A stretch of 64,000 nt of DNA from Bacteroidota bacterium (GTDB taxonomy: Bacteria > Bacteroidota > Ignavibacteria > Kryptoniales > JAKASW01). Below the pieces are notes generated by a model. It was not told the DNA's origin and searched no databases. It saw only the letters and a list, made by a program, of their open reading frames with translations. How positions within the stretch are numbered: the first letter of the stretch is position 1; every line of letters starts with the position of its first letter. The stretch is from contig JAJZNW010000089.1 in assembly GCA_021811615.1 (NCBI GenBank), forward strand, positions 46,441 to 110,440, given 5' to 3'. Positions 1 through 64,000 of this stretch are shown here, one piece after another. The translations under genes were made by a program, and so were the position numbers.

Positions 1-1
1 C

Positions 2-526
2 ATGGCTTTCAACATAGTGAAGCACCATAACGGATTCATCAGTGTGGATTCGAAGCCCGGAAGCGGATCAAAGGTGCGGATATTCCTTCCCTGCTATACC
101 GAGCAAGTACAAGGCACAGAAGCGCGGCGGGAAGCGCAGTTCTCCTACGGAGAAGGAACAAAGATACTGGTCGTCGATGATGAAGAGGGTGTTCGCCAGC
201 TTGCCTCTGATATTCTCCTGGAACATGGTTACAACGTCGTGACGGCCAGCGACGGTGCGCAAGCCCTTGAACGCTTGAAATCCAACCCCGACATCCGACT
301 CGTGATACTGGATATGGTCATGCCCGGGATGGGCGGGAAGGATACCTGCATCGAAATTAAGCGAACACCGAACCCGCCGAAAGTGCTTATATGCACGGGG
401 TACAGCGAACTTGCCGATCTTGAGAGCATACTTGGGAAACACGCCGACGGGCTTCTACAGAAGCCTTACAACACAAACGACATGGCGAGTGCAGTCGAGG
501 ATCTTCTAAGTTACTCCTCCCAATAA
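2..526 (+). CDS. C-terminal part of a hybrid histidine kinase (end of HATPase domain plus receiver domain); truncated by window edge
   Basis: GSGSKVRIFLP end of HATPase domain followed by REC motifs VVDDEEGVR, LVILDMVMPGM, LQKPY. Confidence 0.8.
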   Translation: MAFNIVKHHNGFISVDSKPGSGSKVRIFLPCYTEQVQGTEARREAQFSYGEGTKILVVDDEEGVRQLASDILLEHGYNVVTASDGAQALERLKSNPDIRLVILDMVMPGMGGKDTCIEIKRTPNPPKVLICTGYSELADLESILGKHADGLLQKPYNTNDMASAVEDLLSYSSQ

Positions 527-913
527 TATTTGCGCCCGCGCGGTATGTGTGGGATCAGGCGGTGTGCAATTTTGGACACTGACGACTCTTCGGTACCAGC
601 GTTCGACATACGAAGTCCCGCTCCTGAAGCAATTTCTGAGGGGCGCTCCGAAGCCTTCCCGGAAATCGCCGTAAAACACCAAACAAAGTTTTTGTTGAAG
701 TCAATTCTCAAGCTAAATTCCTTGACTTTCCTCATGCTTGAGGATAATTTGCAAACCGACTCTCCACCAGATGGAGGCGGAGGATCGGGCGTAGAGCTCA
801 ATCGAATCATATCTGGCAAATATACCGTTTTGGGATCTGCATTTCGAGTTTAAGTCCTCTTACCGAATGCACCAAAATGGCGATTTCTTCAAGATAAAAA
901 GGGAGGAGTGTCA

Positions 914-3643
914 ATGGGATACACTGATACTTTCGTTTCAGAGGACACTAAGGCGCAATCGAAGTGGGGCGGCCTTACAGTGCGGCGTCTGTATACGAAA
1001 AAAGGAGTACATCCCTTCGACGAGATCAAATGGGAATTGAGAACGGCTTTGATCTCGAATGAAAAAGGGGAAGTAATATTTCAACAAGATAACGTGGAAG
1101 TTCCGGATTTCTGGAGCATGACCGCCACGAACGTGGTTGTGTCCAAATATTTCCACGGACAGCTCGGTACGCCTGACCGGGAGAGCAGCGTGAAGCAGCT
1201 GGTAGATCGAGTAGCCCGCACATTCACGCAGTGGGGAATCCGCGGCGGATACTTCGCTTCCAGCGAAGACGCCTCCGCATTCTATGATGAATTGACATTC
1301 CTGCTGGCCAACCAGTACGTCGCATTCAACAGCCCAGTTTGGTTCAATGTCGGTATAGAAGAGAGGCCTCAGTGCTCGGCTTGCTTCATCAACTCGGTCA
1401 AGGACACGATGGAGTCGATACTCGATCTTGCCAAGACCGAAGGGATGCTCTTCAAGTGGGGAAGCGGTACAGGGACGAATTTCTCGAGCCTCCGCTCCTC
1501 CAAGGAGAAACTCTCGGGCGGCGGCACGGCATCCGGTCCCGTGTCTTTCCTTCGGGGATTCGATTCTTTTGCCGGCGTTATCAAATCGGGCGGCAAGACA
1601 CGCCGCGCAGCTAAGATGGTGATACTCAACGCCGATCACCCCGACGTCCTCGAGTTCATAAAGAGCAAGTCCGACGAAGAGAAAAAAGCGTGGGCGCTCA
1701 TCGAGGCAGGATACGACCCGGGCTTCAACGTGCAGGGTGGTGCTTACGATTCGGTCCAATTCCAGAATGCCAACCACAGCGTTCGTGCGACGGACGATTT
1801 CATGCGGGCGGTGCTCGAAGACAAGGAATGGAACACGAAGAACGTCCGTGACGGAAAGCCGGCAGGAACATACCGCGCACGCGAATTGATGCGCGAGATA
1901 TCCGATGCCGCATGGATCAGCGGCGATCCCGGGATGCAGTTCCACACCACCGTGAACAGCTGGCATACCTGCCCGAATACTGCGCCGATCAACGCCTCCA
2001 ATCCGTGCAGCGAATATATGTTCCTGGACGACAGCGCCTGCAACCTCGCTTCGCTCAACCTGATGAAGTACCGGAAGGAAGACGGCTCGTTCGACGTCGA
2101 GTCGTTCCGGCATTCGGTCGAACTGACGATCACTGCCCAGGAAATAATCGTCGGCAACGCAAGCTACCCTACGAAGTCCATCGAGAAGAACAGTCACGCT
2201 TTCCGGCCGCTCGGCATCGGTTACGCCAATCTCGGCGCGCTACTGATGTCACTCGGGCTCCCCTACGACAGCGACGGCGGCAGAGCGTATGCCGGCGCGA
2301 TCACGGCCCTCATGACGGGCGAAGGCTACAGACAAAGCGCGCTTATCGCAAAGACCATCGGTCCGTTCGACGGATACGAGATGAACCGGGAACCGATGCT
2401 CGGCGTGATAAGAAAACACAGAGCGCATGTCGATAAAATTAAGGCGAGTGCGACCCCGGACTATCTCCTGGAGTCGGCTAAGACAGTCTGGGACGACGCC
2501 CTTACGATCGGCAAGGAATATGGATATCGCAATTCTCAGATTTCCGTGCTGGCCCCGACGGGAACGATCGGGTTCATGATGGATTGCGACACGACCGGTG
2601 TCGAGCCTGATATAGCTCTCGTGAAGTATAAAAAGCTTGTCGGCGGCGGATACATGAAGATCGTGAACAACACCGTCCCGCTCGCCCTGAAGACCCTTGG
2701 ATACTCTGACGGGCAGATAGACGAGATCATCAAATACATAGACCAGAACGGCACAATCGAAGGCGCACCGCATTTGAAAGAGAAGCACCTTCCGGTTTTC
2801 GACTGCGCGTTCAAGGCCGTCAACGGAGACCGCTCCATCCATTACATGGGTCACATCAAGATGATGTCTGCGGTGCAGCCATTTCTTTCCGGCGCAATAT
2901 CCAAGACCGTCAACCTTCCGACCGAGGCCACGGTGGAAGACATCGAGCAGGCCTACGTCGAAGCCTGGAAGCTGGGCCTCAAGGCCATCGCAGTTTATCG
3001 CGACGGCTCCAAGAGGACACAGCCTCTCAACACCAAGAAGGAAGACGGTTCGAAGGAAGAGAAGTCGGTCTCCGCGACTCGCGTGAGCAGAAGGAGGCTC
3101 CCGGACGAGAGAAATGCCGTGACTCACAAGTTCAGTATCAGCGGTCACGAAGGCTATATCACTGTCGGCCTTTACGAGGACGGCACACCCGGCGAGATAT
3201 TCATAACAATGTCCAAGGAAGGCTCAACGATAAGCGGCCTTATGGACGGGTTCGCCACCGGAATCTCTCTCGCTCTCCAATATGGAGTACCCCTGAAAGT
3301 GCTGGTCGACAAGTTCAGTCATATGCGCTTCGAGCCGTCCGGCTTCACGAACAGCAAGGAAGTACCCATCGCGAAGTCGGTTCTCGACTACATATTCAGA
3401 TGGATGGGATTGAAATTCCTTCCCCGTGAAGAGCAGCCGGCATCGGTTGTGGTCGACTCAATAGCGGCCGAGCCCAGATCAGAGCAGAAGAGCGAGTTCA
3501 GCATTACGCTCGAACAAACCGAGAAGAAGGTCTTCCAGGAACAGGCGGACGCTCCTCCGTGTCATGAATGCGGATCGATCATGATACGAAGCGGCTCATG
3601 CTACAAGTGCCTGAACTGCGGTTCGACGAGCGGCTGCTCCTGA
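914..3643 (+). CDS. nrdJ: Vitamin B12-dependent (class II) ribonucleoside-diphosphate reductase
   Basis: 911-aa ORF; NSPVWFNVG, NPCSEYMFLDDSACNLASLNL, APTGTIGFMMDCDTTG, C-terminal Cys-rich tail CHECGSIMIRSGSCYKCLNCGSTSGCS. Start placed at ATG 914 because GGAGG (902-906) is correctly spaced from it and too close to GTG 908. Confidence 0.95.
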   Translation: MGYTDTFVSEDTKAQSKWGGLTVRRLYTKKGVHPFDEIKWELRTALISNEKGEVIFQQDNVEVPDFWSMTATNVVVSKYFHGQLGTPDRESSVKQLVDRVARTFTQWGIRGGYFASSEDASAFYDELTFLLANQYVAFNSPVWFNVGIEERPQCSACFINSVKDTMESILDLAKTEGMLFKWGSGTGTNFSSLRSSKEKLSGGGTASGPVSFLRGFDSFAGVIKSGGKTRRAAKMVILNADHPDVLEFIKSKSDEEKKAWALIEAGYDPGFNVQGGAYDSVQFQNANHSVRATDDFMRAVLEDKEWNTKNVRDGKPAGTYRARELMREISDAAWISGDPGMQFHTTVNSWHTCPNTAPINASNPCSEYMFLDDSACNLASLNLMKYRKEDGSFDVESFRHSVELTITAQEIIVGNASYPTKSIEKNSHAFRPLGIGYANLGALLMSLGLPYDSDGGRAYAGAITALMTGEGYRQSALIAKTIGPFDGYEMNREPMLGVIRKHRAHVDKIKASATPDYLLESAKTVWDDALTIGKEYGYRNSQISVLAPTGTIGFMMDCDTTGVEPDIALVKYKKLVGGGYMKIVNNTVPLALKTLGYSDGQIDEIIKYIDQNGTIEGAPHLKEKHLPVFDCAFKAVNGDRSIHYMGHIKMMSAVQPFLSGAISKTVNLPTEATVEDIEQAYVEAWKLGLKAIAVYRDGSKRTQPLNTKKEDGSKEEKSVSATRVSRRRLPDERNAVTHKFSISGHEGYITVGLYEDGTPGEIFITMSKEGSTISGLMDGFATGISLALQYGVPLKVLVDKFSHMRFEPSGFTNSKEVPIAKSVLDYIFRWMGLKFLPREEQPASVVVDSIAAEPRSEQKSEFSITLEQTEKKVFQEQADAPPCHECGSIMIRSGSCYKCLNCGSTSGCS

Positions 3644-3670
3644 TTCAGACACACCCTGTCTCAATTCAAT

Positions 3671-3703
3671 GCCGTCCCGATCTTTTCGGGACGGCTTTTT
3701 TTA
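3671..3703 (+). terminator. Rho-independent terminator after nrdJ
   Basis: GCCGTCCCGA-tctt-TTCGGGACGGC hairpin followed by a T run. Confidence 0.85.
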
Positions 3704-3778
3704 TTCCCCAGCCGTTTATATCATTGGAATTGGAAACAGATTCACCGACGAAATCAGAAATCAACGGATGGAAACAAA

Positions 3779-4351
3779 ATGATGATCAATACATTCATAG
3801 CTCTTTTACTGTTCATGGCACCGCCTCAGGCCAAAACGACAAAGGCACCCTTCCCCGAGCCGAAGATAATCAACCACCTACTCAGCTGGGGTTACACGGC
3901 AGTCGACCATCCCCGTAAGGTCGAGGCGATAATCATACACTCTTCATACAATGCCCTGACCGCAGATTCGTTCAGCGTCGCGGGTGTCATCCGCGAATAC
4001 AAGGAGTACGGCGTGAGTCCGCATTATCTCATCTCCCGGGACGGAACCATATACCGTCTCGTGAGGAACCGGAATATCGCCTACCAGGCCGGAAAGAGCC
4101 GCCTTCCGAACGGGGTCACGGACGTGAACGCGGTATCTATCGGGATCGAACTGATAAACACGCCGCACGATTCCCCCACCGAGGCACAGTACAAGTCGCT
4201 TTCATCCCTTGTCGCATGGCTCGAAAGCAAGTACCCCGTTAAATATGTCCTCGGACACAAGGACATAGCTCCCGGCAGAAAGACCGATCCGTGGAATTTT
4301 GACTGGAGGAAGTTCGACAGGATGCTGAAGGAACAGAAGAGAACAAAGTAG
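3779..4351 (+). CDS. N-acetylmuramoyl-L-alanine amidase (Amidase_2/PGRP-like), secreted
   Basis: signal-peptide-like N-terminus; IIIHSSYN...SPHYLISRDGTIYRLV...VSIGIELIN...VLGHKDIAPGRKTDPW. Confidence 0.88.
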   Translation: MMINTFIALLLFMAPPQAKTTKAPFPEPKIINHLLSWGYTAVDHPRKVEAIIIHSSYNALTADSFSVAGVIREYKEYGVSPHYLISRDGTIYRLVRNRNIAYQAGKSRLPNGVTDVNAVSIGIELINTPHDSPTEAQYKSLSSLVAWLESKYPVKYVLGHKDIAPGRKTDPWNFDWRKFDRMLKEQKRTK

Positions 4352-4369
4352 AGGAAAGCCGATCATACG

Positions 4370-4395
4370 CGGCCGGGATAAACGCCCGGCCGTTT
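4370..4395 (+). terminator. Hairpin between convergent genes, probable terminator
   Basis: CGGCCGGG-ataaacg-CCCGGCCG then TTTC. Confidence 0.55.
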
Positions 4396-4439
4396 CAATA
4401 TTCTATCGATCCAACGATCCACGAATGGTTCTGCCGGCT

Positions 4440-5111
4440 TCAATCCGTCGTACCCCTGCCTTTTCCACCGTCGGCTGATACCGGCCCGACTGCGCTCTTC
4501 CATTTGATTCCCCGCTTGTCGAATTCGGCAAAGAGCTCCCTGTTGCCGACGAACTGGACGGCATCCCATCCCATCTTCTTTCCGCCTGCCACATACTCGG
4601 CGATATCATCGATGTAGAAATGCTCTGCCGGAGGGACGCAAGTGAACTCCATGACAGCGCGGTAAATTTTCTCTTCGGGCTTCACTGCACCGACCTTATG
4701 CGACAGCACGAGCTTATCGAAGAGGTTCAGGAACTCGTTCTTGCGCCATCCGTACCGCTCATGGATATCGTTCGTGTTTGAAAGAAGCACAAGCTTGTAG
4801 TTCTTCTTGAGGACCGGAAGCACTGCAACAAGGCCGTCATTAACTGTGAACATGTCCGAATAGATCCTGACGAGCTGTTCTTTACTCAACTTATGATCGA
4901 GTACGCCAAGAAGAATCTCCGTGAACTGGTCGGACGATATTTCACCGCGCTCATATTTCCTGTGGACGTCGTAATGGTCCCTGTAATACTGCGCGAACTT
5001 CTCACCCATTCCCTTTTCGATTCTCTCCAGCTTCTCCAGGATTACTTTGTAATCGAACGGCAGCAGCACGTTGCCAAGATCGAATACCATAACTGAATAC
5101 CTTTGATCCAT
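4440..5111 (-). CDS. HAD-family hydrolase (IA-like)
   Basis: VMVFDLGNVLLPFD, LLSNTNDIH, KPEEKIYRAV, FYIDDIAEYV motifs. Confidence 0.85.
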   Translation of the reverse strand: MDQRYSVMVFDLGNVLLPFDYKVILEKLERIEKGMGEKFAQYYRDHYDVHRKYERGEISSDQFTEILLGVLDHKLSKEQLVRIYSDMFTVNDGLVAVLPVLKKNYKLVLLSNTNDIHERYGWRKNEFLNLFDKLVLSHKVGAVKPEEKIYRAVMEFTCVPPAEHFYIDDIAEYVAGGKKMGWDAVQFVGNRELFAEFDKRGIKWKSAVGPVSADGGKGRGTTD

Positions 5112-5217
5112 TTCCTGATTACTCTCCGAGATTTAGCGATCGGGTTCTGCTCCCCGATCCATCCTGATTGACTTGTTAGAATTTGTTGTTTAGTTTTCTG
5201 TGAGGCAACAATTATCA

Positions 5218-5916
5218 ATGCTAAATAATACAAACGATCCGCATAAATTGGAAGCAGGAAGCTTCGTCTTCGTACTCCTCATGTGCGTAATCGCAAATGC
5301 TCAGTCATTCCATCCCGGGCCGGCAGCTTCGCGTTTTGATTCCACCGCAGTCTGGCATCCGCCTGCCGACTTCAGGCAGACACTCGACTCGAGATGCGAT
5401 TCGCTAGGGGGAGTTGCATTCCAGGATTGCTTCCTGAACCTGATGAGAGAATCGGGGGCAACGCCGGAAGCGCTCCGTTTCGCCGAACTGACGGACACGA
5501 CCGGATATTTGCGCCGCTTCGTGAACGCGGGGACCGTCGATATTGCATACGTGTGTTACCCTTTCCGGGCGAATGAGAATTATGGAGTGACTCTCGTTAA
5601 CGGTCGACCCGGCATGATCGACGTGGACGACTTTCAGTATGTCGACCTAACGTTGCTGAAGATGGATAGCACGTACCTTGACATCGTAAATGATTTTCCT
5701 GATGCCGCCGTCTGGCCGGGGGACAGGTATCTTTTCAATCAGCCCGCTTATGAGCCGTTGACTGGCGGCGGGCAACGCTTCATCGTCGAGTATTCGCTCA
5801 AGAACGGCTGTCATGCGTGCGCCGACCTGGCGGCAATCCGATTCGCCTTCGATTTCGACAGCACGGGTAATTTCATCGGTACGCACCTCGTCGGCGTGAA
5901 AAGACTGTCACAATGA
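5218..5916 (+). CDS. Hypothetical secreted protein
   Basis: ORF with hydrophobic N-terminus; start uncertain (5218 or 5281). Confidence 0.6.
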   Translation: MLNNTNDPHKLEAGSFVFVLLMCVIANAQSFHPGPAASRFDSTAVWHPPADFRQTLDSRCDSLGGVAFQDCFLNLMRESGATPEALRFAELTDTTGYLRRFVNAGTVDIAYVCYPFRANENYGVTLVNGRPGMIDVDDFQYVDLTLLKMDSTYLDIVNDFPDAAVWPGDRYLFNQPAYEPLTGGGQRFIVEYSLKNGCHACADLAAIRFAFDFDSTGNFIGTHLVGVKRLSQ

Positions 5917-5937
5917 CCGGTGCAGCGGCGGCCGGTT

Positions 5938-7839
5938 TCAATCGAGGCTGTAGCCTAATTCCAGACTAACCTCCGTGGTTCCAGGCAGCAGGCGTGAAGA
6001 TGAACCGACGGAAATCTCCCTGCTGCGGCTGTATATATCCCGGGAAATCTTGATACCGGCTGTCAGCGAGCCGTCGACTTTCCAGCTTCCCATCACAAAT
6101 AGACGGGCGCCGTCCCCGTAAAGAACTGTGAACTCAGCTACGTGAGGAAGATCTTTCTCAACGGTGTAGAAGGCCGCGGAGTACGAATCTGTTCTATAGG
6201 AGCAGAGCCTTGTTGCGAGCTCTACTCTTCCGGGATCCCAACCGGCATCGACGATAAAGAGCTCGCCCTTCTCGCCCGACGACAGGTAATTCCGCTCGAT
6301 CCTGGTCCTGAATGAGAAAGACGCCGAAAACTTGTGCCTCAAATCCAATCTCACAGTCTGTTTGGAGCCTGCGATCACGGACAAAGCTGCTGGAAAATCT
6401 GCCGCCGGTATATATGAATCTTCTTTTGTCTTGAACTTGTATCGAACGTAAAGAAGCGTGCCCGCTCCATCAGCCCTTCTGTTCCGCGACAGGGTTATGT
6501 ACGAATCGGCGAAGATTTCTTCCCCATCGCGCTCGGGCTGGCCGGTGCGCGATTTAATTGCAAACCTGTCGTAATAGAAACCGAACCTCAGGAAAGCGGT
6601 CGCGCGCATCGTGGTGCCGACATAAACGCCGCTCTCGAGTGCGGTCGGAAAGCTTTCTGAAAGAGGCCCGCCGTAGTTTTGAAGGATCTTCGACCGCAGT
6701 CCGCGCAACCCGATAGCAAACCTCGCATCGCCGTTGTCGACACCAACGTTGGCATCGTATGACAGCGCTTTGTCATAAAGGAGTTCGCCTGCAAAAGAGA
6801 CATCGTCGAGCCGCAGCCTGGTGAAATACTCGAGTGCCATCGAACGGTTCAGGTAATCGTCTTGAAATTTGCGGTCGTAAGTGAAGAGCACGCCGGAAAT
6901 CCCTGCGTTCAATTCAGGAGACTCGAAGCGCAAGATTCCCCCGGCAATCTGCTCGAGGAGTCTCTGACGAGGAGCCTGTGAGGCGAGGTGCAGTCCCGAA
7001 TAGTCAACGGACGTGACCGAACCCGAATCGTTGACGATGGCGAAGAGACTCTTGCTCGATCCGAATGCTGTGACCCGAAGCGGACCGGCAGGCAACTCGA
7101 ATGCGACTCCTCTCATGAACTTGTTTTCGCCCTTGGAATGATAAGGTCTTAGCGAATAGGAACGCGACTTGAAGAGCGGTGTTACTGCGCCTGCTGATTT
7201 TGAAATCATGCCGCCGCGCGAGAACAACAAGCCGTTCCCCAGACTCAGAGTGTAATCGCCTATTACAACTTCAGACAAGAACCACAGGTTGCCGGTGCGA
7301 AGCGACAACGAGTAGAAATCTGCATAACTCGATTCTCCCGGATCCTTGTCAGTGACACCGAAGGCTTCAACGCTTCCATAAGCGACATTTAGACTCTGGA
7401 AATTCATTACGCCATTCTCCCCGTATTCCTTCTCGAAGAGGGGCGATCTTTGAGGCGAAAGGTTTGCGTATGACATCAAGTTCAGGCGCAACGTCCTCCG
7501 TATTTCGATCACAGCCCGGCGTCTGAGCGACGACATTATTTCAGGCGTCATTCCATCTATATTCGAGAGATCGTCCAGACTGGGGATGATTCCCTTCTTC
7601 TTCCTGAAAGAAATGATTGATGCGGCACATGTGGTACTCATTTCGGGTATCGAGAGGAGTTCGAATTCCGACGCCTCGTTGATATCCACTGGGACAAATG
7701 TGTCGGCGACGTCATCCGAGTTTGTCAACACGGATTCGAGTATGTTTTCATCCCTGGCCTCTTCCTCGACAGACTGAGCAGGGCAAATGCCCGATCCGAA
7801 CGCCGACATTACAAATATCGAGAAAACAATTTCGCGCAC
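5938..7839 (-). CDS. Helix-hairpin-helix (ComEA-like) N-terminal domain followed by a long beta-strand-rich, outer-membrane-barrel-like region
   Basis: DINEASEFELLSIPEMSTTCAASIISFRKKKG-IPSLDDLSNIDGMTPEIMSSLR is a ComEA-type (HhH)2 unit; the remainder has alternating aromatic/polar strands. Confidence 0.7.
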   Translation of the reverse strand: MREIVFSIFVMSAFGSGICPAQSVEEEARDENILESVLTNSDDVADTFVPVDINEASEFELLSIPEMSTTCAASIISFRKKKGIIPSLDDLSNIDGMTPEIMSSLRRRAVIEIRRTLRLNLMSYANLSPQRSPLFEKEYGENGVMNFQSLNVAYGSVEAFGVTDKDPGESSYADFYSLSLRTGNLWFLSEVVIGDYTLSLGNGLLFSRGGMISKSAGAVTPLFKSRSYSLRPYHSKGENKFMRGVAFELPAGPLRVTAFGSSKSLFAIVNDSGSVTSVDYSGLHLASQAPRQRLLEQIAGGILRFESPELNAGISGVLFTYDRKFQDDYLNRSMALEYFTRLRLDDVSFAGELLYDKALSYDANVGVDNGDARFAIGLRGLRSKILQNYGGPLSESFPTALESGVYVGTTMRATAFLRFGFYYDRFAIKSRTGQPERDGEEIFADSYITLSRNRRADGAGTLLYVRYKFKTKEDSYIPAADFPAALSVIAGSKQTVRLDLRHKFSASFSFRTRIERNYLSSGEKGELFIVDAGWDPGRVELATRLCSYRTDSYSAAFYTVEKDLPHVAEFTVLYGDGARLFVMGSWKVDGSLTAGIKISRDIYSRSREISVGSSSRLLPGTTEVSLELGYSLD

Positions 7840-7875
7840 ACCAGTCTCCCCCGTTGCAATTAATCCGGTCTCCTA

Positions 7876-8763
7876 TTATCTCCTCTTCAATGATTTCCTG
7901 TACTTTTGTATTTGTCCGAATTCAGAATTTCCATCGTTGCCGAAATCAAATGAGATACTGAACGAATGTGTAGCCCCGAGTATCCTGTGAAACATGCCGC
8001 CATATCCGACTTCGAAAGAAGAAAGTCTCAGCGTCATCCCTGCATTGAACGAATTTCCCCCGCTTGCAGTGCCGGTCCTGAAAGTCACAAAAGTAAACGG
8101 GGAGTACTCTGCAGCGATCCTTACTGCCGACGGGAAGCCGAGCTCTTTATAGTAGTCCAGACCGACATTCAGTTTTTCTGAAACATAAGCGGCACCGGCG
8201 GCGAGGGCCTGGGGAAGAGGGTCGTTCGAAAGAGTCATGGAACACGAATTGAGATTCGTGACGCTGAAACCAGCGACAAGATTCTCCGACACAAACGCTC
8301 TCCCGCCTGCGTCGATACTGAGTGCAAGGCCGGACCCATAATCCTTTATGAATAGATGATTGAGATTCGCGTTCGAGCCTAAGAAGAGGAAGTCGTAGAC
8401 AGGAATGGATAGATTGAGGCTGAGCACTGTTTCGCGATAGAGTTCAAATCCAAAAGTGTGAACCGCTGTTACGTAGTTTATTCCGAAACAATTGCTCCCC
8501 ACAGAAAGGCCTGTCGATTTTATCTCCTGCAGGCCGAAAATCGCGGGAGAATAGAAAGCGTCGATCCGATCAATCTCTGCGGTCCGGGCCGGATTGAAGT
8601 AGAACGACCACATGCCGTCACCGAATGCCGTCAACGCACCCGACGCACCCAGTGCGCGGGTACCGAGAAACCTTCTTTCAAATCCGGCAAATGCCCGGTT
8701 CGACAAACAAAAGGAGAACAACAGCATCACCACGGCAAATGCCACGTGCCTGGGATTGCGCAA
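7876..8763 (-). CDS. PorV/UPF0164-like outer-membrane protein
   Basis: signal peptide, LGTRALGASGALTAFGDGMWSFYFNPA motif, barrel-like repeats. Confidence 0.6.
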   Translation of the reverse strand: MRNPRHVAFAVVMLLFSFCLSNRAFAGFERRFLGTRALGASGALTAFGDGMWSFYFNPARTAEIDRIDAFYSPAIFGLQEIKSTGLSVGSNCFGINYVTAVHTFGFELYRETVLSLNLSIPVYDFLFLGSNANLNHLFIKDYGSGLALSIDAGGRAFVSENLVAGFSVTNLNSCSMTLSNDPLPQALAAGAAYVSEKLNVGLDYYKELGFPSAVRIAAEYSPFTFVTFRTGTASGGNSFNAGMTLRLSSFEVGYGGMFHRILGATHSFSISFDFGNDGNSEFGQIQKYRKSLKRR

Positions 8764-8916
8764 GCCTTCTATCCTTCGTTTTCAATGAAGCTGCAAAGAA
8801 AATGCGGGTCAGGCTTTGATACGATGGTTAGATATGTCCTGGGGTGAACCGACAGCCGAAAATGAAGCGAGCCTCAGGCAAAATATCCCCAAGGCTCTCC
8901 GGTCACCGTCACCAGA

Positions 8917-9798
8917 TCAATTAAGGTACTTGGCGTACGTAGACTGGTGTGCCTGATCTACTATCGAAAGCTTCTGCAGGATTGCCTTATCAGGATATCC
9001 CACAAGAGCGTTTGCTATTTCCTGGTACTTAGCGTCGAAGAAGACTCTGATCAGGGTACTACGCGTCCCCGACTGCAGAACCAGGTTTGCTATGTCATTC
9101 AGCGCTTTCGCGATCGTCGCCTGAGCGCTATCCCGCTGCGTGCTTAGCAAATCTATCCCGTTATATTCGTATTCGTAAAACGCTTTTCTGAAAACATCGT
9201 ATTTACCGGAAAGAACTTCGTTGACCAATGAATACCTCGAGTAACTCCCGGATGATGTCGGCTGCCATCCTTGTGAATAGGTCGAGTTTTGACCTTGCGC
9301 CACTATGTTCGAGGCATCCTGGAAATACTTCGTTCCGCCCATTGGGTCGTATGAGTCGTAATCGAACCCCAGGACCATATACACGTAATAGTCGATAAAT
9401 CCGGTGAGCGAGTTGAAATGGAACTGGTCATGAAGAAGCGGCTGGCCTTTCGTGTACGCAAATTGCCACGCATTGTCCATGACGCGCAGCATCGGGGAAA
9501 CGCTGCTCGACTTATAGATGGGCCGCTGGCTTCCTACGAATGCCTGCGCGGTATAAACTCCGTTTGATCCGGACATGAGATAGATATTCATGGTGACCTG
9601 TATCTTCGGCCCCCTGAAGTCCTGTCCTGTCCACTGGTACGTGTTGATGTAATTCTGAATCGCGGGTCCAAGATCCGTTACGTTCTCTCTATCCGTGCCG
9701 CTCAGGGCGTCGTAGTTCAATGTGACAGTAGCGTTGATCTCCTGTGCGGCGGCAATGGAGAAAGAAGCGAAAGTTAACAGCAATATGAGCCATTTCAT
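8917..9798 (-). CDS. DUF4835 family protein
   Basis: QEINATVTLNYDALSGTDRENVTDLGPAIQNYINTYQWTGQDF...; signal peptide MKWLILLLTFASFSIAAAQ; start moved to internal ATG. Confidence 0.75.
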   Translation of the reverse strand: MKWLILLLTFASFSIAAAQEINATVTLNYDALSGTDRENVTDLGPAIQNYINTYQWTGQDFRGPKIQVTMNIYLMSGSNGVYTAQAFVGSQRPIYKSSSVSPMLRVMDNAWQFAYTKGQPLLHDQFHFNSLTGFIDYYVYMVLGFDYDSYDPMGGTKYFQDASNIVAQGQNSTYSQGWQPTSSGSYSRYSLVNEVLSGKYDVFRKAFYEYEYNGIDLLSTQRDSAQATIAKALNDIANLVLQSGTRSTLIRVFFDAKYQEIANALVGYPDKAILQKLSIVDQAHQSTYAKYLN

Positions 9799-9984
9799 GT
9801 GTAATTCCTCCGCGTCCAATTTAGCTTTAACCCGTCTACAAGGCAACTAATTGCGTGCTTCACTTGTTTCGATGAAGGAAAAATAATGTGCCGAAAATCC
9901 CTTGCCAAAGAGGAGCGATCTCCTTACTTTTATCGAAAATTTGTGGCAAGTGATAATGATGCACAAACTAATGAGGAGGAAATA

Positions 9985-10710
9985 ATGTCGAGAATGATAA
10001 AGCTTGCCGGAATCCTGGCAACCGTCGCGATGATGCTCGCCGGCTGCTCAAAGAGTTCCAGCCCCACTTCTGCTTCTTCAACGACCGCGCCCAAACTCTC
10101 GGCTCCGGTTTTCAAAGGACCGGGAACGAATGCTACAGGGGCAGACACAAGTTACGGTGCCCTGACGGTGAACGGGTTGGCTGCGACTTTCAACAGTGTA
10201 TCGGCCGGATACTCGGCGATCTTCACTCAGGCAGGAACTCCGAAACAGTCGGGCAACACCTGGACATGGACGATCAGTGGCTCGGGATACACCCTTACCT
10301 TCAGCGCCGCGCAGAGCGACACCACGTACCAGTGGAAAGACGTCATTAACGGCAACTACCAGGGAACGTCTTACACCAGCTGGACGGCCTTCACGGGTTC
10401 GGAGACAGAGAGCGGATCGAACGGCAACTGGACCTTATATAACCAGAACACGACAACCCTTTTCGCACAGGTAAGCTGGACGACAGATCCCAGCGGTAAC
10501 CTGTCGGGAAACATTACGACTTACGATTCCACCGGCGCTCAATCCAATAAATATGACTTCGTCAATAACAAGGATAACAGCGGCTCACTTGAGCAGTTCA
10601 CCACCGGAACAAACCCTGTCCTGAAAGTCGTCTGGACGTCAAGCGGCACAGGCCAGTGGTGGGAATATGACGATCAGGGAAACGTAACGAAATCAGGAAG
10701 CTGGTCTTGA
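9985..10710 (+). CDS. Hypothetical lipoprotein
   Basis: MSRMIKLAGILATVAMMLAGCSKSS lipobox; AGGAGG upstream of ATG 9985. Confidence 0.7.
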   Translation: MSRMIKLAGILATVAMMLAGCSKSSSPTSASSTTAPKLSAPVFKGPGTNATGADTSYGALTVNGLAATFNSVSAGYSAIFTQAGTPKQSGNTWTWTISGSGYTLTFSAAQSDTTYQWKDVINGNYQGTSYTSWTAFTGSETESGSNGNWTLYNQNTTTLFAQVSWTTDPSGNLSGNITTYDSTGAQSNKYDFVNNKDNSGSLEQFTTGTNPVLKVVWTSSGTGQWWEYDDQGNVTKSGSWS

Positions 10711-10729
10711 TCCCTCAAAGGTAGAAATG

Positions 10730-10758
10730 AAAAAGCCCCGCCTTCGCGGGGCTTTTTC
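10730..10758 (+). terminator. Bidirectional Rho-independent terminator between convergent genes
   Basis: AAAAAGCCCCGC-CTTC-GCGGGGCTTTTT. Confidence 0.9.
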
Positions 10759-10779
10759 TTAGCAATCCGGATCCCTGCT

Positions 10780-11550
10780 CTACTTCTTCGCTCCCGCTTT
10801 CTTATCATCATCCTTCGACAGGAAAGGCGCCAGCAAATCTATCGGGACCGGGAAAAACGTCGTGGTATTGTTCTTGGTCGCAATCTCAGACATCGTCTGG
10901 AGGAACCTCAACTGAACCGCGGTCGGGAATTCTCCGATAACCTTCGCAGCGTCGGCAAGCTTCTGTGAAGCCTGGAACTCTCCTTCAGCATTGATGACCT
11001 TAGCCCGACGATTTCTCTCGGCTTCTGCCTGGCGCGCCATGGCGCTCTGCATCTCGACCGGAAGATCGATCTGTTTCACTTCCACGTTCGCCACTTTTAT
11101 GCCCCAGGGCTCCGTGTGGCTGTCGATTATGGACTGCAACTCCTTGTTGATCTTGTCCCGCGCCGAAAGCAGTTCATCCAGGTCCGACTGCCCGATCACG
11201 CTGCGCAGCGTCGTTTGCGACATCTGGCTGGTCGCGAACAGATAATCTTCGACCTCCACCACAGCCTTTTTTGCCTCCATTACTCTGAAATAGATCACCG
11301 CGCTCACTTTCACCGACACATTGTCCTTCGTGATGATATCCTGAGGTGGAACGTCGAGGGCAATCGTCCGGAGGCTGACCCGTACCATCTTATCGATTAC
11401 AGGGATCAGGATTATAAGACCCGGACCTTTTGATTCGATAAGCCTTCCAAGTCTGAAGATCACTGCGCGCTCGTATTCCTTGAGTATCCTTATCGCGCTC
11501 ATCAGGAAGAATATTATGAAGATTACTATAACGGCTAAGGCAGCAGGCAT
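10780..11550 (-). CDS. Slipin / SPFH-band 7 family protein
   Basis: [44 protein letters not shown] domain. Confidence 0.92.
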
Positions 11551-11559
11551 GATAGCCTC

Positions 11560-12840
11560 CTAATATTTTGGTTTTACTTTCAGAGTCCAGTTTTCAAAAG
11601 AGTCTACGACCACGCGGTCGCCGGCTTTGAGCTCACGATCGGAAGTGGCCTTCCAGATTTCGCCGTGTACCGTGACCTGCCCCGGAGACCCCGGCTTCAT
11701 ATCGGTCATTACCGTTCCGGTCTCACCGACCATAGCCTCCTGTCCCGTTGCCGGTTTCCGCTGCTGCGCTCTCAACCCGAGACCTACCACCCAGAGGAAA
11801 AAGACCGTGGCCACGAGGACCGTGGTGATTATCAGTGTGAGCGAAATGCTCACGAGTTCAAACGGAGACCTGATCAGCATTATAGAACCGAGAAACATAG
11901 AGATCACTCCTCCGATGGCAAGTATGCCGTGACTCACTATCTTTATCTCAGCGACGAAGAGAACTACCGCGAGGAGAATAAGGGCCAGACCTGCATAGTT
12001 CACCGGCAGCGTTTGAAAAGCATAGAACGCCATGATGAGGGAAATCGCACCCACAACGCCCGGAAGTATCGACCCGGGGTTGAACAACTCGAACATGATC
12101 CCGAAGATCCCGATCATCATAAGGATGTACGTTATGTTTGGATCGCTGATGACGCCGAGGAATTTATCGCGCCAGTTCATCGGGACAAATTCGACGCGAG
12201 CGTTTGCGGTTTTGAGGACTACCCGTCCCGTATCCGTCTCAACCTGAATTCCATTGATGCTCTTGAGCAGAGAATCGAGGTTCGGTGAAATAAGGTTTAT
12301 CACTCCCGCTCTCAGCGCTTCGGAGTCGGAGTTGGAGATGCTTCGCCGGACCGCGTCTTCCGCCCAGGTCACGTTCCGGTGTCTCTTCTGAGCAATCGCT
12401 CTGATGAATGCTGCCGCGTCGTTGGTGATCTTCTCGGACTCAACTGAAGCGGTGTCGGACCCGACGCCTCCTCCTACAGGATGGGAAGCGCCGATGTTCG
12501 TCCCTGGTGCCATCGCGGCAATATTAGCTGAAAGGGTGATGAAGGCCCCCGCGGAACCCGCCCTTGAGCCCGGCGGATACACGTAGACGATTACGGGCAC
12601 TGATGAGGTAAGAATTCCCTGAACTATCCTTCTGGTGGACTCGAGCAAACCACCGGGAGTGTTCATCTCAATAACAAGCGCGGAAGCTTGTTCATTTTCG
12701 GCCTTGTTGATTGACGAGAGAATGTACTCCGCGCTTGCGGGACTTATAGGCCCATCGATGCGGATGAGCAACACCTTCTCGCTCGCATGCAAGCCTCCTG
12801 CGGCAATAAGCGAAAACAGCAGAGCAACTGTCAGCTTCAC
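11560..12840 (-). CDS. NfeD-family membrane-bound serine protease (ClpP-like plus NfeD domain)
   Basis: IRIDGPISPASAEYILSSI, SAGAFITLSANIAAMAPGTNIGASHPV, C-terminal NfeD OB-like domain; operonic with slipin. Confidence 0.9.
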   Translation of the reverse strand: MKLTVALLFSLIAAGGLHASEKVLLIRIDGPISPASAEYILSSINKAENEQASALVIEMNTPGGLLESTRRIVQGILTSSVPVIVYVYPPGSRAGSAGAFITLSANIAAMAPGTNIGASHPVGGGVGSDTASVESEKITNDAAAFIRAIAQKRHRNVTWAEDAVRRSISNSDSEALRAGVINLISPNLDSLLKSINGIQVETDTGRVVLKTANARVEFVPMNWRDKFLGVISDPNITYILMMIGIFGIMFELFNPGSILPGVVGAISLIMAFYAFQTLPVNYAGLALILLAVVLFVAEIKIVSHGILAIGGVISMFLGSIMLIRSPFELVSISLTLIITTVLVATVFFLWVVGLGLRAQQRKPATGQEAMVGETGTVMTDMKPGSPGQVTVHGEIWKATSDRELKAGDRVVVDSFENWTLKVKPKY

Positions 12841-12922
12841 TACCGTATCTTAACAAACAGTCCCCGAAATATCAATCGTTCCGATAACAAATCTCGGGCT
12901 GATTGCCTAAATTACTGATAAT

Positions 12923-13525
12923 ATGAGCGTTTCCCCAACGTTTGACTTCGAGAATCTCCTTGCATCAGGGGGCATAGAATATATCGCGGGAGTAGACGAA
13001 GCCGGACGCGGGCCGGTTGCCGGACCCGTGACCGCGGCAGCTGTGATACTTCCCCTTGATGTCATCATCAAGGATGTCCGCGACTCGAAACAGCTTTCCG
13101 AGCGCAGCAGGGAATCTGTGGCGGAATCCGTGAAAGAAAAAGCGATAGACTTTTCAGTTGCCCACGTGCCGAACGAAACGATCGATTCAGTCAACATACT
13201 TAACGCCACCCGTATCGCAGTGCGCACTGCGGTAGAATCTCTCAAGATAAAGCCGCAGGTCGTTCTCATCGACGGAAAATTTTTGAACATGAAAGACATG
13301 ACGTGCATATCGGTTGTGAAAGGAGACTCCACTGTCTTTTCCATCGCGGCCGCGTCGATCATAGCCAAGACGGCTCGCGACGAGCTGATGTATTCCTATT
13401 CAAGAGAGTTCCCCGAGTATTCGTTCGAAAGGAACAAGGGTTACCTGACGGCGAAACATCTTGAAGCGATACGAAGGCATGGGTTCTCACCCATTCATAG
13501 AAGAAGCTTTACGGTAATGCTCTAA
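12923..13525 (+). CDS. rnhB: Ribonuclease HII
   Basis: IAGVDEAGRGPVAGPVTAAAVIL, DSKQLSERSRE, IIAKTARDELM, NKGYLTAKH. Confidence 0.95.
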   Translation: MSVSPTFDFENLLASGGIEYIAGVDEAGRGPVAGPVTAAAVILPLDVIIKDVRDSKQLSERSRESVAESVKEKAIDFSVAHVPNETIDSVNILNATRIAVRTAVESLKIKPQVVLIDGKFLNMKDMTCISVVKGDSTVFSIAAASIIAKTARDELMYSYSREFPEYSFERNKGYLTAKHLEAIRRHGFSPIHRRSFTVML

Positions 13526-13534
13526 GAGCTGACG

Positions 13535-13882
13535 ATGAGCAAGGCGCTGGGCGATCGGGGCGAGCTTCTCGCGGCAGACTTCATGAGTCGTCACGGGTAC
13601 GAGATTGTGGAACGCAATTTCCGATACAACCGCGCGGAGATCGATCTCATAGCGAGAAAAGGCGACATGATTGTGTTCTGCGAAGTGAAGACCAGAAAAA
13701 GCAACGCGTACGGAACCGGCGAAGAGGCGGTCGACAGCAAAAAACAGAACCAGATAAGGAAAGCCGCCGATGGGTACGTTTATGCGAGAGGAATTGAAAA
13801 CCTCGAATTCAGATTCGATGTGATTGTCGTAGACGTCAGGGAAAAAACTACAAGCATCAGGCACATCGAGGATGCATTTTGA
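13535..13882 (+). CDS. YraN/UPF0102 family putative endonuclease
   Basis: GDRGELLAADFMSRHGYEIVERNFRYNRAEIDLIARKGDMIVFCEVKTRK. Confidence 0.92.
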   Translation: MSKALGDRGELLAADFMSRHGYEIVERNFRYNRAEIDLIARKGDMIVFCEVKTRKSNAYGTGEEAVDSKKQNQIRKAADGYVYARGIENLEFRFDVIVVDVREKTTSIRHIEDAF

Positions 13883-13933
13883 TACTCACCACATCGAAAG
13901 GGTGCGCACAAGATCTGCAAACGATCAAAACAA

Positions 13934-13960
13934 ATGAGGCCGTCCAACGGACGGCCTCAT
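13934..13960 (-). terminator. Terminator downstream of first nine-heme cytochrome
   Basis: ATGAGGCCGTCC-gtt-GGACGGCCTCAT followed on the minus strand by TTGTTTT. Confidence 0.8.
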
Positions 13961-13983
13961 ATCAACGTATCTATTCCTAATTA

Positions 13984-16104
13984 TTACTTAAGCAACATCA
14001 TTTTCATCGTTCTTATGTAGCTCGGCGAAGTCAACTTGTAGAAGTAGACACCGCTTGCCACTTCGGTACCCGCTTGATTCTCTCCGTTCCAGGTAACCTG
14101 GTATGTTCCCGGAGTATAGTTGCCGCTGGCCAGTACCTTGATGAGCTGACCGATGGAATTGTACACCGAGACGTTGACGACGCCTGTCCTCGGAATTGAG
14201 AAATTAATGGTCGTCGTCGGGTTGAACGGATTCGGATAGTTCTGTTCCAGCGCGTAGGTAGTAGGAACCTTCTGGGTTACCACTTTGACGCCTGTGTAAA
14301 CGCCGAGCGCCCTCGTCAGAAGAGCGAACGTATACTTTGCGTTGTGGACTCCGTAGCTTCCGTCCTTGGACACGAGCAGGTAATCCCAGTACGCTCCAAG
14401 CTGGTCTTTCGTGAGCTTCTTTGCACCAAATGCGCTGATCGTTCCATTGAACAACGAATCGCCCGTCGCTGTCGACTGGATGGCAGTGGCAAGCTTCGCG
14501 AGAAGCGCCTTAACCTCAGTCTGCACGCCGGGGATCGGTCCGCCGTTCGCGATGCCGGCATAATCGTAAGGAGCCGGGATCTGGTTGAAGTTCGTGATCG
14601 GACCGTGGCAGGACTGGCAAGCCGTCGTATTGTCGGTGGTATCTCCCGAAGCATCGGGCCCGCTCATCTTCCAGGTATGACCACCCAGAGTCATCGCGGC
14701 GTTCGCATCGACGGTATCGGAAGCCATATGGCATGTCACGCAAGCGTCGGTAAGCTGAGTATGTGTCGCAAGTCCCGTGATTGAGCTGTCCCCGAAATCA
14801 TAACCGTTCTGGCCCCAGAACAGGTCGGTCTGAGGTCCTTCGTGGGGCCCAAAGTAAGCTTTGTACCCGGCAGCGATGGCAGCATCGACGGCGGTGCGTG
14901 CACGGTGGCAGTTCATGCAAAGCTGACCTGCTCCACCGCCAGGAATCACAAAACCATTCGTTAGTGGCGGTGCCGAATACTTTCTCAGCTGAAATGGATT
15001 TGTTGCATCGTGGGGATTGTGGCATCCTGCGCAGGTCAAGGGAATGCCGCCGTAGGTGGTCTGTGTCAGTTGACCGTTTATGCCATAATCCGTGAACCCG
15101 GCTCCGTTATGGCACTGCGCGCAGGGAGCGCTGTTGACATGCCCGCCTTCCATTGCCTGGATGGCGATCATACCGCTGTCGTGCGGGCTGCTCGTCCATT
15201 CTCTTCCTATAGCATGGTGCGGCGGCTCGTCATGGCACTGCATGCAAACAGATGCGCTCAACGAGACGGATATCTTTGATGCATCTCCCCAGTGCTCACT
15301 TCCCGGTCCGTGGCAGCTCTCGCACCCGATCGTACCGAGCTGTGCAAGCTGCGCCGACGTGTGGTAAAGATGCGCAAAGTTGGAATCGACCAGCGTATCC
15401 GGGAAGCTCCAGCCGACTTTGTTCGCGACAGCAGCGAAGTTTCCGTTTGCAGCCGTCGGGTTATATCCTGTAGTGTGGCACTGTATGCAATGGCTTGCGT
15501 ATGCCTGGCCTTCAGGATTGTGACCATTGATGCTGAGTTTGAAAAATGAAGCGTGTTCAGTGTTCATCCAGTGCGAATAGTCAGCCGTCGGATCCAGCCC
15601 AAGACCTGTCAACGCGCCCTGGTGACAAGTCCCGCATTGCGGTGTCGTCGCAGTCGCGCTGTCGTAAGTCACGATACCCATTGACCCGACTCCGACATAG
15701 TTCGCGGATGTAAGAATTGTGGACGCCGTCGAAGTTGCGCCGCCCGACTCGGTTATTGTTGCATTGACTGTGTATTCACCCGTAGTATCCAATGTCATGG
15801 TCGTGAATGCCATCTGGCTATCCACCTGGGCCGTACCGCCGGGGGGATCTATCACCGACCACTTAACAGACTGGATTGTGCCTCCTGTAGAATCGATCGC
15901 CTGAAGATAAACAATAGTTTTCTCTCCGACGGTGCTGAGACCCGTCGAAGGGTACATCGAACTTCCTTTGGAACCGTACTGCTGATCAAGTGTGTAGGGG
16001 GTCATCCCGACTATCTTGATGCCAGCCTTCGGTGTCGTCTGCGAGAAAGCTAATCCAGCTGCGAGGAATACAAACACAAACATGGTAAAGATTCGTTTCC
16101 TCAT
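13984..16104 (-). CDS. Secreted multiheme (nine CXXCH) cytochrome c with T9SS type A sorting domain
   Basis: signal peptide; CGTCH, CIQCH, CESCH, CMQCH, CAQCH, CAGCH, CMNCH, CVTCH, CQSCH; C-terminal YPNPFNPTTTINFSIP...SGVYFYKLTSPSYIRTMKMMLLK. Confidence 0.9.
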   Translation of the reverse strand: MRKRIFTMFVFVFLAAGLAFSQTTPKAGIKIVGMTPYTLDQQYGSKGSSMYPSTGLSTVGEKTIVYLQAIDSTGGTIQSVKWSVIDPPGGTAQVDSQMAFTTMTLDTTGEYTVNATITESGGATSTASTILTSANYVGVGSMGIVTYDSATATTPQCGTCHQGALTGLGLDPTADYSHWMNTEHASFFKLSINGHNPEGQAYASHCIQCHTTGYNPTAANGNFAAVANKVGWSFPDTLVDSNFAHLYHTSAQLAQLGTIGCESCHGPGSEHWGDASKISVSLSASVCMQCHDEPPHHAIGREWTSSPHDSGMIAIQAMEGGHVNSAPCAQCHNGAGFTDYGINGQLTQTTYGGIPLTCAGCHNPHDATNPFQLRKYSAPPLTNGFVIPGGGAGQLCMNCHRARTAVDAAIAAGYKAYFGPHEGPQTDLFWGQNGYDFGDSSITGLATHTQLTDACVTCHMASDTVDANAAMTLGGHTWKMSGPDASGDTTDNTTACQSCHGPITNFNQIPAPYDYAGIANGGPIPGVQTEVKALLAKLATAIQSTATGDSLFNGTISAFGAKKLTKDQLGAYWDYLLVSKDGSYGVHNAKYTFALLTRALGVYTGVKVVTQKVPTTYALEQNYPNPFNPTTTINFSIPRTGVVNVSVYNSIGQLIKVLASGNYTPGTYQVTWNGENQAGTEVASGVYFYKLTSPSYIRTMKMMLLK

Positions 16105-16331
16105 AGCTATTACTCCTTTTCTAGTGCTTTTGGCAATAATTAGGAATCTCTTGATATTTTACACGGGTATAATTGCAATTAGAATGCCAATCAAAGACAC
16201 ACGTTCCACGCGAATTCCGGCGGGATTTAGAGTCTGCTAATAAGATTATGTCTACATGAACATGAAGGGGGCAATAAAATTGCCTTATTCATGGGCATTT
16301 TGGGACAGTGTATCCAATGTGGGGAGAGAAG

Positions 16332-16362
16332 GGAGGCCGCCACTCTGACAGTGACGGCCTCG
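16332..16362 (-). terminator. Hairpin/terminator downstream of second nine-heme cytochrome
   Basis: GAGGCCGtCACT-gtcag-AGTGgCGGCCTC on the minus strand. Confidence 0.55.
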
Positions 16363-16377
16363 TAACTTTACAACCTC

Positions 16378-18411
16378 TTACTTCATTAACAACATCTTGC
16401 GGCTCTGACTGAAATCTTTCGAAGTCAGCTTATAGAAATAAACACCGCTCGAGACGGAGGAGCCTGAAGCGTTCCTTCCATCCCAGGTCACCTTGTAGGC
16501 GCCCGCGCTGAAATGATTGTCAACCAGCGTCTTCACAAGCTGACCGATTGAATTGTAAATCATTATCCTCACGTTCTCGGACTTCGGCAGAGAGAAACTG
16601 ATGGTAGTTGTCGGGTTGAACGGGTTCGGATAATTCTGGTTGAGCGTAAATGCAGTCGGTACCTTGTTAGTAATCACTTCGACACCAGTCAGTGTGCCGA
16701 GCGCTCTCGTGAGTATACCGAACGTATATTTCGCATTGTGAACTCCGTAGCTCCCGTCGTTGACGACGTAGTAGTAATCATACACCGCCTTCAGGTAGTT
16801 CGGATTCCCCGCGATTGCGGCTGAGTCGGTGCTGACCGCCCCCGTCGTATCTTTCGGAAGGATCGCCGCGAGCTTGGTGAGTAAGCCCTTCACCTCGGTC
16901 TGTACGCCCTCGACCTTGCCGTTCCCATCGTAGTCCTCAGGCGCCTTTATGTCGTCGAAGCTCGACATTGGTCCATGACAGCTCTCGCAGACGGTTACGT
17001 TATCGGTCATCTTGCCGGTGCTGTCGGGCCCACTCATCTTCCATGTGTGACTGCCGAGGAGATAGGCGACGTTGCCGCTTGCCGCAGACATGTGGCAGGT
17101 AACGCAGGCGTCCGTCAGCTGCGTGTGAGTCGTTACTCCGGTTATGCTCTTGTCTCCGAACTGCACAGCGTTCTGGCCGTAGAACATGTCTGTCTGCGTG
17201 CCATAGTGCGGGCTGTAATGACTCGCCCATTTCTTTGTATAGGTGTCCGCAGTTCTTCTCGACTTGTGGCAGTTCATGCAGAGACCGCCCGTCCCCGCAT
17301 CCGGAATGGCAAAGCCGTTCATCAGAGTATCGGCCGTAACCTTCCTCAACTGATGCGCATTCGTTTCGGAATGGGGATCATGGCACGATGCGCAGCCGAT
17401 CGGCATTACAGACTGGGTACCGGATATCTTCTGGCCTGTAGCATAGAGATAGAAACCCGTACCGTTGTGGCACTTCGCGCACGACGCGCCGTTTACTCCG
17501 GCATCTTCTTCCTGGACGGCGTTCATCCCATGCCCACTGATAGCATACTCCCTGACGATGGAGTGATGCGTAGGAGCGTCATGACACTGAGCGCAGACTT
17601 TAACGTCGAGCGACTTGCTGATCGCCTTCGGATCGCCGTTATGTTCGCTTCCCGGGCCGTGGCAGTTTTCACAGCCGATGGTCGCCAGCTGGGCGAGCTG
17701 ATGGGATGTGTTGTAAAGGTGTGTGAAGTTGGTATCGACGAAAGTCGACGGGAACACCCAGCCGGACGCAGCCGCCGCGTCGTCGAAGCCGCCGTTCGAT
17801 GCGTTCTTGTCATACCCGGTTGTGTGGCAGCCGATGCAGCTCGCGCTGTAATGCGTCTGCCTCGGGTCTGTCCCGTTGATCGCCCCCTGGAATATGGTGG
17901 CATGCGGAGTGTTTACCCACTCCTGTACCATTGGAAGATGGCACAGTCCGCATTTGGGATCTTGCAGACTGCCGGGGCTTCCTCCTCCCATCAAACCGAC
18001 TCCCTCGTAGACCGCGGATGTGATCGTATCGGTCACCGAAGCCGTACCGCCCGACGTTCCCAGCGTAAGCTTGATTATGTATTGACCGGTCGTATCGGGG
18101 CGCATCGTTGTAAAGACTCTGTCGCTGCTGTCTATGACAGTAGCGGAGCCGGATGGTTTGCTTAAGATTTCCCACGTGACGGAAGTTATTGCCCCGCTGC
18201 CGAGGTTCTCCGCGTTCAAATAAACAATCGAACCCTTGCCTACCGTATTCAGGCCTGATGTGGTTGTCCTTGTACCCTGTGATCCATAGTGCTGCGCAAG
18301 CTCATATTGTGACATGCCCATTATTTCAATCTTTGGGCTGGGGGTCTGTGACAACGCAACGCCAGCGAACATCAGACAGGCCATGGTGCAATAGGTAAAT
18401 GCTTTACCCAT
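16378..18411 (-). CDS. Secreted multiheme (nine CXXCH) cytochrome c with T9SS type A sorting domain; paralog of the neighbouring gene
   Basis: CGLCH, CIGCH, CENCH, CAQCH, CAKCH, CASCH, CMNCH, CVTCH, CESCH; C-terminal YPNPFNPTTTISFSLP...SGVYFYKLTSKDFSQSRKMLLMK; same domain order as 13984..16104. Confidence 0.9.
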   Translation of the reverse strand: MGKAFTYCTMACLMFAGVALSQTPSPKIEIMGMSQYELAQHYGSQGTRTTTSGLNTVGKGSIVYLNAENLGSGAITSVTWEILSKPSGSATVIDSSDRVFTTMRPDTTGQYIIKLTLGTSGGTASVTDTITSAVYEGVGLMGGGSPGSLQDPKCGLCHLPMVQEWVNTPHATIFQGAINGTDPRQTHYSASCIGCHTTGYDKNASNGGFDDAAAASGWVFPSTFVDTNFTHLYNTSHQLAQLATIGCENCHGPGSEHNGDPKAISKSLDVKVCAQCHDAPTHHSIVREYAISGHGMNAVQEEDAGVNGASCAKCHNGTGFYLYATGQKISGTQSVMPIGCASCHDPHSETNAHQLRKVTADTLMNGFAIPDAGTGGLCMNCHKSRRTADTYTKKWASHYSPHYGTQTDMFYGQNAVQFGDKSITGVTTHTQLTDACVTCHMSAASGNVAYLLGSHTWKMSGPDSTGKMTDNVTVCESCHGPMSSFDDIKAPEDYDGNGKVEGVQTEVKGLLTKLAAILPKDTTGAVSTDSAAIAGNPNYLKAVYDYYYVVNDGSYGVHNAKYTFGILTRALGTLTGVEVITNKVPTAFTLNQNYPNPFNPTTTISFSLPKSENVRIMIYNSIGQLVKTLVDNHFSAGAYKVTWDGRNASGSSVSSGVYFYKLTSKDFSQSRKMLLMK

Positions 18412-18652
18412 GGTGATATCTCCTCGTTTTTTTAGCTGACTTGCTATTGTTAAGCTCCCTGACTTGAGCTCAATGCATTATCTGCAACTAAAGTGCCGCT
18501 TGGATCAAAAGGTTGATTGATTTTATTCGTGAAATTCAAAGAGTAGAAGATAAGCGTTGTGTCGGGAAAACCGGCAGACACCTCGATTCGGGATCAATTT
18601 TCCCCACCATGGGCAATATTAGACAAGTAAGGTCGTGAGGTGTTTCTCGACA

Positions 18653-18687
18653 CAAAAAAAGCGGGAGGAGCAATCGACTCATCCCGC
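18653..18687 (-). terminator. Rho-independent terminator downstream of phosphofructokinase
   Basis: GCGGGA(t)GAG...CTC(c)TCCCGC stem followed on the minus strand by TTTTTTT. Confidence 0.75.
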
Positions 18688-18718
18688 CTGAGAAAATGGA
18701 AGGGTAGGGTATGTTGTG

Positions 18719-19879
18719 TTAGTACAGGAACATCGGCTTGTCGAGAAGGTGAGCTACCTTCGGTTTGTACTCCTCCGAATCGTACAGCTCATCGACATCG
18801 ACGCGTTTGAGACCGCTTGCGATGCTATCGATGGGAATGTGCGTGTACTTCCCTTCTTTGAGAGCGACCATCCTGCCGTACTGCTTCTTGATTATCAGAT
18901 CGGTGGCGAGATTTGCATAGCTTATTGCAACCATCCTGTCGAGAGCGTCAGGTTCACCGCTTCTCATGAGATAGGCGACCTGCTGGTAGATTATTTCGTT
19001 GCCGGTTATCTGCTTAAGCGCATCGCCGGTGATTTGTCCGATCCCTCCAAGTTTCTTGTGCCCGTAGGCATCCGCCTGGCCGTACTCGATGATCTTTCCT
19101 CCGACCATCGTTGCGCCTTCAGAGATCGTCATGATCGCGTATCCACTTGGATTGCGCTTCTTGTCTTCGAGCAGGAGCTTCGCGAGCTTCTCCGGGTCGA
19201 AGGGAACTTCTGAGATTACCGCCCTGTCCACGCCTGCGAGATACGCCGATATCAGGGAAGTCTCACCTGAGTTTCGCCCGAAGAGCTCGACTACCGCAAT
19301 TCGCTCATGCGATCCTGCCGGTGTGCGCAGTGCCGTTATGAAGTTCACGCTCCTGGTGACTGCCGTTGAGAAACCTATGCAGTAGTCGGTGCCATAGACG
19401 TCGTTGTCCATCGTCTTGGGCACGGCAACCACGGGGAAACCTTCCTTGTGAAGACGGACTGCATAGCTCAGCGTGTCATCGCCCCCGATTGGAAGCATCG
19501 CATCGATCTTCAGCTTTTCGAGTACCCTGAGCACATGAGGAGTGAAGTCTAATGTGGGGTCGTCTTTCTTCGGCGGATGTTTCGGGTCGCGTAAGAATTC
19601 AGGGACATTGTTAGGACGCACCCTCGATGGATTCGTTCTTGAGGTATGCAGGAATGTTCCTCCCGACCTGTCGACGGTACGTGTATTCTGTTTGTTGAGC
19701 GGCATGACCCATTCCTGGTCTCCTTCCTTGGAGTCGGTGTTATAATACAAGAGTCCGCCCCAACCGCGCTTGATACCGATTACTTCTATCCCTGCATCCT
19801 GTGCCCTGTAAACGGCAGCCTTAATACACGGATTTAAACCTGGTACATCTCCTCCGCCAGTCAGAATTCCGATTCGCAT
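18719..19879 (-). CDS. 6-phosphofructokinase, signature residues of the PPi-dependent type
   Basis: [63 protein letters not shown]. Confidence 0.9.
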
Positions 19880-19957
19880 ACTGTTACTCCTTCGATTGAA
19901 TTTTGGTTCAAAAGGAATTTATGAAGTAAACAAGGATATGAAAAGCCGGTTTAAAGA

Positions 19958-20398
19958 TTATCGTCTGATACTCAATGTGACATTTCGTTCGTATTCAGAA
20001 TTAAACAGATGGGAAGAAATCAGGAAATCTGCCGATGCCCTGTTCGATGCGACCGGAATGTTCCAGACAACGGCTATCCTCAGGAGTGCCTTCACATCGG
20101 GATCGTGAGGCTGCGGTTCGAGAGGATCCCAGAAGAAGATCAGTATATCGATCTTGCCTTCGGCTATCTTCGCGCCGAGCTGCTGGTCGCCGCCGACCGG
20201 TCCGCTCATCATCCTCTTGATCTTCATCCCCAGCGCATCCGAAAGGAGTCTGCCGGTCGTCCCGGTAGCGAAGAGCTCGTGGCTCTTTAGCGTTCCCGAA
20301 TTGTATTTCGCCCACTGAAGGAGCTCTTCCTTCTTGTTGTCGTGCGCTACAAGGGCGATTCTTTTTTTCGAATTCATCTTGACGAGGACGCTGTTCAT
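19958..20398 (-). CDS. mgsA: Methylglyoxal synthase
   Basis: [93 protein letters not shown]. Confidence 0.95.
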
Positions 20399-20427
20399 CT
20401 AAGACTCCCGGGTTACTGAACGATGAC

Positions 20428-22059
20428 TTAATTGGCAGTCGGCTTGAAGTCTTCGGTGACTTCGCGCTTCTCTGAATTCGAGAAGACCTTGAACGAGCTC
20501 ACGGGGATAGCAGGATTAGCCTCCAGCTTGATAACCACCTTGTTCTTCCACATCAGGCTGAGGAGGTGGCTCGGCCTTCCCTCCTTGAGATAATATGCAA
20601 TGTAAGGATGGACGGTAAGCTTGAAGAACCTTCCGCCGTGTCCCTCGTTGTGTATTCTCCCGAACCATCCCGATATATCGGTGAGTACCGTGGCCCTGCT
20701 CTGTATTATTCCGGTTCCCGCGCAGACGGGGCAGGTTTCGCTGAACGACTGCATGATGCTCTGTCGTATGCGCTGCCGGGTGATCTGAACGAGGCCGAAT
20801 TCAGTCATCGGCAGAACCGTAGATTTTGCCCTGTCCCGCCTGAATTCTCTCCTGAGCTCCTCGTAAACCTTCCTCTTGTTCCTCTCGTCGTCGAGATCTA
20901 TGAAGTCGATTACGATGATTCCGCCGATGTCCCTGAGCCGGAGCTGTCTGACGATCTCGCGCGATGCCTCGATGTTAGTCCGGAGTGAATTTTGCTCCTG
21001 CTCTTTGCTCGCCGCATAACGGCCGCTGTTCACGTCTATTACGGTCATCGCTTCGGTGGGATCGATGACGAGATATCCGCCCGTCTTCAATGCGACTCTG
21101 CGTCCCAATGACTCCTGCATATCCTTGGCCACGCCGAATACGTCGAAGATAGGCTGTTTCCCGCGGTAGAATTCGATCTTGTCCAGTAGATTAGGTGAAA
21201 ACCATTTTACATACGTGGTGATCTCTTTATAGAGCCTTCTCGAATCGACGACGACGCGCTGTACCTCGTTGTTGAACAGGTCGCGGATAACGCTCGACAC
21301 GGTGGAAAGGTCTTTGTAGAGAAGTATCGGCGGCTGCTCGGTCTTCAAACTCTTTTCGATCTCGCGCCACGTCTTGATCAGCTGTTCGAGATCGTTTTTT
21401 AGAAGCTCTTCTTCCTTTCCTTCAGCGACCGTCCTGATAATCACGCCGAATCCTTCGGGAAGCAGGCTCCGGATGATTCTTCTAAGTCTCTTCTTCTCGC
21501 GGAAGTTGTAAAGCTTTTTCGATACACCCACCCTGCCGTCGAAGGGAAGAAGAACGAGATATCTCCCGGGGAGGGAGACTTTGCTTGTTACTCGGACACC
21601 CTTCTTGCCGACAGGTTCCTTGGTGACCTGGACAATGATGCTTTGTCCCCTGTCGAGATTGACGTCTTTCTGCGGGGGTCTGGGGAAGCCTCGTCCTCTT
21701 GGTTGGAATCGCTGCCCCTGGTGCTGCTGTGTCCCGTGCTCGGCGGGTGCCGTTACGGTTTCATCGTCGTCGTCATCGTCCTCATCCAGGTCAGACTCAT
21801 CTTCGCCGATGAGCGACGAGTACTCGTCGATGTTCGGATCTACATCCGAGAAATGGAGGAATGCGTCCTGTTTATGTCCGATGTCGATGAAAGCGGCGCG
21901 GATGCCCGGCATGACCCTGGCGATTCTACCGAGGTAGATGTCGCCGACCATTCTTTCTTTTCCCGGAGTGTCGACAAAGATCTCCGCGAGTCTGCCGTCC
22001 TCGGTAATCGCGATACGAATCTGATCGGCAGTCTCATTGATTACGATCTCCTTTTTCAT
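20428..22059 (-). CDS. Ribonuclease G/E family endoribonuclease
   Basis: GDIYLGRIARVMPGIRAAFIDIGHKQDAFLHFSDV, AMTVIDVNSGRY, GGIIVIDFIDLDD, CPVCAGTG; start at MKKEIVINE. Confidence 0.95.
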   Translation of the reverse strand: MKKEIVINETADQIRIAITEDGRLAEIFVDTPGKERMVGDIYLGRIARVMPGIRAAFIDIGHKQDAFLHFSDVDPNIDEYSSLIGEDESDLDEDDDDDDETVTAPAEHGTQQHQGQRFQPRGRGFPRPPQKDVNLDRGQSIIVQVTKEPVGKKGVRVTSKVSLPGRYLVLLPFDGRVGVSKKLYNFREKKRLRRIIRSLLPEGFGVIIRTVAEGKEEELLKNDLEQLIKTWREIEKSLKTEQPPILLYKDLSTVSSVIRDLFNNEVQRVVVDSRRLYKEITTYVKWFSPNLLDKIEFYRGKQPIFDVFGVAKDMQESLGRRVALKTGGYLVIDPTEAMTVIDVNSGRYAASKEQEQNSLRTNIEASREIVRQLRLRDIGGIIVIDFIDLDDERNKRKVYEELRREFRRDRAKSTVLPMTEFGLVQITRQRIRQSIMQSFSETCPVCAGTGIIQSRATVLTDISGWFGRIHNEGHGGRFFKLTVHPYIAYYLKEGRPSHLLSLMWKNKVVIKLEANPAIPVSSFKVFSNSEKREVTEDFKPTAN

Positions 22060-22649
22060 ATATACCTGCTCTGTTGTTTTGCAGCGGAGACCTGCTTCGA
22101 CCGTCAACCAGATCCAGAAAATGATTCATTGAGATTCGACTCCTCGACGATGATTCAGTGTGCATACTGTAAATCGATACCGCGCCGGTTTTGGGCACGA
22201 ACGCCAATTGTATACCACATCCCGGAGATCTTCCGGGAATTGCAGAACCCGGGATCGTCTTATGAGATCCCGTCAAGACGAGAAGCGTATTCAAATTCTT
22301 GCCGCACGTACCGGCGGCCACTCTCCCCGGATCATTGAAAACACTCTCATGAACACACTGGAGATAGTCTGAAACGACTCCGCAAATTGTGTTTAAAATG
22401 GAATTGAAAAGCGAAAGGATATATCCTTCCCCAAATACTAAAACCGAAAGAAACTTCAGCGACAGCGATTCGAGGCGACGCAAGGATGCATTGCCCGACC
22501 TTAGTTTACCCGATTTCCGGCCGATGATGCTGTCTCGTTGTAACACCTAAATACCAATAATTGAACTTCACATTTTGAAAGAGAGGCCCGGCCCCGGATT
22601 CCTCCTCCGGTTCCCCCGGGCACATTGTACCATGTTACAAAAAATAAGA

Positions 22650-22749
22650 GAGGTCAAGCTTGCTGTGTCACACAGTCAGTACGCTTACCGTTGCTTCCTT
22701 CCGGACCTGGCGGGGTTCGGCAACCTTCCGTTGCACAGAACTTGACCTC
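22650..22749 (-). ncRNA. ffs: Bacterial signal recognition particle RNA (small/4.5S type)
   Basis: minus strand GAGGTCAAG...GAACCCCGCCAGGTCCGGAAGGAAGCAACGGTAAG...CTTGACCTC: conserved GGAAGGAAGCAA core and complementary ends. Confidence 0.95.
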
Positions 22750-22762
22750 AAAGAACTTGAAC

Positions 22763-22842
22763 ATTTCGGATTGCGAACCGCGGATTTCGAATTTACCTCG
22801 ACGACGTTTCAAATCCGACATTCGACATTCGCAATCCGAAAT
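22763..22842. repeat. Inverted repeat between SRP RNA and tRNA-Ala
   Basis: ATTTCGGATTGCGAA (22763-22777) and its exact reverse complement TTCGCAATCCGAAAT (22828-22842), with related GGATTTCGAATTT/AAATCC segments between. Confidence 0.8.
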
Positions 22843-22851
22843 CTGAACTAG

Positions 22852-22925
22852 TGGAGCAGAGGGGAGTCGAACCCCCGACCTCCAGAGTGCGATTCTGGCG
22901 CTCTCCCAAACTGAGCTACTGCCCC
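22852..22925 (-). tRNA. tRNA-Ala (anticodon CGC), CCA not encoded
   Basis: GGGGCAGTAGCTCAGTTTGGGAGAGCGCCAGAATCGCACTCTGGAGGTCGGGGGTTCGACTCCCCTCTGCTCCA folds as a cloverleaf; G3-U70 alanine identity pair present. Confidence 0.93.
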
Positions 22926-23073
22926 GCTTTCTACTTCTGTTCCCGGCCAAGACCTTGGAAACTACCGGAAATCAGAGGTTTCTGGCGTTTTGCACATATA
23001 ATTTAACATGGAGCGTATAGGAGTGCAAATAATGTTTCTAACCTTGCCAAGGTTGCCAACATTGATAGGGTTG

Positions 23074-23583
23074 GGTTCTATAATAATTGCATGCCTTCGG
23101 CATTACGCTCCGGGCGGCTCAAAGAAGATACATGGGCGGAAGTCCGAAGGACTGACATTATTGTAGAATACCAAAACATACAGGCAACAGAACCCCGATA
23201 GGGGTGACATTTTGCAAAGCTGCTCTTACGATGAAAACATGAATCGATGGAAATGAAGGTTCTATGATAATTGCATGCCTTCGGCATTACGCTCCAGGCG
23301 GCTCAAAGAAGATACATGGGCAGAAGTCCGAAGGACTGACATTATTGTAGAATACCAAAACATACAGGCAACCGAACCCCGATAGGGGTGACATTTTGCA
23401 AAGCTGCTCTTACGATGAAAACATGAATCGATGGAAATGAAGGTTCTATAATAATTGCATGCCTTCGGCATTACGCTCCGGGCGGCTCAAAGAAGATACA
23501 TGGGCAGAAGTCCGAAGGACTGACATTATTGTAGAATACCAAAAGATACAGGCAACAGAACCCCGATAGGGGTGACATTTTGC
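23074..23583. repeat. Direct-repeat array, about 2.8 copies of a 184-bp unit
   Basis: copies begin at 23074, 23258 and 23442 (GGTTCTATrATAATTGCATGCCTTCGGCATTACGCTCC...), near identical; third copy truncated after GACATTTTGC. Confidence 0.95.
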
Positions 23584-23944
23584 GAGGCATGCTGCTTTGT
23601 GATGGCAATGATGGATCTTTTTGGCAGCTTCCGTCGAGAGAAATCATTCGAGCATTTGCTTTCGCTTGAACTGCACGCTATATTCCTGCGACACACACCT
23701 TAAGAGATTCCCCCGTACGATAGCTTCTGCCCGTACCATAAGCACGCTTCGCCAATGGCCGCCTGCATAATACCAATGGGCGGAATTGAATATGGACATG
23801 CAGCATACCGAGATAAACGGTCGTGAGAATGTCGCCCGATTAGTGCACAAGAATCTGGCTGCGAGCGATATAGAGATCAAAGAAGCGCAGACAATCGACG
23901 AAATCATTTACGATCGTGATGTACAATCGATCAAAAGCCCCTTC

Positions 23945-24133
23945 GCATCGAGGAGGAGAGAGTATGCAGCGCGGAGGAAGAACCGTGCAACCGGGAGGAG
24001 CAGTCTGTGATCAAGGAGGACCGATTATGCATCAAGGAGGAGAAGGTTTCAATCGCCGGGGGGACATTTTGCGGCTCGGAGGAGCGATTTTCAATCGAGG
24101 AGGGGACGCTTTTAATCAAGGAGGAGACAATGT
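23945..24133. repeat. 21-bp imperfect tandem repeat, about 9 units, each with GGAGGA-like core
   Basis: GCATCGAGGAGGAGAGAGTAT / GCAGCGCGGAGGAAGAACCGT / GCAACCGGGAGGAGCAGTCTG / TGATCAAGGAGGACCGATTAT / GCATCAAGGAGGAGAAGGTTT / CAATCGCCGGGGGGACATTTT / GCGGCTCGGAGGAGCGATTTT / CAATCGAGGAGGGGACGCTTT / TAATCAAGGAGGAGACAATGT. Confidence 0.9.
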
Positions 24134-24146
24134 AGATCGATTTTGA
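23964..24146 (+). CDS. Putative 60-aa heptad-repeat peptide (consensus [NQ][RQ]GG[DE]x[hydrophobic])
   Basis: ATG 23964 preceded by GGAGGAGAGAGT; translation MQRGGRTVQPGGAVCDQGGPIMHQGGEGFNRRGDILRLGGAIFNRGGDAFNQGGDNVDRF. Confidence 0.4.
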   Translation: MQRGGRTVQPGGAVCDQGGPIMHQGGEGFNRRGDILRLGGAIFNRGGDAFNQGGDNVDRF

Positions 24147-24293
24147 GATAACTTGCGGTGCCAATTCGGGTGATGTACGCAGGGGGCGCCTATTTGGTGT
24201 TTTTGAGCGGAAAAATTCATGAGGCCGAACGATAGCAGTTCAAGCGACCTCGATTTGAACAACCGATGAAAAAACAACTGATTGGAGGAAGAA

Positions 24294-25025
24294 ATGGCGA
24301 GAAAACCGCATAACTCGGAACTGATCCGGATCGAGAGACACGAGTTTACGCTAAAGAACTCGATCAACAATCAGGAGATCCTTTCGCTCGTAGGTGCAAA
24401 AGGATACTCACAGGAAAAACTCCACGAAGGGCTGGGGCTCGTCGACGAGGCAAGGGAAAAAGTCGGAGCGAAGCCCGCCGCACTGGGAAGTCAGAAGGAT
24501 GCGACTTCGGCGACAATTAGAGCCGGGAAGTTGGCCATGGAATCATACCAGGACCTGGCAAATATCGCCAAAGCGAACTTCAGGGATAAGCCGCAGAAGC
24601 TCGCCATGCTCGGGCTCGACAAGCCGATGCCGAGAAACACGGAGGAACTCGCCGAGCGTGGCCTGGCATTGGTCGGCAATATTGCGAAGGACGATGAGAT
24701 AAAGACTGCCATGGCCGACCACGGCTACCCTGCCGAAGCACTGATGGCAGAACGCGCGAAGTTCGAGGAGTGCAAGAGACTGGAGGCCGAACAGAAGTCC
24801 GCGAAAGGACAGAAAGAGGTGACCACCGACGAATCGCAGGCTGCGATGGAGGCGCTCGACGACTGGATGATGGAATACAAGCGGATAGCGAAGGTCGCGT
24901 TGAGGAAGAGAAAGAACCTGATGGAGAAGATAGGCATAAAAGTAAGAACGACGAAGACGGTGGCACAGCGTGCAGCACCAAAGAAAGCCGCGGCAACAAA
25001 GGCGGCGAAGAAAGCGGCGAAATAA
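24294..25025 (+). CDS. Hypothetical helical protein with Lys/Ala-rich histone-H1-like C-terminal tail
   Basis: ATTGGAGGAAGAAATGGCG ribosome site; MARKPHNSELIRIERHEFTLKNSI...VRTTKTVAQRAAPKKAAATKAAKKAAK. Confidence 0.8.
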   Translation: MARKPHNSELIRIERHEFTLKNSINNQEILSLVGAKGYSQEKLHEGLGLVDEAREKVGAKPAALGSQKDATSATIRAGKLAMESYQDLANIAKANFRDKPQKLAMLGLDKPMPRNTEELAERGLALVGNIAKDDEIKTAMADHGYPAEALMAERAKFEECKRLEAEQKSAKGQKEVTTDESQAAMEALDDWMMEYKRIAKVALRKRKNLMEKIGIKVRTTKTVAQRAAPKKAAATKAAKKAAK

Positions 25026-25037
25026 TAATTAACCCTT

Positions 25038-25130
25038 AACCCTTGAAACGTTTCTTTCAGTAACTTCCGGAATAAGACTTACAAGAACGTTTCAAGGGTT
25101 TCCTTCAATTACAAGAACGTTTCAAGGGTT
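25038..25130. repeat. REP-like inverted/direct repeats 3' of RAYT-1
   Basis: AACCCTTGAAACGTT (25038-25052) with two exact reverse-complement copies AACGTTTCAAGGGTT (25086-25100, 25116-25130); TTACAAGAACGTTTCAAGGGTTTC directly repeated with 30-bp spacing. Confidence 0.9.
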
Positions 25131-25763
25131 TCATATTTCTTCGTCGATCGGTTCGAAGGTTTTCAGATGCCGGTGGAACTCTCTGAATCGATCCGAACCA
25201 CCGAATAGTTCCAACGTCTCGCTGCTTGCGAACATGGGCTTCTTCCCGGAAGAAAGCGCATTGTACGAAGAATACTCCCAATCATCCATCGAATCTACAA
25301 ATCCATGATGAACCGGGTTATTATGGACATAAACTATCAGGTTCAGCAGGTATTCGTTTGATGTAACCTTCTTCCTTTTGAAGTTGCTGATAAACAATCC
25401 GCCGCGTCTGTGATAGACCTTGTTGAAAGCCTGGGCGTAGGAATTGAAGAGGTTCGAGAATTGCTGGCTGTTAAGACGGCATAACCTTTCGAACGACAGG
25501 AACCCCCGAAAAGATTGAAGTCTTTTCCTCTTCGAATAAAAGGCCCACAGTTCCGCCTCCGGTTTCATTCGGATGACAAAATGAAAATGGTTCGGCATCA
25601 GGCAATAAGCTAAAGTATTTGCGATGTCCGAAATGTGCGCCGCGTACAATCGCAGGAAGAAATGGTAATTCTTATCTTCACGAAAGATGTTGTCGCTTCC
25701 GTTAGCATGGTTGAAGACATGGTAAAATTCTTCCGGCTCCAGAGGCAGCTGCGGATTCGCCAT
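25131..25763 (-). CDS. REP-associated tyrosine transposase (RAYT, Y1/IS200-like superfamily)
   Basis: FYHVFNHANGSDNIFRE, CLMPNHFHFVIR (HUH motif), FNSYAQAFNKVYHRRGGLFISNFKRKKV (catalytic Tyr helix), YVHNNPVHHGF. Confidence 0.9.
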   Translation of the reverse strand: MANPQLPLEPEEFYHVFNHANGSDNIFREDKNYHFFLRLYAAHISDIANTLAYCLMPNHFHFVIRMKPEAELWAFYSKRKRLQSFRGFLSFERLCRLNSQQFSNLFNSYAQAFNKVYHRRGGLFISNFKRKKVTSNEYLLNLIVYVHNNPVHHGFVDSMDDWEYSSYNALSSGKKPMFASSETLELFGGSDRFREFHRHLKTFEPIDEEI

Positions 25764-25792
25764 CTTCGTACACCCCCCTTTCCAACCTGCTT

Positions 25793-25834
25793 AACCCTTG
25801 AACCGTTTCCTTATACAGGAACGTTTCAAGAGTT
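25793..25834. repeat. REP-like imperfect inverted repeat 5' of RAYT-1
   Basis: AACCCTTGAACCGTT...AACGTTTCAAGAGTT; two mismatches relative to the 3' copies. Confidence 0.85.
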
Positions 25835-25841
25835 TACCTAC

Positions 25842-26837
25842 TTACTCGCCGAGCCGCTTCCCCGGCGCCAGATAGTTCTTCACATAATCCGACACCGCGT
25901 CCTCGATAGACATCATCGGCCTGGTATATCCCGCTTTCCGGAGCTTCGAAACATCGGCACAGGTGTAATACTGGTATTTGTCGCGTATCGTCTCGGGCAT
26001 CTCCACGTACTCGATGTTCTTCGCTTTCCCCATCGCGGCAAAGATCGCGGCTGCAAGCCTGTTCCACGTATTCGGAGTGCCGCTGCCGATGTTGAAGAGC
26101 CCCGCAGCCGATCTATTCTCAAGGAAGAAGAGCGTCATCTCGACTGCGTCCTTAACGTAAACGAAATCGCGGACCTGCTCTCCGTCCTTGTACTCGTCCT
26201 TGTACGACTTGAAGAGCTTAATCTTCCCCGTCTCGCCGATCTGTTCGAAAGCTTTCATCACTACAGAACGCATGTCGCCTTTGTGATTCTCGTTCGGGCC
26301 GTAGACGTTGAAATATTTCAGGCCGACTATCCTGTCGAGGAGTCCACGCCGCAGTGCCCACTGATCGAAAAGCTGCTTGGAGTAACCGTACATATTGAGA
26401 GGCCTTAGGGAGTCGATCGTGCTCTCGTTGTCCGAGAAGCCTTTGCTGCCGTCGCCGTAAGTAGCAGCGCTCGACGCATAGATGAAACGCGATCCTTCGC
26501 CGATGGCGGCAACGGCAAGCTGTCTCGTATATTCGAAGTTGTTTCGTATCAGGTAGCTCGCGTCGCGTTCCGTCGTCGCGGAGCAGGCTCCCATGTGGAT
26601 GATCGCTTCTATCGGCTCATTGTCCGATCTCAGCCTCGCCGCGAGCCTCTGGTTTACGACCAGGCTCAGGAACTCGTCCTTTTCCATGTAATCGTGATAG
26701 CGGAGTGATACGAGGTTCTTCCACTTTTCGTCGGTCCCGAGGCTGTCGACGATGAGTATGTTGTCTCTTCCAAGTTGGTTCAGGCGCCAGACAATCGCGC
26801 TGCCTATGAAGCCTGCACCGCCGGTTATAATAATCAT
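25842..26837 (-). CDS. hldD: ADP-glyceromanno-heptose 6-epimerase
   Basis: MIIITGGAGFIGSAIVWRLNQLG, YASSAATYGDG, MYGYSKQLFDQW, KYFNVYGPNENHKGDMRSVV. Confidence 0.93.
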   Translation of the reverse strand: MIIITGGAGFIGSAIVWRLNQLGRDNILIVDSLGTDEKWKNLVSLRYHDYMEKDEFLSLVVNQRLAARLRSDNEPIEAIIHMGACSATTERDASYLIRNNFEYTRQLAVAAIGEGSRFIYASSAATYGDGSKGFSDNESTIDSLRPLNMYGYSKQLFDQWALRRGLLDRIVGLKYFNVYGPNENHKGDMRSVVMKAFEQIGETGKIKLFKSYKDEYKDGEQVRDFVYVKDAVEMTLFFLENRSAAGLFNIGSGTPNTWNRLAAAIFAAMGKAKNIEYVEMPETIRDKYQYYTCADVSKLRKAGYTRPMMSIEDAVSDYVKNYLAPGKRLGE

Positions 26838-26963
26838 AAATGTCCTTTTTCAATTTCAGCTTGCTTAAGAATACCTAAAAGCCGCATAGCGCATGGAGCA
26901 AAGCGCGAACCGCGTCAGACCCGATACTGATCCCTGAAGGTTACTCCAATGTCTCTATTGCGC

Positions 26964-27019
26964 TATGCGCTGTGCTCTTTGCCCTATGCTCTCTGCACTA
27001 TGCTCTATGCGCTCTGCGT
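26964..27019. repeat. 7-bp tandem repeat, 8 degenerate units (consensus TATGCKC)
   Basis: TATGCGC TGTGCTC TTTGCCC TATGCTC TCTGCAC TATGCTC TATGCGC TCTGCGT; three inverted units GCATAGC GCATGGA GCAAAGC at 26884-26904. Confidence 0.85.
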
Positions 27020-27020
27020 T

Positions 27021-28118
27021 TCACGCGCACTTGACAAAATACTTACCCGGGAGCTGTTTAACAACGCCCTTCAGCTCCAGGCTGAGCAGCTGCACAAGCA
27101 GATCGGGGATAGGCATGCGGCACTTTTCAGCGAGAGCATCTATATGTTCCGCATCTTCGGATAGCGCGTCGAAGATTTTCTCTTCGAAGATAGTGAGCTG
27201 GACCTTCGGCTGTGAAACCGGCTGGTCTTTCAGCAGCGGGCGAAGCTTGTAGCGCAGCTCTTCGAGGACATCTCCGGTGCTCTCGACCAGCTTGGCACGC
27301 CCCTCTTTAATGAGTTTGCTCGTGCCCCTGCTCTTCTTTTCGAATATCGATCCTGGTACGGCAAACACTTCCCTGTTCTGGTCGAGAGCGGTTCCCGCCG
27401 TTATCATCGCACCTCCGTCGCGGTCGGTTTCGACGAGTATCGTACCGAGTGATATGCCGCTTATGATCCTGTTTCGGCGCGGGAAGTTCATCGCATCGGG
27501 TTTCGAGCCCATATAATATTCCGAGACTACCGCGCCGCCGACCAGTATCTGGTCGATCAGCTTTCTATTCTCACTCGGATAGACGACGTCGACTCCGCTG
27601 CCGAGAACTGCGATGGTCCTTCCGCCGGACCTGACGGTGACGGAGTGGGCAACCGTATCGACACCGCGCGCGAGTCCCGATACGACGATGACTCCCTGGT
27701 CTGCCAGCTCAGCGGCGAACTTCTCAGTCACACGCTTACCGTAGGTCGTAGGGTTGCGTGTCCCTACGATTGCAATCGAATATTTGTCTTCCTCTTTCAG
27801 GCTCCCGCGCACGAAAAGCATCACCGGTGGATCGTAGATCTTCTTCAGGTTTTCAGGATATTCCTTGTCCCAGAAAGTTACGATCCTGGCTTCGGACTTA
27901 TTGAGCCTGGAAAGCTGTACCTGGATTTCCTTATTGAAGTTCCTGTTCGATAATATCTTTTTGGCGAGGCCGCGATCTATTCCTTCGACGGCTGTAAGCT
28001 CTTTCTCACTCGCCTCAAGGACAGATTCAGCGTCCCCAAAATATGTGACGAGAGCCCGCAGCCTTGCGGGCCCAATCCCGGGAACCATTGAAAGACTCAA
28101 GAGCGTGCGAACATCCAT
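27021..28118 (-). CDS. dprA: DNA-processing protein DprA
   Basis: IAIVGTRNPTTYGKRVTEKFAAELADQGVIVVSGLARGVDTVAH, AVLGSGVDVVYPSENRKL, FPRRNRIISG. Confidence 0.95.
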   Translation of the reverse strand: MDVRTLLSLSMVPGIGPARLRALVTYFGDAESVLEASEKELTAVEGIDRGLAKKILSNRNFNKEIQVQLSRLNKSEARIVTFWDKEYPENLKKIYDPPVMLFVRGSLKEEDKYSIAIVGTRNPTTYGKRVTEKFAAELADQGVIVVSGLARGVDTVAHSVTVRSGGRTIAVLGSGVDVVYPSENRKLIDQILVGGAVVSEYYMGSKPDAMNFPRRNRIISGISLGTILVETDRDGGAMITAGTALDQNREVFAVPGSIFEKKSRGTSKLIKEGRAKLVESTGDVLEELRYKLRPLLKDQPVSQPKVQLTIFEEKIFDALSEDAEHIDALAEKCRMPIPDLLVQLLSLELKGVVKQLPGKYFVKCA

Positions 28119-28189
28119 ACCGGCTAAGCGCCCTTCGCCCTGTTATCGAAAGGTCCGGCCTGCTTCCATGGGATGCCGCGTTGCATGAT

Positions 28190-29311
28190 TCAGTCCTTTC
28201 CTGCTGCCGGGAGGACAACGGTAAACTTCGTTCCTTTACCGAGAGAAGATTCGACAAAGACTCTCCCCCCATGCGCTTCCGATATACGCTTCACGATTGT
28301 CAGGCCGAGACCGGTACCCTTTCGGGATGAACCGTTGGCACTCTTCGCCTGACGATACCGGTCGAAAATGAGAGGCAACTCTTCCTCAGAAATCCCGGCA
28401 CCGGAGTCGAGAATATCGAGCGCGACATAATCGCCCTTCAGCTCGGGCCGTGCATCGCCGAAATTCTTGCAGTAGACCCTTATCGTTATTTCTCCCTCTC
28501 TCGGTGTGAACTTGATGGCATTGCTAAGAAGGTTAGTGACCACCTGGTCGATCTTGCCGCTGTCGCATTCGCAGATCTGTATGTCGTCAGAGGGTTCGAT
28601 CTTGAGATTGATTCCCTTTTCCCGGATAAGGAGCTTGATTCTTCCAACGGCTCCTGCGACGATCGCGTTCAGATCGTTCGGCTGCTTGTTCAACTGGATC
28701 TTCCCGGCTTCGAGCTTGGCGACATCGAGGATGTCGTTTATGAGACCGAGCATCCTCTGCGAAGTCTCGAGGGCAGACTTCATGAACTCTTTCCGCTCAT
28801 CGGGGTTCTTGTCGAATTCCCCGCGCGCTCCCAGCTGGAGAACCCCGATGATAACGGACAAAGGGCTCCTCAGATCGTGGACGAGCATCGACTGGAAGTC
28901 GGCCTTCAGCTGTTCCACCTCGCGCTCGGCCTTCACCACACGGAGAATCGATTTGACCCTCGCTATCAGCTCGTCCTGATCGATCGGTTTGGTCAGGTAC
29001 TCGTCCGCACCGAGAGAGAATCCCTCCTCTATGCTTTTCGCGTCCTTCGAGTTCGCGGTAAGAATTATGACCGGAATGTCCTTCGTGATCTCGTTCGATC
29101 TCAAATGCTTAAGCGTTTCGAACCCGTTCATCTCCGGCATCGCAACGTCCAGTATGATCAAATCGGGATGCTCCGACGCGCTCAAGCCCAGGCATTCTTT
29201 TCCGGTCGACGCTTTGAGGACGTCGAATCCCTGCCGCTTCAGCATTCTTTCGAGAAGAATGAGATTATCGGGAGCATCGTCGACCGCCAGTATTTTTTGA
29301 CGTTCGTCCAT
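28190..29311 (-). CDS. Receiver-histidine kinase (REC-HisKA-HATPase)
   Basis: ILAVDDAPDNLILLERML, LVHDLRSPLSVI, LLSNAIKFTPREGEI, RKGTGLGLTIVKRI. Confidence 0.93.
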   Translation of the reverse strand: MDERQKILAVDDAPDNLILLERMLKRQGFDVLKASTGKECLGLSASEHPDLIILDVAMPEMNGFETLKHLRSNEITKDIPVIILTANSKDAKSIEEGFSLGADEYLTKPIDQDELIARVKSILRVVKAEREVEQLKADFQSMLVHDLRSPLSVIIGVLQLGARGEFDKNPDERKEFMKSALETSQRMLGLINDILDVAKLEAGKIQLNKQPNDLNAIVAGAVGRIKLLIREKGINLKIEPSDDIQICECDSGKIDQVVTNLLSNAIKFTPREGEITIRVYCKNFGDARPELKGDYVALDILDSGAGISEEELPLIFDRYRQAKSANGSSRKGTGLGLTIVKRISEAHGGRVFVESSLGKGTKFTVVLPAAGKD

Positions 29312-29357
29312 TTCTCAGTGTCGCCTCATCGAGACAGCGGAAGGATCTGTAATCCGA

Positions 29358-32300
29358 TCACGGCTTCCGCTCCTTTCTCTGTATGAATTTATTCACTTCC
29401 CGGAGGATTATTTCACGCGTCAGTCCTTCTTTCCTGACGATATTCTTGATCCGGGAATTGAGCATTCTTTTTTCCTCGTCGGTTATTTCCTTTGCCGTGA
29501 GGACAACGACAGGCACATCCTTGAGCCTATCATCCTCCTGCATTTTCTCCACGACTTTAAAACCATCCATCTCCGGCATCAGGAGGTCGAGAAATACAAG
29601 AGAAGGGACGCCGGACTTCAAAAACTCGAACGCTTCGACTCCGTTTCGGGCAGTTGAAATATTGAATTTACTTCTCTCCAAAATGTTACGAAGAAAATCC
29701 GTGAAGTCCTCGTTGTCGTCGACGACGAGTATGTCGCCGCCGTCGGTTCCCGTGGAGGCGCGCACAATAGAAACGATCTTGTCCGCCTCGACCGGTTTTA
29801 CAACGTAGGACTCGGCACCGAGAGAAAGCGCGAGCGCCTTGTTATCGACGATAGAATGAATAATGACAGGTATATCTTTCAATTCCGGATCGGCTTTTAG
29901 TTCCTGCAACACCTGCCACCCGTCTTTTTCAGGCATCATTATATCGAGGGTAACCAGAACGGGTTTCATCTCCTGGACGGTATCGAGCGCTCTGGTGGAG
30001 TCGGTTACTCCGACAAACTCGAACCCTTCTCCTTCCAGGTGGGTCTTCAATAACATCAGCACCTCTGGGTCGTCGTCTACACAGACGATAAGGTTATTGG
30101 CATTCAACGGTCCGTTTGAAGTCGGCGGCGCCTCCGTTCTGTTATAAACTTCATTCCTCTCCGCAAACTTATAGACTGTCGGCAAGGTCACCGTGAAGGT
30201 CGACCCCTTGCCAAACTCGCTTTTCACCGTCAGGTCTCCACCGAGCATCCTGGCGAGTCTCCTGGATATCGAGAGGCCAAGGCCCGTACCACCATACTTG
30301 CGCGTGTTGGAGCCGTCCACCTGTCTGAATTCCTCAAAAATCAGTTCAAGGAAGTCGTCTGGTATACCCGGCCCGGTATCTTCGACGGCAACCGAGACAA
30401 GGTTCCCCTCCATGAGTTTTGCGCTGACCTTAATATGTCCGCTTTCGGTGAATTTGGCGGCATTGCTGAGCAGGTTCAATATTATCTGTTTTATTCTCGC
30501 CGGGTCCGACTCGAATGCCGGCATAGCGGGGTCGACCTCGGAAATGAGTTCGACGTGCTTACCGCCGACCAGCGGCGCAACTGTGGAAAGCGAGTCGGCG
30601 ATCACCGTCTCGAGGCTGAACTGCTCGGATAATATCGTGATCCGTCCCGCCTCGATCTTCGACAAATCGAGAATGTCGTTGATGAGCGCAAGGAGGTTCC
30701 TTGCATTTCTCAGGACTATCTCCAGTCCCTCTTTCTGTTCCCCGGTAGGGGGCGTGACGTCGTCGGTCAGCACGAGGTTCGTGAATCCAATTATCGAATT
30801 AAGAGGGGTCCGGAGTTCGTGGCTCATGTTTGCGAGGAACTGGCTCTTCAGTCTGCTTGCCTCTTCAAGCTGTTGATTGGCCAAAACGAGCTGAGCGTTG
30901 GCTTCTTCCACCCACACCTTTGACATTCTAAGCTGCTCGTTGAAATCTTCCAGCTCCTTGGACTTCTCGAGGATATCGGAGTAGAGGAAAGCGTTCTCGA
31001 CGGCGCCTCCAAGCACCCGGGAGATCATCACAAAGAACTCCATGTCAGACTCTTCGGACTCGAGCATTTCCTTCGATACAGCGAGGAGAACGCCATGAGT
31101 CTTCCTTGTCCCTATGATCGGAACCACCGCCGCCGAAGCTATCTTCTCCCTGCGGAGCGACTGAAATATGGCGGACGGTTTCAGCTCTTCCGTAATCGAA
31201 GGTATATGTTTCGGTATGCCGAGCTTCATGGATTCGAACAGGACTCCGTCGGCAAGCGGGAAGGAATGCACACTCTGATCCTTCAGGAATGGATTGCTGA
31301 AACCAAGCGAAGCGGCCAGATTCATGTTGCCGGTAGCCTCGTTAAGGAGGTACACGGCGGCGGCCGATATCCCTTCAAATTCCATCAGACGCGTGAGGCT
31401 CTTGTTCAGGATCTCAAATACATCGAGGGCATCTTTGACGGCCATGGCCGTCCTGTTAATGACGGAAAGCCTTCTGTTCTGTTTCTTTACCGCAATTTCG
31501 TTTCTCTTCTGATCTGTTATGTCGCTGAATGTAACCACTGCGCCGCTGACTACCCGGCCAGGGTCGATCAGGGGGGAAGCGCTGATCGAGATAATGCGCT
31601 CGGTTCCATTTCGTATAATGAGGAGCTCGCTGTTCCGGACATCCTTGCCCTCTACGGCAGCCTGTTTCACGGGGTTTTCGTCTTCGATAAGAGGAGCACC
31701 ATCCAGTTTGCGAACACCAAGCGTATCGGAGTAATCCTCAAAGCTCAGCGCCGGTATCTCGGTGAGTCCGAAAGTCCTTTTGCCGCCTTCGTTCATCAGG
31801 ATGATTTTGCCGTTCCTGTCGACGAGTGCAATCCCTTCCGCAGCGCTCGCAAAGATCTTCTCGAGCTGGTCTGACTGTTCGGCAACCTTCGCACCCAGTT
31901 TCAATTTCTGGAATCCAGCAGCCAGCTCGTTCGCCGCCGCATCTGCAAGATCGGCCTCGTACTTTATGTTTCCCGGAGCGGCTATCGAAACGTATTGAAG
32001 TACCCCGACAAGTTGACCCGATGTGACCAGCGGAAGGCTTATCAGGCCCATGGCATCCCTGAAGAAGGGCTCGTTTCCGAAATCTGAGAACTCCGTCTCC
32101 GCGAGCGACCGGCTGAAGACCATCTTACAGAGTTTAGCGGCCCGTTCTGCATTTGTCTCGGAACCCGCTTCGAACTTCTGCACCGGAAGGACTGACGGTG
32201 TTCTTCCCAGAGCGTTTCGCTGCGCGAGGAGCTGAAGCGATGCACCCGCTTCATCGTAGGAGTAGAGCGCCGACAGAGGAGAGCCCAGCACCTCCGTAAG

Positions 32301-33926
32301 AAATACGACGGCGGAATCTGCCAGCTCGCCGATCGTGCTGCTCGAGAAAGCGAGCTGGGCAACCCGGTAAGCGGTCTCTTTCCTTTTTTCCTCCCATTTC
32401 TTCTCGGTAATGTCTTCACAGATACCGACGAGTGCGATCATATCCCCATTCGTGTCCTTGATCGAGCTGGTACTCAGAGAGATGAAGTATTCTGTACCGT
32501 CCTTCTTCCTGTTGAGCACCTCTCCCCTCCAACTCCCTTTTCGGACGGTTTGTACGAAGATGTCGCGTGCCTTGTAATAGCCGAAGCTTGGAGAAACGAT
32601 TGTCCAGAGGCTTCGCCCAGGTAATTCATCCAGAGTATACCCGAAGAGCTTCTCTGCCGCGGTATTAAGATAAGTGACGAGCCCTTCGGGATCGGTCAGT
32701 GCGATCGCTTCGTCGGTATTCTCCACAGCCGCACTCAAAACTTGGTTGTGGTGCTCCAGTTGTTTCCTTCTGGTGATGTCCCTGTAAACCGTGATAGTAC
32801 CGAGCCTCTTCCCCTCGATGACTATGAGCGCCGAATTCAAGAGAGCCTCTCTTCTCTCCCTTCCCTTGGTAATAACAGTCAACTCGAGCTCACTGGCCCT
32901 CCCCTGTTCGACCTGTTCGGCGTACCTGCCGGCCTTCTCTCTTTCGTCCTGATCATAGAGGTCGTCTATCGGCCTGACTCTCATTTCCGCAAGAGTATAT
33001 CCAAACACATTTTCGAATGCCGGGTTCACATACAGAGTGAAACCGGTCTCGTTCACGATTCTCACGGGATCAGGGACTTTTTCGAGATAGACCTGGTACT
33101 TGAGAAGTTCTCGGTTGACCGATTTCAATCCTTCAGAACTCCGGACGTAATCGGCGAATATCTGGCCGACGTCGACGAGGCTTCCGACGGCACCGATCAC
33201 ATAGGCGATAGAAGATATCCCGAGACGTACAGCAGAAGCGCTATCGCCGATTCTAACGGAGAAGGCTCCTACGAGCGTTCCGAGAGTCAGCAGGAACAGC
33301 GCGATGCTGATCGAGTAATTGAAAAGGGTGGGATACTTGAGATAATTCAGGCTCACTCCGAAGAACGCGATGAGAAAGAACGCGGCGACCACAAAGTTGA
33401 GAGGACGCATGTTACCGGAAGAGAGTTCTTCGCCGAGCTTCTGTCCCTGGGAGACAAATACCACGACGATTACGACAATACCGGCGACCACGATGCCGGC
33501 GAACGCATCGAAGAGGATCGACTTCGGTTTAGGGTAGATCCAGACGAGGACCGTACCCACGGCAAGCATCAAAGCGAGAAGAAAACTCCCTCCCTGCCAG
33601 GCGGCCAGCTGGAAGCCGAAAGCAGCCTGTCCTCCGCCGACAACACCAAGGTCCGCTGCAATGATTGCGGTGACCCTGGTGAATCCGCCGACCAGGAACG
33701 CGAGCGCGATGAATTCCAACAGGCGATCTCTCAAGACTATGTACCTCGAAAAGGCAAACAGGGAGATCGCGACCGATATCATATTGGTAATGAGAATGGA
33801 ATCGAGGAGGAGCCGGGAGTCGACCGAGACATGGGTAAATATCCCGATAAGGGCGATGATGATCGCAAATACCCATGCCCCGCCGACACCGACGGCGAGA
33901 GAGAACAGCCCTCTGTTCTGTTTCAT
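29358..33926 (-). CDS. Large hybrid sensor histidine kinase: multi-TM N-terminus, PAS, GAF, HisKA, HATPase, two C-terminal receivers
   Basis: FLANMSHELRTPLNSIIGFTNL, LLSNAAKFTESGHI, KYGGTGLGLSISRRLARMLGG, VCVDDDPEVL, ILVVDDNEDFTDFL; ATG 33924-33926 directly after upstream stop. Confidence 0.93.
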   Translation of the reverse strand: MKQNRGLFSLAVGVGGAWVFAIIIALIGIFTHVSVDSRLLLDSILITNMISVAISLFAFSRYIVLRDRLLEFIALAFLVGGFTRVTAIIAADLGVVGGGQAAFGFQLAAWQGGSFLLALMLAVGTVLVWIYPKPKSILFDAFAGIVVAGIVVIVVVFVSQGQKLGEELSSGNMRPLNFVVAAFFLIAFFGVSLNYLKYPTLFNYSISIALFLLTLGTLVGAFSVRIGDSASAVRLGISSIAYVIGAVGSLVDVGQIFADYVRSSEGLKSVNRELLKYQVYLEKVPDPVRIVNETGFTLYVNPAFENVFGYTLAEMRVRPIDDLYDQDEREKAGRYAEQVEQGRASELELTVITKGRERREALLNSALIVIEGKRLGTITVYRDITRRKQLEHHNQVLSAAVENTDEAIALTDPEGLVTYLNTAAEKLFGYTLDELPGRSLWTIVSPSFGYYKARDIFVQTVRKGSWRGEVLNRKKDGTEYFISLSTSSIKDTNGDMIALVGICEDITEKKWEEKRKETAYRVAQLAFSSSTIGELADSAVVFLTEVLGSPLSALYSYDEAGASLQLLAQRNALGRTPSVLPVQKFEAGSETNAERAAKLCKMVFSRSLAETEFSDFGNEPFFRDAMGLISLPLVTSGQLVGVLQYVSIAAPGNIKYEADLADAAANELAAGFQKLKLGAKVAEQSDQLEKIFASAAEGIALVDRNGKIILMNEGGKRTFGLTEIPALSFEDYSDTLGVRKLDGAPLIEDENPVKQAAVEGKDVRNSELLIIRNGTERIISISASPLIDPGRVVSGAVVTFSDITDQKRNEIAVKKQNRRLSVINRTAMAVKDALDVFEILNKSLTRLMEFEGISAAAVYLLNEATGNMNLAASLGFSNPFLKDQSVHSFPLADGVLFESMKLGIPKHIPSITEELKPSAIFQSLRREKIASAAVVPIIGTRKTHGVLLAVSKEMLESEESDMEFFVMISRVLGGAVENAFLYSDILEKSKELEDFNEQLRMSKVWVEEANAQLVLANQQLEEASRLKSQFLANMSHELRTPLNSIIGFTNLVLTDDVTPPTGEQKEGLEIVLRNARNLLALINDILDLSKIEAGRITILSEQFSLETVIADSLSTVAPLVGGKHVELISEVDPAMPAFESDPARIKQIILNLLSNAAKFTESGHIKVSAKLMEGNLVSVAVEDTGPGIPDDFLELIFEEFRQVDGSNTRKYGGTGLGLSISRRLARMLGGDLTVKSEFGKGSTFTVTLPTVYKFAERNEVYNRTEAPPTSNGPLNANNLIVCVDDDPEVLMLLKTHLEGEGFEFVGVTDSTRALDTVQEMKPVLVTLDIMMPEKDGWQVLQELKADPELKDIPVIIHSIVDNKALALSLGAESYVVKPVEADKIVSIVRASTGTDGGDILVVDDNEDFTDFLRNILERSKFNISTARNGVEAFEFLKSGVPSLVFLDLLMPEMDGFKVVEKMQEDDRLKDVPVVVLTAKEITDEEKRMLNSRIKNIVRKEGLTREIILREVNKFIQRKERKP

Positions 33927-33927
33927 C

Positions 33928-34320
33928 CTACTTTCCGGTAGAAGGTTCACCTGATATGTATTTCTTAAGTGTCTCGACAAGGAGCACCGGGTCTACGGGC
34001 TTCGTGAGATAGTCGTTGCATCCGGCCTCCAACGCGCGCTCCCTGTCGCCAAGCATAGCCTGTGCCGTCACCGCAATAACGGGTATGTTGCTAGTTGACT
34101 CGTTCGATTTCAATGCGGCCGCGGTCTCGTAACCATCCATGTCGGGCATTTTCATATCGAGGAGTATCACGTCGGGACTCCGCTCGACGGCGAGCCTGTA
34201 AGTCTCGCGGCCCGTTTGCGCCTCGATGCACTCGAATTCTTTTCCCAATCGCCGGATCAATCGCCTCATGAGGAGGATATTATCCGAATTGTCGTCGGCT
34301 ATCAGGAAAAGGCGAGGCAT
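33928..34320 (-). CDS. Single-domain response regulator
   Basis: MPRLFLIADDNSDNILLMRRL, VILLDMKMPDMDGYE, IAVTAQAMLGDRERALEAGCNDYLTKPVDP; start overlaps upstream stop (TGATG). Confidence 0.9.
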   Translation of the reverse strand: MPRLFLIADDNSDNILLMRRLIRRLGKEFECIEAQTGRETYRLAVERSPDVILLDMKMPDMDGYETAAALKSNESTSNIPVIAVTAQAMLGDRERALEAGCNDYLTKPVDPVLLVETLKKYISGEPSTGK

Positions 34321-35720
34321 CAAGATTTGCCCGGTTTCAGTATTTTCTGGACAACCTTCATGACTTCGGATGCACGTTCGCCGGCCTCCTCGCGGGAAGC
34401 GGCTTCCGAAATCACTCTTATGATAGGCTCGGTATTCGATTTCCTTAAGTGGATCCAATAATCGGGGGCGTCGATCTTAAGTCCATCTTCGGTGTTAATC
34501 TTGAATTTCGAATAACTCTTTCTCACCGATTCGATCACCTTATCGGGGTTTCCCTTCCCGATGTCAATTCTCATCTTAACAATTTCAAATTTAGGGAGCG
34601 AGTCCTTCAGTTGAGAAAGTGTGCCACCGAATTCGAGTAGGTGCTGGAGTGTTATGCCGATGCCGACGAGCGCATCGCGGCCATAATGCACCTCAGGAAG
34701 GATGACACCTCCGCTTCCCTCGCCTCCGACGACTGCATCGACGCTTTTCATCTTCTTAACGACGTTTATTTCCCCGACGGCCGATCTGTACACCTTGCCG
34801 TCCAGCTCCTGCGCGATGACATCGACTGCACGTGTCGTCGAAAGATTCACCGCGGCCACGCGTTTCTCTTTGGGAGTCTTCGAAAAAATGAACTTCACCG
34901 CCTGTGCGACCGTGTACTCCTCACTGAACGGCTCCCCTTTCTCGGTAATAAGAACAAGCCTGTCGACATCCGGGTCGACGACGATCCCGAGGTCTGCCTT
35001 TTCGAGCCTGACGCGATCCATGACGGCACCGAGGTTCTCGGGGATGGGTTCCGGCTTCCTCGGAAATTCGCCTGTGGGCTCGCAGTTCATCTTGACAAGA
35101 CTGCATCCCAGCTCATTCAGGAGAGATGGGACTACGGTTGCCCCGCCGGCATTCACGCAGTCCACAACAACCTTGAAATGTCTCTTTCGGATTGCTTCGA
35201 CATCGATCGACTTTATCGCCAGAACGCGTCTTACATGATCGTGAAGAAAGTAATCGTTGTGTTCGATCTTCCCGGTCGAATTAAACGCCGCATACTTCGG
35301 ATTCATCTCCGCGTATTTCCAAAGCTCCTTGTTTTCTGCGGCGTCGAGGAAGACCCCAGTTTCATTGATGAACTTAAGACCGTTCCACTCCATGGGGTTA
35401 TGACTCGCGGTAACGGCAACTCCGCCCGCTGCGTCCGAATGTTCGGCAGCGAGCTGCACGGTAGGGGTCGGACAAATTCCTATGTCGACCACGTCGCAAC
35501 CGTTTGCGGCCAGGGTACCTATAAGCATTTCCGCCAGCATCTCGCCATGGTACCTGCCGTCCCTTCCTACAACTATCTTCCCGCGATCGGTGAATTTCGC
35601 GAAGGCATTCGCGTATTTGATTACAGTCTCCGGTGTAAGTGAATCTCCCACAATTCCCCTCAGACCGGATATGCTGACGATTAACGAAGAAGTAACGCTG
35701 GATCGTGTAGTCTTACTCAT
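34320..35720 (-). CDS. Phosphoglucosamine mutase / phosphohexomutase family
   Basis: ISGLRGIVGDSLTPETVIKYANAFAKF, VTASHNPMEWNGLKF, DPDVDRLVLI, GEGSGGVILPEVHYGRDA. Confidence 0.9.
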   Translation of the reverse strand: MSKTTRSSVTSSLIVSISGLRGIVGDSLTPETVIKYANAFAKFTDRGKIVVGRDGRYHGEMLAEMLIGTLAANGCDVVDIGICPTPTVQLAAEHSDAAGGVAVTASHNPMEWNGLKFINETGVFLDAAENKELWKYAEMNPKYAAFNSTGKIEHNDYFLHDHVRRVLAIKSIDVEAIRKRHFKVVVDCVNAGGATVVPSLLNELGCSLVKMNCEPTGEFPRKPEPIPENLGAVMDRVRLEKADLGIVVDPDVDRLVLITEKGEPFSEEYTVAQAVKFIFSKTPKEKRVAAVNLSTTRAVDVIAQELDGKVYRSAVGEINVVKKMKSVDAVVGGEGSGGVILPEVHYGRDALVGIGITLQHLLEFGGTLSQLKDSLPKFEIVKMRIDIGKGNPDKVIESVRKSYSKFKINTEDGLKIDAPDYWIHLRKSNTEPIIRVISEAASREEAGERASEVMKVVQKILKPGKS

Positions 35721-36202
35721 TTCCTACCCTTAGTGGTTATTATCTTTGAAAATTGAATTAATCTCCTGCTCGGAACATAGCCTCTCGCCTTAAGAAAAGT
35801 ACCAACCGTTTTATTGTACGCGTAGACGCTCATTAAAATATACTCGACCTTTTCATCTTTCGCCAATCTCTCGACCGCACTCAACAGCGCGCCTCCGATA
35901 CCATGGCGGCGCCATCCCTTCTTCGTGACCGCATACGGAAGGTAGAAGTAATTCTCCGACCTGTACACGGTAACATACCCGACCACTTCATCCTTGCCTT
36001 TCCTTGTCCCGGGAACCACCGCAACGATCAGCATCGCGTCATTTCCTCCGAGAAAGTGGATGAAATCGTCCGCTTTCATTCTCTGCCCGGGATAGTTCTC
36101 GATTTCTCTCACACCTGCACTCATCTTCACAATTTCGGCAAGATCTCCCCGCCTCGCTCTGCGAATTCTGAAGTCCGTCTGCTTCTTCTCCATAGACTTC
36201 AT
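35717..36202 (-). CDS. GNAT-family N-acetyltransferase
   Basis: IRRARRGDLAEIVKMS, YLPYAVTKKGWRRHGIGGALLSAVERLAKDE. Confidence 0.88.
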   Translation of the reverse strand: MKSMEKKQTDFRIRRARRGDLAEIVKMSAGVREIENYPGQRMKADDFIHFLGGNDAMLIVAVVPGTRKGKDEVVGYVTVYRSENYFYLPYAVTKKGWRRHGIGGALLSAVERLAKDEKVEYILMSVYAYNKTVGTFLKARGYVPSRRLIQFSKIITTKGRK

Positions 36203-36994
36203 CTATCGGCTCTTCCGTGACGGGTGTTTTCTATGGTTCTTTTCATAAATAAGTCTGACCCCTTCGAGCACGAGAGCCGGTTCCAGGTGGTTAATAATTC
36301 CGGTGTGTGCCGACATTATCTTTCCGTAGCCGCCCGTGGCTATCACGGTCGCGTCTGTGCCGAGAGTGTCCTTAATCCTCCTCACAATTCCTTCCATGGC
36401 ATCGACCGCACCGAACATTATACCGCTCTGCATACTCTTGACGGTTGTCTTGCCGATAACATTCTCCGGAAAGCGTAGTTCGATTCTCGGAAGCTTCGCA
36501 GCTCTCCGCTGGAGATCCGCCGCGGCGGTCTCCAGGCCCGGCGCGATTGCGCCTCCGAGATAAACACCGTCGCCTGAAACCACATCGAAAGTCGTTGCGG
36601 TACCGAAGTCGAGTATGATCAGCGGGCCGCCGTACTTTTTGTATCCGGCTACCGCCGCACATATCCTGTCGCTCCCCACCGCCAGGGGCTCGTCATATCC
36701 TACCTTCAGCCCGAGATCAAGTTCCGAGTTCACCACCATGGAACCGCAGCCGAAATACTTCTGCGACATCCTTTCGAGAATGCCGGTCAGATTGGGGACC
36801 ACCGAAGAGATTCCTGCTCCCTCTATGTTCCTCGGCTTAATTCCATCATGTTCAAGCAGCGAAAGGACCACGATGCCGATCTCGTCCTCGGTCCTGACAA
36901 CCTCGCTGGAGACCCGGTAATCATTCTTGAGCTTCTCCCTGTCATACACGCCGAATTGAGTGTGAGTGTTTCCGACATCTATGCAAAGAAGCAT
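36203..36994 (-). CDS. coaX: Type III pantothenate kinase
   Basis: MLLCIDVGNTHTQFGVYD, DRICAAVAGYKKYGGPLIILDFGTATTFDVV, GGAIAPGLETAADLQRRAAKLP, VIATGGYG. Confidence 0.95.
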   Translation of the reverse strand: MLLCIDVGNTHTQFGVYDREKLKNDYRVSSEVVRTEDEIGIVVLSLLEHDGIKPRNIEGAGISSVVPNLTGILERMSQKYFGCGSMVVNSELDLGLKVGYDEPLAVGSDRICAAVAGYKKYGGPLIILDFGTATTFDVVSGDGVYLGGAIAPGLETAAADLQRRAAKLPRIELRFPENVIGKTTVKSMQSGIMFGAVDAMEGIVRRIKDTLGTDATVIATGGYGKIMSAHTGIINHLEPALVLEGVRLIYEKNHRKHPSRKSR

Positions 36995-37758
36995 TATTTC
37001 ATCCCTCCTGTGCCCGGTCTGTAAATTTCAGAAATAGTTATTTCCCCTGCAGTGAACTTCAGCACTCCGGACGATGTAAGGATTGAAACCGCACCATCGT
37101 CGCCGACTTCATCCAGAGTGCCTTCAAACTCCTTTCCCGCTACGTTGAATTTGATCCTCTTTCCAAACATGGAGGATCTATCTCTCCATCTTTTCATGAT
37201 TGAGTAGAAATCTTTTGCCTTCAAAGACTCGTAAATGTCGTTGAAAGAAAACAGAATGGAGGAGAGGACTTCTTCCCGGTCGAAGCTTCGCCCGGCGATC
37301 ATCGAGAGCGACACTGCGCTTGCCGATATTTCATCCGGGAATAGAGTCTGATTCACATTCAGCCCGACACCGAGAACGACATGATTCAGTTTGTCGCCTT
37401 CAAAATTCGATTCGAGCAATATGCCGCACAACTTTCTGCCGCGGAAGAGGATGTCGTTCGGCCATTTCAGCTCACTCTTCACGCCGGCAACACTCTCAAC
37501 GGCATCGGCGACCGCGACAGCGGCCGAAAATGTCAGAATGAACACTTCGTCCCTGTTCAAGAAGGTGGGACGCAAGAGGATTGAGAAGAGGAGACTCGAG
37601 AGGGGCTCGGCTTGCCACTTCCGGCCGAACCGGCCGCGCCCCGACGTTTGTTCATCCGCAACCGCAACAGTCCCTTCGGGAAACCCTTTTTCCCCCAGCC
37701 TGAGGAGATAGCTGTTTGTCGAGTCGATTTTTCCAAACCGGTATATATCGTAATTCAA
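36994..37758 (-). CDS. birA: Biotin--[acetyl-CoA-carboxylase] ligase
   Basis: IDSTNSYLLRLGEKGFPEGTVAVADEQTSGRGRFGRKWQA, LKWPNDILFRGRKLCGILLES, GVGLNVNQ. Confidence 0.93.
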   Translation of the reverse strand: MNYDIYRFGKIDSTNSYLLRLGEKGFPEGTVAVADEQTSGRGRFGRKWQAEPLSSLLFSILLRPTFLNRDEVFILTFSAAVAVADAVESVAGVKSELKWPNDILFRGRKLCGILLESNFEGDKLNHVVLGVGLNVNQTLFPDEISASAVSLSMIAGRSFDREEVLSSILFSFNDIYESLKAKDFYSIMKRWRDRSSMFGKRIKFNVAGKEFEGTLDEVGDDGAVSILTSSGVLKFTAGEITISEIYRPGTGGMK

Positions 37759-38045
37759 AGTAGTGCCAAAATTTAACCCTGACAGGGCTTAAAGCAAAGT
37801 ACGTTCCAATTAACGACGTCGACTGCGAATTGAGATGCCGGTCACAATCGGATTGCAACCTGTTGCATGTGAGCTACATGAATTCAATCTTAATTTGAGC
37901 TTGCGAGTGTGGCTGACTTGAATCCGGCAAATGAAAATCTTAGATCAACTTTTTCAAGTGATGTCCCATATTCGTGCAAGTAGTAAACTTCCGGCATTAG
38001 GCATGCAAGCAATAGAAACCCAAACAAAAATCAAAGGAGAAAAAC

Positions 38046-38609
38046 ATGCTTCGCAGACTCTCTGCAGCACTACTTGCTATGACTGCACTTGCTTTCACCG
38101 TTCCGAACGCTCAAGCTCAGGAATTCTGGGGCCAGGGGACAAAGTCATGGGGTGCCGGTGTTCAATTGTCACTTCCCACGGGAAACCTCAGCGACTTCGG
38201 AGGAGTTGGATTCGGAGCGTTCGGGAAATTCCAATACGGTCTAACACCTGAATGGATGCTGACAGGATCATTGGGATATAACTTCTGGACGAGCAAGGAT
38301 CAGGGATTTGGAGTAAGCTCAAAGGCAAGCGCAGTTCCGCTCCTTGTAGGAGCAAAGTACAATCTCGGAAACCAGGTGACGCCCGGCTTCTATGCATTCG
38401 CGGAAGTCGGACTCTACTTCGCATCCTACACAGCGGCGGGCAGCGTCTTCGGGATTCCGTTCACCTCCACGACGTCCGAAACCAAAGCGGTGCTTTGTCC
38501 CGGAGTCGGCTATCAGTTCCAGAATTTCGACGTATCTGCTAAGTATGTCGTCAACGGCGACATTAGCAACTTCGCCATTTCCGCCGCCTATCAACTCCCT
38601 CTGCATTGA
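38046..38609 (+). CDS. Outer-membrane beta-barrel protein
   Basis: signal peptide MLRRLSAALLAMTALAFTVPNAQAQ, OmpX/porin-like strand pattern; AAAGGAG ribosome site. Confidence 0.75.
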   Translation: MLRRLSAALLAMTALAFTVPNAQAQEFWGQGTKSWGAGVQLSLPTGNLSDFGGVGFGAFGKFQYGLTPEWMLTGSLGYNFWTSKDQGFGVSSKASAVPLLVGAKYNLGNQVTPGFYAFAEVGLYFASYTAAGSVFGIPFTSTTSETKAVLCPGVGYQFQNFDVSAKYVVNGDISNFAISAAYQLPLH

Positions 38610-38643
38610 ATCTGAACCGGTAAAAAAGACCGCAAAATTTTTG

Positions 38644-38672
38644 ATAGCCGTCCATTTCCGATGGACGGCTAT
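38644..38672 (+). terminator. Rho-independent terminator
   Basis: ATAGCCGTCCAT-ttccg-ATGGACGGCTAT then TCTTGTT. Confidence 0.75.
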
Positions 38673-38974
38673 TCTTGTTGCCTGACCTCAACCGTTCACG
38701 CTTATGCTGCATCCGGAGAAGCGGGCTAATAAAGCAGAAGAGAACCGCATGCAGACAGGGCACGATTAACCGCGACAAATCGTTGAACAGATCTCAGACT
38801 GCGGAGAACGGCGTTCCATTCCTGTTTCGCGTGTGCAATCATTCATCCCGGTATGTTATCGTTTTGACAAAAGGAATCCGGCGGCCCTTTCATTTTCAGT
38901 GCTGTAAATTTCTGAAAAAAGTTTGATATTATTTCAGAGCATACGTATCGAGGATCGCACAAATTGAAAATCGA

Positions 38975-39880
38975 TTGCAGATGGTTTATCTGGCCGCACT
39001 AATCATCGCGTTAATAATTATCTCGCTCGTTCCGGTTTCGATAATTCTCATCGGACCGAAGATGCTCCTGATGCCCGACCGCAGAAAGTCCGAATATTAC
39101 CTTGATAGATTCGGGTTCAATCATCCCTCACAGTTAGGACTTCAGCACGAGGAAGGCGTTATTTCCACGAAAGAAGGATTCCGCCTTTCGTACTGGGAAG
39201 TGGAAGATCCGAACTGCAAGGGCACGAAAGGGCTTGTGGTTTTCCTTCATGGGATAACCGACCGCAAGGAAAGCGGGCTGAACTACGCAAAAGAGCTCAC
39301 GGAGCTGTGCCAGAAGATGTACCTGGTAGACATGCGCTGCCACGGGGAGAGCGGAGGAAAATACTGTACATACGGATATTACGAAAAGCACGACGTAGTC
39401 GGCCTGATCGATAAGATCAGTGCCGAAAAGCCCGGGTTGCCGATTACGCTTCTCGGCACATCGATGGGCGCAGCCATTGCAATCCAGGCGGCTGCAATAG
39501 ACAGCAGGGTGTCCCGGGTTATCGCTATTGCACCGTTCTATGATCTTTTCTCGATAGCTCTCGACCATGAGTACCGGCGTCTGGGAATAAAGAATGAATT
39601 TCTGTTGCGGACCGTTTTCCGCCGGGCGGAGAAGATTGCGGACTTCGACACATCCGAAGTGTCTCCCGCAAACGACATCATGAAGATCCACGTGCCTATC
39701 CTTATCGTACACGGAGATCTTGACAACACAGTGAAGCGCCAGTATCCGGAAAGGCTGGCAGAACTTAACGATAGGGCTGAACTTCTCTCGATAAAAGGCG
39801 CCGGTCATGTCGACGTGCTGGAAAAGGGGGGCAAGGCATTCGTGGAGAAGATTTCAGAGTTCTTGAGTTCCCCCGCATAA
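38975..39880 (+). CDS. Alpha/beta hydrolase
   Basis: LVVFLHGITDRKESGLNYAKEL, LLGTSMGAAIAIQAAA (GxSxG), IHVPILIVHGDLDNTV, GAGHVDVLEKG. Confidence 0.88.
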   Translation: MQMVYLAALIIALIIISLVPVSIILIGPKMLLMPDRRKSEYYLDRFGFNHPSQLGLQHEEGVISTKEGFRLSYWEVEDPNCKGTKGLVVFLHGITDRKESGLNYAKELTELCQKMYLVDMRCHGESGGKYCTYGYYEKHDVVGLIDKISAEKPGLPITLLGTSMGAAIAIQAAAIDSRVSRVIAIAPFYDLFSIALDHEYRRLGIKNEFLLRTVFRRAEKIADFDTSEVSPANDIMKIHVPILIVHGDLDNTVKRQYPERLAELNDRAELLSIKGAGHVDVLEKGGKAFVEKISEFLSSPA

Positions 39881-40187
39881 AAAAGAAACCCGCCCTGAGT
39901 TAGGGCGGGTAGAAGGAGGCATTCTAGGTAGGTCCTTCTTTTGAGTGCTGGCTGAAATATTAGACGGCCCCCCTTTCGGTTTGTTACAGAGTGAATGAAA
40001 ATTAATGTTTACGCAAATCTGGCGGAGAAGTTCTCTACCACGGAAGGGGACGCGGGTAAACTACATTTCGATGGCCGATATCAAATCAATTAGTTCCTTT
40101 CGATGAAGCTTCAAGCTGGAACAAAAAAAGGTCGATTGTCATTTATAGTGTGGAGAGGTAAATTTATAAAAAGGAATATCGGCCAAA

Positions 40188-41261
40188 ATGCGATGGTCAC
40201 TTCCTGTCGGCAAGCTGTTCGGCATTCCGATAAGAGTGCATCTTACATTTCTACTACTCCTTGCATTCATCTGGTACGTGGAATCGTCAGTGCAAGGAGC
40301 GTATGCAGGATTTTACAGTCTAATATTCTGGGTACTGATATTCTTTTGCGTGTTCTTGCACGAGCTCGGACACAGCCTGGTAGCTCAGTCCTACGGGTTG
40401 AAGATCGCTTCGATAATTCTGCTGCCGATCGGCGGAGTCTCACAGATAACCGAGATCCCTCGCGACCCAATCAAAGAGGTCGCTATAACGGTCGCAGGAC
40501 CGGCGGTGAATTTCCTGATCGCGGGAGTTCTTCTTCTATTTGGAAAGGGCCTCTTTCCATCGCTGCGGTTTTCAGAGATTTCCCTTCAAAGCGGGAGTAT
40601 TATAGTCGACCTTTTCTGGGCGAACGTGATGCTCGGCCTCTTCAACATCGTTCCGGCCTACCCGATGGATGGCGGGAGGATTCTTCGCGGGCTCATCGCG
40701 ATGAAGAGAGGATACCTCGAGGCTACCAAACTGGCGGCGGACGTAGGCAAGGTGTTTGCGATAGGCTTCATAATAATCGGGTTCTTTTACAACTGGTGGC
40801 TCATATTGATCGGCATCTTCGTCTTCAGCAGCGCGAGTTCGGAAGCTGAGGCGACCGTGCTTTCATCGACACTTGAGAAGATTGAAGTGCGCGACCTGAT
40901 GATCACCGATTTCAAGACGATATCTCCGGACGAGCCGCTGACGGCGGTAGTCGATAAGTCGCTTCATACATTTCAGCATGACTTCCCTGTCGTAGAGGAC
41001 GGAAAGTTCGTCGGGATTCTAACTCGCACCTCGGTGATCGAATCGCTGCGCCACAGGCTTCACGAGACTCTCGTGAAGGACATAGCGAAGAAGGACTTTC
41101 CCTCGATTGTTCCGGAGGCGAAAGCAGCCGAGGCATTGACTGCGATGAGATCTTCACACGTAACTGTGGCTCCCGTCGAACGGGATGGCACGTTGTACGG
41201 AATTATCACAATTGAAAAGCTTCTTGAAGCATCGGACGTACTAAATGACAAAGACAAGTAG
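40188..41261 (+). CDS. Site-2 protease family (M50) membrane protein with CBS domains
   Basis: FLHELGHSLVAQSYG (HExxH), NIVPAYPMDGGRILRG, C-terminal CBS pair. Confidence 0.93.
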   Translation: MRWSLPVGKLFGIPIRVHLTFLLLLAFIWYVESSVQGAYAGFYSLIFWVLIFFCVFLHELGHSLVAQSYGLKIASIILLPIGGVSQITEIPRDPIKEVAITVAGPAVNFLIAGVLLLFGKGLFPSLRFSEISLQSGSIIVDLFWANVMLGLFNIVPAYPMDGGRILRGLIAMKRGYLEATKLAADVGKVFAIGFIIIGFFYNWWLILIGIFVFSSASSEAEATVLSSTLEKIEVRDLMITDFKTISPDEPLTAVVDKSLHTFQHDFPVVEDGKFVGILTRTSVIESLRHRLHETLVKDIAKKDFPSIVPEAKAAEALTAMRSSHVTVAPVERDGTLYGIITIEKLLEASDVLNDKDK

Positions 41262-42531
41262 ACAGATCGGGCGCGGGCGTATAACCGCGCTTGCCTTCGG
41301 CCTTTTCGGCCTTGCGCTGCTGGTATCGGGCTGCGGACCCGAGCTGCATTCTTTCGGACCAGATTTCAAGAACACACTCTTTCCGCCGCGTTTCGGATTC
41401 TTCATAGTAAATTACCCGCTGATGAACAGTGACTCCTCCGTGAGTGAACTTTACGCGAGAATTCGATACGACGACGTCGTTTTTCTTCACACCGATTCGG
41501 GATTTTCAGCGCATTATCAATTCTCCGTGAATGTATTCTCCGACAAGGAGCTAACGGACGTTGTCTATTCGAAGATAATCGACAAGAAAATCACCGTCCC
41601 CGATTACGCTATGACGAACTCCACGACGTCGTTCGATACGGTCGGAGACAAAGTAACGTTGAGGCCGGGAAAGTACTACATCATACTCAAGCTGTACGAT
41701 TATAACACGAACCATACATCCTCGCGGGAGATAATACATACATTCAAGGACTTCCTGAAGAGTCCGCTCGCCATCAGCGACGTACTGCTTTACGACAACG
41801 TGGACACGAGCGGAATACCGATAGATTTTCTCCGGAGCCGCGAGGATACGCTTCTTGCCGATTTCTATGTCACGATGAAGGACGCCCCGGCCACCTTCTC
41901 GCTGCACGCGCTTGCGAAGTCGATCGAGTCACCGACTTCAATCGACACGACTATCGAGATCACCCAGGCTGACAAAGTTCAGAGGTACAGGCTTCCCATC
42001 GAGACACAGGATCTCGCAGCGGGGACATACCAGCTCAAATTCACTGTCAAAAAGGGGAAGGTTGAAAGCAGTTCGGAATCGGTTTTCAGGATACAGAGGA
42101 GCAGCATACCCGCAAATGCGGCAGAGCTGGACCAGGAAATAAGACCCCTGATCTACATAACTACTCCGGGTGAAATTGCATCGCTCAAGAAAGGTACATT
42201 CGAGGAGAGACGACAAAGATTCCTGGACTTCTGGCTCACGCGCGCGGACGGCAACAAGGAAAAAGCGGGGGCGATGAGAGCGGAGTTCTACAAAAGAGTC
42301 GACTACGCGAATCTACATCTCGGTGGAGGTCTCGGACAGGGTTGGGAATCAGACCGCGGCAGGATCTACATTTTATACGGGCCACCCGATCAGGTCGAAA
42401 CTCACGACGAAGATTTCACGACTCCGGCATACCAGATCTGGTATTATTACAACGTGAAACTTGAATTCATTTTCCTGGACGAATTTGGGACGGGAGACTA
42501 CAGGCTTGTGCAGACGAGCTCGCTGAGCTAG
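41245..42531 (+). CDS. GWxTD-domain-like lipoprotein
   Basis: lipobox LLVSGCGPE; GQGWESDRGRIYILYGPPDQVETHDEDFTTPAYQIWYY; overlaps upstream stop (translationally coupled). Confidence 0.85.
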   Translation: MTKTSRQIGRGRITALAFGLFGLALLVSGCGPELHSFGPDFKNTLFPPRFGFFIVNYPLMNSDSSVSELYARIRYDDVVFLHTDSGFSAHYQFSVNVFSDKELTDVVYSKIIDKKITVPDYAMTNSTTSFDTVGDKVTLRPGKYYIILKLYDYNTNHTSSREIIHTFKDFLKSPLAISDVLLYDNVDTSGIPIDFLRSREDTLLADFYVTMKDAPATFSLHALAKSIESPTSIDTTIEITQADKVQRYRLPIETQDLAAGTYQLKFTVKKGKVESSSESVFRIQRSSIPANAAELDQEIRPLIYITTPGEIASLKKGTFEERRQRFLDFWLTRADGNKEKAGAMRAEFYKRVDYANLHLGGGLGQGWESDRGRIYILYGPPDQVETHDEDFTTPAYQIWYYYNVKLEFIFLDEFGTGDYRLVQTSSLS

Positions 42532-42539
42532 GGTTGACG

Positions 42540-43100
42540 CTACCTTGACTTCTTTTCTTCGATAGCTGAAAAGACAGGATACTTTGCCCTGACGTCATTC
42601 CTCTTGATCTTGGCGAGTTTCGGTTTGAGTATCTGCCTCTTCACGCTTGAGAGTCTGTTAATGAAGAACTTCTGTTGGAGATGGTCATACTCGTGCTGGA
42701 ACACACGCGCCCACATCCCCGACAATTCCTTTTCCACGCGCTCGAAATTCCCGTCTGTAAACCTGACCCTTATCTCCTGCGCGCGCGTCACCTCGTCATG
42801 AATGCCGGGGATGCTGAGACATCCCTCTTCCGCGGTTTGTTCACCGTTGGTCTCAAGGATTTCGGGGTTTATGACGACCAGAGGCTGCTCCGAAGCGTAG
42901 TCATCCATGACCGAAATATCGATCACGGCCAGCGAAAGCTGGAGGCCGACCTGGTTCGCCGCAAGGCCGATTCCGTCGGCGTTATGCATCGTCTCGAACA
43001 TATCGCGTATTAATCCCACGAGGTTATCGTCGAATTTCGTGACTTTTTTCGCGGGTGAGTCCCACACTTTCGTACCGTACATGTGAATCGGCATAATCAT
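42540..43100 (-). CDS. def: Peptide deformylase
   Basis: GIGLAANQVGLQ, EEGCLSIPG, FQHEYDHLQ. Confidence 0.95.
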   Translation of the reverse strand: MIMPIHMYGTKVWDSPAKKVTKFDDNLVGLIRDMFETMHNADGIGLAANQVGLQLSLAVIDISVMDDYASEQPLVVINPEILETNGEQTAEEGCLSIPGIHDEVTRAQEIRVRFTDGNFERVEKELSGMWARVFQHEYDHLQQKFFINRLSSVKRQILKPKLAKIKRNDVRAKYPVFSAIEEKKSR

Positions 43101-43107
43101 GGCAATA

Positions 43108-44067
43108 TTACTCCAGCATTTCCGGTTTGACTTTGATTACTTCAATTTGGTTCTCTTTGTACAGGGCAGCTTCTCCGGCGTAAAAGATAAGCTTGGAGAA
43201 AATTCTAAGCAAAACAAATATCTGGCCGACCGCGATTTCGAGGACAATCCCGTTCATATCCACGACGCGGATGGCAGAGTTCAGATAGAACCAGCCGGTA
43301 ATCACGGCGGCACTGAAGATAGACGCGCCGCCATACACGCCCACCGATGAAAGAGGATGCTTCATCACAAATGAGAGACCGCGTACTACTTTGCCGGCAA
43401 AAGTCTCGTCATCGATCGCCACGGCCGCTCGCACGAAATCAGTCACCAGGCTCACAATGAAAAAGATCATCGCGACTGCGGCATAGCGCCAGAGCGCCGT
43501 ATGAAATACCTGGTAATCGGTAACGGCCATCCGCGCCGTTTCCCTGTTTGCCGCAGCCCAGATCGCATTGAACTCGTACAGAAGAAAGAGAAGTATCACC
43601 TCAGTGAGTGTTACGAGGAGGATCGGAAAGAAGTTCGAAGCTCCCTGCGAAAAGAATGCAGCCATCTTCGCCTTCCCCCCCGCTGCGAAGGTTTTGAAGA
43701 ATCCGCCGGCCAGAAACGCCTCCATCACAATGTAGGTCGCGAAGAGAAGAATGACCTGCGGAATGAGCGAGCTGAAATACGCGCCATCGGCGTGAATGAA
43801 CTCGACATACCACCGGTAGCTGAATCCCGAAAGCAGCGAGGAGCCCACCAGGCTTTTCGAAACGTTCTTCATGAAGACTGTTGCGAACGGGAGAGCCAGC
43901 ACCGCCGCGAAGAGAAAATTCAGTGCATAAAGGACGAACGCGAGCTTCCAGTTTTTCAGCGCCCTTCCGGTTCCCAGGAAAAGGGCTTTGGGTGCGCCGA
44001 TATTCAAACCAGCGTTCCCATAATCAAGAGCATATTCTGAAAATAGTTGAATATCCTCCCACCCCAT
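43108..44067 (-). CDS. Hypothetical multi-pass membrane protein
   Basis: several hydrophobic segments; true start probably downstream of 44067 because it overlaps the neighbouring gene. Confidence 0.7.
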   Translation of the reverse strand: MGWEDIQLFSEYALDYGNAGLNIGAPKALFLGTGRALKNWKLAFVLYALNFLFAAVLALPFATVFMKNVSKSLVGSSLLSGFSYRWYVEFIHADGAYFSSLIPQVILLFATYIVMEAFLAGGFFKTFAAGGKAKMAAFFSQGASNFFPILLVTLTEVILLFLLYEFNAIWAAANRETARMAVTDYQVFHTALWRYAAVAMIFFIVSLVTDFVRAAVAIDDETFAGKVVRGLSFVMKHPLSSVGVYGGASIFSAAVITGWFYLNSAIRVVDMNGIVLEIAVGQIFVLLRIFSKLIFYAGEAALYKENQIEVIKVKPEMLE

Positions 44068-46109
44068 TTCAGGACCGGCAGGAAGAAAGAATGGACACGG
44101 AGACTATTGTTTGAGTAGTCGGTGTCGATGGGGATTTTTCCGGCAGGATCGACGACGGCGTAATCCGGGGGGGCGCCCGTCTTGAAGCTGAAGGATTGCC
44201 AGCGGCTCTCTCCGTTCCACACCGTGTCTATCGCTGTGCCGTCATCAAGTGCCAGGCGAATATCAACCGGCATCTTAACCTCGCCTTCCCGGGCGACGAC
44301 GACTGTAGTGAAGTAGCTTGATGTACCTGTGCCGAGGTCGGTCTCCCTGAAATAGCTGATCGACTTCACTGCAAAGTCGACAGTTCCTGTCCCATCAACG
44401 AGCTGCTTGAAAAACCATTTGAGGTCCCTTCCTGAAACCTGTTCGCATGCTTTTTCAAAATCTTCGGAACTCGGATGCCTGAATTCAAATTGATTGAAGT
44501 AAGTCTTCAGCACCGCCGCCATTGTATCCCGCCCGAGAACGCCTTCGAGTGTCCAAAGGACGAGATCAGGTTTATCGTACGCTATGGATCCGGACGCTCC
44601 TCGATAAGGAGCTAGATGTGCATCATCCGATATGGCCTCCGTCTTCGGATGTCGCAGATAGAGAGGGAGATCGCCATATGGCTCATGAACCCGGACCTTG
44701 CCGACTATCGCCGCAACAGGTACACCAAAGAAGGTAGCAATCGGAAACATGCAGACAGGATAGGCGCCTCCAATTTTGAAGACGGAAAAGCCGGGGCCGT
44801 AAGCTTTCTCCAGGACTTTGTCTCCCGAGTATGAATCCAATCCTTCATCAAGCCAGGAGTTCTGAACTCCGCTGTTCGCGACCAGGCCGTACCAGTACTG
44901 GCATCCAAACGCGCGGATGATAGCCGCTTCCAGCGAACGGTTGCCTTTGAGCGTGTAGTCCGCTGCGCGCACGGCTATCAGAGTGGGACATTTCAGGCTG
45001 CTGCCATCGGCCGCCATTGTCCGGGGAAGATCGACCACAGTAAGAACAGGATAAGGATAGGGCCCGTACCACAGCCCGAAGTACTTCATCGCGGAGTCCA
45101 CAGCAGAGAAATATGAGTCCGCCCGGCTGCGGTGGTCCGGCTGAAGAAGGAGGATAACCTTGGTTTGCGGAAGGCCGGGATAATTGAACTCGCGAGTTGC
45201 CCTCACGAAGTCAGGCGAGGCGGACCAGCCAAAGTCGTGAACATCGTCTGCGGCGTAGTGAAAAGTGACGGTACCGTTCGAGTTCGTCGACTTGCCGACT
45301 TCCTCGCCTGTTGCGCCGACCTTGTACCCGGCGGGGACGGTAATATTCACGCCATACACGCCGAAATCGGCGAAAGAGCTGTTGAAAGTGCGGACCCGGT
45401 GACAGTTCCACTTCCCTTTCTGAAACACACCTATTTTCGGGAACCATCCGGAAACGAGATAGAATCCCGGTCCCGGTGCCCAACCGATGCATGATATCGC
45501 CTCGGGAAGTTGCTCGATAAAATCAATCGAAACCGCGATCGAATCTCCCGGGCCAACCGGTGTGGGCAGCTGTACCATCATGACCGTGCTGTCAAGCGGG
45601 CTGCTGCCGGCTGGACTGACGTACTGTATCTGACCTGTCAAATCAGTGTTTGTCCGGAGGTCGGTTAGGCCCGTAATGTTTATCCATCCTCGGGCCGAAG
45701 CGGAAAGGACGTGTTCTCTCCCGGCCATAAACGTGGTGTTGTCGTCCTTGAAGGCGTTCAGATCCAGATGGAAATACAGGCTTCCGGCGCTCTGGCTCGT
45801 CGTGTTATGCCATACGAGAACTTCGCGCCCAGCTATTGCATTTGTACGAGGATGGAGTTGAACGTCGATCGAATAGTCGGCGACGCGGTTGTTGATGACT
45901 TTCGCGAAAACGGGACCGGACAGAAGTAGGCAGATAGAGAAGGCGGCCGAAATTCGACGACATGACGCTAAGGTATCGCCCTGTCGCGACCCGCTACATC
46001 GGCTCTCAATTGGAAAAGGGATACTGATTCGGTTTAGTACGATAAAAGATGATGGCTTTCCTGATTTGTCATTTACCCACCCGCGTAGACGGCCAGAAGG
46101 AAATATCAT
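44004..46109 (-). CDS. M1-family metallopeptidase-like protein lacking the HExxH zinc motif (predicted pseudoenzyme); start uncertain
   Basis: AIIRAFGCQYWYGLVANSGVQNSWLDEGLDSYS aligns to the canonical HEFGHQYWYG...WLDEG block; M1-like N-terminal beta domain. Confidence 0.8.
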   Translation of the reverse strand: MIFPSGRLRGWVNDKSGKPSSFIVLNRISIPFPIESRCSGSRQGDTLASCRRISAAFSICLLLSGPVFAKVINNRVADYSIDVQLHPRTNAIAGREVLVWHNTTSQSAGSLYFHLDLNAFKDDNTTFMAGREHVLSASARGWINITGLTDLRTNTDLTGQIQYVSPAGSSPLDSTVMMVQLPTPVGPGDSIAVSIDFIEQLPEAISCIGWAPGPGFYLVSGWFPKIGVFQKGKWNCHRVRTFNSSFADFGVYGVNITVPAGYKVGATGEEVGKSTNSNGTVTFHYAADDVHDFGWSASPDFVRATREFNYPGLPQTKVILLLQPDHRSRADSYFSAVDSAMKYFGLWYGPYPYPVLTVVDLPRTMAADGSSLKCPTLIAVRAADYTLKGNRSLEAAIIRAFGCQYWYGLVANSGVQNSWLDEGLDSYSGDKVLEKAYGPGFSVFKIGGAYPVCMFPIATFFGVPVAAIVGKVRVHEPYGDLPLYLRHPKTEAISDDAHLAPYRGASGSIAYDKPDLVLWTLEGVLGRDTMAAVLKTYFNQFEFRHPSSEDFEKACEQVSGRDLKWFFKQLVDGTGTVDFAVKSISYFRETDLGTGTSSYFTTVVVAREGEVKMPVDIRLALDDGTAIDTVWNGESRWQSFSFKTGAPPDYAVVDPAGKIPIDTDYSNNSLRVHSFFLPVLKWGGRIFNYFQNMLLIMGTLV

Positions 46110-46564
46110 TTCCTCAGTATGCCGTCGATTTGTCCCTTGATAATAAGGTACGAACTGAAATCGGCCGTCTCCTGCAACATAATGGTTTGTGGATAGTCCG
46201 AGGGAATCTGGTTGCCGCCGTCAATCTTATACGGAGTCAGTCCGCTCGTAACGCCGAGAGCTTGAATGGACCTTCTACCGTACAGGTTGACCAGCGATGC
46301 GTGGATATTATCGCACAACGCATTGTAAGCGGAGTTTATCTGCGGATATTTTCCCGTCACGAGATTAGCAGCGATAAATCCTGCATACAGTTCCCTGGTA
46401 CCTTCTTTCTTTATTCCATCGGCAAAATATTCCTGGGCTTTAGCGTAATCGCCCGCAACATAGGCTTTCATCCCCTCTTCCTGAAGCTGCTGTGGGTTCT
46501 TCGAGCACGAGACAAGAAAGAACGGCAGGGCCAATGTCAAAAAGACGAAGATGTTCTTCATCAT
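46106..46564 (-). CDS. Hypothetical lipoprotein
   Basis: MMKNIFVFLTLALPFFLVSCSKNPQQL lipobox, TPR-like region. Confidence 0.7.
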   Translation of the reverse strand: MMKNIFVFLTLALPFFLVSCSKNPQQLQEEGMKAYVAGDYAKAQEYFADGIKKEGTRELYAGFIAANLVTGKYPQINSAYNALCDNIHASLVNLYGRRSIQALGVTSGLTPYKIDGGNQIPSDYPQTIMLQETADFSSYLIIKGQIDGILRK

Positions 46565-46622
46565 CCCTGTATGCCTGTTAATGTCAATTGAGAATTCAAA
46601 ATTCATAATTCAAAATTCTAAA

Positions 46623-48074
46623 TTAAATTCCGTAAGACTTCCACTTGGAGTCGACGAGTTTCTTTATCTCATCGGCCATGACGATCTTGTCGGGCCACTC
46701 CCTGGTAAATCCTTCATCTGCCCACTTCCGCGTGCCGTCGATTCCCATCTTGCTTCCGAAGCTGAAATGCTGGGCCGAATGATCGAGGACATCGGCAGGC
46801 CCCTTTGTGAAGACGACATCTCTCTGCGGGTCGATATTGTTCAGCGCGTACCACCACGCCTCCTGGGTATTCTGAACGTTGACATCCTTGTCCACGACTA
46901 CTATAACCTTCGCGAACATCATTTGCCCCATTCCCCAGAGGCCATTCATGACTTTGAATGCGTGACCGGGATACCTCTTGTCTATCGAAACGAAGACGAG
47001 GTTGTGGAATATGCCTTCGAAGGGCATGTGGTAGTCGACGATTTCGGGTATGACGAGCTTTGCGAGCGGCAGGAAGATCCTTTCAGTGGCAAATCCCATG
47101 AAGTCGTCTTCCATGATGGGCTGTCCGACGACCGTCGAGACGAATACCGGCTTCTTGCGAGTCGTGATCGCTGTAACGTGGAACGCCGGGTAATAGTCGG
47201 CAAGCGAATAGAAACCTGTATGATCGCCGAAGGGGCCTTCGAGACGGAGCTCCTCCTCCGTGTCGACATAACCTTCCAATACTATTTCAGCTTCCGCGGG
47301 AACTTCGAGGTCGACAGTTTTGCATTTCACAAGCTCGACAGGCTCCTTTCTAAGGAAACCCGCGAAGAGATATTCTTCGATACTCTCAGGCAGAGGCGCG
47401 CTCGTGCTGTACATCGTCGCGGGATCGGATCCCACCACGACCGCAACTTCGAGCCGCTTCATACCTTTCTCCTTCGCCTTCCTGAAGTGTGCCGCGCCTC
47501 CCTTGTGTCTCTGCCAGTGCATTGCCGTCGTGTTCTTGTCGAGGACCTGCAGGCGGTAGAGTCCCATGTTCCGGATACCGGTCTCCGGATCCTTCGTAAC
47601 CACCTGTCCGAAAAGGATATACGGCCCGCCGTCCTGCGGCCATGAGGTGGTTATCGGGAGCTGGTAGAGGTCAACGTCCTTTTCATTAATAATGATCTCC
47701 TGGCACGCCCCCTTCTTCACGATCTTAGGCGGGAATTTAGCCATCTCCATCAGCTTCGGCATCATCGCCATCTTGCCGAGAAGCGACTCCGGTACTTTCA
47801 GATTCAGCATATCGGAGAGCCTGTCTCCGATCTCGTCGAGATCCTCGACGCCGAGCGCCCATGCCATCCTCTGTTTCGTCCCGAAGATGTTGATGGCAAG
47901 CGGTATCTTGCTTCCCCTGACGTTAGTGAATAGAAGTGCCGGACCGCCAGACTTGACCACGCGGTCGACTATCTCGGTTATCTCGAGCTTCGGCTCCACT
48001 TCAGTGTCGATCACCTTCAGCTCGTGTTTCTTCTTCAGCAGTTGAATGAATTCGTTAAGATTATTGATTGCCAT
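46623..48074 (-). CDS. UbiD-family decarboxylase (menaquinone/ubiquinone-type)
   Basis: LLFTNVRGSKIPLAINIFGTKQRMAWALG, MGLYRLQVLDKNTTAMHWQRHKGGAAHF, EGPFGDHTGFYSLADYYPAFHV. Confidence 0.92.
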   Translation of the reverse strand: MAINNLNEFIQLLKKKHELKVIDTEVEPKLEITEIVDRVVKSGGPALLFTNVRGSKIPLAINIFGTKQRMAWALGVEDLDEIGDRLSDMLNLKVPESLLGKMAMMPKLMEMAKFPPKIVKKGACQEIIINEKDVDLYQLPITTSWPQDGGPYILFGQVVTKDPETGIRNMGLYRLQVLDKNTTAMHWQRHKGGAAHFRKAKEKGMKRLEVAVVVGSDPATMYSTSAPLPESIEEYLFAGFLRKEPVELVKCKTVDLEVPAEAEIVLEGYVDTEEELRLEGPFGDHTGFYSLADYYPAFHVTAITTRKKPVFVSTVVGQPIMEDDFMGFATERIFLPLAKLVIPEIVDYHMPFEGIFHNLVFVSIDKRYPGHAFKVMNGLWGMGQMMFAKVIVVVDKDVNVQNTQEAWWYALNNIDPQRDVVFTKGPADVLDHSAQHFSFGSKMGIDGTRKWADEGFTREWPDKIVMADEIKKLVDSKWKSYGI

Positions 48075-48711
48075 TTGAAATGTCCGTTGTGTTGATCTTT
48101 CTTGCTCCTGCGTATCGGCTCTTATAGTAACGGCTGTCGAGCGACGATAAGGTGACACCTTCCGACACGCTCGCGTTTGCGAAGAGATCGTCTCCGACGT
48201 ATATCCCGACGTGACTTATCCTTCTTCCGACAGTAATGAAAAAGACGAGGTCACCCGGCTTAAGGTCGTCCCTCGACACCCTCTCGCCGAGCCGGGACTG
48301 AGCAAGCGCATTATGAGGGAGCTCGATGCCGTACACGGAATTGAAGACCTCCATCGTGAATCCGGAACAATCGATGCCTGAGTGCGTCGTGCCGCCGATC
48401 TGATAAGGGGTACCCATATACGACATGATCGCGCTCATGAGCCTGCTTCTTGCGGCGTTTGGCGATTCCCTTTCCATCCGGCCGATCTCTTCCCGCAGCA
48501 TGTCGGGGCTGACGGCCCGGTCGTTTTCCGCCTTCAGCTCTCTTACCTCAACCTTAAGCTGCTCAGGTGTCTCGTCGAAAGTGAACCGAGGCTTGCTGCT
48601 CGATGTCCCATTGTTTCCGAATGTGAAACGCGGTGACGATCCTGAACATCCCATGATGAAAAGGCACGCGGCTGCACTGACGGAAACTAAGAGTCTGTAA
48701 GTCTTTTCCAT
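48061..48711 (-). CDS. NlpC/P60 (C40) family lipoprotein peptidase
   Basis: lipobox LFIMGCSGS; GTPYQIGGTTHSGIDCSGFTMEVF, GDLVFFITVGRRISHVGIYVGDDLFANAS. Confidence 0.92.
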   Translation of the reverse strand: MEKTYRLLVSVSAAACLFIMGCSGSSPRFTFGNNGTSSSKPRFTFDETPEQLKVEVRELKAENDRAVSPDMLREEIGRMERESPNAARSRLMSAIMSYMGTPYQIGGTTHSGIDCSGFTMEVFNSVYGIELPHNALAQSRLGERVSRDDLKPGDLVFFITVGRRISHVGIYVGDDLFANASVSEGVTLSSLDSRYYKSRYAGARKINTTDISNGNQ

Positions 48712-49352
48712 TTAAGAAGTTGCTGTGACAATATAAAAACGCAGAGATTGGAGAACAAGAAAGGAGTCATGACAAACATGACAGGTTAGCGCGGATGGAT
48801 AAGCTACACGCGTCCTGGACCATCTTGACAATCACTTTGTTCTGCTTTAAGTTGCTTGAAATTCGAGGACCGACAGAGGGATCTTATTCGGTCTGACGAC
48901 AAAAGTACAAATGGGATTGATCGGGCTTATGGAGGGGACGAAACGATCCTGAGCCGGAATGAGAAAGTCGCTCGAAAGAAGGAGTTGAATCGGGCGAAAC
49001 AGTGATGCCGAAGTAAAAAAGTGGTATTGAGATGGGAATATTTTCGCGTAGCAGGACAGAGGCATTACTTTCTTGGCGGGAAGTGACAATCGACAGTTTT
49101 TTCTACTGCTTGCCGGGTAACACTCCTTTAAGTCCCATCTCCACTTTTTATCTACAGGATTCCGGCTCCCGGTTTGGCTCGCCGAAGCGCTGGGTACAGC
49201 GACAGAAGATTTGCGTGTTTCGGAAATTCGAAACAAAAATGGCATGCCGAAGTTCACACGAGAGCGGGTGACTTTAGAGCCTGACCCATGTGGAGAAAGA
49301 ATAAATGAAATGATAGCCGAGTCAGTCACAGAAGAACTTGCTCAAGAGGAAA

Positions 49353-50360
49353 ATGAAGATGAATATGAAATACCAAGAGCTTTTGTTAGCTGTGTTGCTC
49401 TGTGCGAGCTTTTTCATTTCCTGTAACAAGAACAGCAGTCTGGTCAGTCCAGGGACTCTTCCTGTATGGACACAGGAACAACTACAGAGCCTGGAAGTCA
49501 GAGGCGTTTATGCGACGGGCAACGTCATTATTGCAGGTGCCTACCGGGACTACACATCATACGCGTACTTCTTTCGCTCCATGGACGACGGGGCGACATG
49601 GACAAGAACAGATTCCTTCGCAATTCAAAATCACTCGCCAAACCAATCTCTTTGGACGATTCCTTCGTTGGTTCTTCAAACGGACGGTACGGAGATTCTC
49701 GCTGGTATCGGAGGTGGCCTAGTAAGGGGTGATATTTATATATCGACGGACGGGGGGCTGACATGGAGAGATAACGGGGTAGATTGGCCGGAGAGTGGAG
49801 AAAATGGAAGGGAAAACAAAGAGGACTTCTGCATTTCTGGCGGAACTATATTCGCAGGGACGGATGAAGGGGTCTTCCTATCAACGAATCATGGTGCAAG
49901 TTGGAAAAACACTGACGATGGCTTCACAACTCCAGTTGAAGGGATTGGCGCAGTCGGATCAAACGTCTTTGCGGCGACGGAGGGCGAAGGTATTTACCGT
50001 TCAAGCGATAACGGTTCCAACTGGGCGTTAGCTGACTCAGAAAACCACATATTCAAATCGCTCGTACCAATTGGAAGTGATATCTTTGCAGGTGCATTCC
50101 AATTCTACGACAAACCTTTCACTGGCGGCGTTTTTTTGTCAACGGATAAGGGAGCAAATTGGGCGCACTCTGATTCTGGATTGGCAAATCATGAAGTAAA
50201 TGTGCTTGTCGCAAGTGGAAGTTATCTTTTTGCCGGAACCAATCTGGGCATATACGTTTCCTTGAACGCTGGTGCGGATTGGACTTTCGCTTCTACAGGT
50301 TCTCCTGCCGATTCAATGACTGTTTTGTCTCTCGCAGTGAATAGTACACAGCTTGTGTAG
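49353..50360 (+). CDS. BNR/sortilin-like beta-propeller lipoprotein, apparently truncated at the C-terminus by a frameshift
   Basis: repeats of VFLSTNHGASWKN, IYRSSDNGSNWALADS, VFLSTDKGANWAHSDSGL, IYVSLNAGADWTFAS; lipobox ASFFISCNKNSS. Confidence 0.75.
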   Translation: MKMNMKYQELLLAVLLCASFFISCNKNSSLVSPGTLPVWTQEQLQSLEVRGVYATGNVIIAGAYRDYTSYAYFFRSMDDGATWTRTDSFAIQNHSPNQSLWTIPSLVLQTDGTEILAGIGGGLVRGDIYISTDGGLTWRDNGVDWPESGENGRENKEDFCISGGTIFAGTDEGVFLSTNHGASWKNTDDGFTTPVEGIGAVGSNVFAATEGEGIYRSSDNGSNWALADSENHIFKSLVPIGSDIFAGAFQFYDKPFTGGVFLSTDKGANWAHSDSGLANHEVNVLVASGSYLFAGTNLGIYVSLNAGADWTFASTGSPADSMTVLSLAVNSTQLV

Positions 50361-50675
50361 GTACTTCCAATGGTGTTTGGTGCTGTCCGCTTTCTGCGGT
50401 TAGGAAACATGGAGAGCGAGACGAACCAACTTGTTCACAAAAATGACGGAGGCTAACATCACGAAGAACGATATTTAGCAAGGGGGGTGTTGGCGCACCC
50501 CCCACGACAAATGCGCAAACGTGAAGCATCCCGGTTTTACCCACCTTCGTTCCGATGGGAGTTGCCTTTTGTTAGCTGACAATAATTAATGAATTAGCCA
50601 ACAACTTTCAAAACATAGAAGGCGGGACGTCAAGAGTCGGAATGTGAGATTACCCCGATCAAAGAAGGACAAATC

Positions 50676-52286
50676 ATGAAGAAGAATAAAATTGTGATTA
50701 CAGCTTTTATCGCACTGGCGGTTCTGCATGTACGAACGGCAACGGCACAGCAGCTTGTCAAGCTGACCCCGATATTAGAAGTCGAGGACACGATTGCTGG
50801 CGCGCAGCTTGGGGCGTATGTGAAAGGGGTCGGAGACCTGAACCACGACGGCTACGCCGATGTAGCGGTGAGCGCGCCGGGTCTCTTCAAAACTTATATC
50901 TACTACGGCGGCAAGACTATGAGCAAGACGCCTTCGCTCACGTTAAAGGGAGGCGGACATATAGTATCGGGGGACTTCAGAGGAAACGGCTGGACAGATC
51001 TCGCGATCGAGATACCTTTTCACGACACCGTACTCGTCTATTTCAACGGCCCGAATGGTCTCGACACGATACCGGACTTAGTACTCACCCAGCCGTCCGA
51101 TTACTTCGGGTATGTCATGACAGCGGGTGACTTCTACGGGAACGGATATACAGATCTTGCAATCGGGACAATGGATGAAAACCAGTTCCAGAACAAAGCG
51201 CTGTATCAGAGGGGACGGATATTCATATATGCGGGCGGGCCATTCATGAGCGCAACCCCTGTTGATACGGTTATCGGTGACACAAACAGTGCAGCCCTCG
51301 GTACAGCTCTCGCCACTGGTGATGTGTACGGAAATGGGAAAGACGAGCTTGTTGCCTTGGGATTCAACGAATCTTGCGGCAACTACCCTTGCTCATACAC
51401 GTATCTATCCGTCTACACTAATAACGAAGGTTACAATCTTAAAAGGACTCTTTATATAGACTCCCGTAATGTGCCTGGGGGATTTGGTCCACCTGACTCA
51501 CCTGACGGCAGCGTCGCCTGCTTCGATGCCGACGGTGACGGTATACCAGACATACTGGTGAGCGGGATATGCATATTCAAAGGGGGAGCAAAGATAGACA
51601 CGCTCCCCACTTATCGTGTAGGTCCGCCGAGAGGAGACACGACGGACTATGGCGCGTATCCGTGGGTTGCAGGAGGCGGCGATTACAACGGAGACGGAAT
51701 ACCTGACATACTCCTCGCGTCGGAGCGCGGTGGAGGTCTCGGCATGACGAGCGGAGTCTTCGTGATGGTCGACGGGATAGACGATCCCGGACAGTTCGCA
51801 GGGTACAGGGTGTACGCCCAAATGAATCCGACAGTTGACCTTTCCGGCAACCCTGAGAACGCCGGCGATGTAAACGGAGGAGGAGTAGACGACATTATCG
51901 TGGGCAATGGTGGATGGTTTCCATTCGTCGACTACGGTTTCTTCGGCATCTACTCGGGCGACACCGCGATGAAGGCTCAGGACAACGTGCCGCCTATTCT
52001 GCCGAAGGAGATGAAGCTTGAACAGAACTATCCCAACCCGTTCAATCCCACGACAACGATCAGCTATCAGCTGTCAGCGGCAAGCCATGTCAGCCTCAAG
52101 ATTTACGACACACTCGGAAGGGAGGTGATTACTTTAGTGAACGACGAGGAAGAATCTCCCGGAACTTACACAGTCCACTGGAACGGAACGAACCGTGAAG
52201 GTGAACGCGTAAGTTCCGGAGTCTATTTCTACCAGTTAACGACAGACGACGGTACACAGACCAAAAAGGCTGTGTTCCTGAAGTGA
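50676..52286 (+). CDS. FG-GAP/integrin-alpha-like repeat protein with T9SS type A sorting domain
   Basis: VGDLNHDGYADVAVSAPG, GDFYGNGYTDLAIGT, GGGDYNGDGIPDILLAS; C-terminal YPNPFNPTTTISYQLS...SGVYFYQLTTDDGTQTKKAVFLK. Confidence 0.9.
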   Translation: MKKNKIVITAFIALAVLHVRTATAQQLVKLTPILEVEDTIAGAQLGAYVKGVGDLNHDGYADVAVSAPGLFKTYIYYGGKTMSKTPSLTLKGGGHIVSGDFRGNGWTDLAIEIPFHDTVLVYFNGPNGLDTIPDLVLTQPSDYFGYVMTAGDFYGNGYTDLAIGTMDENQFQNKALYQRGRIFIYAGGPFMSATPVDTVIGDTNSAALGTALATGDVYGNGKDELVALGFNESCGNYPCSYTYLSVYTNNEGYNLKRTLYIDSRNVPGGFGPPDSPDGSVACFDADGDGIPDILVSGICIFKGGAKIDTLPTYRVGPPRGDTTDYGAYPWVAGGGDYNGDGIPDILLASERGGGLGMTSGVFVMVDGIDDPGQFAGYRVYAQMNPTVDLSGNPENAGDVNGGGVDDIIVGNGGWFPFVDYGFFGIYSGDTAMKAQDNVPPILPKEMKLEQNYPNPFNPTTTISYQLSAASHVSLKIYDTLGREVITLVNDEEESPGTYTVHWNGTNREGERVSSGVYFYQLTTDDGTQTKKAVFLK

Positions 52287-52311
52287 TTCAAACCTAAAAG
52301 GAGAACTGACA

Positions 52312-55300
52312 ATGAAGAAGCTATTGTTTATTTCTCTCGTTCTGCTCGGCGCAAATGCCTTTGCCCAGCAGTTCCCGATCAGTGCGAATAACATGTTCTC
52401 GTCATCGAGCCAGTCGTTCGAGCAGACGGAGATCAGCACGACGCCCGGCATGATGCAGAGCGCGGGTTTCAACTGGGGGATAGCCATTACGACCGATCCG
52501 TCTGAAATCGGAAACCTCCTCAATGCGGCGGCTCAGCATAACATAAGCCTGATCCTCGAGGGCCCGATCCCGGATTACGGCTGGGCGGAAAGATTTTATC
52601 TAGAAGGAGATAATACCTATTTCGATATAGTGAATGGGGCTCATTCGACACTTTCATCCGATCAGAATTCGGATCAGCCACACAGTGATCCATACTACGA
52701 CCTAAAGCCTTTGGAGGCCACTGTTGCGAACGCTTACATGGTCGAGGGAGCGACGCACGACCCGGTCGATCCGTGGGTTGACAGCGCGTCGTACCAGGCA
52801 TATTTCAGATTGAAAATCCAGAAGCCATCGAACCCGCCGCCTCCCACCACGCCTGTCGCGAGCATAGAAGTATGGGACACTTACAACACACCCAACACGT
52901 TGATCACCAGCGAGACGGTGACGTACCAGCAGTTCACATCGAGCAACGTTTACTACACCTTCGAGCTGGGTTTCATACCTCCTTCTCATACGTACACAAC
53001 CACATCCAGCGGAGGCGTCACAGTGAGCGAGAGTCCGAACCGGTTCGTTTCCGAAAGCGTATCGACGAGCTCGCAGCAGTACTTCCCTGACGGAGTTGAT
53101 GTCCGCGTGTACTGGTACGGAACAGCTCCTTTGTGGCTCGACGACATCCGAGTCGAGGGCACAGACGGAAAGACGGACTTCTCCACACCAGCTCTTTTTT
53201 CGGGCCAGTACAACTCTCAAATAAAGAGCGATGCACAGCAGTATGACTCTTACGCAGCACTTGGAAGGTATTACTTAAAAGACGAGCCATACATATCTCA
53301 ATATTTGGCTTATGATTATCTGAACACGGTTCTGGATTCCGTTCAAGCTGACCATTCAAACGGCAAGGGGCTTGGCTACGCACAGAAAGATGAAGGAGAT
53401 CACTCCCATTACGAAACCTGGGTAGGCGACACGTACAAACGATTCCTTACCGAGGCGAAGCCATACGAGCTGGCAGCGGAAGTGAACAGATTCCTGCAGG
53501 GAGACCAGCAGCCATATACGGTCGGGTACACATCTATGGCCTAGGGGGAACTTCAGACTGAAATGATGCGGTTCGACTCGGCCGAGGCCGACTGCTACCT
53601 CTCCTCGTCAGGGACCTGGCGCGCGCACATAAACTCGAGCAGCTGGACAGGGACGACGAGAGAGCCGCATTTAGTGGAAGTTTCCGCGCAGGTGTGGTGC
53701 GCGCTGGCTCACGGGGCGAACGGCATAGACTATTACCAGTACCTCACCGACCCAGGTGACAGCTGCATCGGACTCGTCGATCCGAATTTGAACGAGATCA
53801 CCTCGAGCTCACAGTATGAACAGGGAGCGCTCGGATATTCATACGATGAAAACAAGTGGAACGGAATCGCGGCGCTGAACCAGACTATCGCCGACACGAT
53901 AGCTCCCGTCCTTACGCAGCTCAAGTGGGACGCCGCATACAGCATCAACGAAGGTCAGCCCACAAGCGGTGTCATACATTCCATTACTACCGGCGATCCT
54001 TCCGATTCGACTTATGTGGAATTAGGCCTTTTCAACGACGCGTCCGGGAACAACTACTTCATGCTTGTCAACAGGAGGACCGATTCCACGCAGACCAGAG
54101 CCGTCACTGTCAACTTCTCGCTTCCGAGCGGGAACTGGGCGGTTTCGGATGTTTCCTCGCACGATATGTGGATTGTTGGAAGTAGCGGGAGTTTCACCGA
54201 CGAGATCGCTGCAGGAGAGGGGAAACTCTACAAGGTGGTTCCTGCCACTTTCGGATCGACGACTTTCGCAGGCAACGTTACCGTGGAAACTACCGGAACG
54301 ATGACCGTGAACCCCGGCGCGACGTTAACATTCGGGAGCGGCCTGTCCATAATCGTTAACGGCAGTCTGAGCGCCGTGGGGAGTTCATCTCAGCCTATCG
54401 TTTTCACCGCTTCATCGGGTAACTGGAATGGGATTACATTTGCCGGCTCCAGTACAGGCAATCTGCAAGACTGCACGATCTCCTACGCAAGTTCACCGGT
54501 AATCATCGATACAGCCAACGTCACGATTAACGGCTGCACGATAAACAACTCATCCTTCTACGGCGGAAATAGCAATACCGCGGCAGCCATACAGGTCTGG
54601 GATTCAAACCCCACGATCGAGAACACCGCCATCGACGGCGAATCCGATTCATGGAATGGCGTCAGGTTCGGGGGCGGCAGCACGGGAACCATGACAGGCT
54701 GCACCGTCCAGAACTTGGGCGCTGGAGACGGCATCGTTATTCAAGGCGGATCGAGCCCGTCTATACTCTCCTCCAGAATAACCGGGAATTACTACTACGG
54801 CATAATCGCCAACACCGACGGCACCGGCGACCCGGTGATAGAGTCGGACTACATCGACTCAAACGGTATCGTCGGCGGGAGCAAACATTACCAGGGAATA
54901 TATTTCCTGAATTCGAGCGGCCACGTCAACCTCGACACTGTCAGCAACAGCAACTTCGGAATTTACTGCTACGATTACTGTACCGCATCCTCAGGACAAG
55001 CTGGAGAAAACATCATAATAGACAACAACTACGGCATCGGGGCATTCGATTACAGCTCGCCGGTTTTCGGGCATGGGATAGGCAACCCGCCTGTCACCTA
55101 CGACGGGACATGTAACCAGATATACAACAATGCCACGGATAACTTGTACGCCGTTAATAACAGTTTCATAGAGGCCGAGTATAACTGGTGGGGCGCATAT
55201 CCTCCCAGCGGCGGTTTCTATGCCGACGGAACTTCATCACTCGATTACACGAACGCGCTTACTTCACCCGGCGCCTGTCCAACCAGTGGATCGCCCACAG

Positions 55301-56131
55301 TTGCTACGAACACCGCTATGACTAACACGGCGGCAACACCTGTCCAGATCGGTCTGTGGTACGAAAATGCCGGCTATTGGAAGAAGGCTGCCGCCGCATA
55401 TGAAGGCATTCTGAAAGACACTTCATCCATGAGTGAGAAGCGCTACGCACTTGAACGGCTTTACCATGTGTTCCAGGCATCGAAGGATACGACTATGATC
55501 GGAGTATTCCAGACTCTCGCTGACTCCGCAAGTCCGATAAGCTCAATGGCGCAGGAAATCCTTGCGAGCGCTTACATCGGCGCCGGAAGATTCTCCGATG
55601 CCGAGAACCTGGCGAACGAACTGATAGCGCAACATCCCGGTACGGAAATCGCAAAGGATCAGCTGATCCTCCTTGCTTCCCTCGACCAGTACAACCAATC
55701 ATACAGAACTGCATCATCGGCAGTACTGTCGGAGTTGAAGAGTGAAGTTGCCAGCACAACCGATGCGGGGCTCATACCCGCGCTTACATTGACCGCCACG
55801 TCATCATCGTCCCAGGCATCCCAAAGTGAGCAACTCACTGTCGGAATGGACACGACCCGAGCGGTTCCGCTCAAGTTCACATTGGGTAATTATCCAAATC
55901 CATTCAATCCGACAACAGTTATCAAGTATGAGATGCCAAAGGAGACTCACGTTAGGATAACCGTTTACGACGTCCTGGGCCGCAAGGTAGAAACTCTCAT
56001 CGACGGCAACGAAACGGCCGGAATCCACGAAGTTACGTTCGACGGATCACGTCTTGCCAGCGGAGTGTACTTCTAACAGACTTACGACACCAACTTACTC
56101 GAAAGTGATGAAGATGTTGATGCTGAAATGA
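52312..56131 (+). pseudogene. Disrupted T9SS cargo (N-terminal region, right-handed parallel beta-helix repeats, sorting domain) with in-frame TAG, TAA and a +1 frameshift
   Basis: ORFs 52312..53544 and 53563..56076 share one frame and are separated only by TAG 53542-53544; sorting domain GVYF[TAA]QTYDTN|YSKVMKMLMLK* resumes in +1 frame and ends at TGA 56129-56131. Confidence 0.85.
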
Positions 56132-56252
56132 CAGAGCCGTTTCGGCAGTCCCGATTCGAAGGAATCCATCGAATCGCGATCCCACTTCCGGGAAAACCCC
56201 GCAGGGGAGCGGGGCTGGATCTCAAGTGACTCAGAGACCTGGTTCGAGTAAT

Positions 56253-56278
56253 GCAGCCGCCGCCTCATCGGCGGCTGC
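56253..56278 (+). terminator. GC-rich hairpin, possible terminator
   Basis: GCAGCCGCCG-cctcat-CGGCGGCTGC perfect 10-bp stem; weak T tract. Confidence 0.45.
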
Positions 56279-56309
56279 CATGCTTTACTATTCGCTCAGG
56301 ACAAATTCA

Positions 56310-57458
56310 CTATCTGAAGTCAGTTGACAACTCATATCGCAATAGCCTATCGTGACCCGTATCGCTGATGTAGACGATCTTATTGAAATAAGTCACGCCG
56401 GATGGATTCAGGAGCGCGTTCCCGGATTTCACCGGCCCGAAGGATTCGTGAAGCAGTTTGCCGGTCATGTCGAATTTCATGAGGCTGTCGAGTCCGCTGT
56501 CGACAACGTAGATGTTGCTTCTGTCATCCACCATGACCGCCTGGGGTGATACGAATACGTTCGACAGCATGTCGGGCAGGATACCGCCGGCATATTTCGT
56601 CTGATCGAGACTCAGCCTCGAACTCCACGTCGGCGCCGCGAGCTCGCTTCCCGGATTGAAGGTGAACCACTTCACTTTGAACGCGTTTGCCGGGTCGACC
56701 TGAGTCACGATGAAGTCGGTGCCGAATTGCTTCGTGTTGAATGTCGTTATACCGCTGAGGCTGTTGATCGCCGCGAAACCGGATCCGGTCGGGAGAAGAC
56801 TCGGGACGAGGTCGATATAATCGCTCGAGTATTGCAGATCGTTCTTGCTGAAATGAAGAACCATGTTGTCCGGGTCTATCGGGCTCGAGTTGTTGTTGCC
56901 GTGACGCGTCACGTAATAACTGTTGTCCGGGAGGACCGCGACCCCGGTGTATTCTCTTCCGGAGACAAGTCCGCCGTTTCCGTCTCTGACTATCTGGTTC
57001 TGAACGTTCTCGTGATGGACGATTTCTACAGGAGCTGCCGATATGTCATGGTTATAATCGTAGAGCCTTATCTTAGCGATTGCGGCCACCGTCACCGGTC
57101 TCGAAGCCACGATGGTATCATATTCACATGCGATGATGAGATTGAATCTTCTGTCCTCGGTTATCGCGACGGGATTCTTCACATACTGAGAATGGCCGAC
57201 ATTGGCTCCCGACAGCTCGACCATTTGCACGCGATTACTATCCGGCTCGGTTACGTAGAGGATGTAATCGTAGCCCACCTTGATCCCCTTAGGCGATGAG
57301 AGGCCGGTCCAGATAGGCTGCATCTGTATGTAGCTTGTATCGCCCACGACCTGGCCGCCCGATGCCTTCGGAAGGCTTGCCGGGTCGACGATCTTAGATT
57401 TTTCGTTGCAGCCCGAGATGATAATCGCGGCAAATAGTATGATCACAGCGTTTTTCAT
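56310..57458 (-). CDS. NHL/beta-propeller-like lipoprotein
   Basis: lipobox AAIIISGCNEKS; GIKVGYDYILYVTEPDSNRVQMVEL, NPSGVTYFNKIVYISDTGHDRLLRYEL. Confidence 0.78.
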   Translation of the reverse strand: MKNAVIILFAAIIISGCNEKSKIVDPASLPKASGGQVVGDTSYIQMQPIWTGLSSPKGIKVGYDYILYVTEPDSNRVQMVELSGANVGHSQYVKNPVAITEDRRFNLIIACEYDTIVASRPVTVAAIAKIRLYDYNHDISAAPVEIVHHENVQNQIVRDGNGGLVSGREYTGVAVLPDNSYYVTRHGNNNSSPIDPDNMVLHFSKNDLQYSSDYIDLVPSLLPTGSGFAAINSLSGITTFNTKQFGTDFIVTQVDPANAFKVKWFTFNPGSELAAPTWSSRLSLDQTKYAGGILPDMLSNVFVSPQAVMVDDRSNIYVVDSGLDSLMKFDMTGKLLHESFGPVKSGNALLNPSGVTYFNKIVYISDTGHDRLLRYELSTDFR

Positions 57459-57459
57459 A

Positions 57460-58440
57460 TCAGAAGCTCATCTCTACTGAGAACCTGTGGACATCACCGA
57501 GTCGCTGGTACGGTGTGAAAGCGTAATCGAACTCGACAAGTGCGAATTTCATGTCGGCCCTGACGCCGGCACCGGCAGAATAACTCTGCTCCGTAACGTT
57601 CACCTTATATCCTCCCCTGAGAAAGAACGTGGAGTTGTAAGTATACTCGGCTCCGAAAGCGAGATTCTCCGAGTTGTCCGCGGGATGATTTAGCTGCGCG
57701 GAAGCGGTGACGATGTTTTGCTTGTCCTGGTACGGCTCGAACGCGAAGCCGATTCTGAATATCGTCGGCGGCGAGAAGCTCTGGAAACTGGATACTGTGC
57801 TTCCGTCGACCAGCTGAACGGAGCCGCTCGGAGCCATCTGCCCGCCGAAGTTGCTGACCGAAACCGCGAATCGTGTCGAGCCTATGCCCGTCCAGTAATA
57901 TGTCCCGAGATCGACGAGCACGCCGTGCATGGAAAGGTCGGCAAGAGTCTCATCGATGTATTTCACGGTTACACCGAAGCTGAACCTGTCAGTCATTTTC
58001 CGGGCGTAAGTTGCGCCTACTGCCATGTCTCCGTATTTGAAATACGCTCCCGTACCGTACGGCTGGTATTCCGTCGTCACAGGCATGTCGTCTGTCTGGA
58101 GCGAGATCACCGACAAGCCGATGGTGTTCTGACCGTCGAGGTGGTACACGCCCCCGATGAAATCGTGCTGGAGTCCCACGAACCACGTCGAGTGCGAGAC
58201 CGCGATCTGGTTCTTGTCGAACTCCGAGATGCCGGCGGGATTATAGAAAAGCGCGTAGGCATCGTTCGCAACTGCCGCATAACTCTCGGCCATCGCGTTC
58301 GCTCTCGCCCCGACGCCGATCTTCAGAAATTCCGCCGTAGTTATGCCCACACGTTGGGCTCCAAGATTCGGAAACAACTGAGCCCTGGCCAACCCCGATG
58401 CTAACAGAATTGTCAGAATAGTTAAGAGATTCTTTTTCAT
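57460..58440 (-). CDS. PorV/PorQ-like outer-membrane protein
   Basis: TTAEFLKIGVGARANAMAESYAAVANDAYALFYNPAGISEFDKNQIAVSHSTWFVGLQHDF. Confidence 0.85.
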   Translation of the reverse strand: MKKNLLTILTILLASGLARAQLFPNLGAQRVGITTAEFLKIGVGARANAMAESYAAVANDAYALFYNPAGISEFDKNQIAVSHSTWFVGLQHDFIGGVYHLDGQNTIGLSVISLQTDDMPVTTEYQPYGTGAYFKYGDMAVGATYARKMTDRFSFGVTVKYIDETLADLSMHGVLVDLGTYYWTGIGSTRFAVSVSNFGGQMAPSGSVQLVDGSTVSSFQSFSPPTIFRIGFAFEPYQDKQNIVTASAQLNHPADNSENLAFGAEYTYNSTFFLRGGYKVNVTEQSYSAGAGVRADMKFALVEFDYAFTPYQRLGDVHRFSVEMSF

Positions 58441-58550
58441 TCAGATCTTCTCAAAGTTCAAACGCCGAAACGCTCCGAAAACGGAAACTCTTCCCGACCT
58501 CATTCCCGGTCCCTGTCTCAAGCTTCTTGCATCATGCATCCTGCATCTTT

Positions 58551-61493
58551 TCATAACTTCACCGATACCCCGACTTTGATATTCCGCGGCGTAAGATACC
58601 TCGACTGGTCAAGGGGGTACGGATCTATCGGCGCGTTGAGTTCGGGGTACAGAGGATTGTTCCAGCTTGGCGGAGTAATGTCGCCGAGCTGGTACGCACG
58701 GCCGGTCACCGGGTTGATGATATCGGAATTAAGATTGTTGAAGAGGTTCTCGACCTCAACCATGAACGTCATATCCATTCCGGCAAGGCTGAGGTACTTC
58801 TCGAAATTGAAATCCACCCAGAACCAGTTCGCGCCTATCGCGCTGTACTGGTTGTTGGTTTCCGGGGCATAGAGCGGCTCGCCGTTCGATGCGTAAGTGC
58901 CCGTGAAATAGTACGGCGTATATCTCTTACCAGACTCGAAGAAGACTCTGAAATAAGCGTTGAAGTCGTCCAGAACCCCCTTGCCGAATCCGAATATCCC
59001 GTTCCGCTTCTGATTGTACAGAGACACATTGGCAGACAACTGGAGCGGCCTGTCCCATGAAAGGAAGCTCTCGTTCATCATTTCCTGGATGAGCCCCTGA
59101 ACCGCGAGCACTCCCTGGTCCTCCGAACTCGATTTTCCCGTCGCGACCGAATAAGATCCGCTCACCACCCCGTTGAACCAGTTTCCGATTCTCTTCCTGT
59201 ACTCGACTTCGATTCCCCTTGTCCTGGCGTAATCAGAGTTGACATACGTGATGAAATTTTGTCCGATCAATCCAGCCGAGTAAATCTGTGCCTGCTTCGT
59301 CTGGACATAATCGAAGATATCCTTGTAGTAAGCGGTGACGGTTAGGACATCGTCGTTGGTGAACTGGTTACGCAGGCCGAGTTCGTAGCTGACCGTGGTC
59401 TCCGGATTGAGATTGGGATTGCCGAAAGCCTGGTAAGTCGACATCGCTGTGCTGGGCGCGAGTTTCGCGTAGACGAATTGCGGTCTCGGCCACTTTGAGA
59501 ATTGCCCGTAGTTCAGGAACAGTGTCTGGTTGTCCGATATCGGGTGAGAAACCCCGAGGCGCGGGCTGATCCTTCCCTTCCATCTCCTTCCGAAAAAATT
59601 GTAAGTGTCCTGGTAATACTTGTCCCGAATCGCCTGAGGTATGGTAACGACCTGCGGGTTCTTCACCGCATCGTCGACATATTTTCCAGGGAACCAGTAA
59701 TCGAAGCGCAAACCGAAGTTCAGAATCATGCCGTTCGTAGTAACGGTTTCCTGCGAATAAGCGGAGCCAGTTGCCGGAAACACGTGATATATATCGTTGT
59801 TGAGTCCCATGACGCCGACCCAGGGCTCGTAGATGTCTATGAGCTGCATCTCCTGGAAATTCATATCGATGCCCGCTTTGAACTTATTCTTCTCCGTGAA
59901 AAAGGAAGTTATATCGAACTTGACTTCGTTGTTGATGAAGTAATGGTCGTGCCATGTATAAGCGTTTCCGAAATCATAGAATCCGTCGCCGGGAATAATG
60001 CCGAGGGTATCGCTCCCCGTGTTGTAATAAGTCGGCGGAAGCGTGACGACATCGATCGGCTGCTGGTACTGATTCCAGTACAGCCCGTTCGCATCTGCCC
60101 GGAGCTGCGTGAAGAAGTGCGCGAACTTCAGGTCATAGTACGTCTTTGTGCTGAGAGTCTGTGTGATGTCTATGGCATTCATGATGCTGTTATGAGTATA
60201 GACATCGGCGCTCCCGAGTATGTTTTGAAATTGATACTGGTAGCCCGGGCTCGGCTCAACGTACTCGAGATTAGTCTGGAGCGATTGAGTGTTCTGGTTG
60301 ATGCTGACGCTTTGATTGTATGAGTAGCTGATCTTGAAGGTCTGAGTCGGTTTGTAGGTTATCTTTCCGAGTCCGTACCAATTATTCGCCAGCCGCGGCG
60401 CGAACCTTGTCCCATAGAAAATCGAAGAGTTGAGCCTGGAAGGCGGAGCGATCCTGAAGGTCACCACCTGGCCGTTCTGGTACCGCTGGGCCCAGAGGGC
60501 CTGTCCGTCGGTGAAGGCCGCGGCGAAACTTCCGAAGACGGTGACCTCACCAGGTATGTTCACTCCAACGGGCCGTAGCAGATATTTTGTGATCGGCTCA
60601 GGCCCACCGATGGTTGCCTGGTACTCGTCGGAATTGAAATTGGAAATCGAATTTTTGTTCAACCCCCAGTGGTCGGTCTTGTATTGGACGTAGAGGTCGT
60701 ACTTTTCGCCCCCCTCCCTGGTCTTCACGTTCACAATGCCGCTTGTCGCCTGGCCGTACTCTGCGTTGAATCCACCTGTAATGATCTCCATCTGGCTGAG
60801 TGAATTTGCGCTCAGCTGCAGACCGAAGCCAGTGCCCGCTAGCGGATCCTGAATCGAAATTCCGTCGAGAAGATACGCGTTCTCGTACGAGCGGCCGCCG
60901 CGAATATGTATCTCGTTGTCGGAGGCAACTACGCCGACCTGCTGCGACACAACCTCCTTGACGTTTTCCACCGCCGAGATTCTAATGTCTTCGGAAGAAA
61001 TAGTCTTGGTACTCTGGGTCTCCGCTACATCCATCATCGGCTTCTGACCTACGACCACCACTTCCTGGCCGAGCGACAGAGCCGTCTCTTCAAGTTTCAC
61101 ATTGATAGTGGTGGCGCTCCCTTCCGCCACCTTCACGTCCGTATGCTCGACTTCTTTATATCCGATCAGGCGGAAAGTGACGGTGTAAATGCCGGCAGAC
61201 ACGTTCTTAATCTCGTAGTTCCCGTCTATGTCGGATGTCGCGCCGTAGTAAGTGCCCTTTATGAGAACGTTTACACCGACCAGTCCTTCTTTGGTGGCGG
61301 AGTCCGTCACCTTCCCGCTAATGACTCCCTTCTGTTGCGCGAGCGCGGCCATGTCGAGAACCGGAATCATGGGAGCTGACAATATCAACGTGACAATTAA
61401 AAGGAATGCGAACGACATACCGGCTTTCGGACCCATGTTTCCGATTCCGAACATTCGTGATAAGAGAGGATCTTGATGAATTACACTTCTCAT
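58551..61493 (-). CDS. TonB-dependent receptor with N-terminal carboxypeptidase-regulatory-like domain
   Basis: GVISGKVTDSATKEGLVGVNVLIKGTYYGATSDIDGNYEIKNV, plug IHIRGGRSYENAYLLDGISIQDPL, C-terminal barrel. Confidence 0.92.
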   Translation of the reverse strand: MRSVIHQDPLLSRMFGIGNMGPKAGMSFAFLLIVTLILSAPMIPVLDMAALAQQKGVISGKVTDSATKEGLVGVNVLIKGTYYGATSDIDGNYEIKNVSAGIYTVTFRLIGYKEVEHTDVKVAEGSATTINVKLEETALSLGQEVVVVGQKPMMDVAETQSTKTISSEDIRISAVENVKEVVSQQVGVVASDNEIHIRGGRSYENAYLLDGISIQDPLAGTGFGLQLSANSLSQMEIITGGFNAEYGQATSGIVNVKTREGGEKYDLYVQYKTDHWGLNKNSISNFNSDEYQATIGGPEPITKYLLRPVGVNIPGEVTVFGSFAAAFTDGQALWAQRYQNGQVVTFRIAPPSRLNSSIFYGTRFAPRLANNWYGLGKITYKPTQTFKISYSYNQSVSINQNTQSLQTNLEYVEPSPGYQYQFQNILGSADVYTHNSIMNAIDITQTLSTKTYYDLKFAHFFTQLRADANGLYWNQYQQPIDVVTLPPTYYNTGSDTLGIIPGDGFYDFGNAYTWHDHYFINNEVKFDITSFFTEKNKFKAGIDMNFQEMQLIDIYEPWVGVMGLNNDIYHVFPATGSAYSQETVTTNGMILNFGLRFDYWFPGKYVDDAVKNPQVVTIPQAIRDKYYQDTYNFFGRRWKGRISPRLGVSHPISDNQTLFLNYGQFSKWPRPQFVYAKLAPSTAMSTYQAFGNPNLNPETTVSYELGLRNQFTNDDVLTVTAYYKDIFDYVQTKQAQIYSAGLIGQNFITYVNSDYARTRGIEVEYRKRIGNWFNGVVSGSYSVATGKSSSEDQGVLAVQGLIQEMMNESFLSWDRPLQLSANVSLYNQKRNGIFGFGKGVLDDFNAYFRVFFESGKRYTPYYFTGTYASNGEPLYAPETNNQYSAIGANWFWVDFNFEKYLSLAGMDMTFMVEVENLFNNLNSDIINPVTGRAYQLGDITPPSWNNPLYPELNAPIDPYPLDQSRYLTPRNIKVGVSVKL

Positions 61494-63193
61494 TAGAACG
61501 CTCCGAAATCCTTGAAGATACGGTATATCAGCTGGCCCGCCCTCGTGTTGGGAGCCGTCGTCGAGTTCCCGTTGAACCTGTAAAGCGGCGCGCCCAAAAT
61601 AAACGCCGACCTGTCGCCGCTCATCACACCGATTACTGATTGGACGCTATCGACACCGAAAGGCTGAACTGTGTAGACTGCTGCCGCGCCCGTGGATGGA
61701 TAGAATCCGCGGAGATACTGCACTGCATGTCCGCCGTCGGTCTTGTTGGACAGGTAACTGTCGCGGACAAGGACCGGGTAGACGGTCGAATCGTATGGTG
61801 GTACAGGCTGGAGCATAACGTCCGGCTGGACAAAACCCTTCGATGTGATGGGACTCGTCAGGGTCGGACCGGCCAGGAAATTCCCCGTGAGACTGTCGAT
61901 AGCGCCGCTGAAGTCGCGCACTGCCTGGTTGATGTCTGTGACGGAAACGTATGTGGACGGCAAGGAGAAGGTCATGAAGATTTTTCCGCCGTTGCCCCTG
62001 AAGCTTCCGACGGCAAGCTGGGCCATGTCGAAGTCTCCATCGTCATCGGCGTACCAGAAGACATATTTGAAAAGCTTGAGCGTCTCCTGGAACGTAGGTA
62101 TGATGTACGGTTGGACCAGCGTTCCGCGTTGCGGGTAATGAGAACCGGTCTTAATGTCCCAAAGGTCGAACTTTCCATGGAACGCGCCGCCCGCCAGAGT
62201 ATCGAAGATGCCGGTATAGAAAGACGTCGTGTTGTCTCGCGTTCCGTAGTCGTCTATTATCAGCAGTTTGCCCTTCGGATTTTTTACGAACCAGCTATGG
62301 GTCGTGTCGGGCATCCGCGCCGTGGGGCCGATCGCGCCGGCGATGTCCTCCGCCCTTATATATAGTATGTTGTCGTGATTGAGCTTGAGGTTAGGAAGAG
62401 TCGAAGCGTAAGGCGATTTCGAAAGAGCAGGATAAATATTGGGATAGACGTCGCAGCTTACAGTCGACGTATCACTTGCCGCTTCGGAGAGCCTCGCCTC
62501 GATTGTAATGAAGCTGTAACGCGCCGGTAGTTTGACCCAGTCCTGCGGCGACGATGTATCGTTTAGAGCGATGTAATAGTTCGTAATCGTGCTGTTCCCG
62601 TCGATGTCGTTTCCCTGCCAGCCGAAGGATGCGACTGTGAAGGTCGTTTCGGGTATATCGCTCCTCGTCGAGAACTCGCCGCTGTTCATGAAAAAGCCGA
62701 CGGTCGGCGGAGTATTGGCAATCGGGAACTTGACCGACGGCGGATCAGGATCGACTGCATCGCCGAGCTCAGCGAAGACTTCCCCCTTGTCCCAACGGCC
62801 GTTCCCGTTCTTGTCGACGAAAGCGACTGTATCGCCTTCGTTCAGTTTCCCCTTGAAGCTGTTATCGATCGCGGCGACCGAGAAAACGTAGCTCGTATCC
62901 TTTGTGAAGACCGACAGCGCGAAGACGCTGTCGGTGGTTGTCGTGAACGTCCATGTCCTTCTATCGAATGTGATGATATAGCCGGCGACCAATCCATCTC
63001 CGTCATTAGCCCACCATTTCACCTCGAGCCTGCTCGACTGCGGATTGAAGTCGGTGGTCTGCGTAGAGTCTCTGTAGGGAAATGCGGCGACGTAAGTTTT
63101 TGGCGGTAGATTGCCGTATCTGGTAGACGAGAAATGCTTCGTGCAACCGGAGAGGAGGAGAAGGAGGAGGAGATAATTGCGACTCACTTCCAT
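61493..63193 (-). CDS. Hypothetical lipoprotein translationally coupled to the TonB-dependent receptor
   Basis: MEVSRNYLLLLLLLSGCTKHFSS lipobox; stop overlaps start of 58551..61493 (TAATG); alternative start at 63241. Confidence 0.75.
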   Translation of the reverse strand: MEVSRNYLLLLLLLSGCTKHFSSTRYGNLPPKTYVAAFPYRDSTQTTDFNPQSSRLEVKWWANDGDGLVAGYIITFDRRTWTFTTTTDSVFALSVFTKDTSYVFSVAAIDNSFKGKLNEGDTVAFVDKNGNGRWDKGEVFAELGDAVDPDPPSVKFPIANTPPTVGFFMNSGEFSTRSDIPETTFTVASFGWQGNDIDGNSTITNYYIALNDTSSPQDWVKLPARYSFITIEARLSEAASDTSTVSCDVYPNIYPALSKSPYASTLPNLKLNHDNILYIRAEDIAGAIGPTARMPDTTHSWFVKNPKGKLLIIDDYGTRDNTTSFYTGIFDTLAGGAFHGKFDLWDIKTGSHYPQRGTLVQPYIIPTFQETLKLFKYVFWYADDDGDFDMAQLAVGSFRGNGGKIFMTFSLPSTYVSVTDINQAVRDFSGAIDSLTGNFLAGPTLTSPITSKGFVQPDVMLQPVPPYDSTVYPVLVRDSYLSNKTDGGHAVQYLRGFYPSTGAAAVYTVQPFGVDSVQSVIGVMSGDRSAFILGAPLYRFNGNSTTAPNTRAGQLIYRIFKDFGAF

Positions 63194-63207
63194 AGTGAGT
63201 CGCAATT
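63175..63207. repeat. REP-like perfect hairpin 3' of RAYT-2
   Basis: AATTGCGACTCACT-tccat-AGTGAGTCGCAATT (14-bp perfect stem). Confidence 0.95.
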
Positions 63208-63233
63208 TTCTTCGCAATGCTGTTTGATTTTTT

Positions 63234-63815
63234 CTATTCATCGAGAAGATATTCTCTGAATTTTTCATTTTGCCCCGGTAACACTTCGTAACTACGGACA
63301 AACTCCTCATACCCGGATAACGAGCCGAAGAACTCTTCAATAGAGGCTGAATCACACGGCCAGATTCTTCTCTTGCCGACGCATTCCAGGTAGTTGGAGT
63401 AGGCCCAATCAGCTATTCCATTGACCAGCCCCGCAGAAACTGGATTCGAGTGAACATACCAGCACAGGTGGCTAAGATACTCGTTTTTATCGACCCGCTT
63501 AGCTTTATAGGGCGACTCAAAGAGCGTCCCTGTTCTAGTGAGAGATTTATTAAGTGCTTTTGTGTAACTATTAAATACTCGCTGTGCAAGTAGTCCCGCG
63601 GGTTGAACTCCGGTCTGGTGAAGCAGGAAATGGTAATGATTGGGCATTAAGCAACATGCGACCACTTTAACGGCAAGTTCATCCGAGTAAACAGAAAGCT
63701 TCCGCATGACAAATTCATAATTGTCAGGTGTCAGAAATATATCTTGCCTTCCAACACCACGATTGTATACGTGGTAGAACGATCCCTCGCTAAATTCGAC
63801 TGTTCTTCTGGCCAT
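63234..63815 (-). CDS. REP-associated tyrosine transposase (RAYT, Y1/IS200-like superfamily)
   Basis: SFYHVYNRGVGRQDIF, CLMPNHYHFLLHQ (HUH), FNSYTKALNKSLTRTGTLFESPYKAKRV, WYVHSNPVSAGLV. Confidence 0.92.
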   Translation of the reverse strand: MARRTVEFSEGSFYHVYNRGVGRQDIFLTPDNYEFVMRKLSVYSDELAVKVVACCLMPNHYHFLLHQTGVQPAGLLAQRVFNSYTKALNKSLTRTGTLFESPYKAKRVDKNEYLSHLCWYVHSNPVSAGLVNGIADWAYSNYLECVGKRRIWPCDSASIEEFFGSLSGYEEFVRSYEVLPGQNEKFREYLLDE

Positions 63816-63829
63816 TCGTTTGCACTCTT

Positions 63830-63862
63830 AACTGCGACTCACCTCGAAGGTGAGTCGCAGTT
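63830..63862. repeat. REP-like perfect hairpin 5' of RAYT-2
   Basis: AACTGCGACTCACCT-cga-AGGTGAGTCGCAGTT (15-bp perfect stem). Confidence 0.95.
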
Positions 63863-64000
63863 TGCTCATAGCAATCCCTGTAGAGTAGGACAAGGGCGCG
63901 GTGGTGTACAGGTCATGTGAGCCTAAGTGTTTCTCCTCTTTCAAGCGAGTGTCCCGCTCAAGCCGACCATCGCTCCGTTTCCCTTGACCCCTCCTCAAAC

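What the first reader, a model, noticed from the sequence alone, without database searches (positions are those of the whole stretch)
13984..18411. Two adjacent nine-heme cytochromes that carry T9SS C-terminal sorting domains
Seen: both ORFs have a signal peptide, an Ig/PKD-like N-terminal stretch, nine CXXCH motifs each, and a YPNPFNPTT...GVYFYKL C-terminus. Established: this C-terminal domain directs type IX secretion, and CXXCH binds c-type heme. Inference: fully hemylated multiheme proteins would have to cross the outer membrane through T9SS and be displayed on the surface, an alternative to porin-cytochrome conduits for extracellular electron transfer. The tandem duplication suggests functional diversification.
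Basis: partly seen in the sequence, partly recalled or inferred. Interest (0 to 1): 0.72.

Follow-up and report, generated by a model that had tools for sequence, protein, structure and literature searches.

The report
T9SS-exported OcwA-type nine-heme surface reductases
Two neighbouring genes encode nine-heme electron-transfer proteins that carry an address tag for the type IX secretion system, and the same tagged design recurs across a whole bacterial class, so these bacteria probably place their outermost respiratory cytochromes on the cell surface by a route not known to be used for this purpose.

Summary
CytA (13984-16104, 706 aa) and CytB (16378-18411, 677 aa), both on the - strand, each have a signal peptide, a weakly matched PKD-like domain, exactly nine CXXCH and a T9SS type A sorting domain above the curated cut-off. 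The genome holds two SprA, PorV, PorU-like proteins and CcmB/C/F-like genes. The heme core is OcwA-type: a profile of 45 members finds OcwA (6i5b, E 9e-29), the nonaheme surface terminal reductase of Thermincola, as its best solved relative. The family is class-wide (196/294 genomes). All 45 members scanned match the sorting domain, while none of 77 partner cytochromes in the fetched loci has one. It is not an alternative to porin-cytochrome conduits: 139 of 143 genomes with a strong match also carry the conduit porin, in some relatives next door. Shorter lipoprotein homologs of the same core sit inside that conduit operon elsewhere. Best reading: T9SS delivers hemylated OcwA-type terminal reductases to the surface, downstream of the conduit. 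Surface location, heme loading and activity are untested. No paper in the library searched links T9SS with multiheme cytochromes.

The parts
13984..16104 (-). CytA, 706 aa: signal peptide (1-21), PKD/Ig-like domain (about 28-136), nine-heme core (157-500), C-terminal helical part (about 515-605), T9SS CTD (623-706)
16378..18411 (-). CytB, 677 aa, paralog of CytA (51% identity) with the same layout; nine-heme core 154-479, CTD 594-677
14605..15636 (-). CytA nine-heme OcwA-type core (nine CXXCH, residues 157-500)
13984..14238 (-). CytA T9SS type A C-terminal sorting domain (YPNPFNPTTT ... GVYFYKL ... K)
   Evidence: TIGR04183 35.1 bits, cut-off 23
16975..17952 (-). CytB nine-heme OcwA-type core
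16378..16632 (-). CytB T9SS type A C-terminal sorting domain
   Evidence: TIGR04183 41.4 bits
16042..16104 (-). CytA signal peptide, cleavage expected before Gln22
   Evidence: sequence; Q-rule paper PMC5837995
18349..18411 (-). CytB signal peptide, cleavage expected before Gln22
   Evidence: sequence
13934..13960 (-). intrinsic-terminator-like hairpin after cytA (12-pair stem)
16334..16361 (-). imperfect GAGGCCG...CGGCCTC hairpin after cytB; with the gap between the genes it suggests two transcription units
   Evidence: read from the sequence; not found by the scan

Best explanation
CytA and CytB are OcwA-type nonaheme terminal reductases of extracellular electron transfer. They are exported by Sec, loaded with heme in the periplasm by the Ccm system, carried by T9SS (SprA/PorV, guided by the C-terminal sorting domain) through the outer membrane, and held on or released from the surface. 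There they would take electrons from the porin-cytochrome conduit encoded elsewhere in the genome (18-heme/cytochrome b561 fusion, 4-heme C554 protein, beta-barrel, 14-heme cytochrome, CxxxxCH/CXXCH lipoprotein) and pass them to Fe(III) minerals, shuttles or other external acceptors. Shown here: sequence anatomy, tag, machinery, OcwA homology, conserved candidate heme ligands, co-occurrence and gene neighbourhood with the conduit. Inferred: secretion of the hemylated protein, surface location, electron partner, acceptor.
For: CTD above cut-off in both and matched in 45/45 class members. In the fetched loci 48 of 48 long family members carry a CTD, against 0 of 77 partner cytochromes and 0 of 15 short homologs. 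Two SprA (1040 and 976 bits), PorV and PorU-like proteins in the genome. CcmC and CcmF/NrfE homologs and a weak CcmB. Profile match to OcwA 6i5b (9e-29) and OmhA 6qvm (6e-22). Six non-motif histidines (184, 271, 308, 365, 476, 587) conserved in 64-66 of 66 members and aligned with histidines of OcwA, which has six bis-His hemes (PMC6703420). HH pair after heme 4 kept in CytA and CytB, in the stretch aligned with an HH of OcwA that by its position should be that of the heme 2 pocket. Conduit porin in 139 of 143 genomes with a strong family match; three of the four exceptions are 74-78% complete. Gene next to the conduit cluster in L069 and L070, and a CTD-tagged 9-heme protein heads the conduit operon in L144. 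Lipoprotein homologs of the core inside the conduit operon.
Against: No direct evidence of secretion, heme loading or activity. In the window's genus the pair is flanked by housekeeping genes, not by the conduit. The co-occurrence is not corrected for shared ancestry. The second HH pocket of OcwA (heme 5) is absent in CytA and CytB, and four of 66 members lost heme 2, so the chemistry may differ. Structure prediction failed (mean pLDDT 33.5), so a continuous heme chain was not tested.
Confidence: 0.7

Rival explanations
1. A surface-exported enzyme for soluble acceptors (nitrite, hydroxylamine, other oxyanions) of the NrfA/octaheme type, with electron transfer to minerals secondary or absent.
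For: The profile also matches NrfA and octaheme nitrite reductases (E 1e-8 to 1e-11). OcwA itself reduces nitrite slowly and hydroxylamine (PMC6703420). The HH pair near heme 2 is kept in CytA and CytB.
Against: No CXXCK motif; the heme-5 HH pocket is absent; heme 2 is dispensable in four of 66 members. Tight co-occurrence with a porin-cytochrome conduit points to an external acceptor reached through the outer membrane; NrfA-type enzymes normally work in the periplasm (own knowledge).
Confidence: 0.15
2. One reading: T9SS-exported cytochromes replace porin-cytochrome conduits, carrying electrons out or working without a trans-outer-membrane conduit.
For: The pair is not adjacent to a conduit in this genome.
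Against: The genome has a conduit cluster (L115). 139/143 genomes with a strong family match have the conduit porin. Gene adjacency in relatives.
Confidence: 0.05
3. The CTD is present but the hemylated core is not exported; the protein stays in the periplasm or stuck in the outer membrane as an electron carrier or store.
For: No nonaheme cargo of T9SS has been shown in the papers found; hemylated folded cargo is a demanding substrate (inference).
Against: CTD kept in every full-length member at 31-94% identity. Periplasmic partner cytochromes never carry one. The best solved homologs OcwA and OmhA are surface proteins. The short homologs are lipoproteins with a collagen-like spacer.
Confidence: 0.05
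4. Electron uptake or cell-to-cell transfer rather than respiration: the surface cytochrome takes electrons from outside (Fe(II), partner cells) into the same conduit.
For: Conduits of this kind can in principle run both ways; the sequences do not fix direction.
Against: OcwA and OmhA are reductases. Fe(III) reduction is reported for Melioribacter and electrode biofilms for Ignavibacteria (PMC6137239, PMC7399161).
Confidence: 0.05

Closest known systems
OcwA (Thermincola potens, PDB 6i5b), nonaheme cell-surface terminal reductase
   Same: Nine hemes; profile match E 9e-29; alignable heme motifs and C-terminal part with the GVHN histidine; six aligned non-motif histidines; HH near heme 2 in CytA and CytB
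   Different: OcwA is from a monoderm and shows no CTD or PKD-like match; its heme-5 HH pocket is not kept here; here the protein must cross an outer membrane
OmhA (Carboxydothermus ferrireducens, PDB 6qvm)
   Same: Profile match E 6e-22; surface cytochrome tied to ferrihydrite reduction (PMC7829351)
   Different: 11 hemes, monoderm, no CTD match
Pcc porin-cytochrome cluster of Ignavibacterium album (IALB_1837-1840; Shi 2014, PMC4245776)
   Same: The same partner set is in the window's genome: C554-type protein, porin, about 400-aa 14-heme cytochrome, outer-membrane cytochrome with atypical motifs
   Different: The published cluster has no T9SS-tagged cytochrome; CytA/CytB are a different cytochrome from its outer-membrane lipoprotein
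T9SS type A cargo (Por_Secre_tail proteins)
   Same: Signal peptide plus TIGR04183 C-terminal domain; SprA, PorV and PorU-like proteins in the genome
   Different: Known cargo are proteases, adhesins, glycosidases and the like; no multiheme cytochrome cargo found in the papers searched
MtrC/OmcA outer-membrane decahemes (Shewanella)
   Same: Presumed role at the cell surface; weak Pfam MtrC/MtrF domain match over the heme motifs (43 bits)
   Different: Lipoproteins with ten hemes (own knowledge); the OmcA/MtrC model TIGR03507 is reached by only 6/45 members and not by CytA or CytB

Membership tests
OcwA-type nonaheme cytochromes (NrfA superfamily) | nine CXXCH motifs | tested here: met
   nine in CytA and CytB; 57 of 66 class members have nine by strict motif count
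OcwA-type nonaheme cytochromes (NrfA superfamily) | sequence homology to OcwA beyond the heme motifs | tested here: met
   family profile against PDB: 6i5b E 9e-29, alignment includes the C-terminal part
OcwA-type nonaheme cytochromes (NrfA superfamily) | six bis-His hemes | tested here: inconclusive
   six candidate distal His conserved in 64-66 of 66 and aligned with OcwA His; ligation itself not shown
OcwA-type nonaheme cytochromes (NrfA superfamily) | His/Met ligation of heme 9 | tested here: inconclusive
   Met480 present in 53 of 66; position plausible, not shown
OcwA-type nonaheme cytochromes (NrfA superfamily) | HH pair above the open heme 2 | tested here: met
   HH296-297 in CytA and THH in CytB; 30 of 66 members have HH there; equivalence to the OcwA pair rests on the profile alignment
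OcwA-type nonaheme cytochromes (NrfA superfamily) | HH pair above the open heme 5 | tested here: not met
   GPHEGP and SPHYGT in the window proteins; so an OcwA homolog, not a full copy of OcwA's active-site set
OcwA-type nonaheme cytochromes (NrfA superfamily) | C-terminal three-helix bundle and heme packing | tested here: inconclusive
   helices predicted there but mean pLDDT 33.5
T9SS type A cargo | N-terminal Sec signal peptide | tested here: met
   read from sequence, Gln at +1 in both; no signal-peptide predictor was available
T9SS type A cargo | C-terminal TIGR04183 domain over cut-off | tested here: met
   35.1 and 41.4 bits, cut-off 23; matched in 45/45 members
T9SS type A cargo | T9SS machinery in the genome | tested here: met
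   two SprA over cut-off, PorV family 280 bits; PorU-like proteins below their cut-off
T9SS type A cargo | export and CTD removal at the surface | not testable with these tools
   needs experiment
Pcc outer-membrane cytochrome | gene next to porin and periplasmic multiheme cytochrome | tested here: not met
   window neighbours are pfk, rne, rnhB homologs conserved in the genus; adjacency only in relatives L069, L070
MtrC/OmcA decaheme family | TIGR03507 match over cut-off and ten hemes | tested here: not met
   nine hemes, no TIGR03507 hit for CytA or CytB

The most novel reading that the evidence does not exclude
Across a whole bacterial class, a type IX secretion system is the standard delivery route for fully hemylated OcwA-type terminal reductases to the cell surface, where they complete a porin-cytochrome respiratory conduit; the same heme module is delivered in some relatives as a lipoprotein instead.
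Probability: 0.65. Interest if true: 0.8.

Novelty: new variant of a known kind. Interest (0 to 1): 0.68.

Why it matters
If true, it gives a route not previously described, as far as the library searched shows, by which a diderm bacterium places multiheme terminal reductases on its surface. It would show T9SS moving cargo with nine covalent hemes. It links a reductase family solved in monoderms (OcwA) to the known Pcc conduit of Ignavibacteria, whose reported clusters explain the trans-membrane step but name no such surface partner. It is testable in cultured members of the class, and it would help to predict extracellular electron transfer from genomes in iron-rich settings.

Tried and rejected
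Single-sequence phmmer against PDB gave only weak hits; the 45-member profile was needed. The genome-contig scan found only six loci because of its short patterns. Considered and rejected: chance CXXCH (shuffles); CytB as a lipoprotein through Cys8/Cys12 (the ortholog in L015 lacks Cys12; no lipobox after the hydrophobic stretch); MtrC/OmcA membership; T9SS as replacement of the conduit. Ten paper searches found no paper on T9SS multiheme cargo; most subscription journals and all preprints are missing from that library.
Full report
Observation. Two ORFs on the - strand, 13984-16104 (CytA, 706 aa) and 16378-18411 (CytB, 677 aa), are as described. Each has nine CXXCH; shuffled proteins average 0.02 and none of 2000 reaches nine. 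Every cysteine of the mature proteins sits in a CXXCH (CytB has two further cysteines, both in the signal peptide). TIGR04183, the T9SS type A sorting domain, scores 35.1 and 41.4 bits against a curated cut-off of 23. The Ig/PKD label for the N-terminal part rests on sub-threshold Pfam matches and a profile match to a solved PKD domain. The copies are 51% identical over 702 positions.

Local context. The pair is flanked by pfk, methylglyoxal-synthase-like, rne-like and rnhB-like genes (named by inspection), partly conserved in other genomes of the same genus. A 12-pair hairpin follows cytA and an imperfect one follows cytB, so the genes are probably two transcription units.

Machinery. The window's genome (4.49 Mb, 150 contigs, 84% complete) holds two full-length SprA (1040 and 976 bits), a PorV-family protein (280 bits, cut-off 90) beside a PorU C-terminal part, and a second PorU/PorU2-like and PorV2-like pair; the PorU-like proteins stay below their cut-offs. 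About 40 places match the CTD part of the PorU model. CcmC and CcmF/NrfE homologs and a weak CcmB lie together on contig C19. SprA passes the cut-off in 290 of 294 class genomes.

What the heme core is. A profile of 45 class members (A5) finds OcwA (6i5b, E 9e-29) and OmhA (6qvm, 6e-22) as the best solved relatives, then NrfA and octaheme nitrite reductases. The PDB titles do not give the protein names; 6i5b and 6qvm are named OcwA and OmhA from my own knowledge, consistent with length and heme number in the papers. OcwA is the nonaheme surface terminal reductase of Thermincola potens, with six bis-His hemes, a His/Met heme 9 and two open hemes (2 and 5), each under a His-His pair (PMC6703420). 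In 66 aligned members, six non-motif histidines (CytA 184, 271, 308, 365, 476, 587) are present in 64-66 and line up with histidines of OcwA; that these are the distal ligands is inference. Met480 is present in 53 of 66. The HH pair for heme 2 is present in CytA, CytB and 30 of 66 members; the HH pair for heme 5 is not present in the window proteins; heme 2 is lost in four members. So the proteins are OcwA homologs, probably with at most one OcwA-like open site.

How widespread. The core matches 196 of 294 class genomes and 106 of 152 genera; 143 have E <= 1e-45. In a phylum sample of 396 only one genome outside the class has a strong match. A named Ignavibacteriae MAG (HGW-Ignavibacteriae-3) carries two full-length members; an acidobacterial and a Carboxydothermus genome match only weakly. 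The nearest named records are MAGs labelled Bacteroidetes bacterium DX1.bin11 (96%) and SKS5.bin54 (81%).

The tag is part of the family. All 45 members scanned match TIGR04183. Among the fetched loci all 43 members of the first set and 5 of 5 long homologs of the second set have a CTD by motif, while none of 77 partner cytochromes and none of 15 short homologs has one.

Link to a conduit. The window's genome has, on contig C101 (L115), an 18-heme/cytochrome b561 fusion, a 4-heme C554-like protein, a 492-aa beta-barrel, a 14-heme cytochrome and a CxxxxCH/CXXCH lipoprotein. The last four match in order and size the published Pcc cluster IALB_1840-1837 of Ignavibacterium album, including the 400-aa, 14-heme IALB_1838 (PMC4245776); the identity of the clusters is judged from this description, not from a sequence comparison. 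The porin occurs in 185 of 294 class genomes. Of 143 genomes with a strong family match 139 have it; three of the four exceptions are 74-78% complete (Fisher p 4e-37, not corrected for ancestry). In L069 and L070 the T9SS nonaheme gene lies directly beside this cluster, and in L067, L072, L076 and L090 beside parts of it or of related cytochrome genes. In L144 a different CTD-tagged 9-heme protein heads the operon. In seven genomes a 378-410-aa, 5-6-heme homolog of the later part of the core is encoded in the operon; the five read have a lipobox followed by a collagen-like GXX stretch. So the same heme module appears in two surface-type formats.

Duplication. CytA-type and CytB-type proteins of the genus form two clades, each with support 1.0, and together one clade with support 1.0. 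The duplication predates the divergence of the species sampled that hold both. What separates the roles of the copies is unknown.

Mechanism. Sec export, heme attachment in the periplasm, T9SS passage as folded cargo, surface display or release; electrons arrive from the quinol pool through the b561/18-heme protein and the porin conduit and leave to an external acceptor. Anatomy, tag, machinery, homology and co-occurrence are shown; export, heme loading, partner and acceptor are inferred. Ignavibacteria are reported to reduce Fe(III) and to carry Pcc systems (PMC6137239, PMC7399161).

Novelty. T9SS in Ignavibacteriota is suggested in the literature (PMC11285876, PMC5837995), Pcc conduits are known there, and OcwA is known to group with nonahemes of Gram-negative bacteria (PMC7829351). 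No paper in the held library was found that joins T9SS and multiheme cytochromes. I rate it a new variant of a known kind.

Noticed in passing
window 23074-23583: Tandem array of a 184-bp unit, 2.8 copies, 97% matches.
   Followed up: no
window 25131-25763 (-): 210-aa ORF that reads like a REP-associated (Y1) transposase, by inspection only.
   Followed up: no
window 52312-56076 (+): Two consecutive ORFs (410 and 837 aa); the second carries YPNPFN but stops at ...LASGVYF, so its CTD looks cut short. Possibly one broken gene or an assembly error.
   Followed up: no
window 50676-52286 (+): A 536-aa protein with repeated D-G-D style blocks and a full CTD; another likely T9SS cargo.
   Followed up: no
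L144:7155-8744 (G259): A 529-aa, 9-heme protein with a CTD directly ahead of the C554-porin-14-heme-lipoprotein operon; a second type of T9SS-tagged multiheme cytochrome. A named MAG (L019, HGW-Ignavibacteriae-3) has a similar 496-aa, 8-heme one.
   Followed up: partly
L125, L126, L127, L129, L139: 5-6-heme lipoproteins with a collagen-like GXX linker after the lipobox, homologous to the later part of the nonaheme core, inside the conduit operon.
   Followed up: partly
L111 and L112 (own genome C69, C80): Two divergent full-length SprA in one genome, plus PorU2/PorV2-like genes; possibly two T9SS translocons with separate cargo.
   Followed up: no
L117 and L119 (own genome C39, C1): Two near-identical copies of an operon with a 637-aa membrane protein bearing six CXXCH and a ferredoxin-like partner.
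   Followed up: no
L138 (G396, outside the class): A 966-aa relative with nine CXXCH and extra domains between core and CTD; the only strong hit outside the class in a sample of 396 genomes.
   Followed up: no
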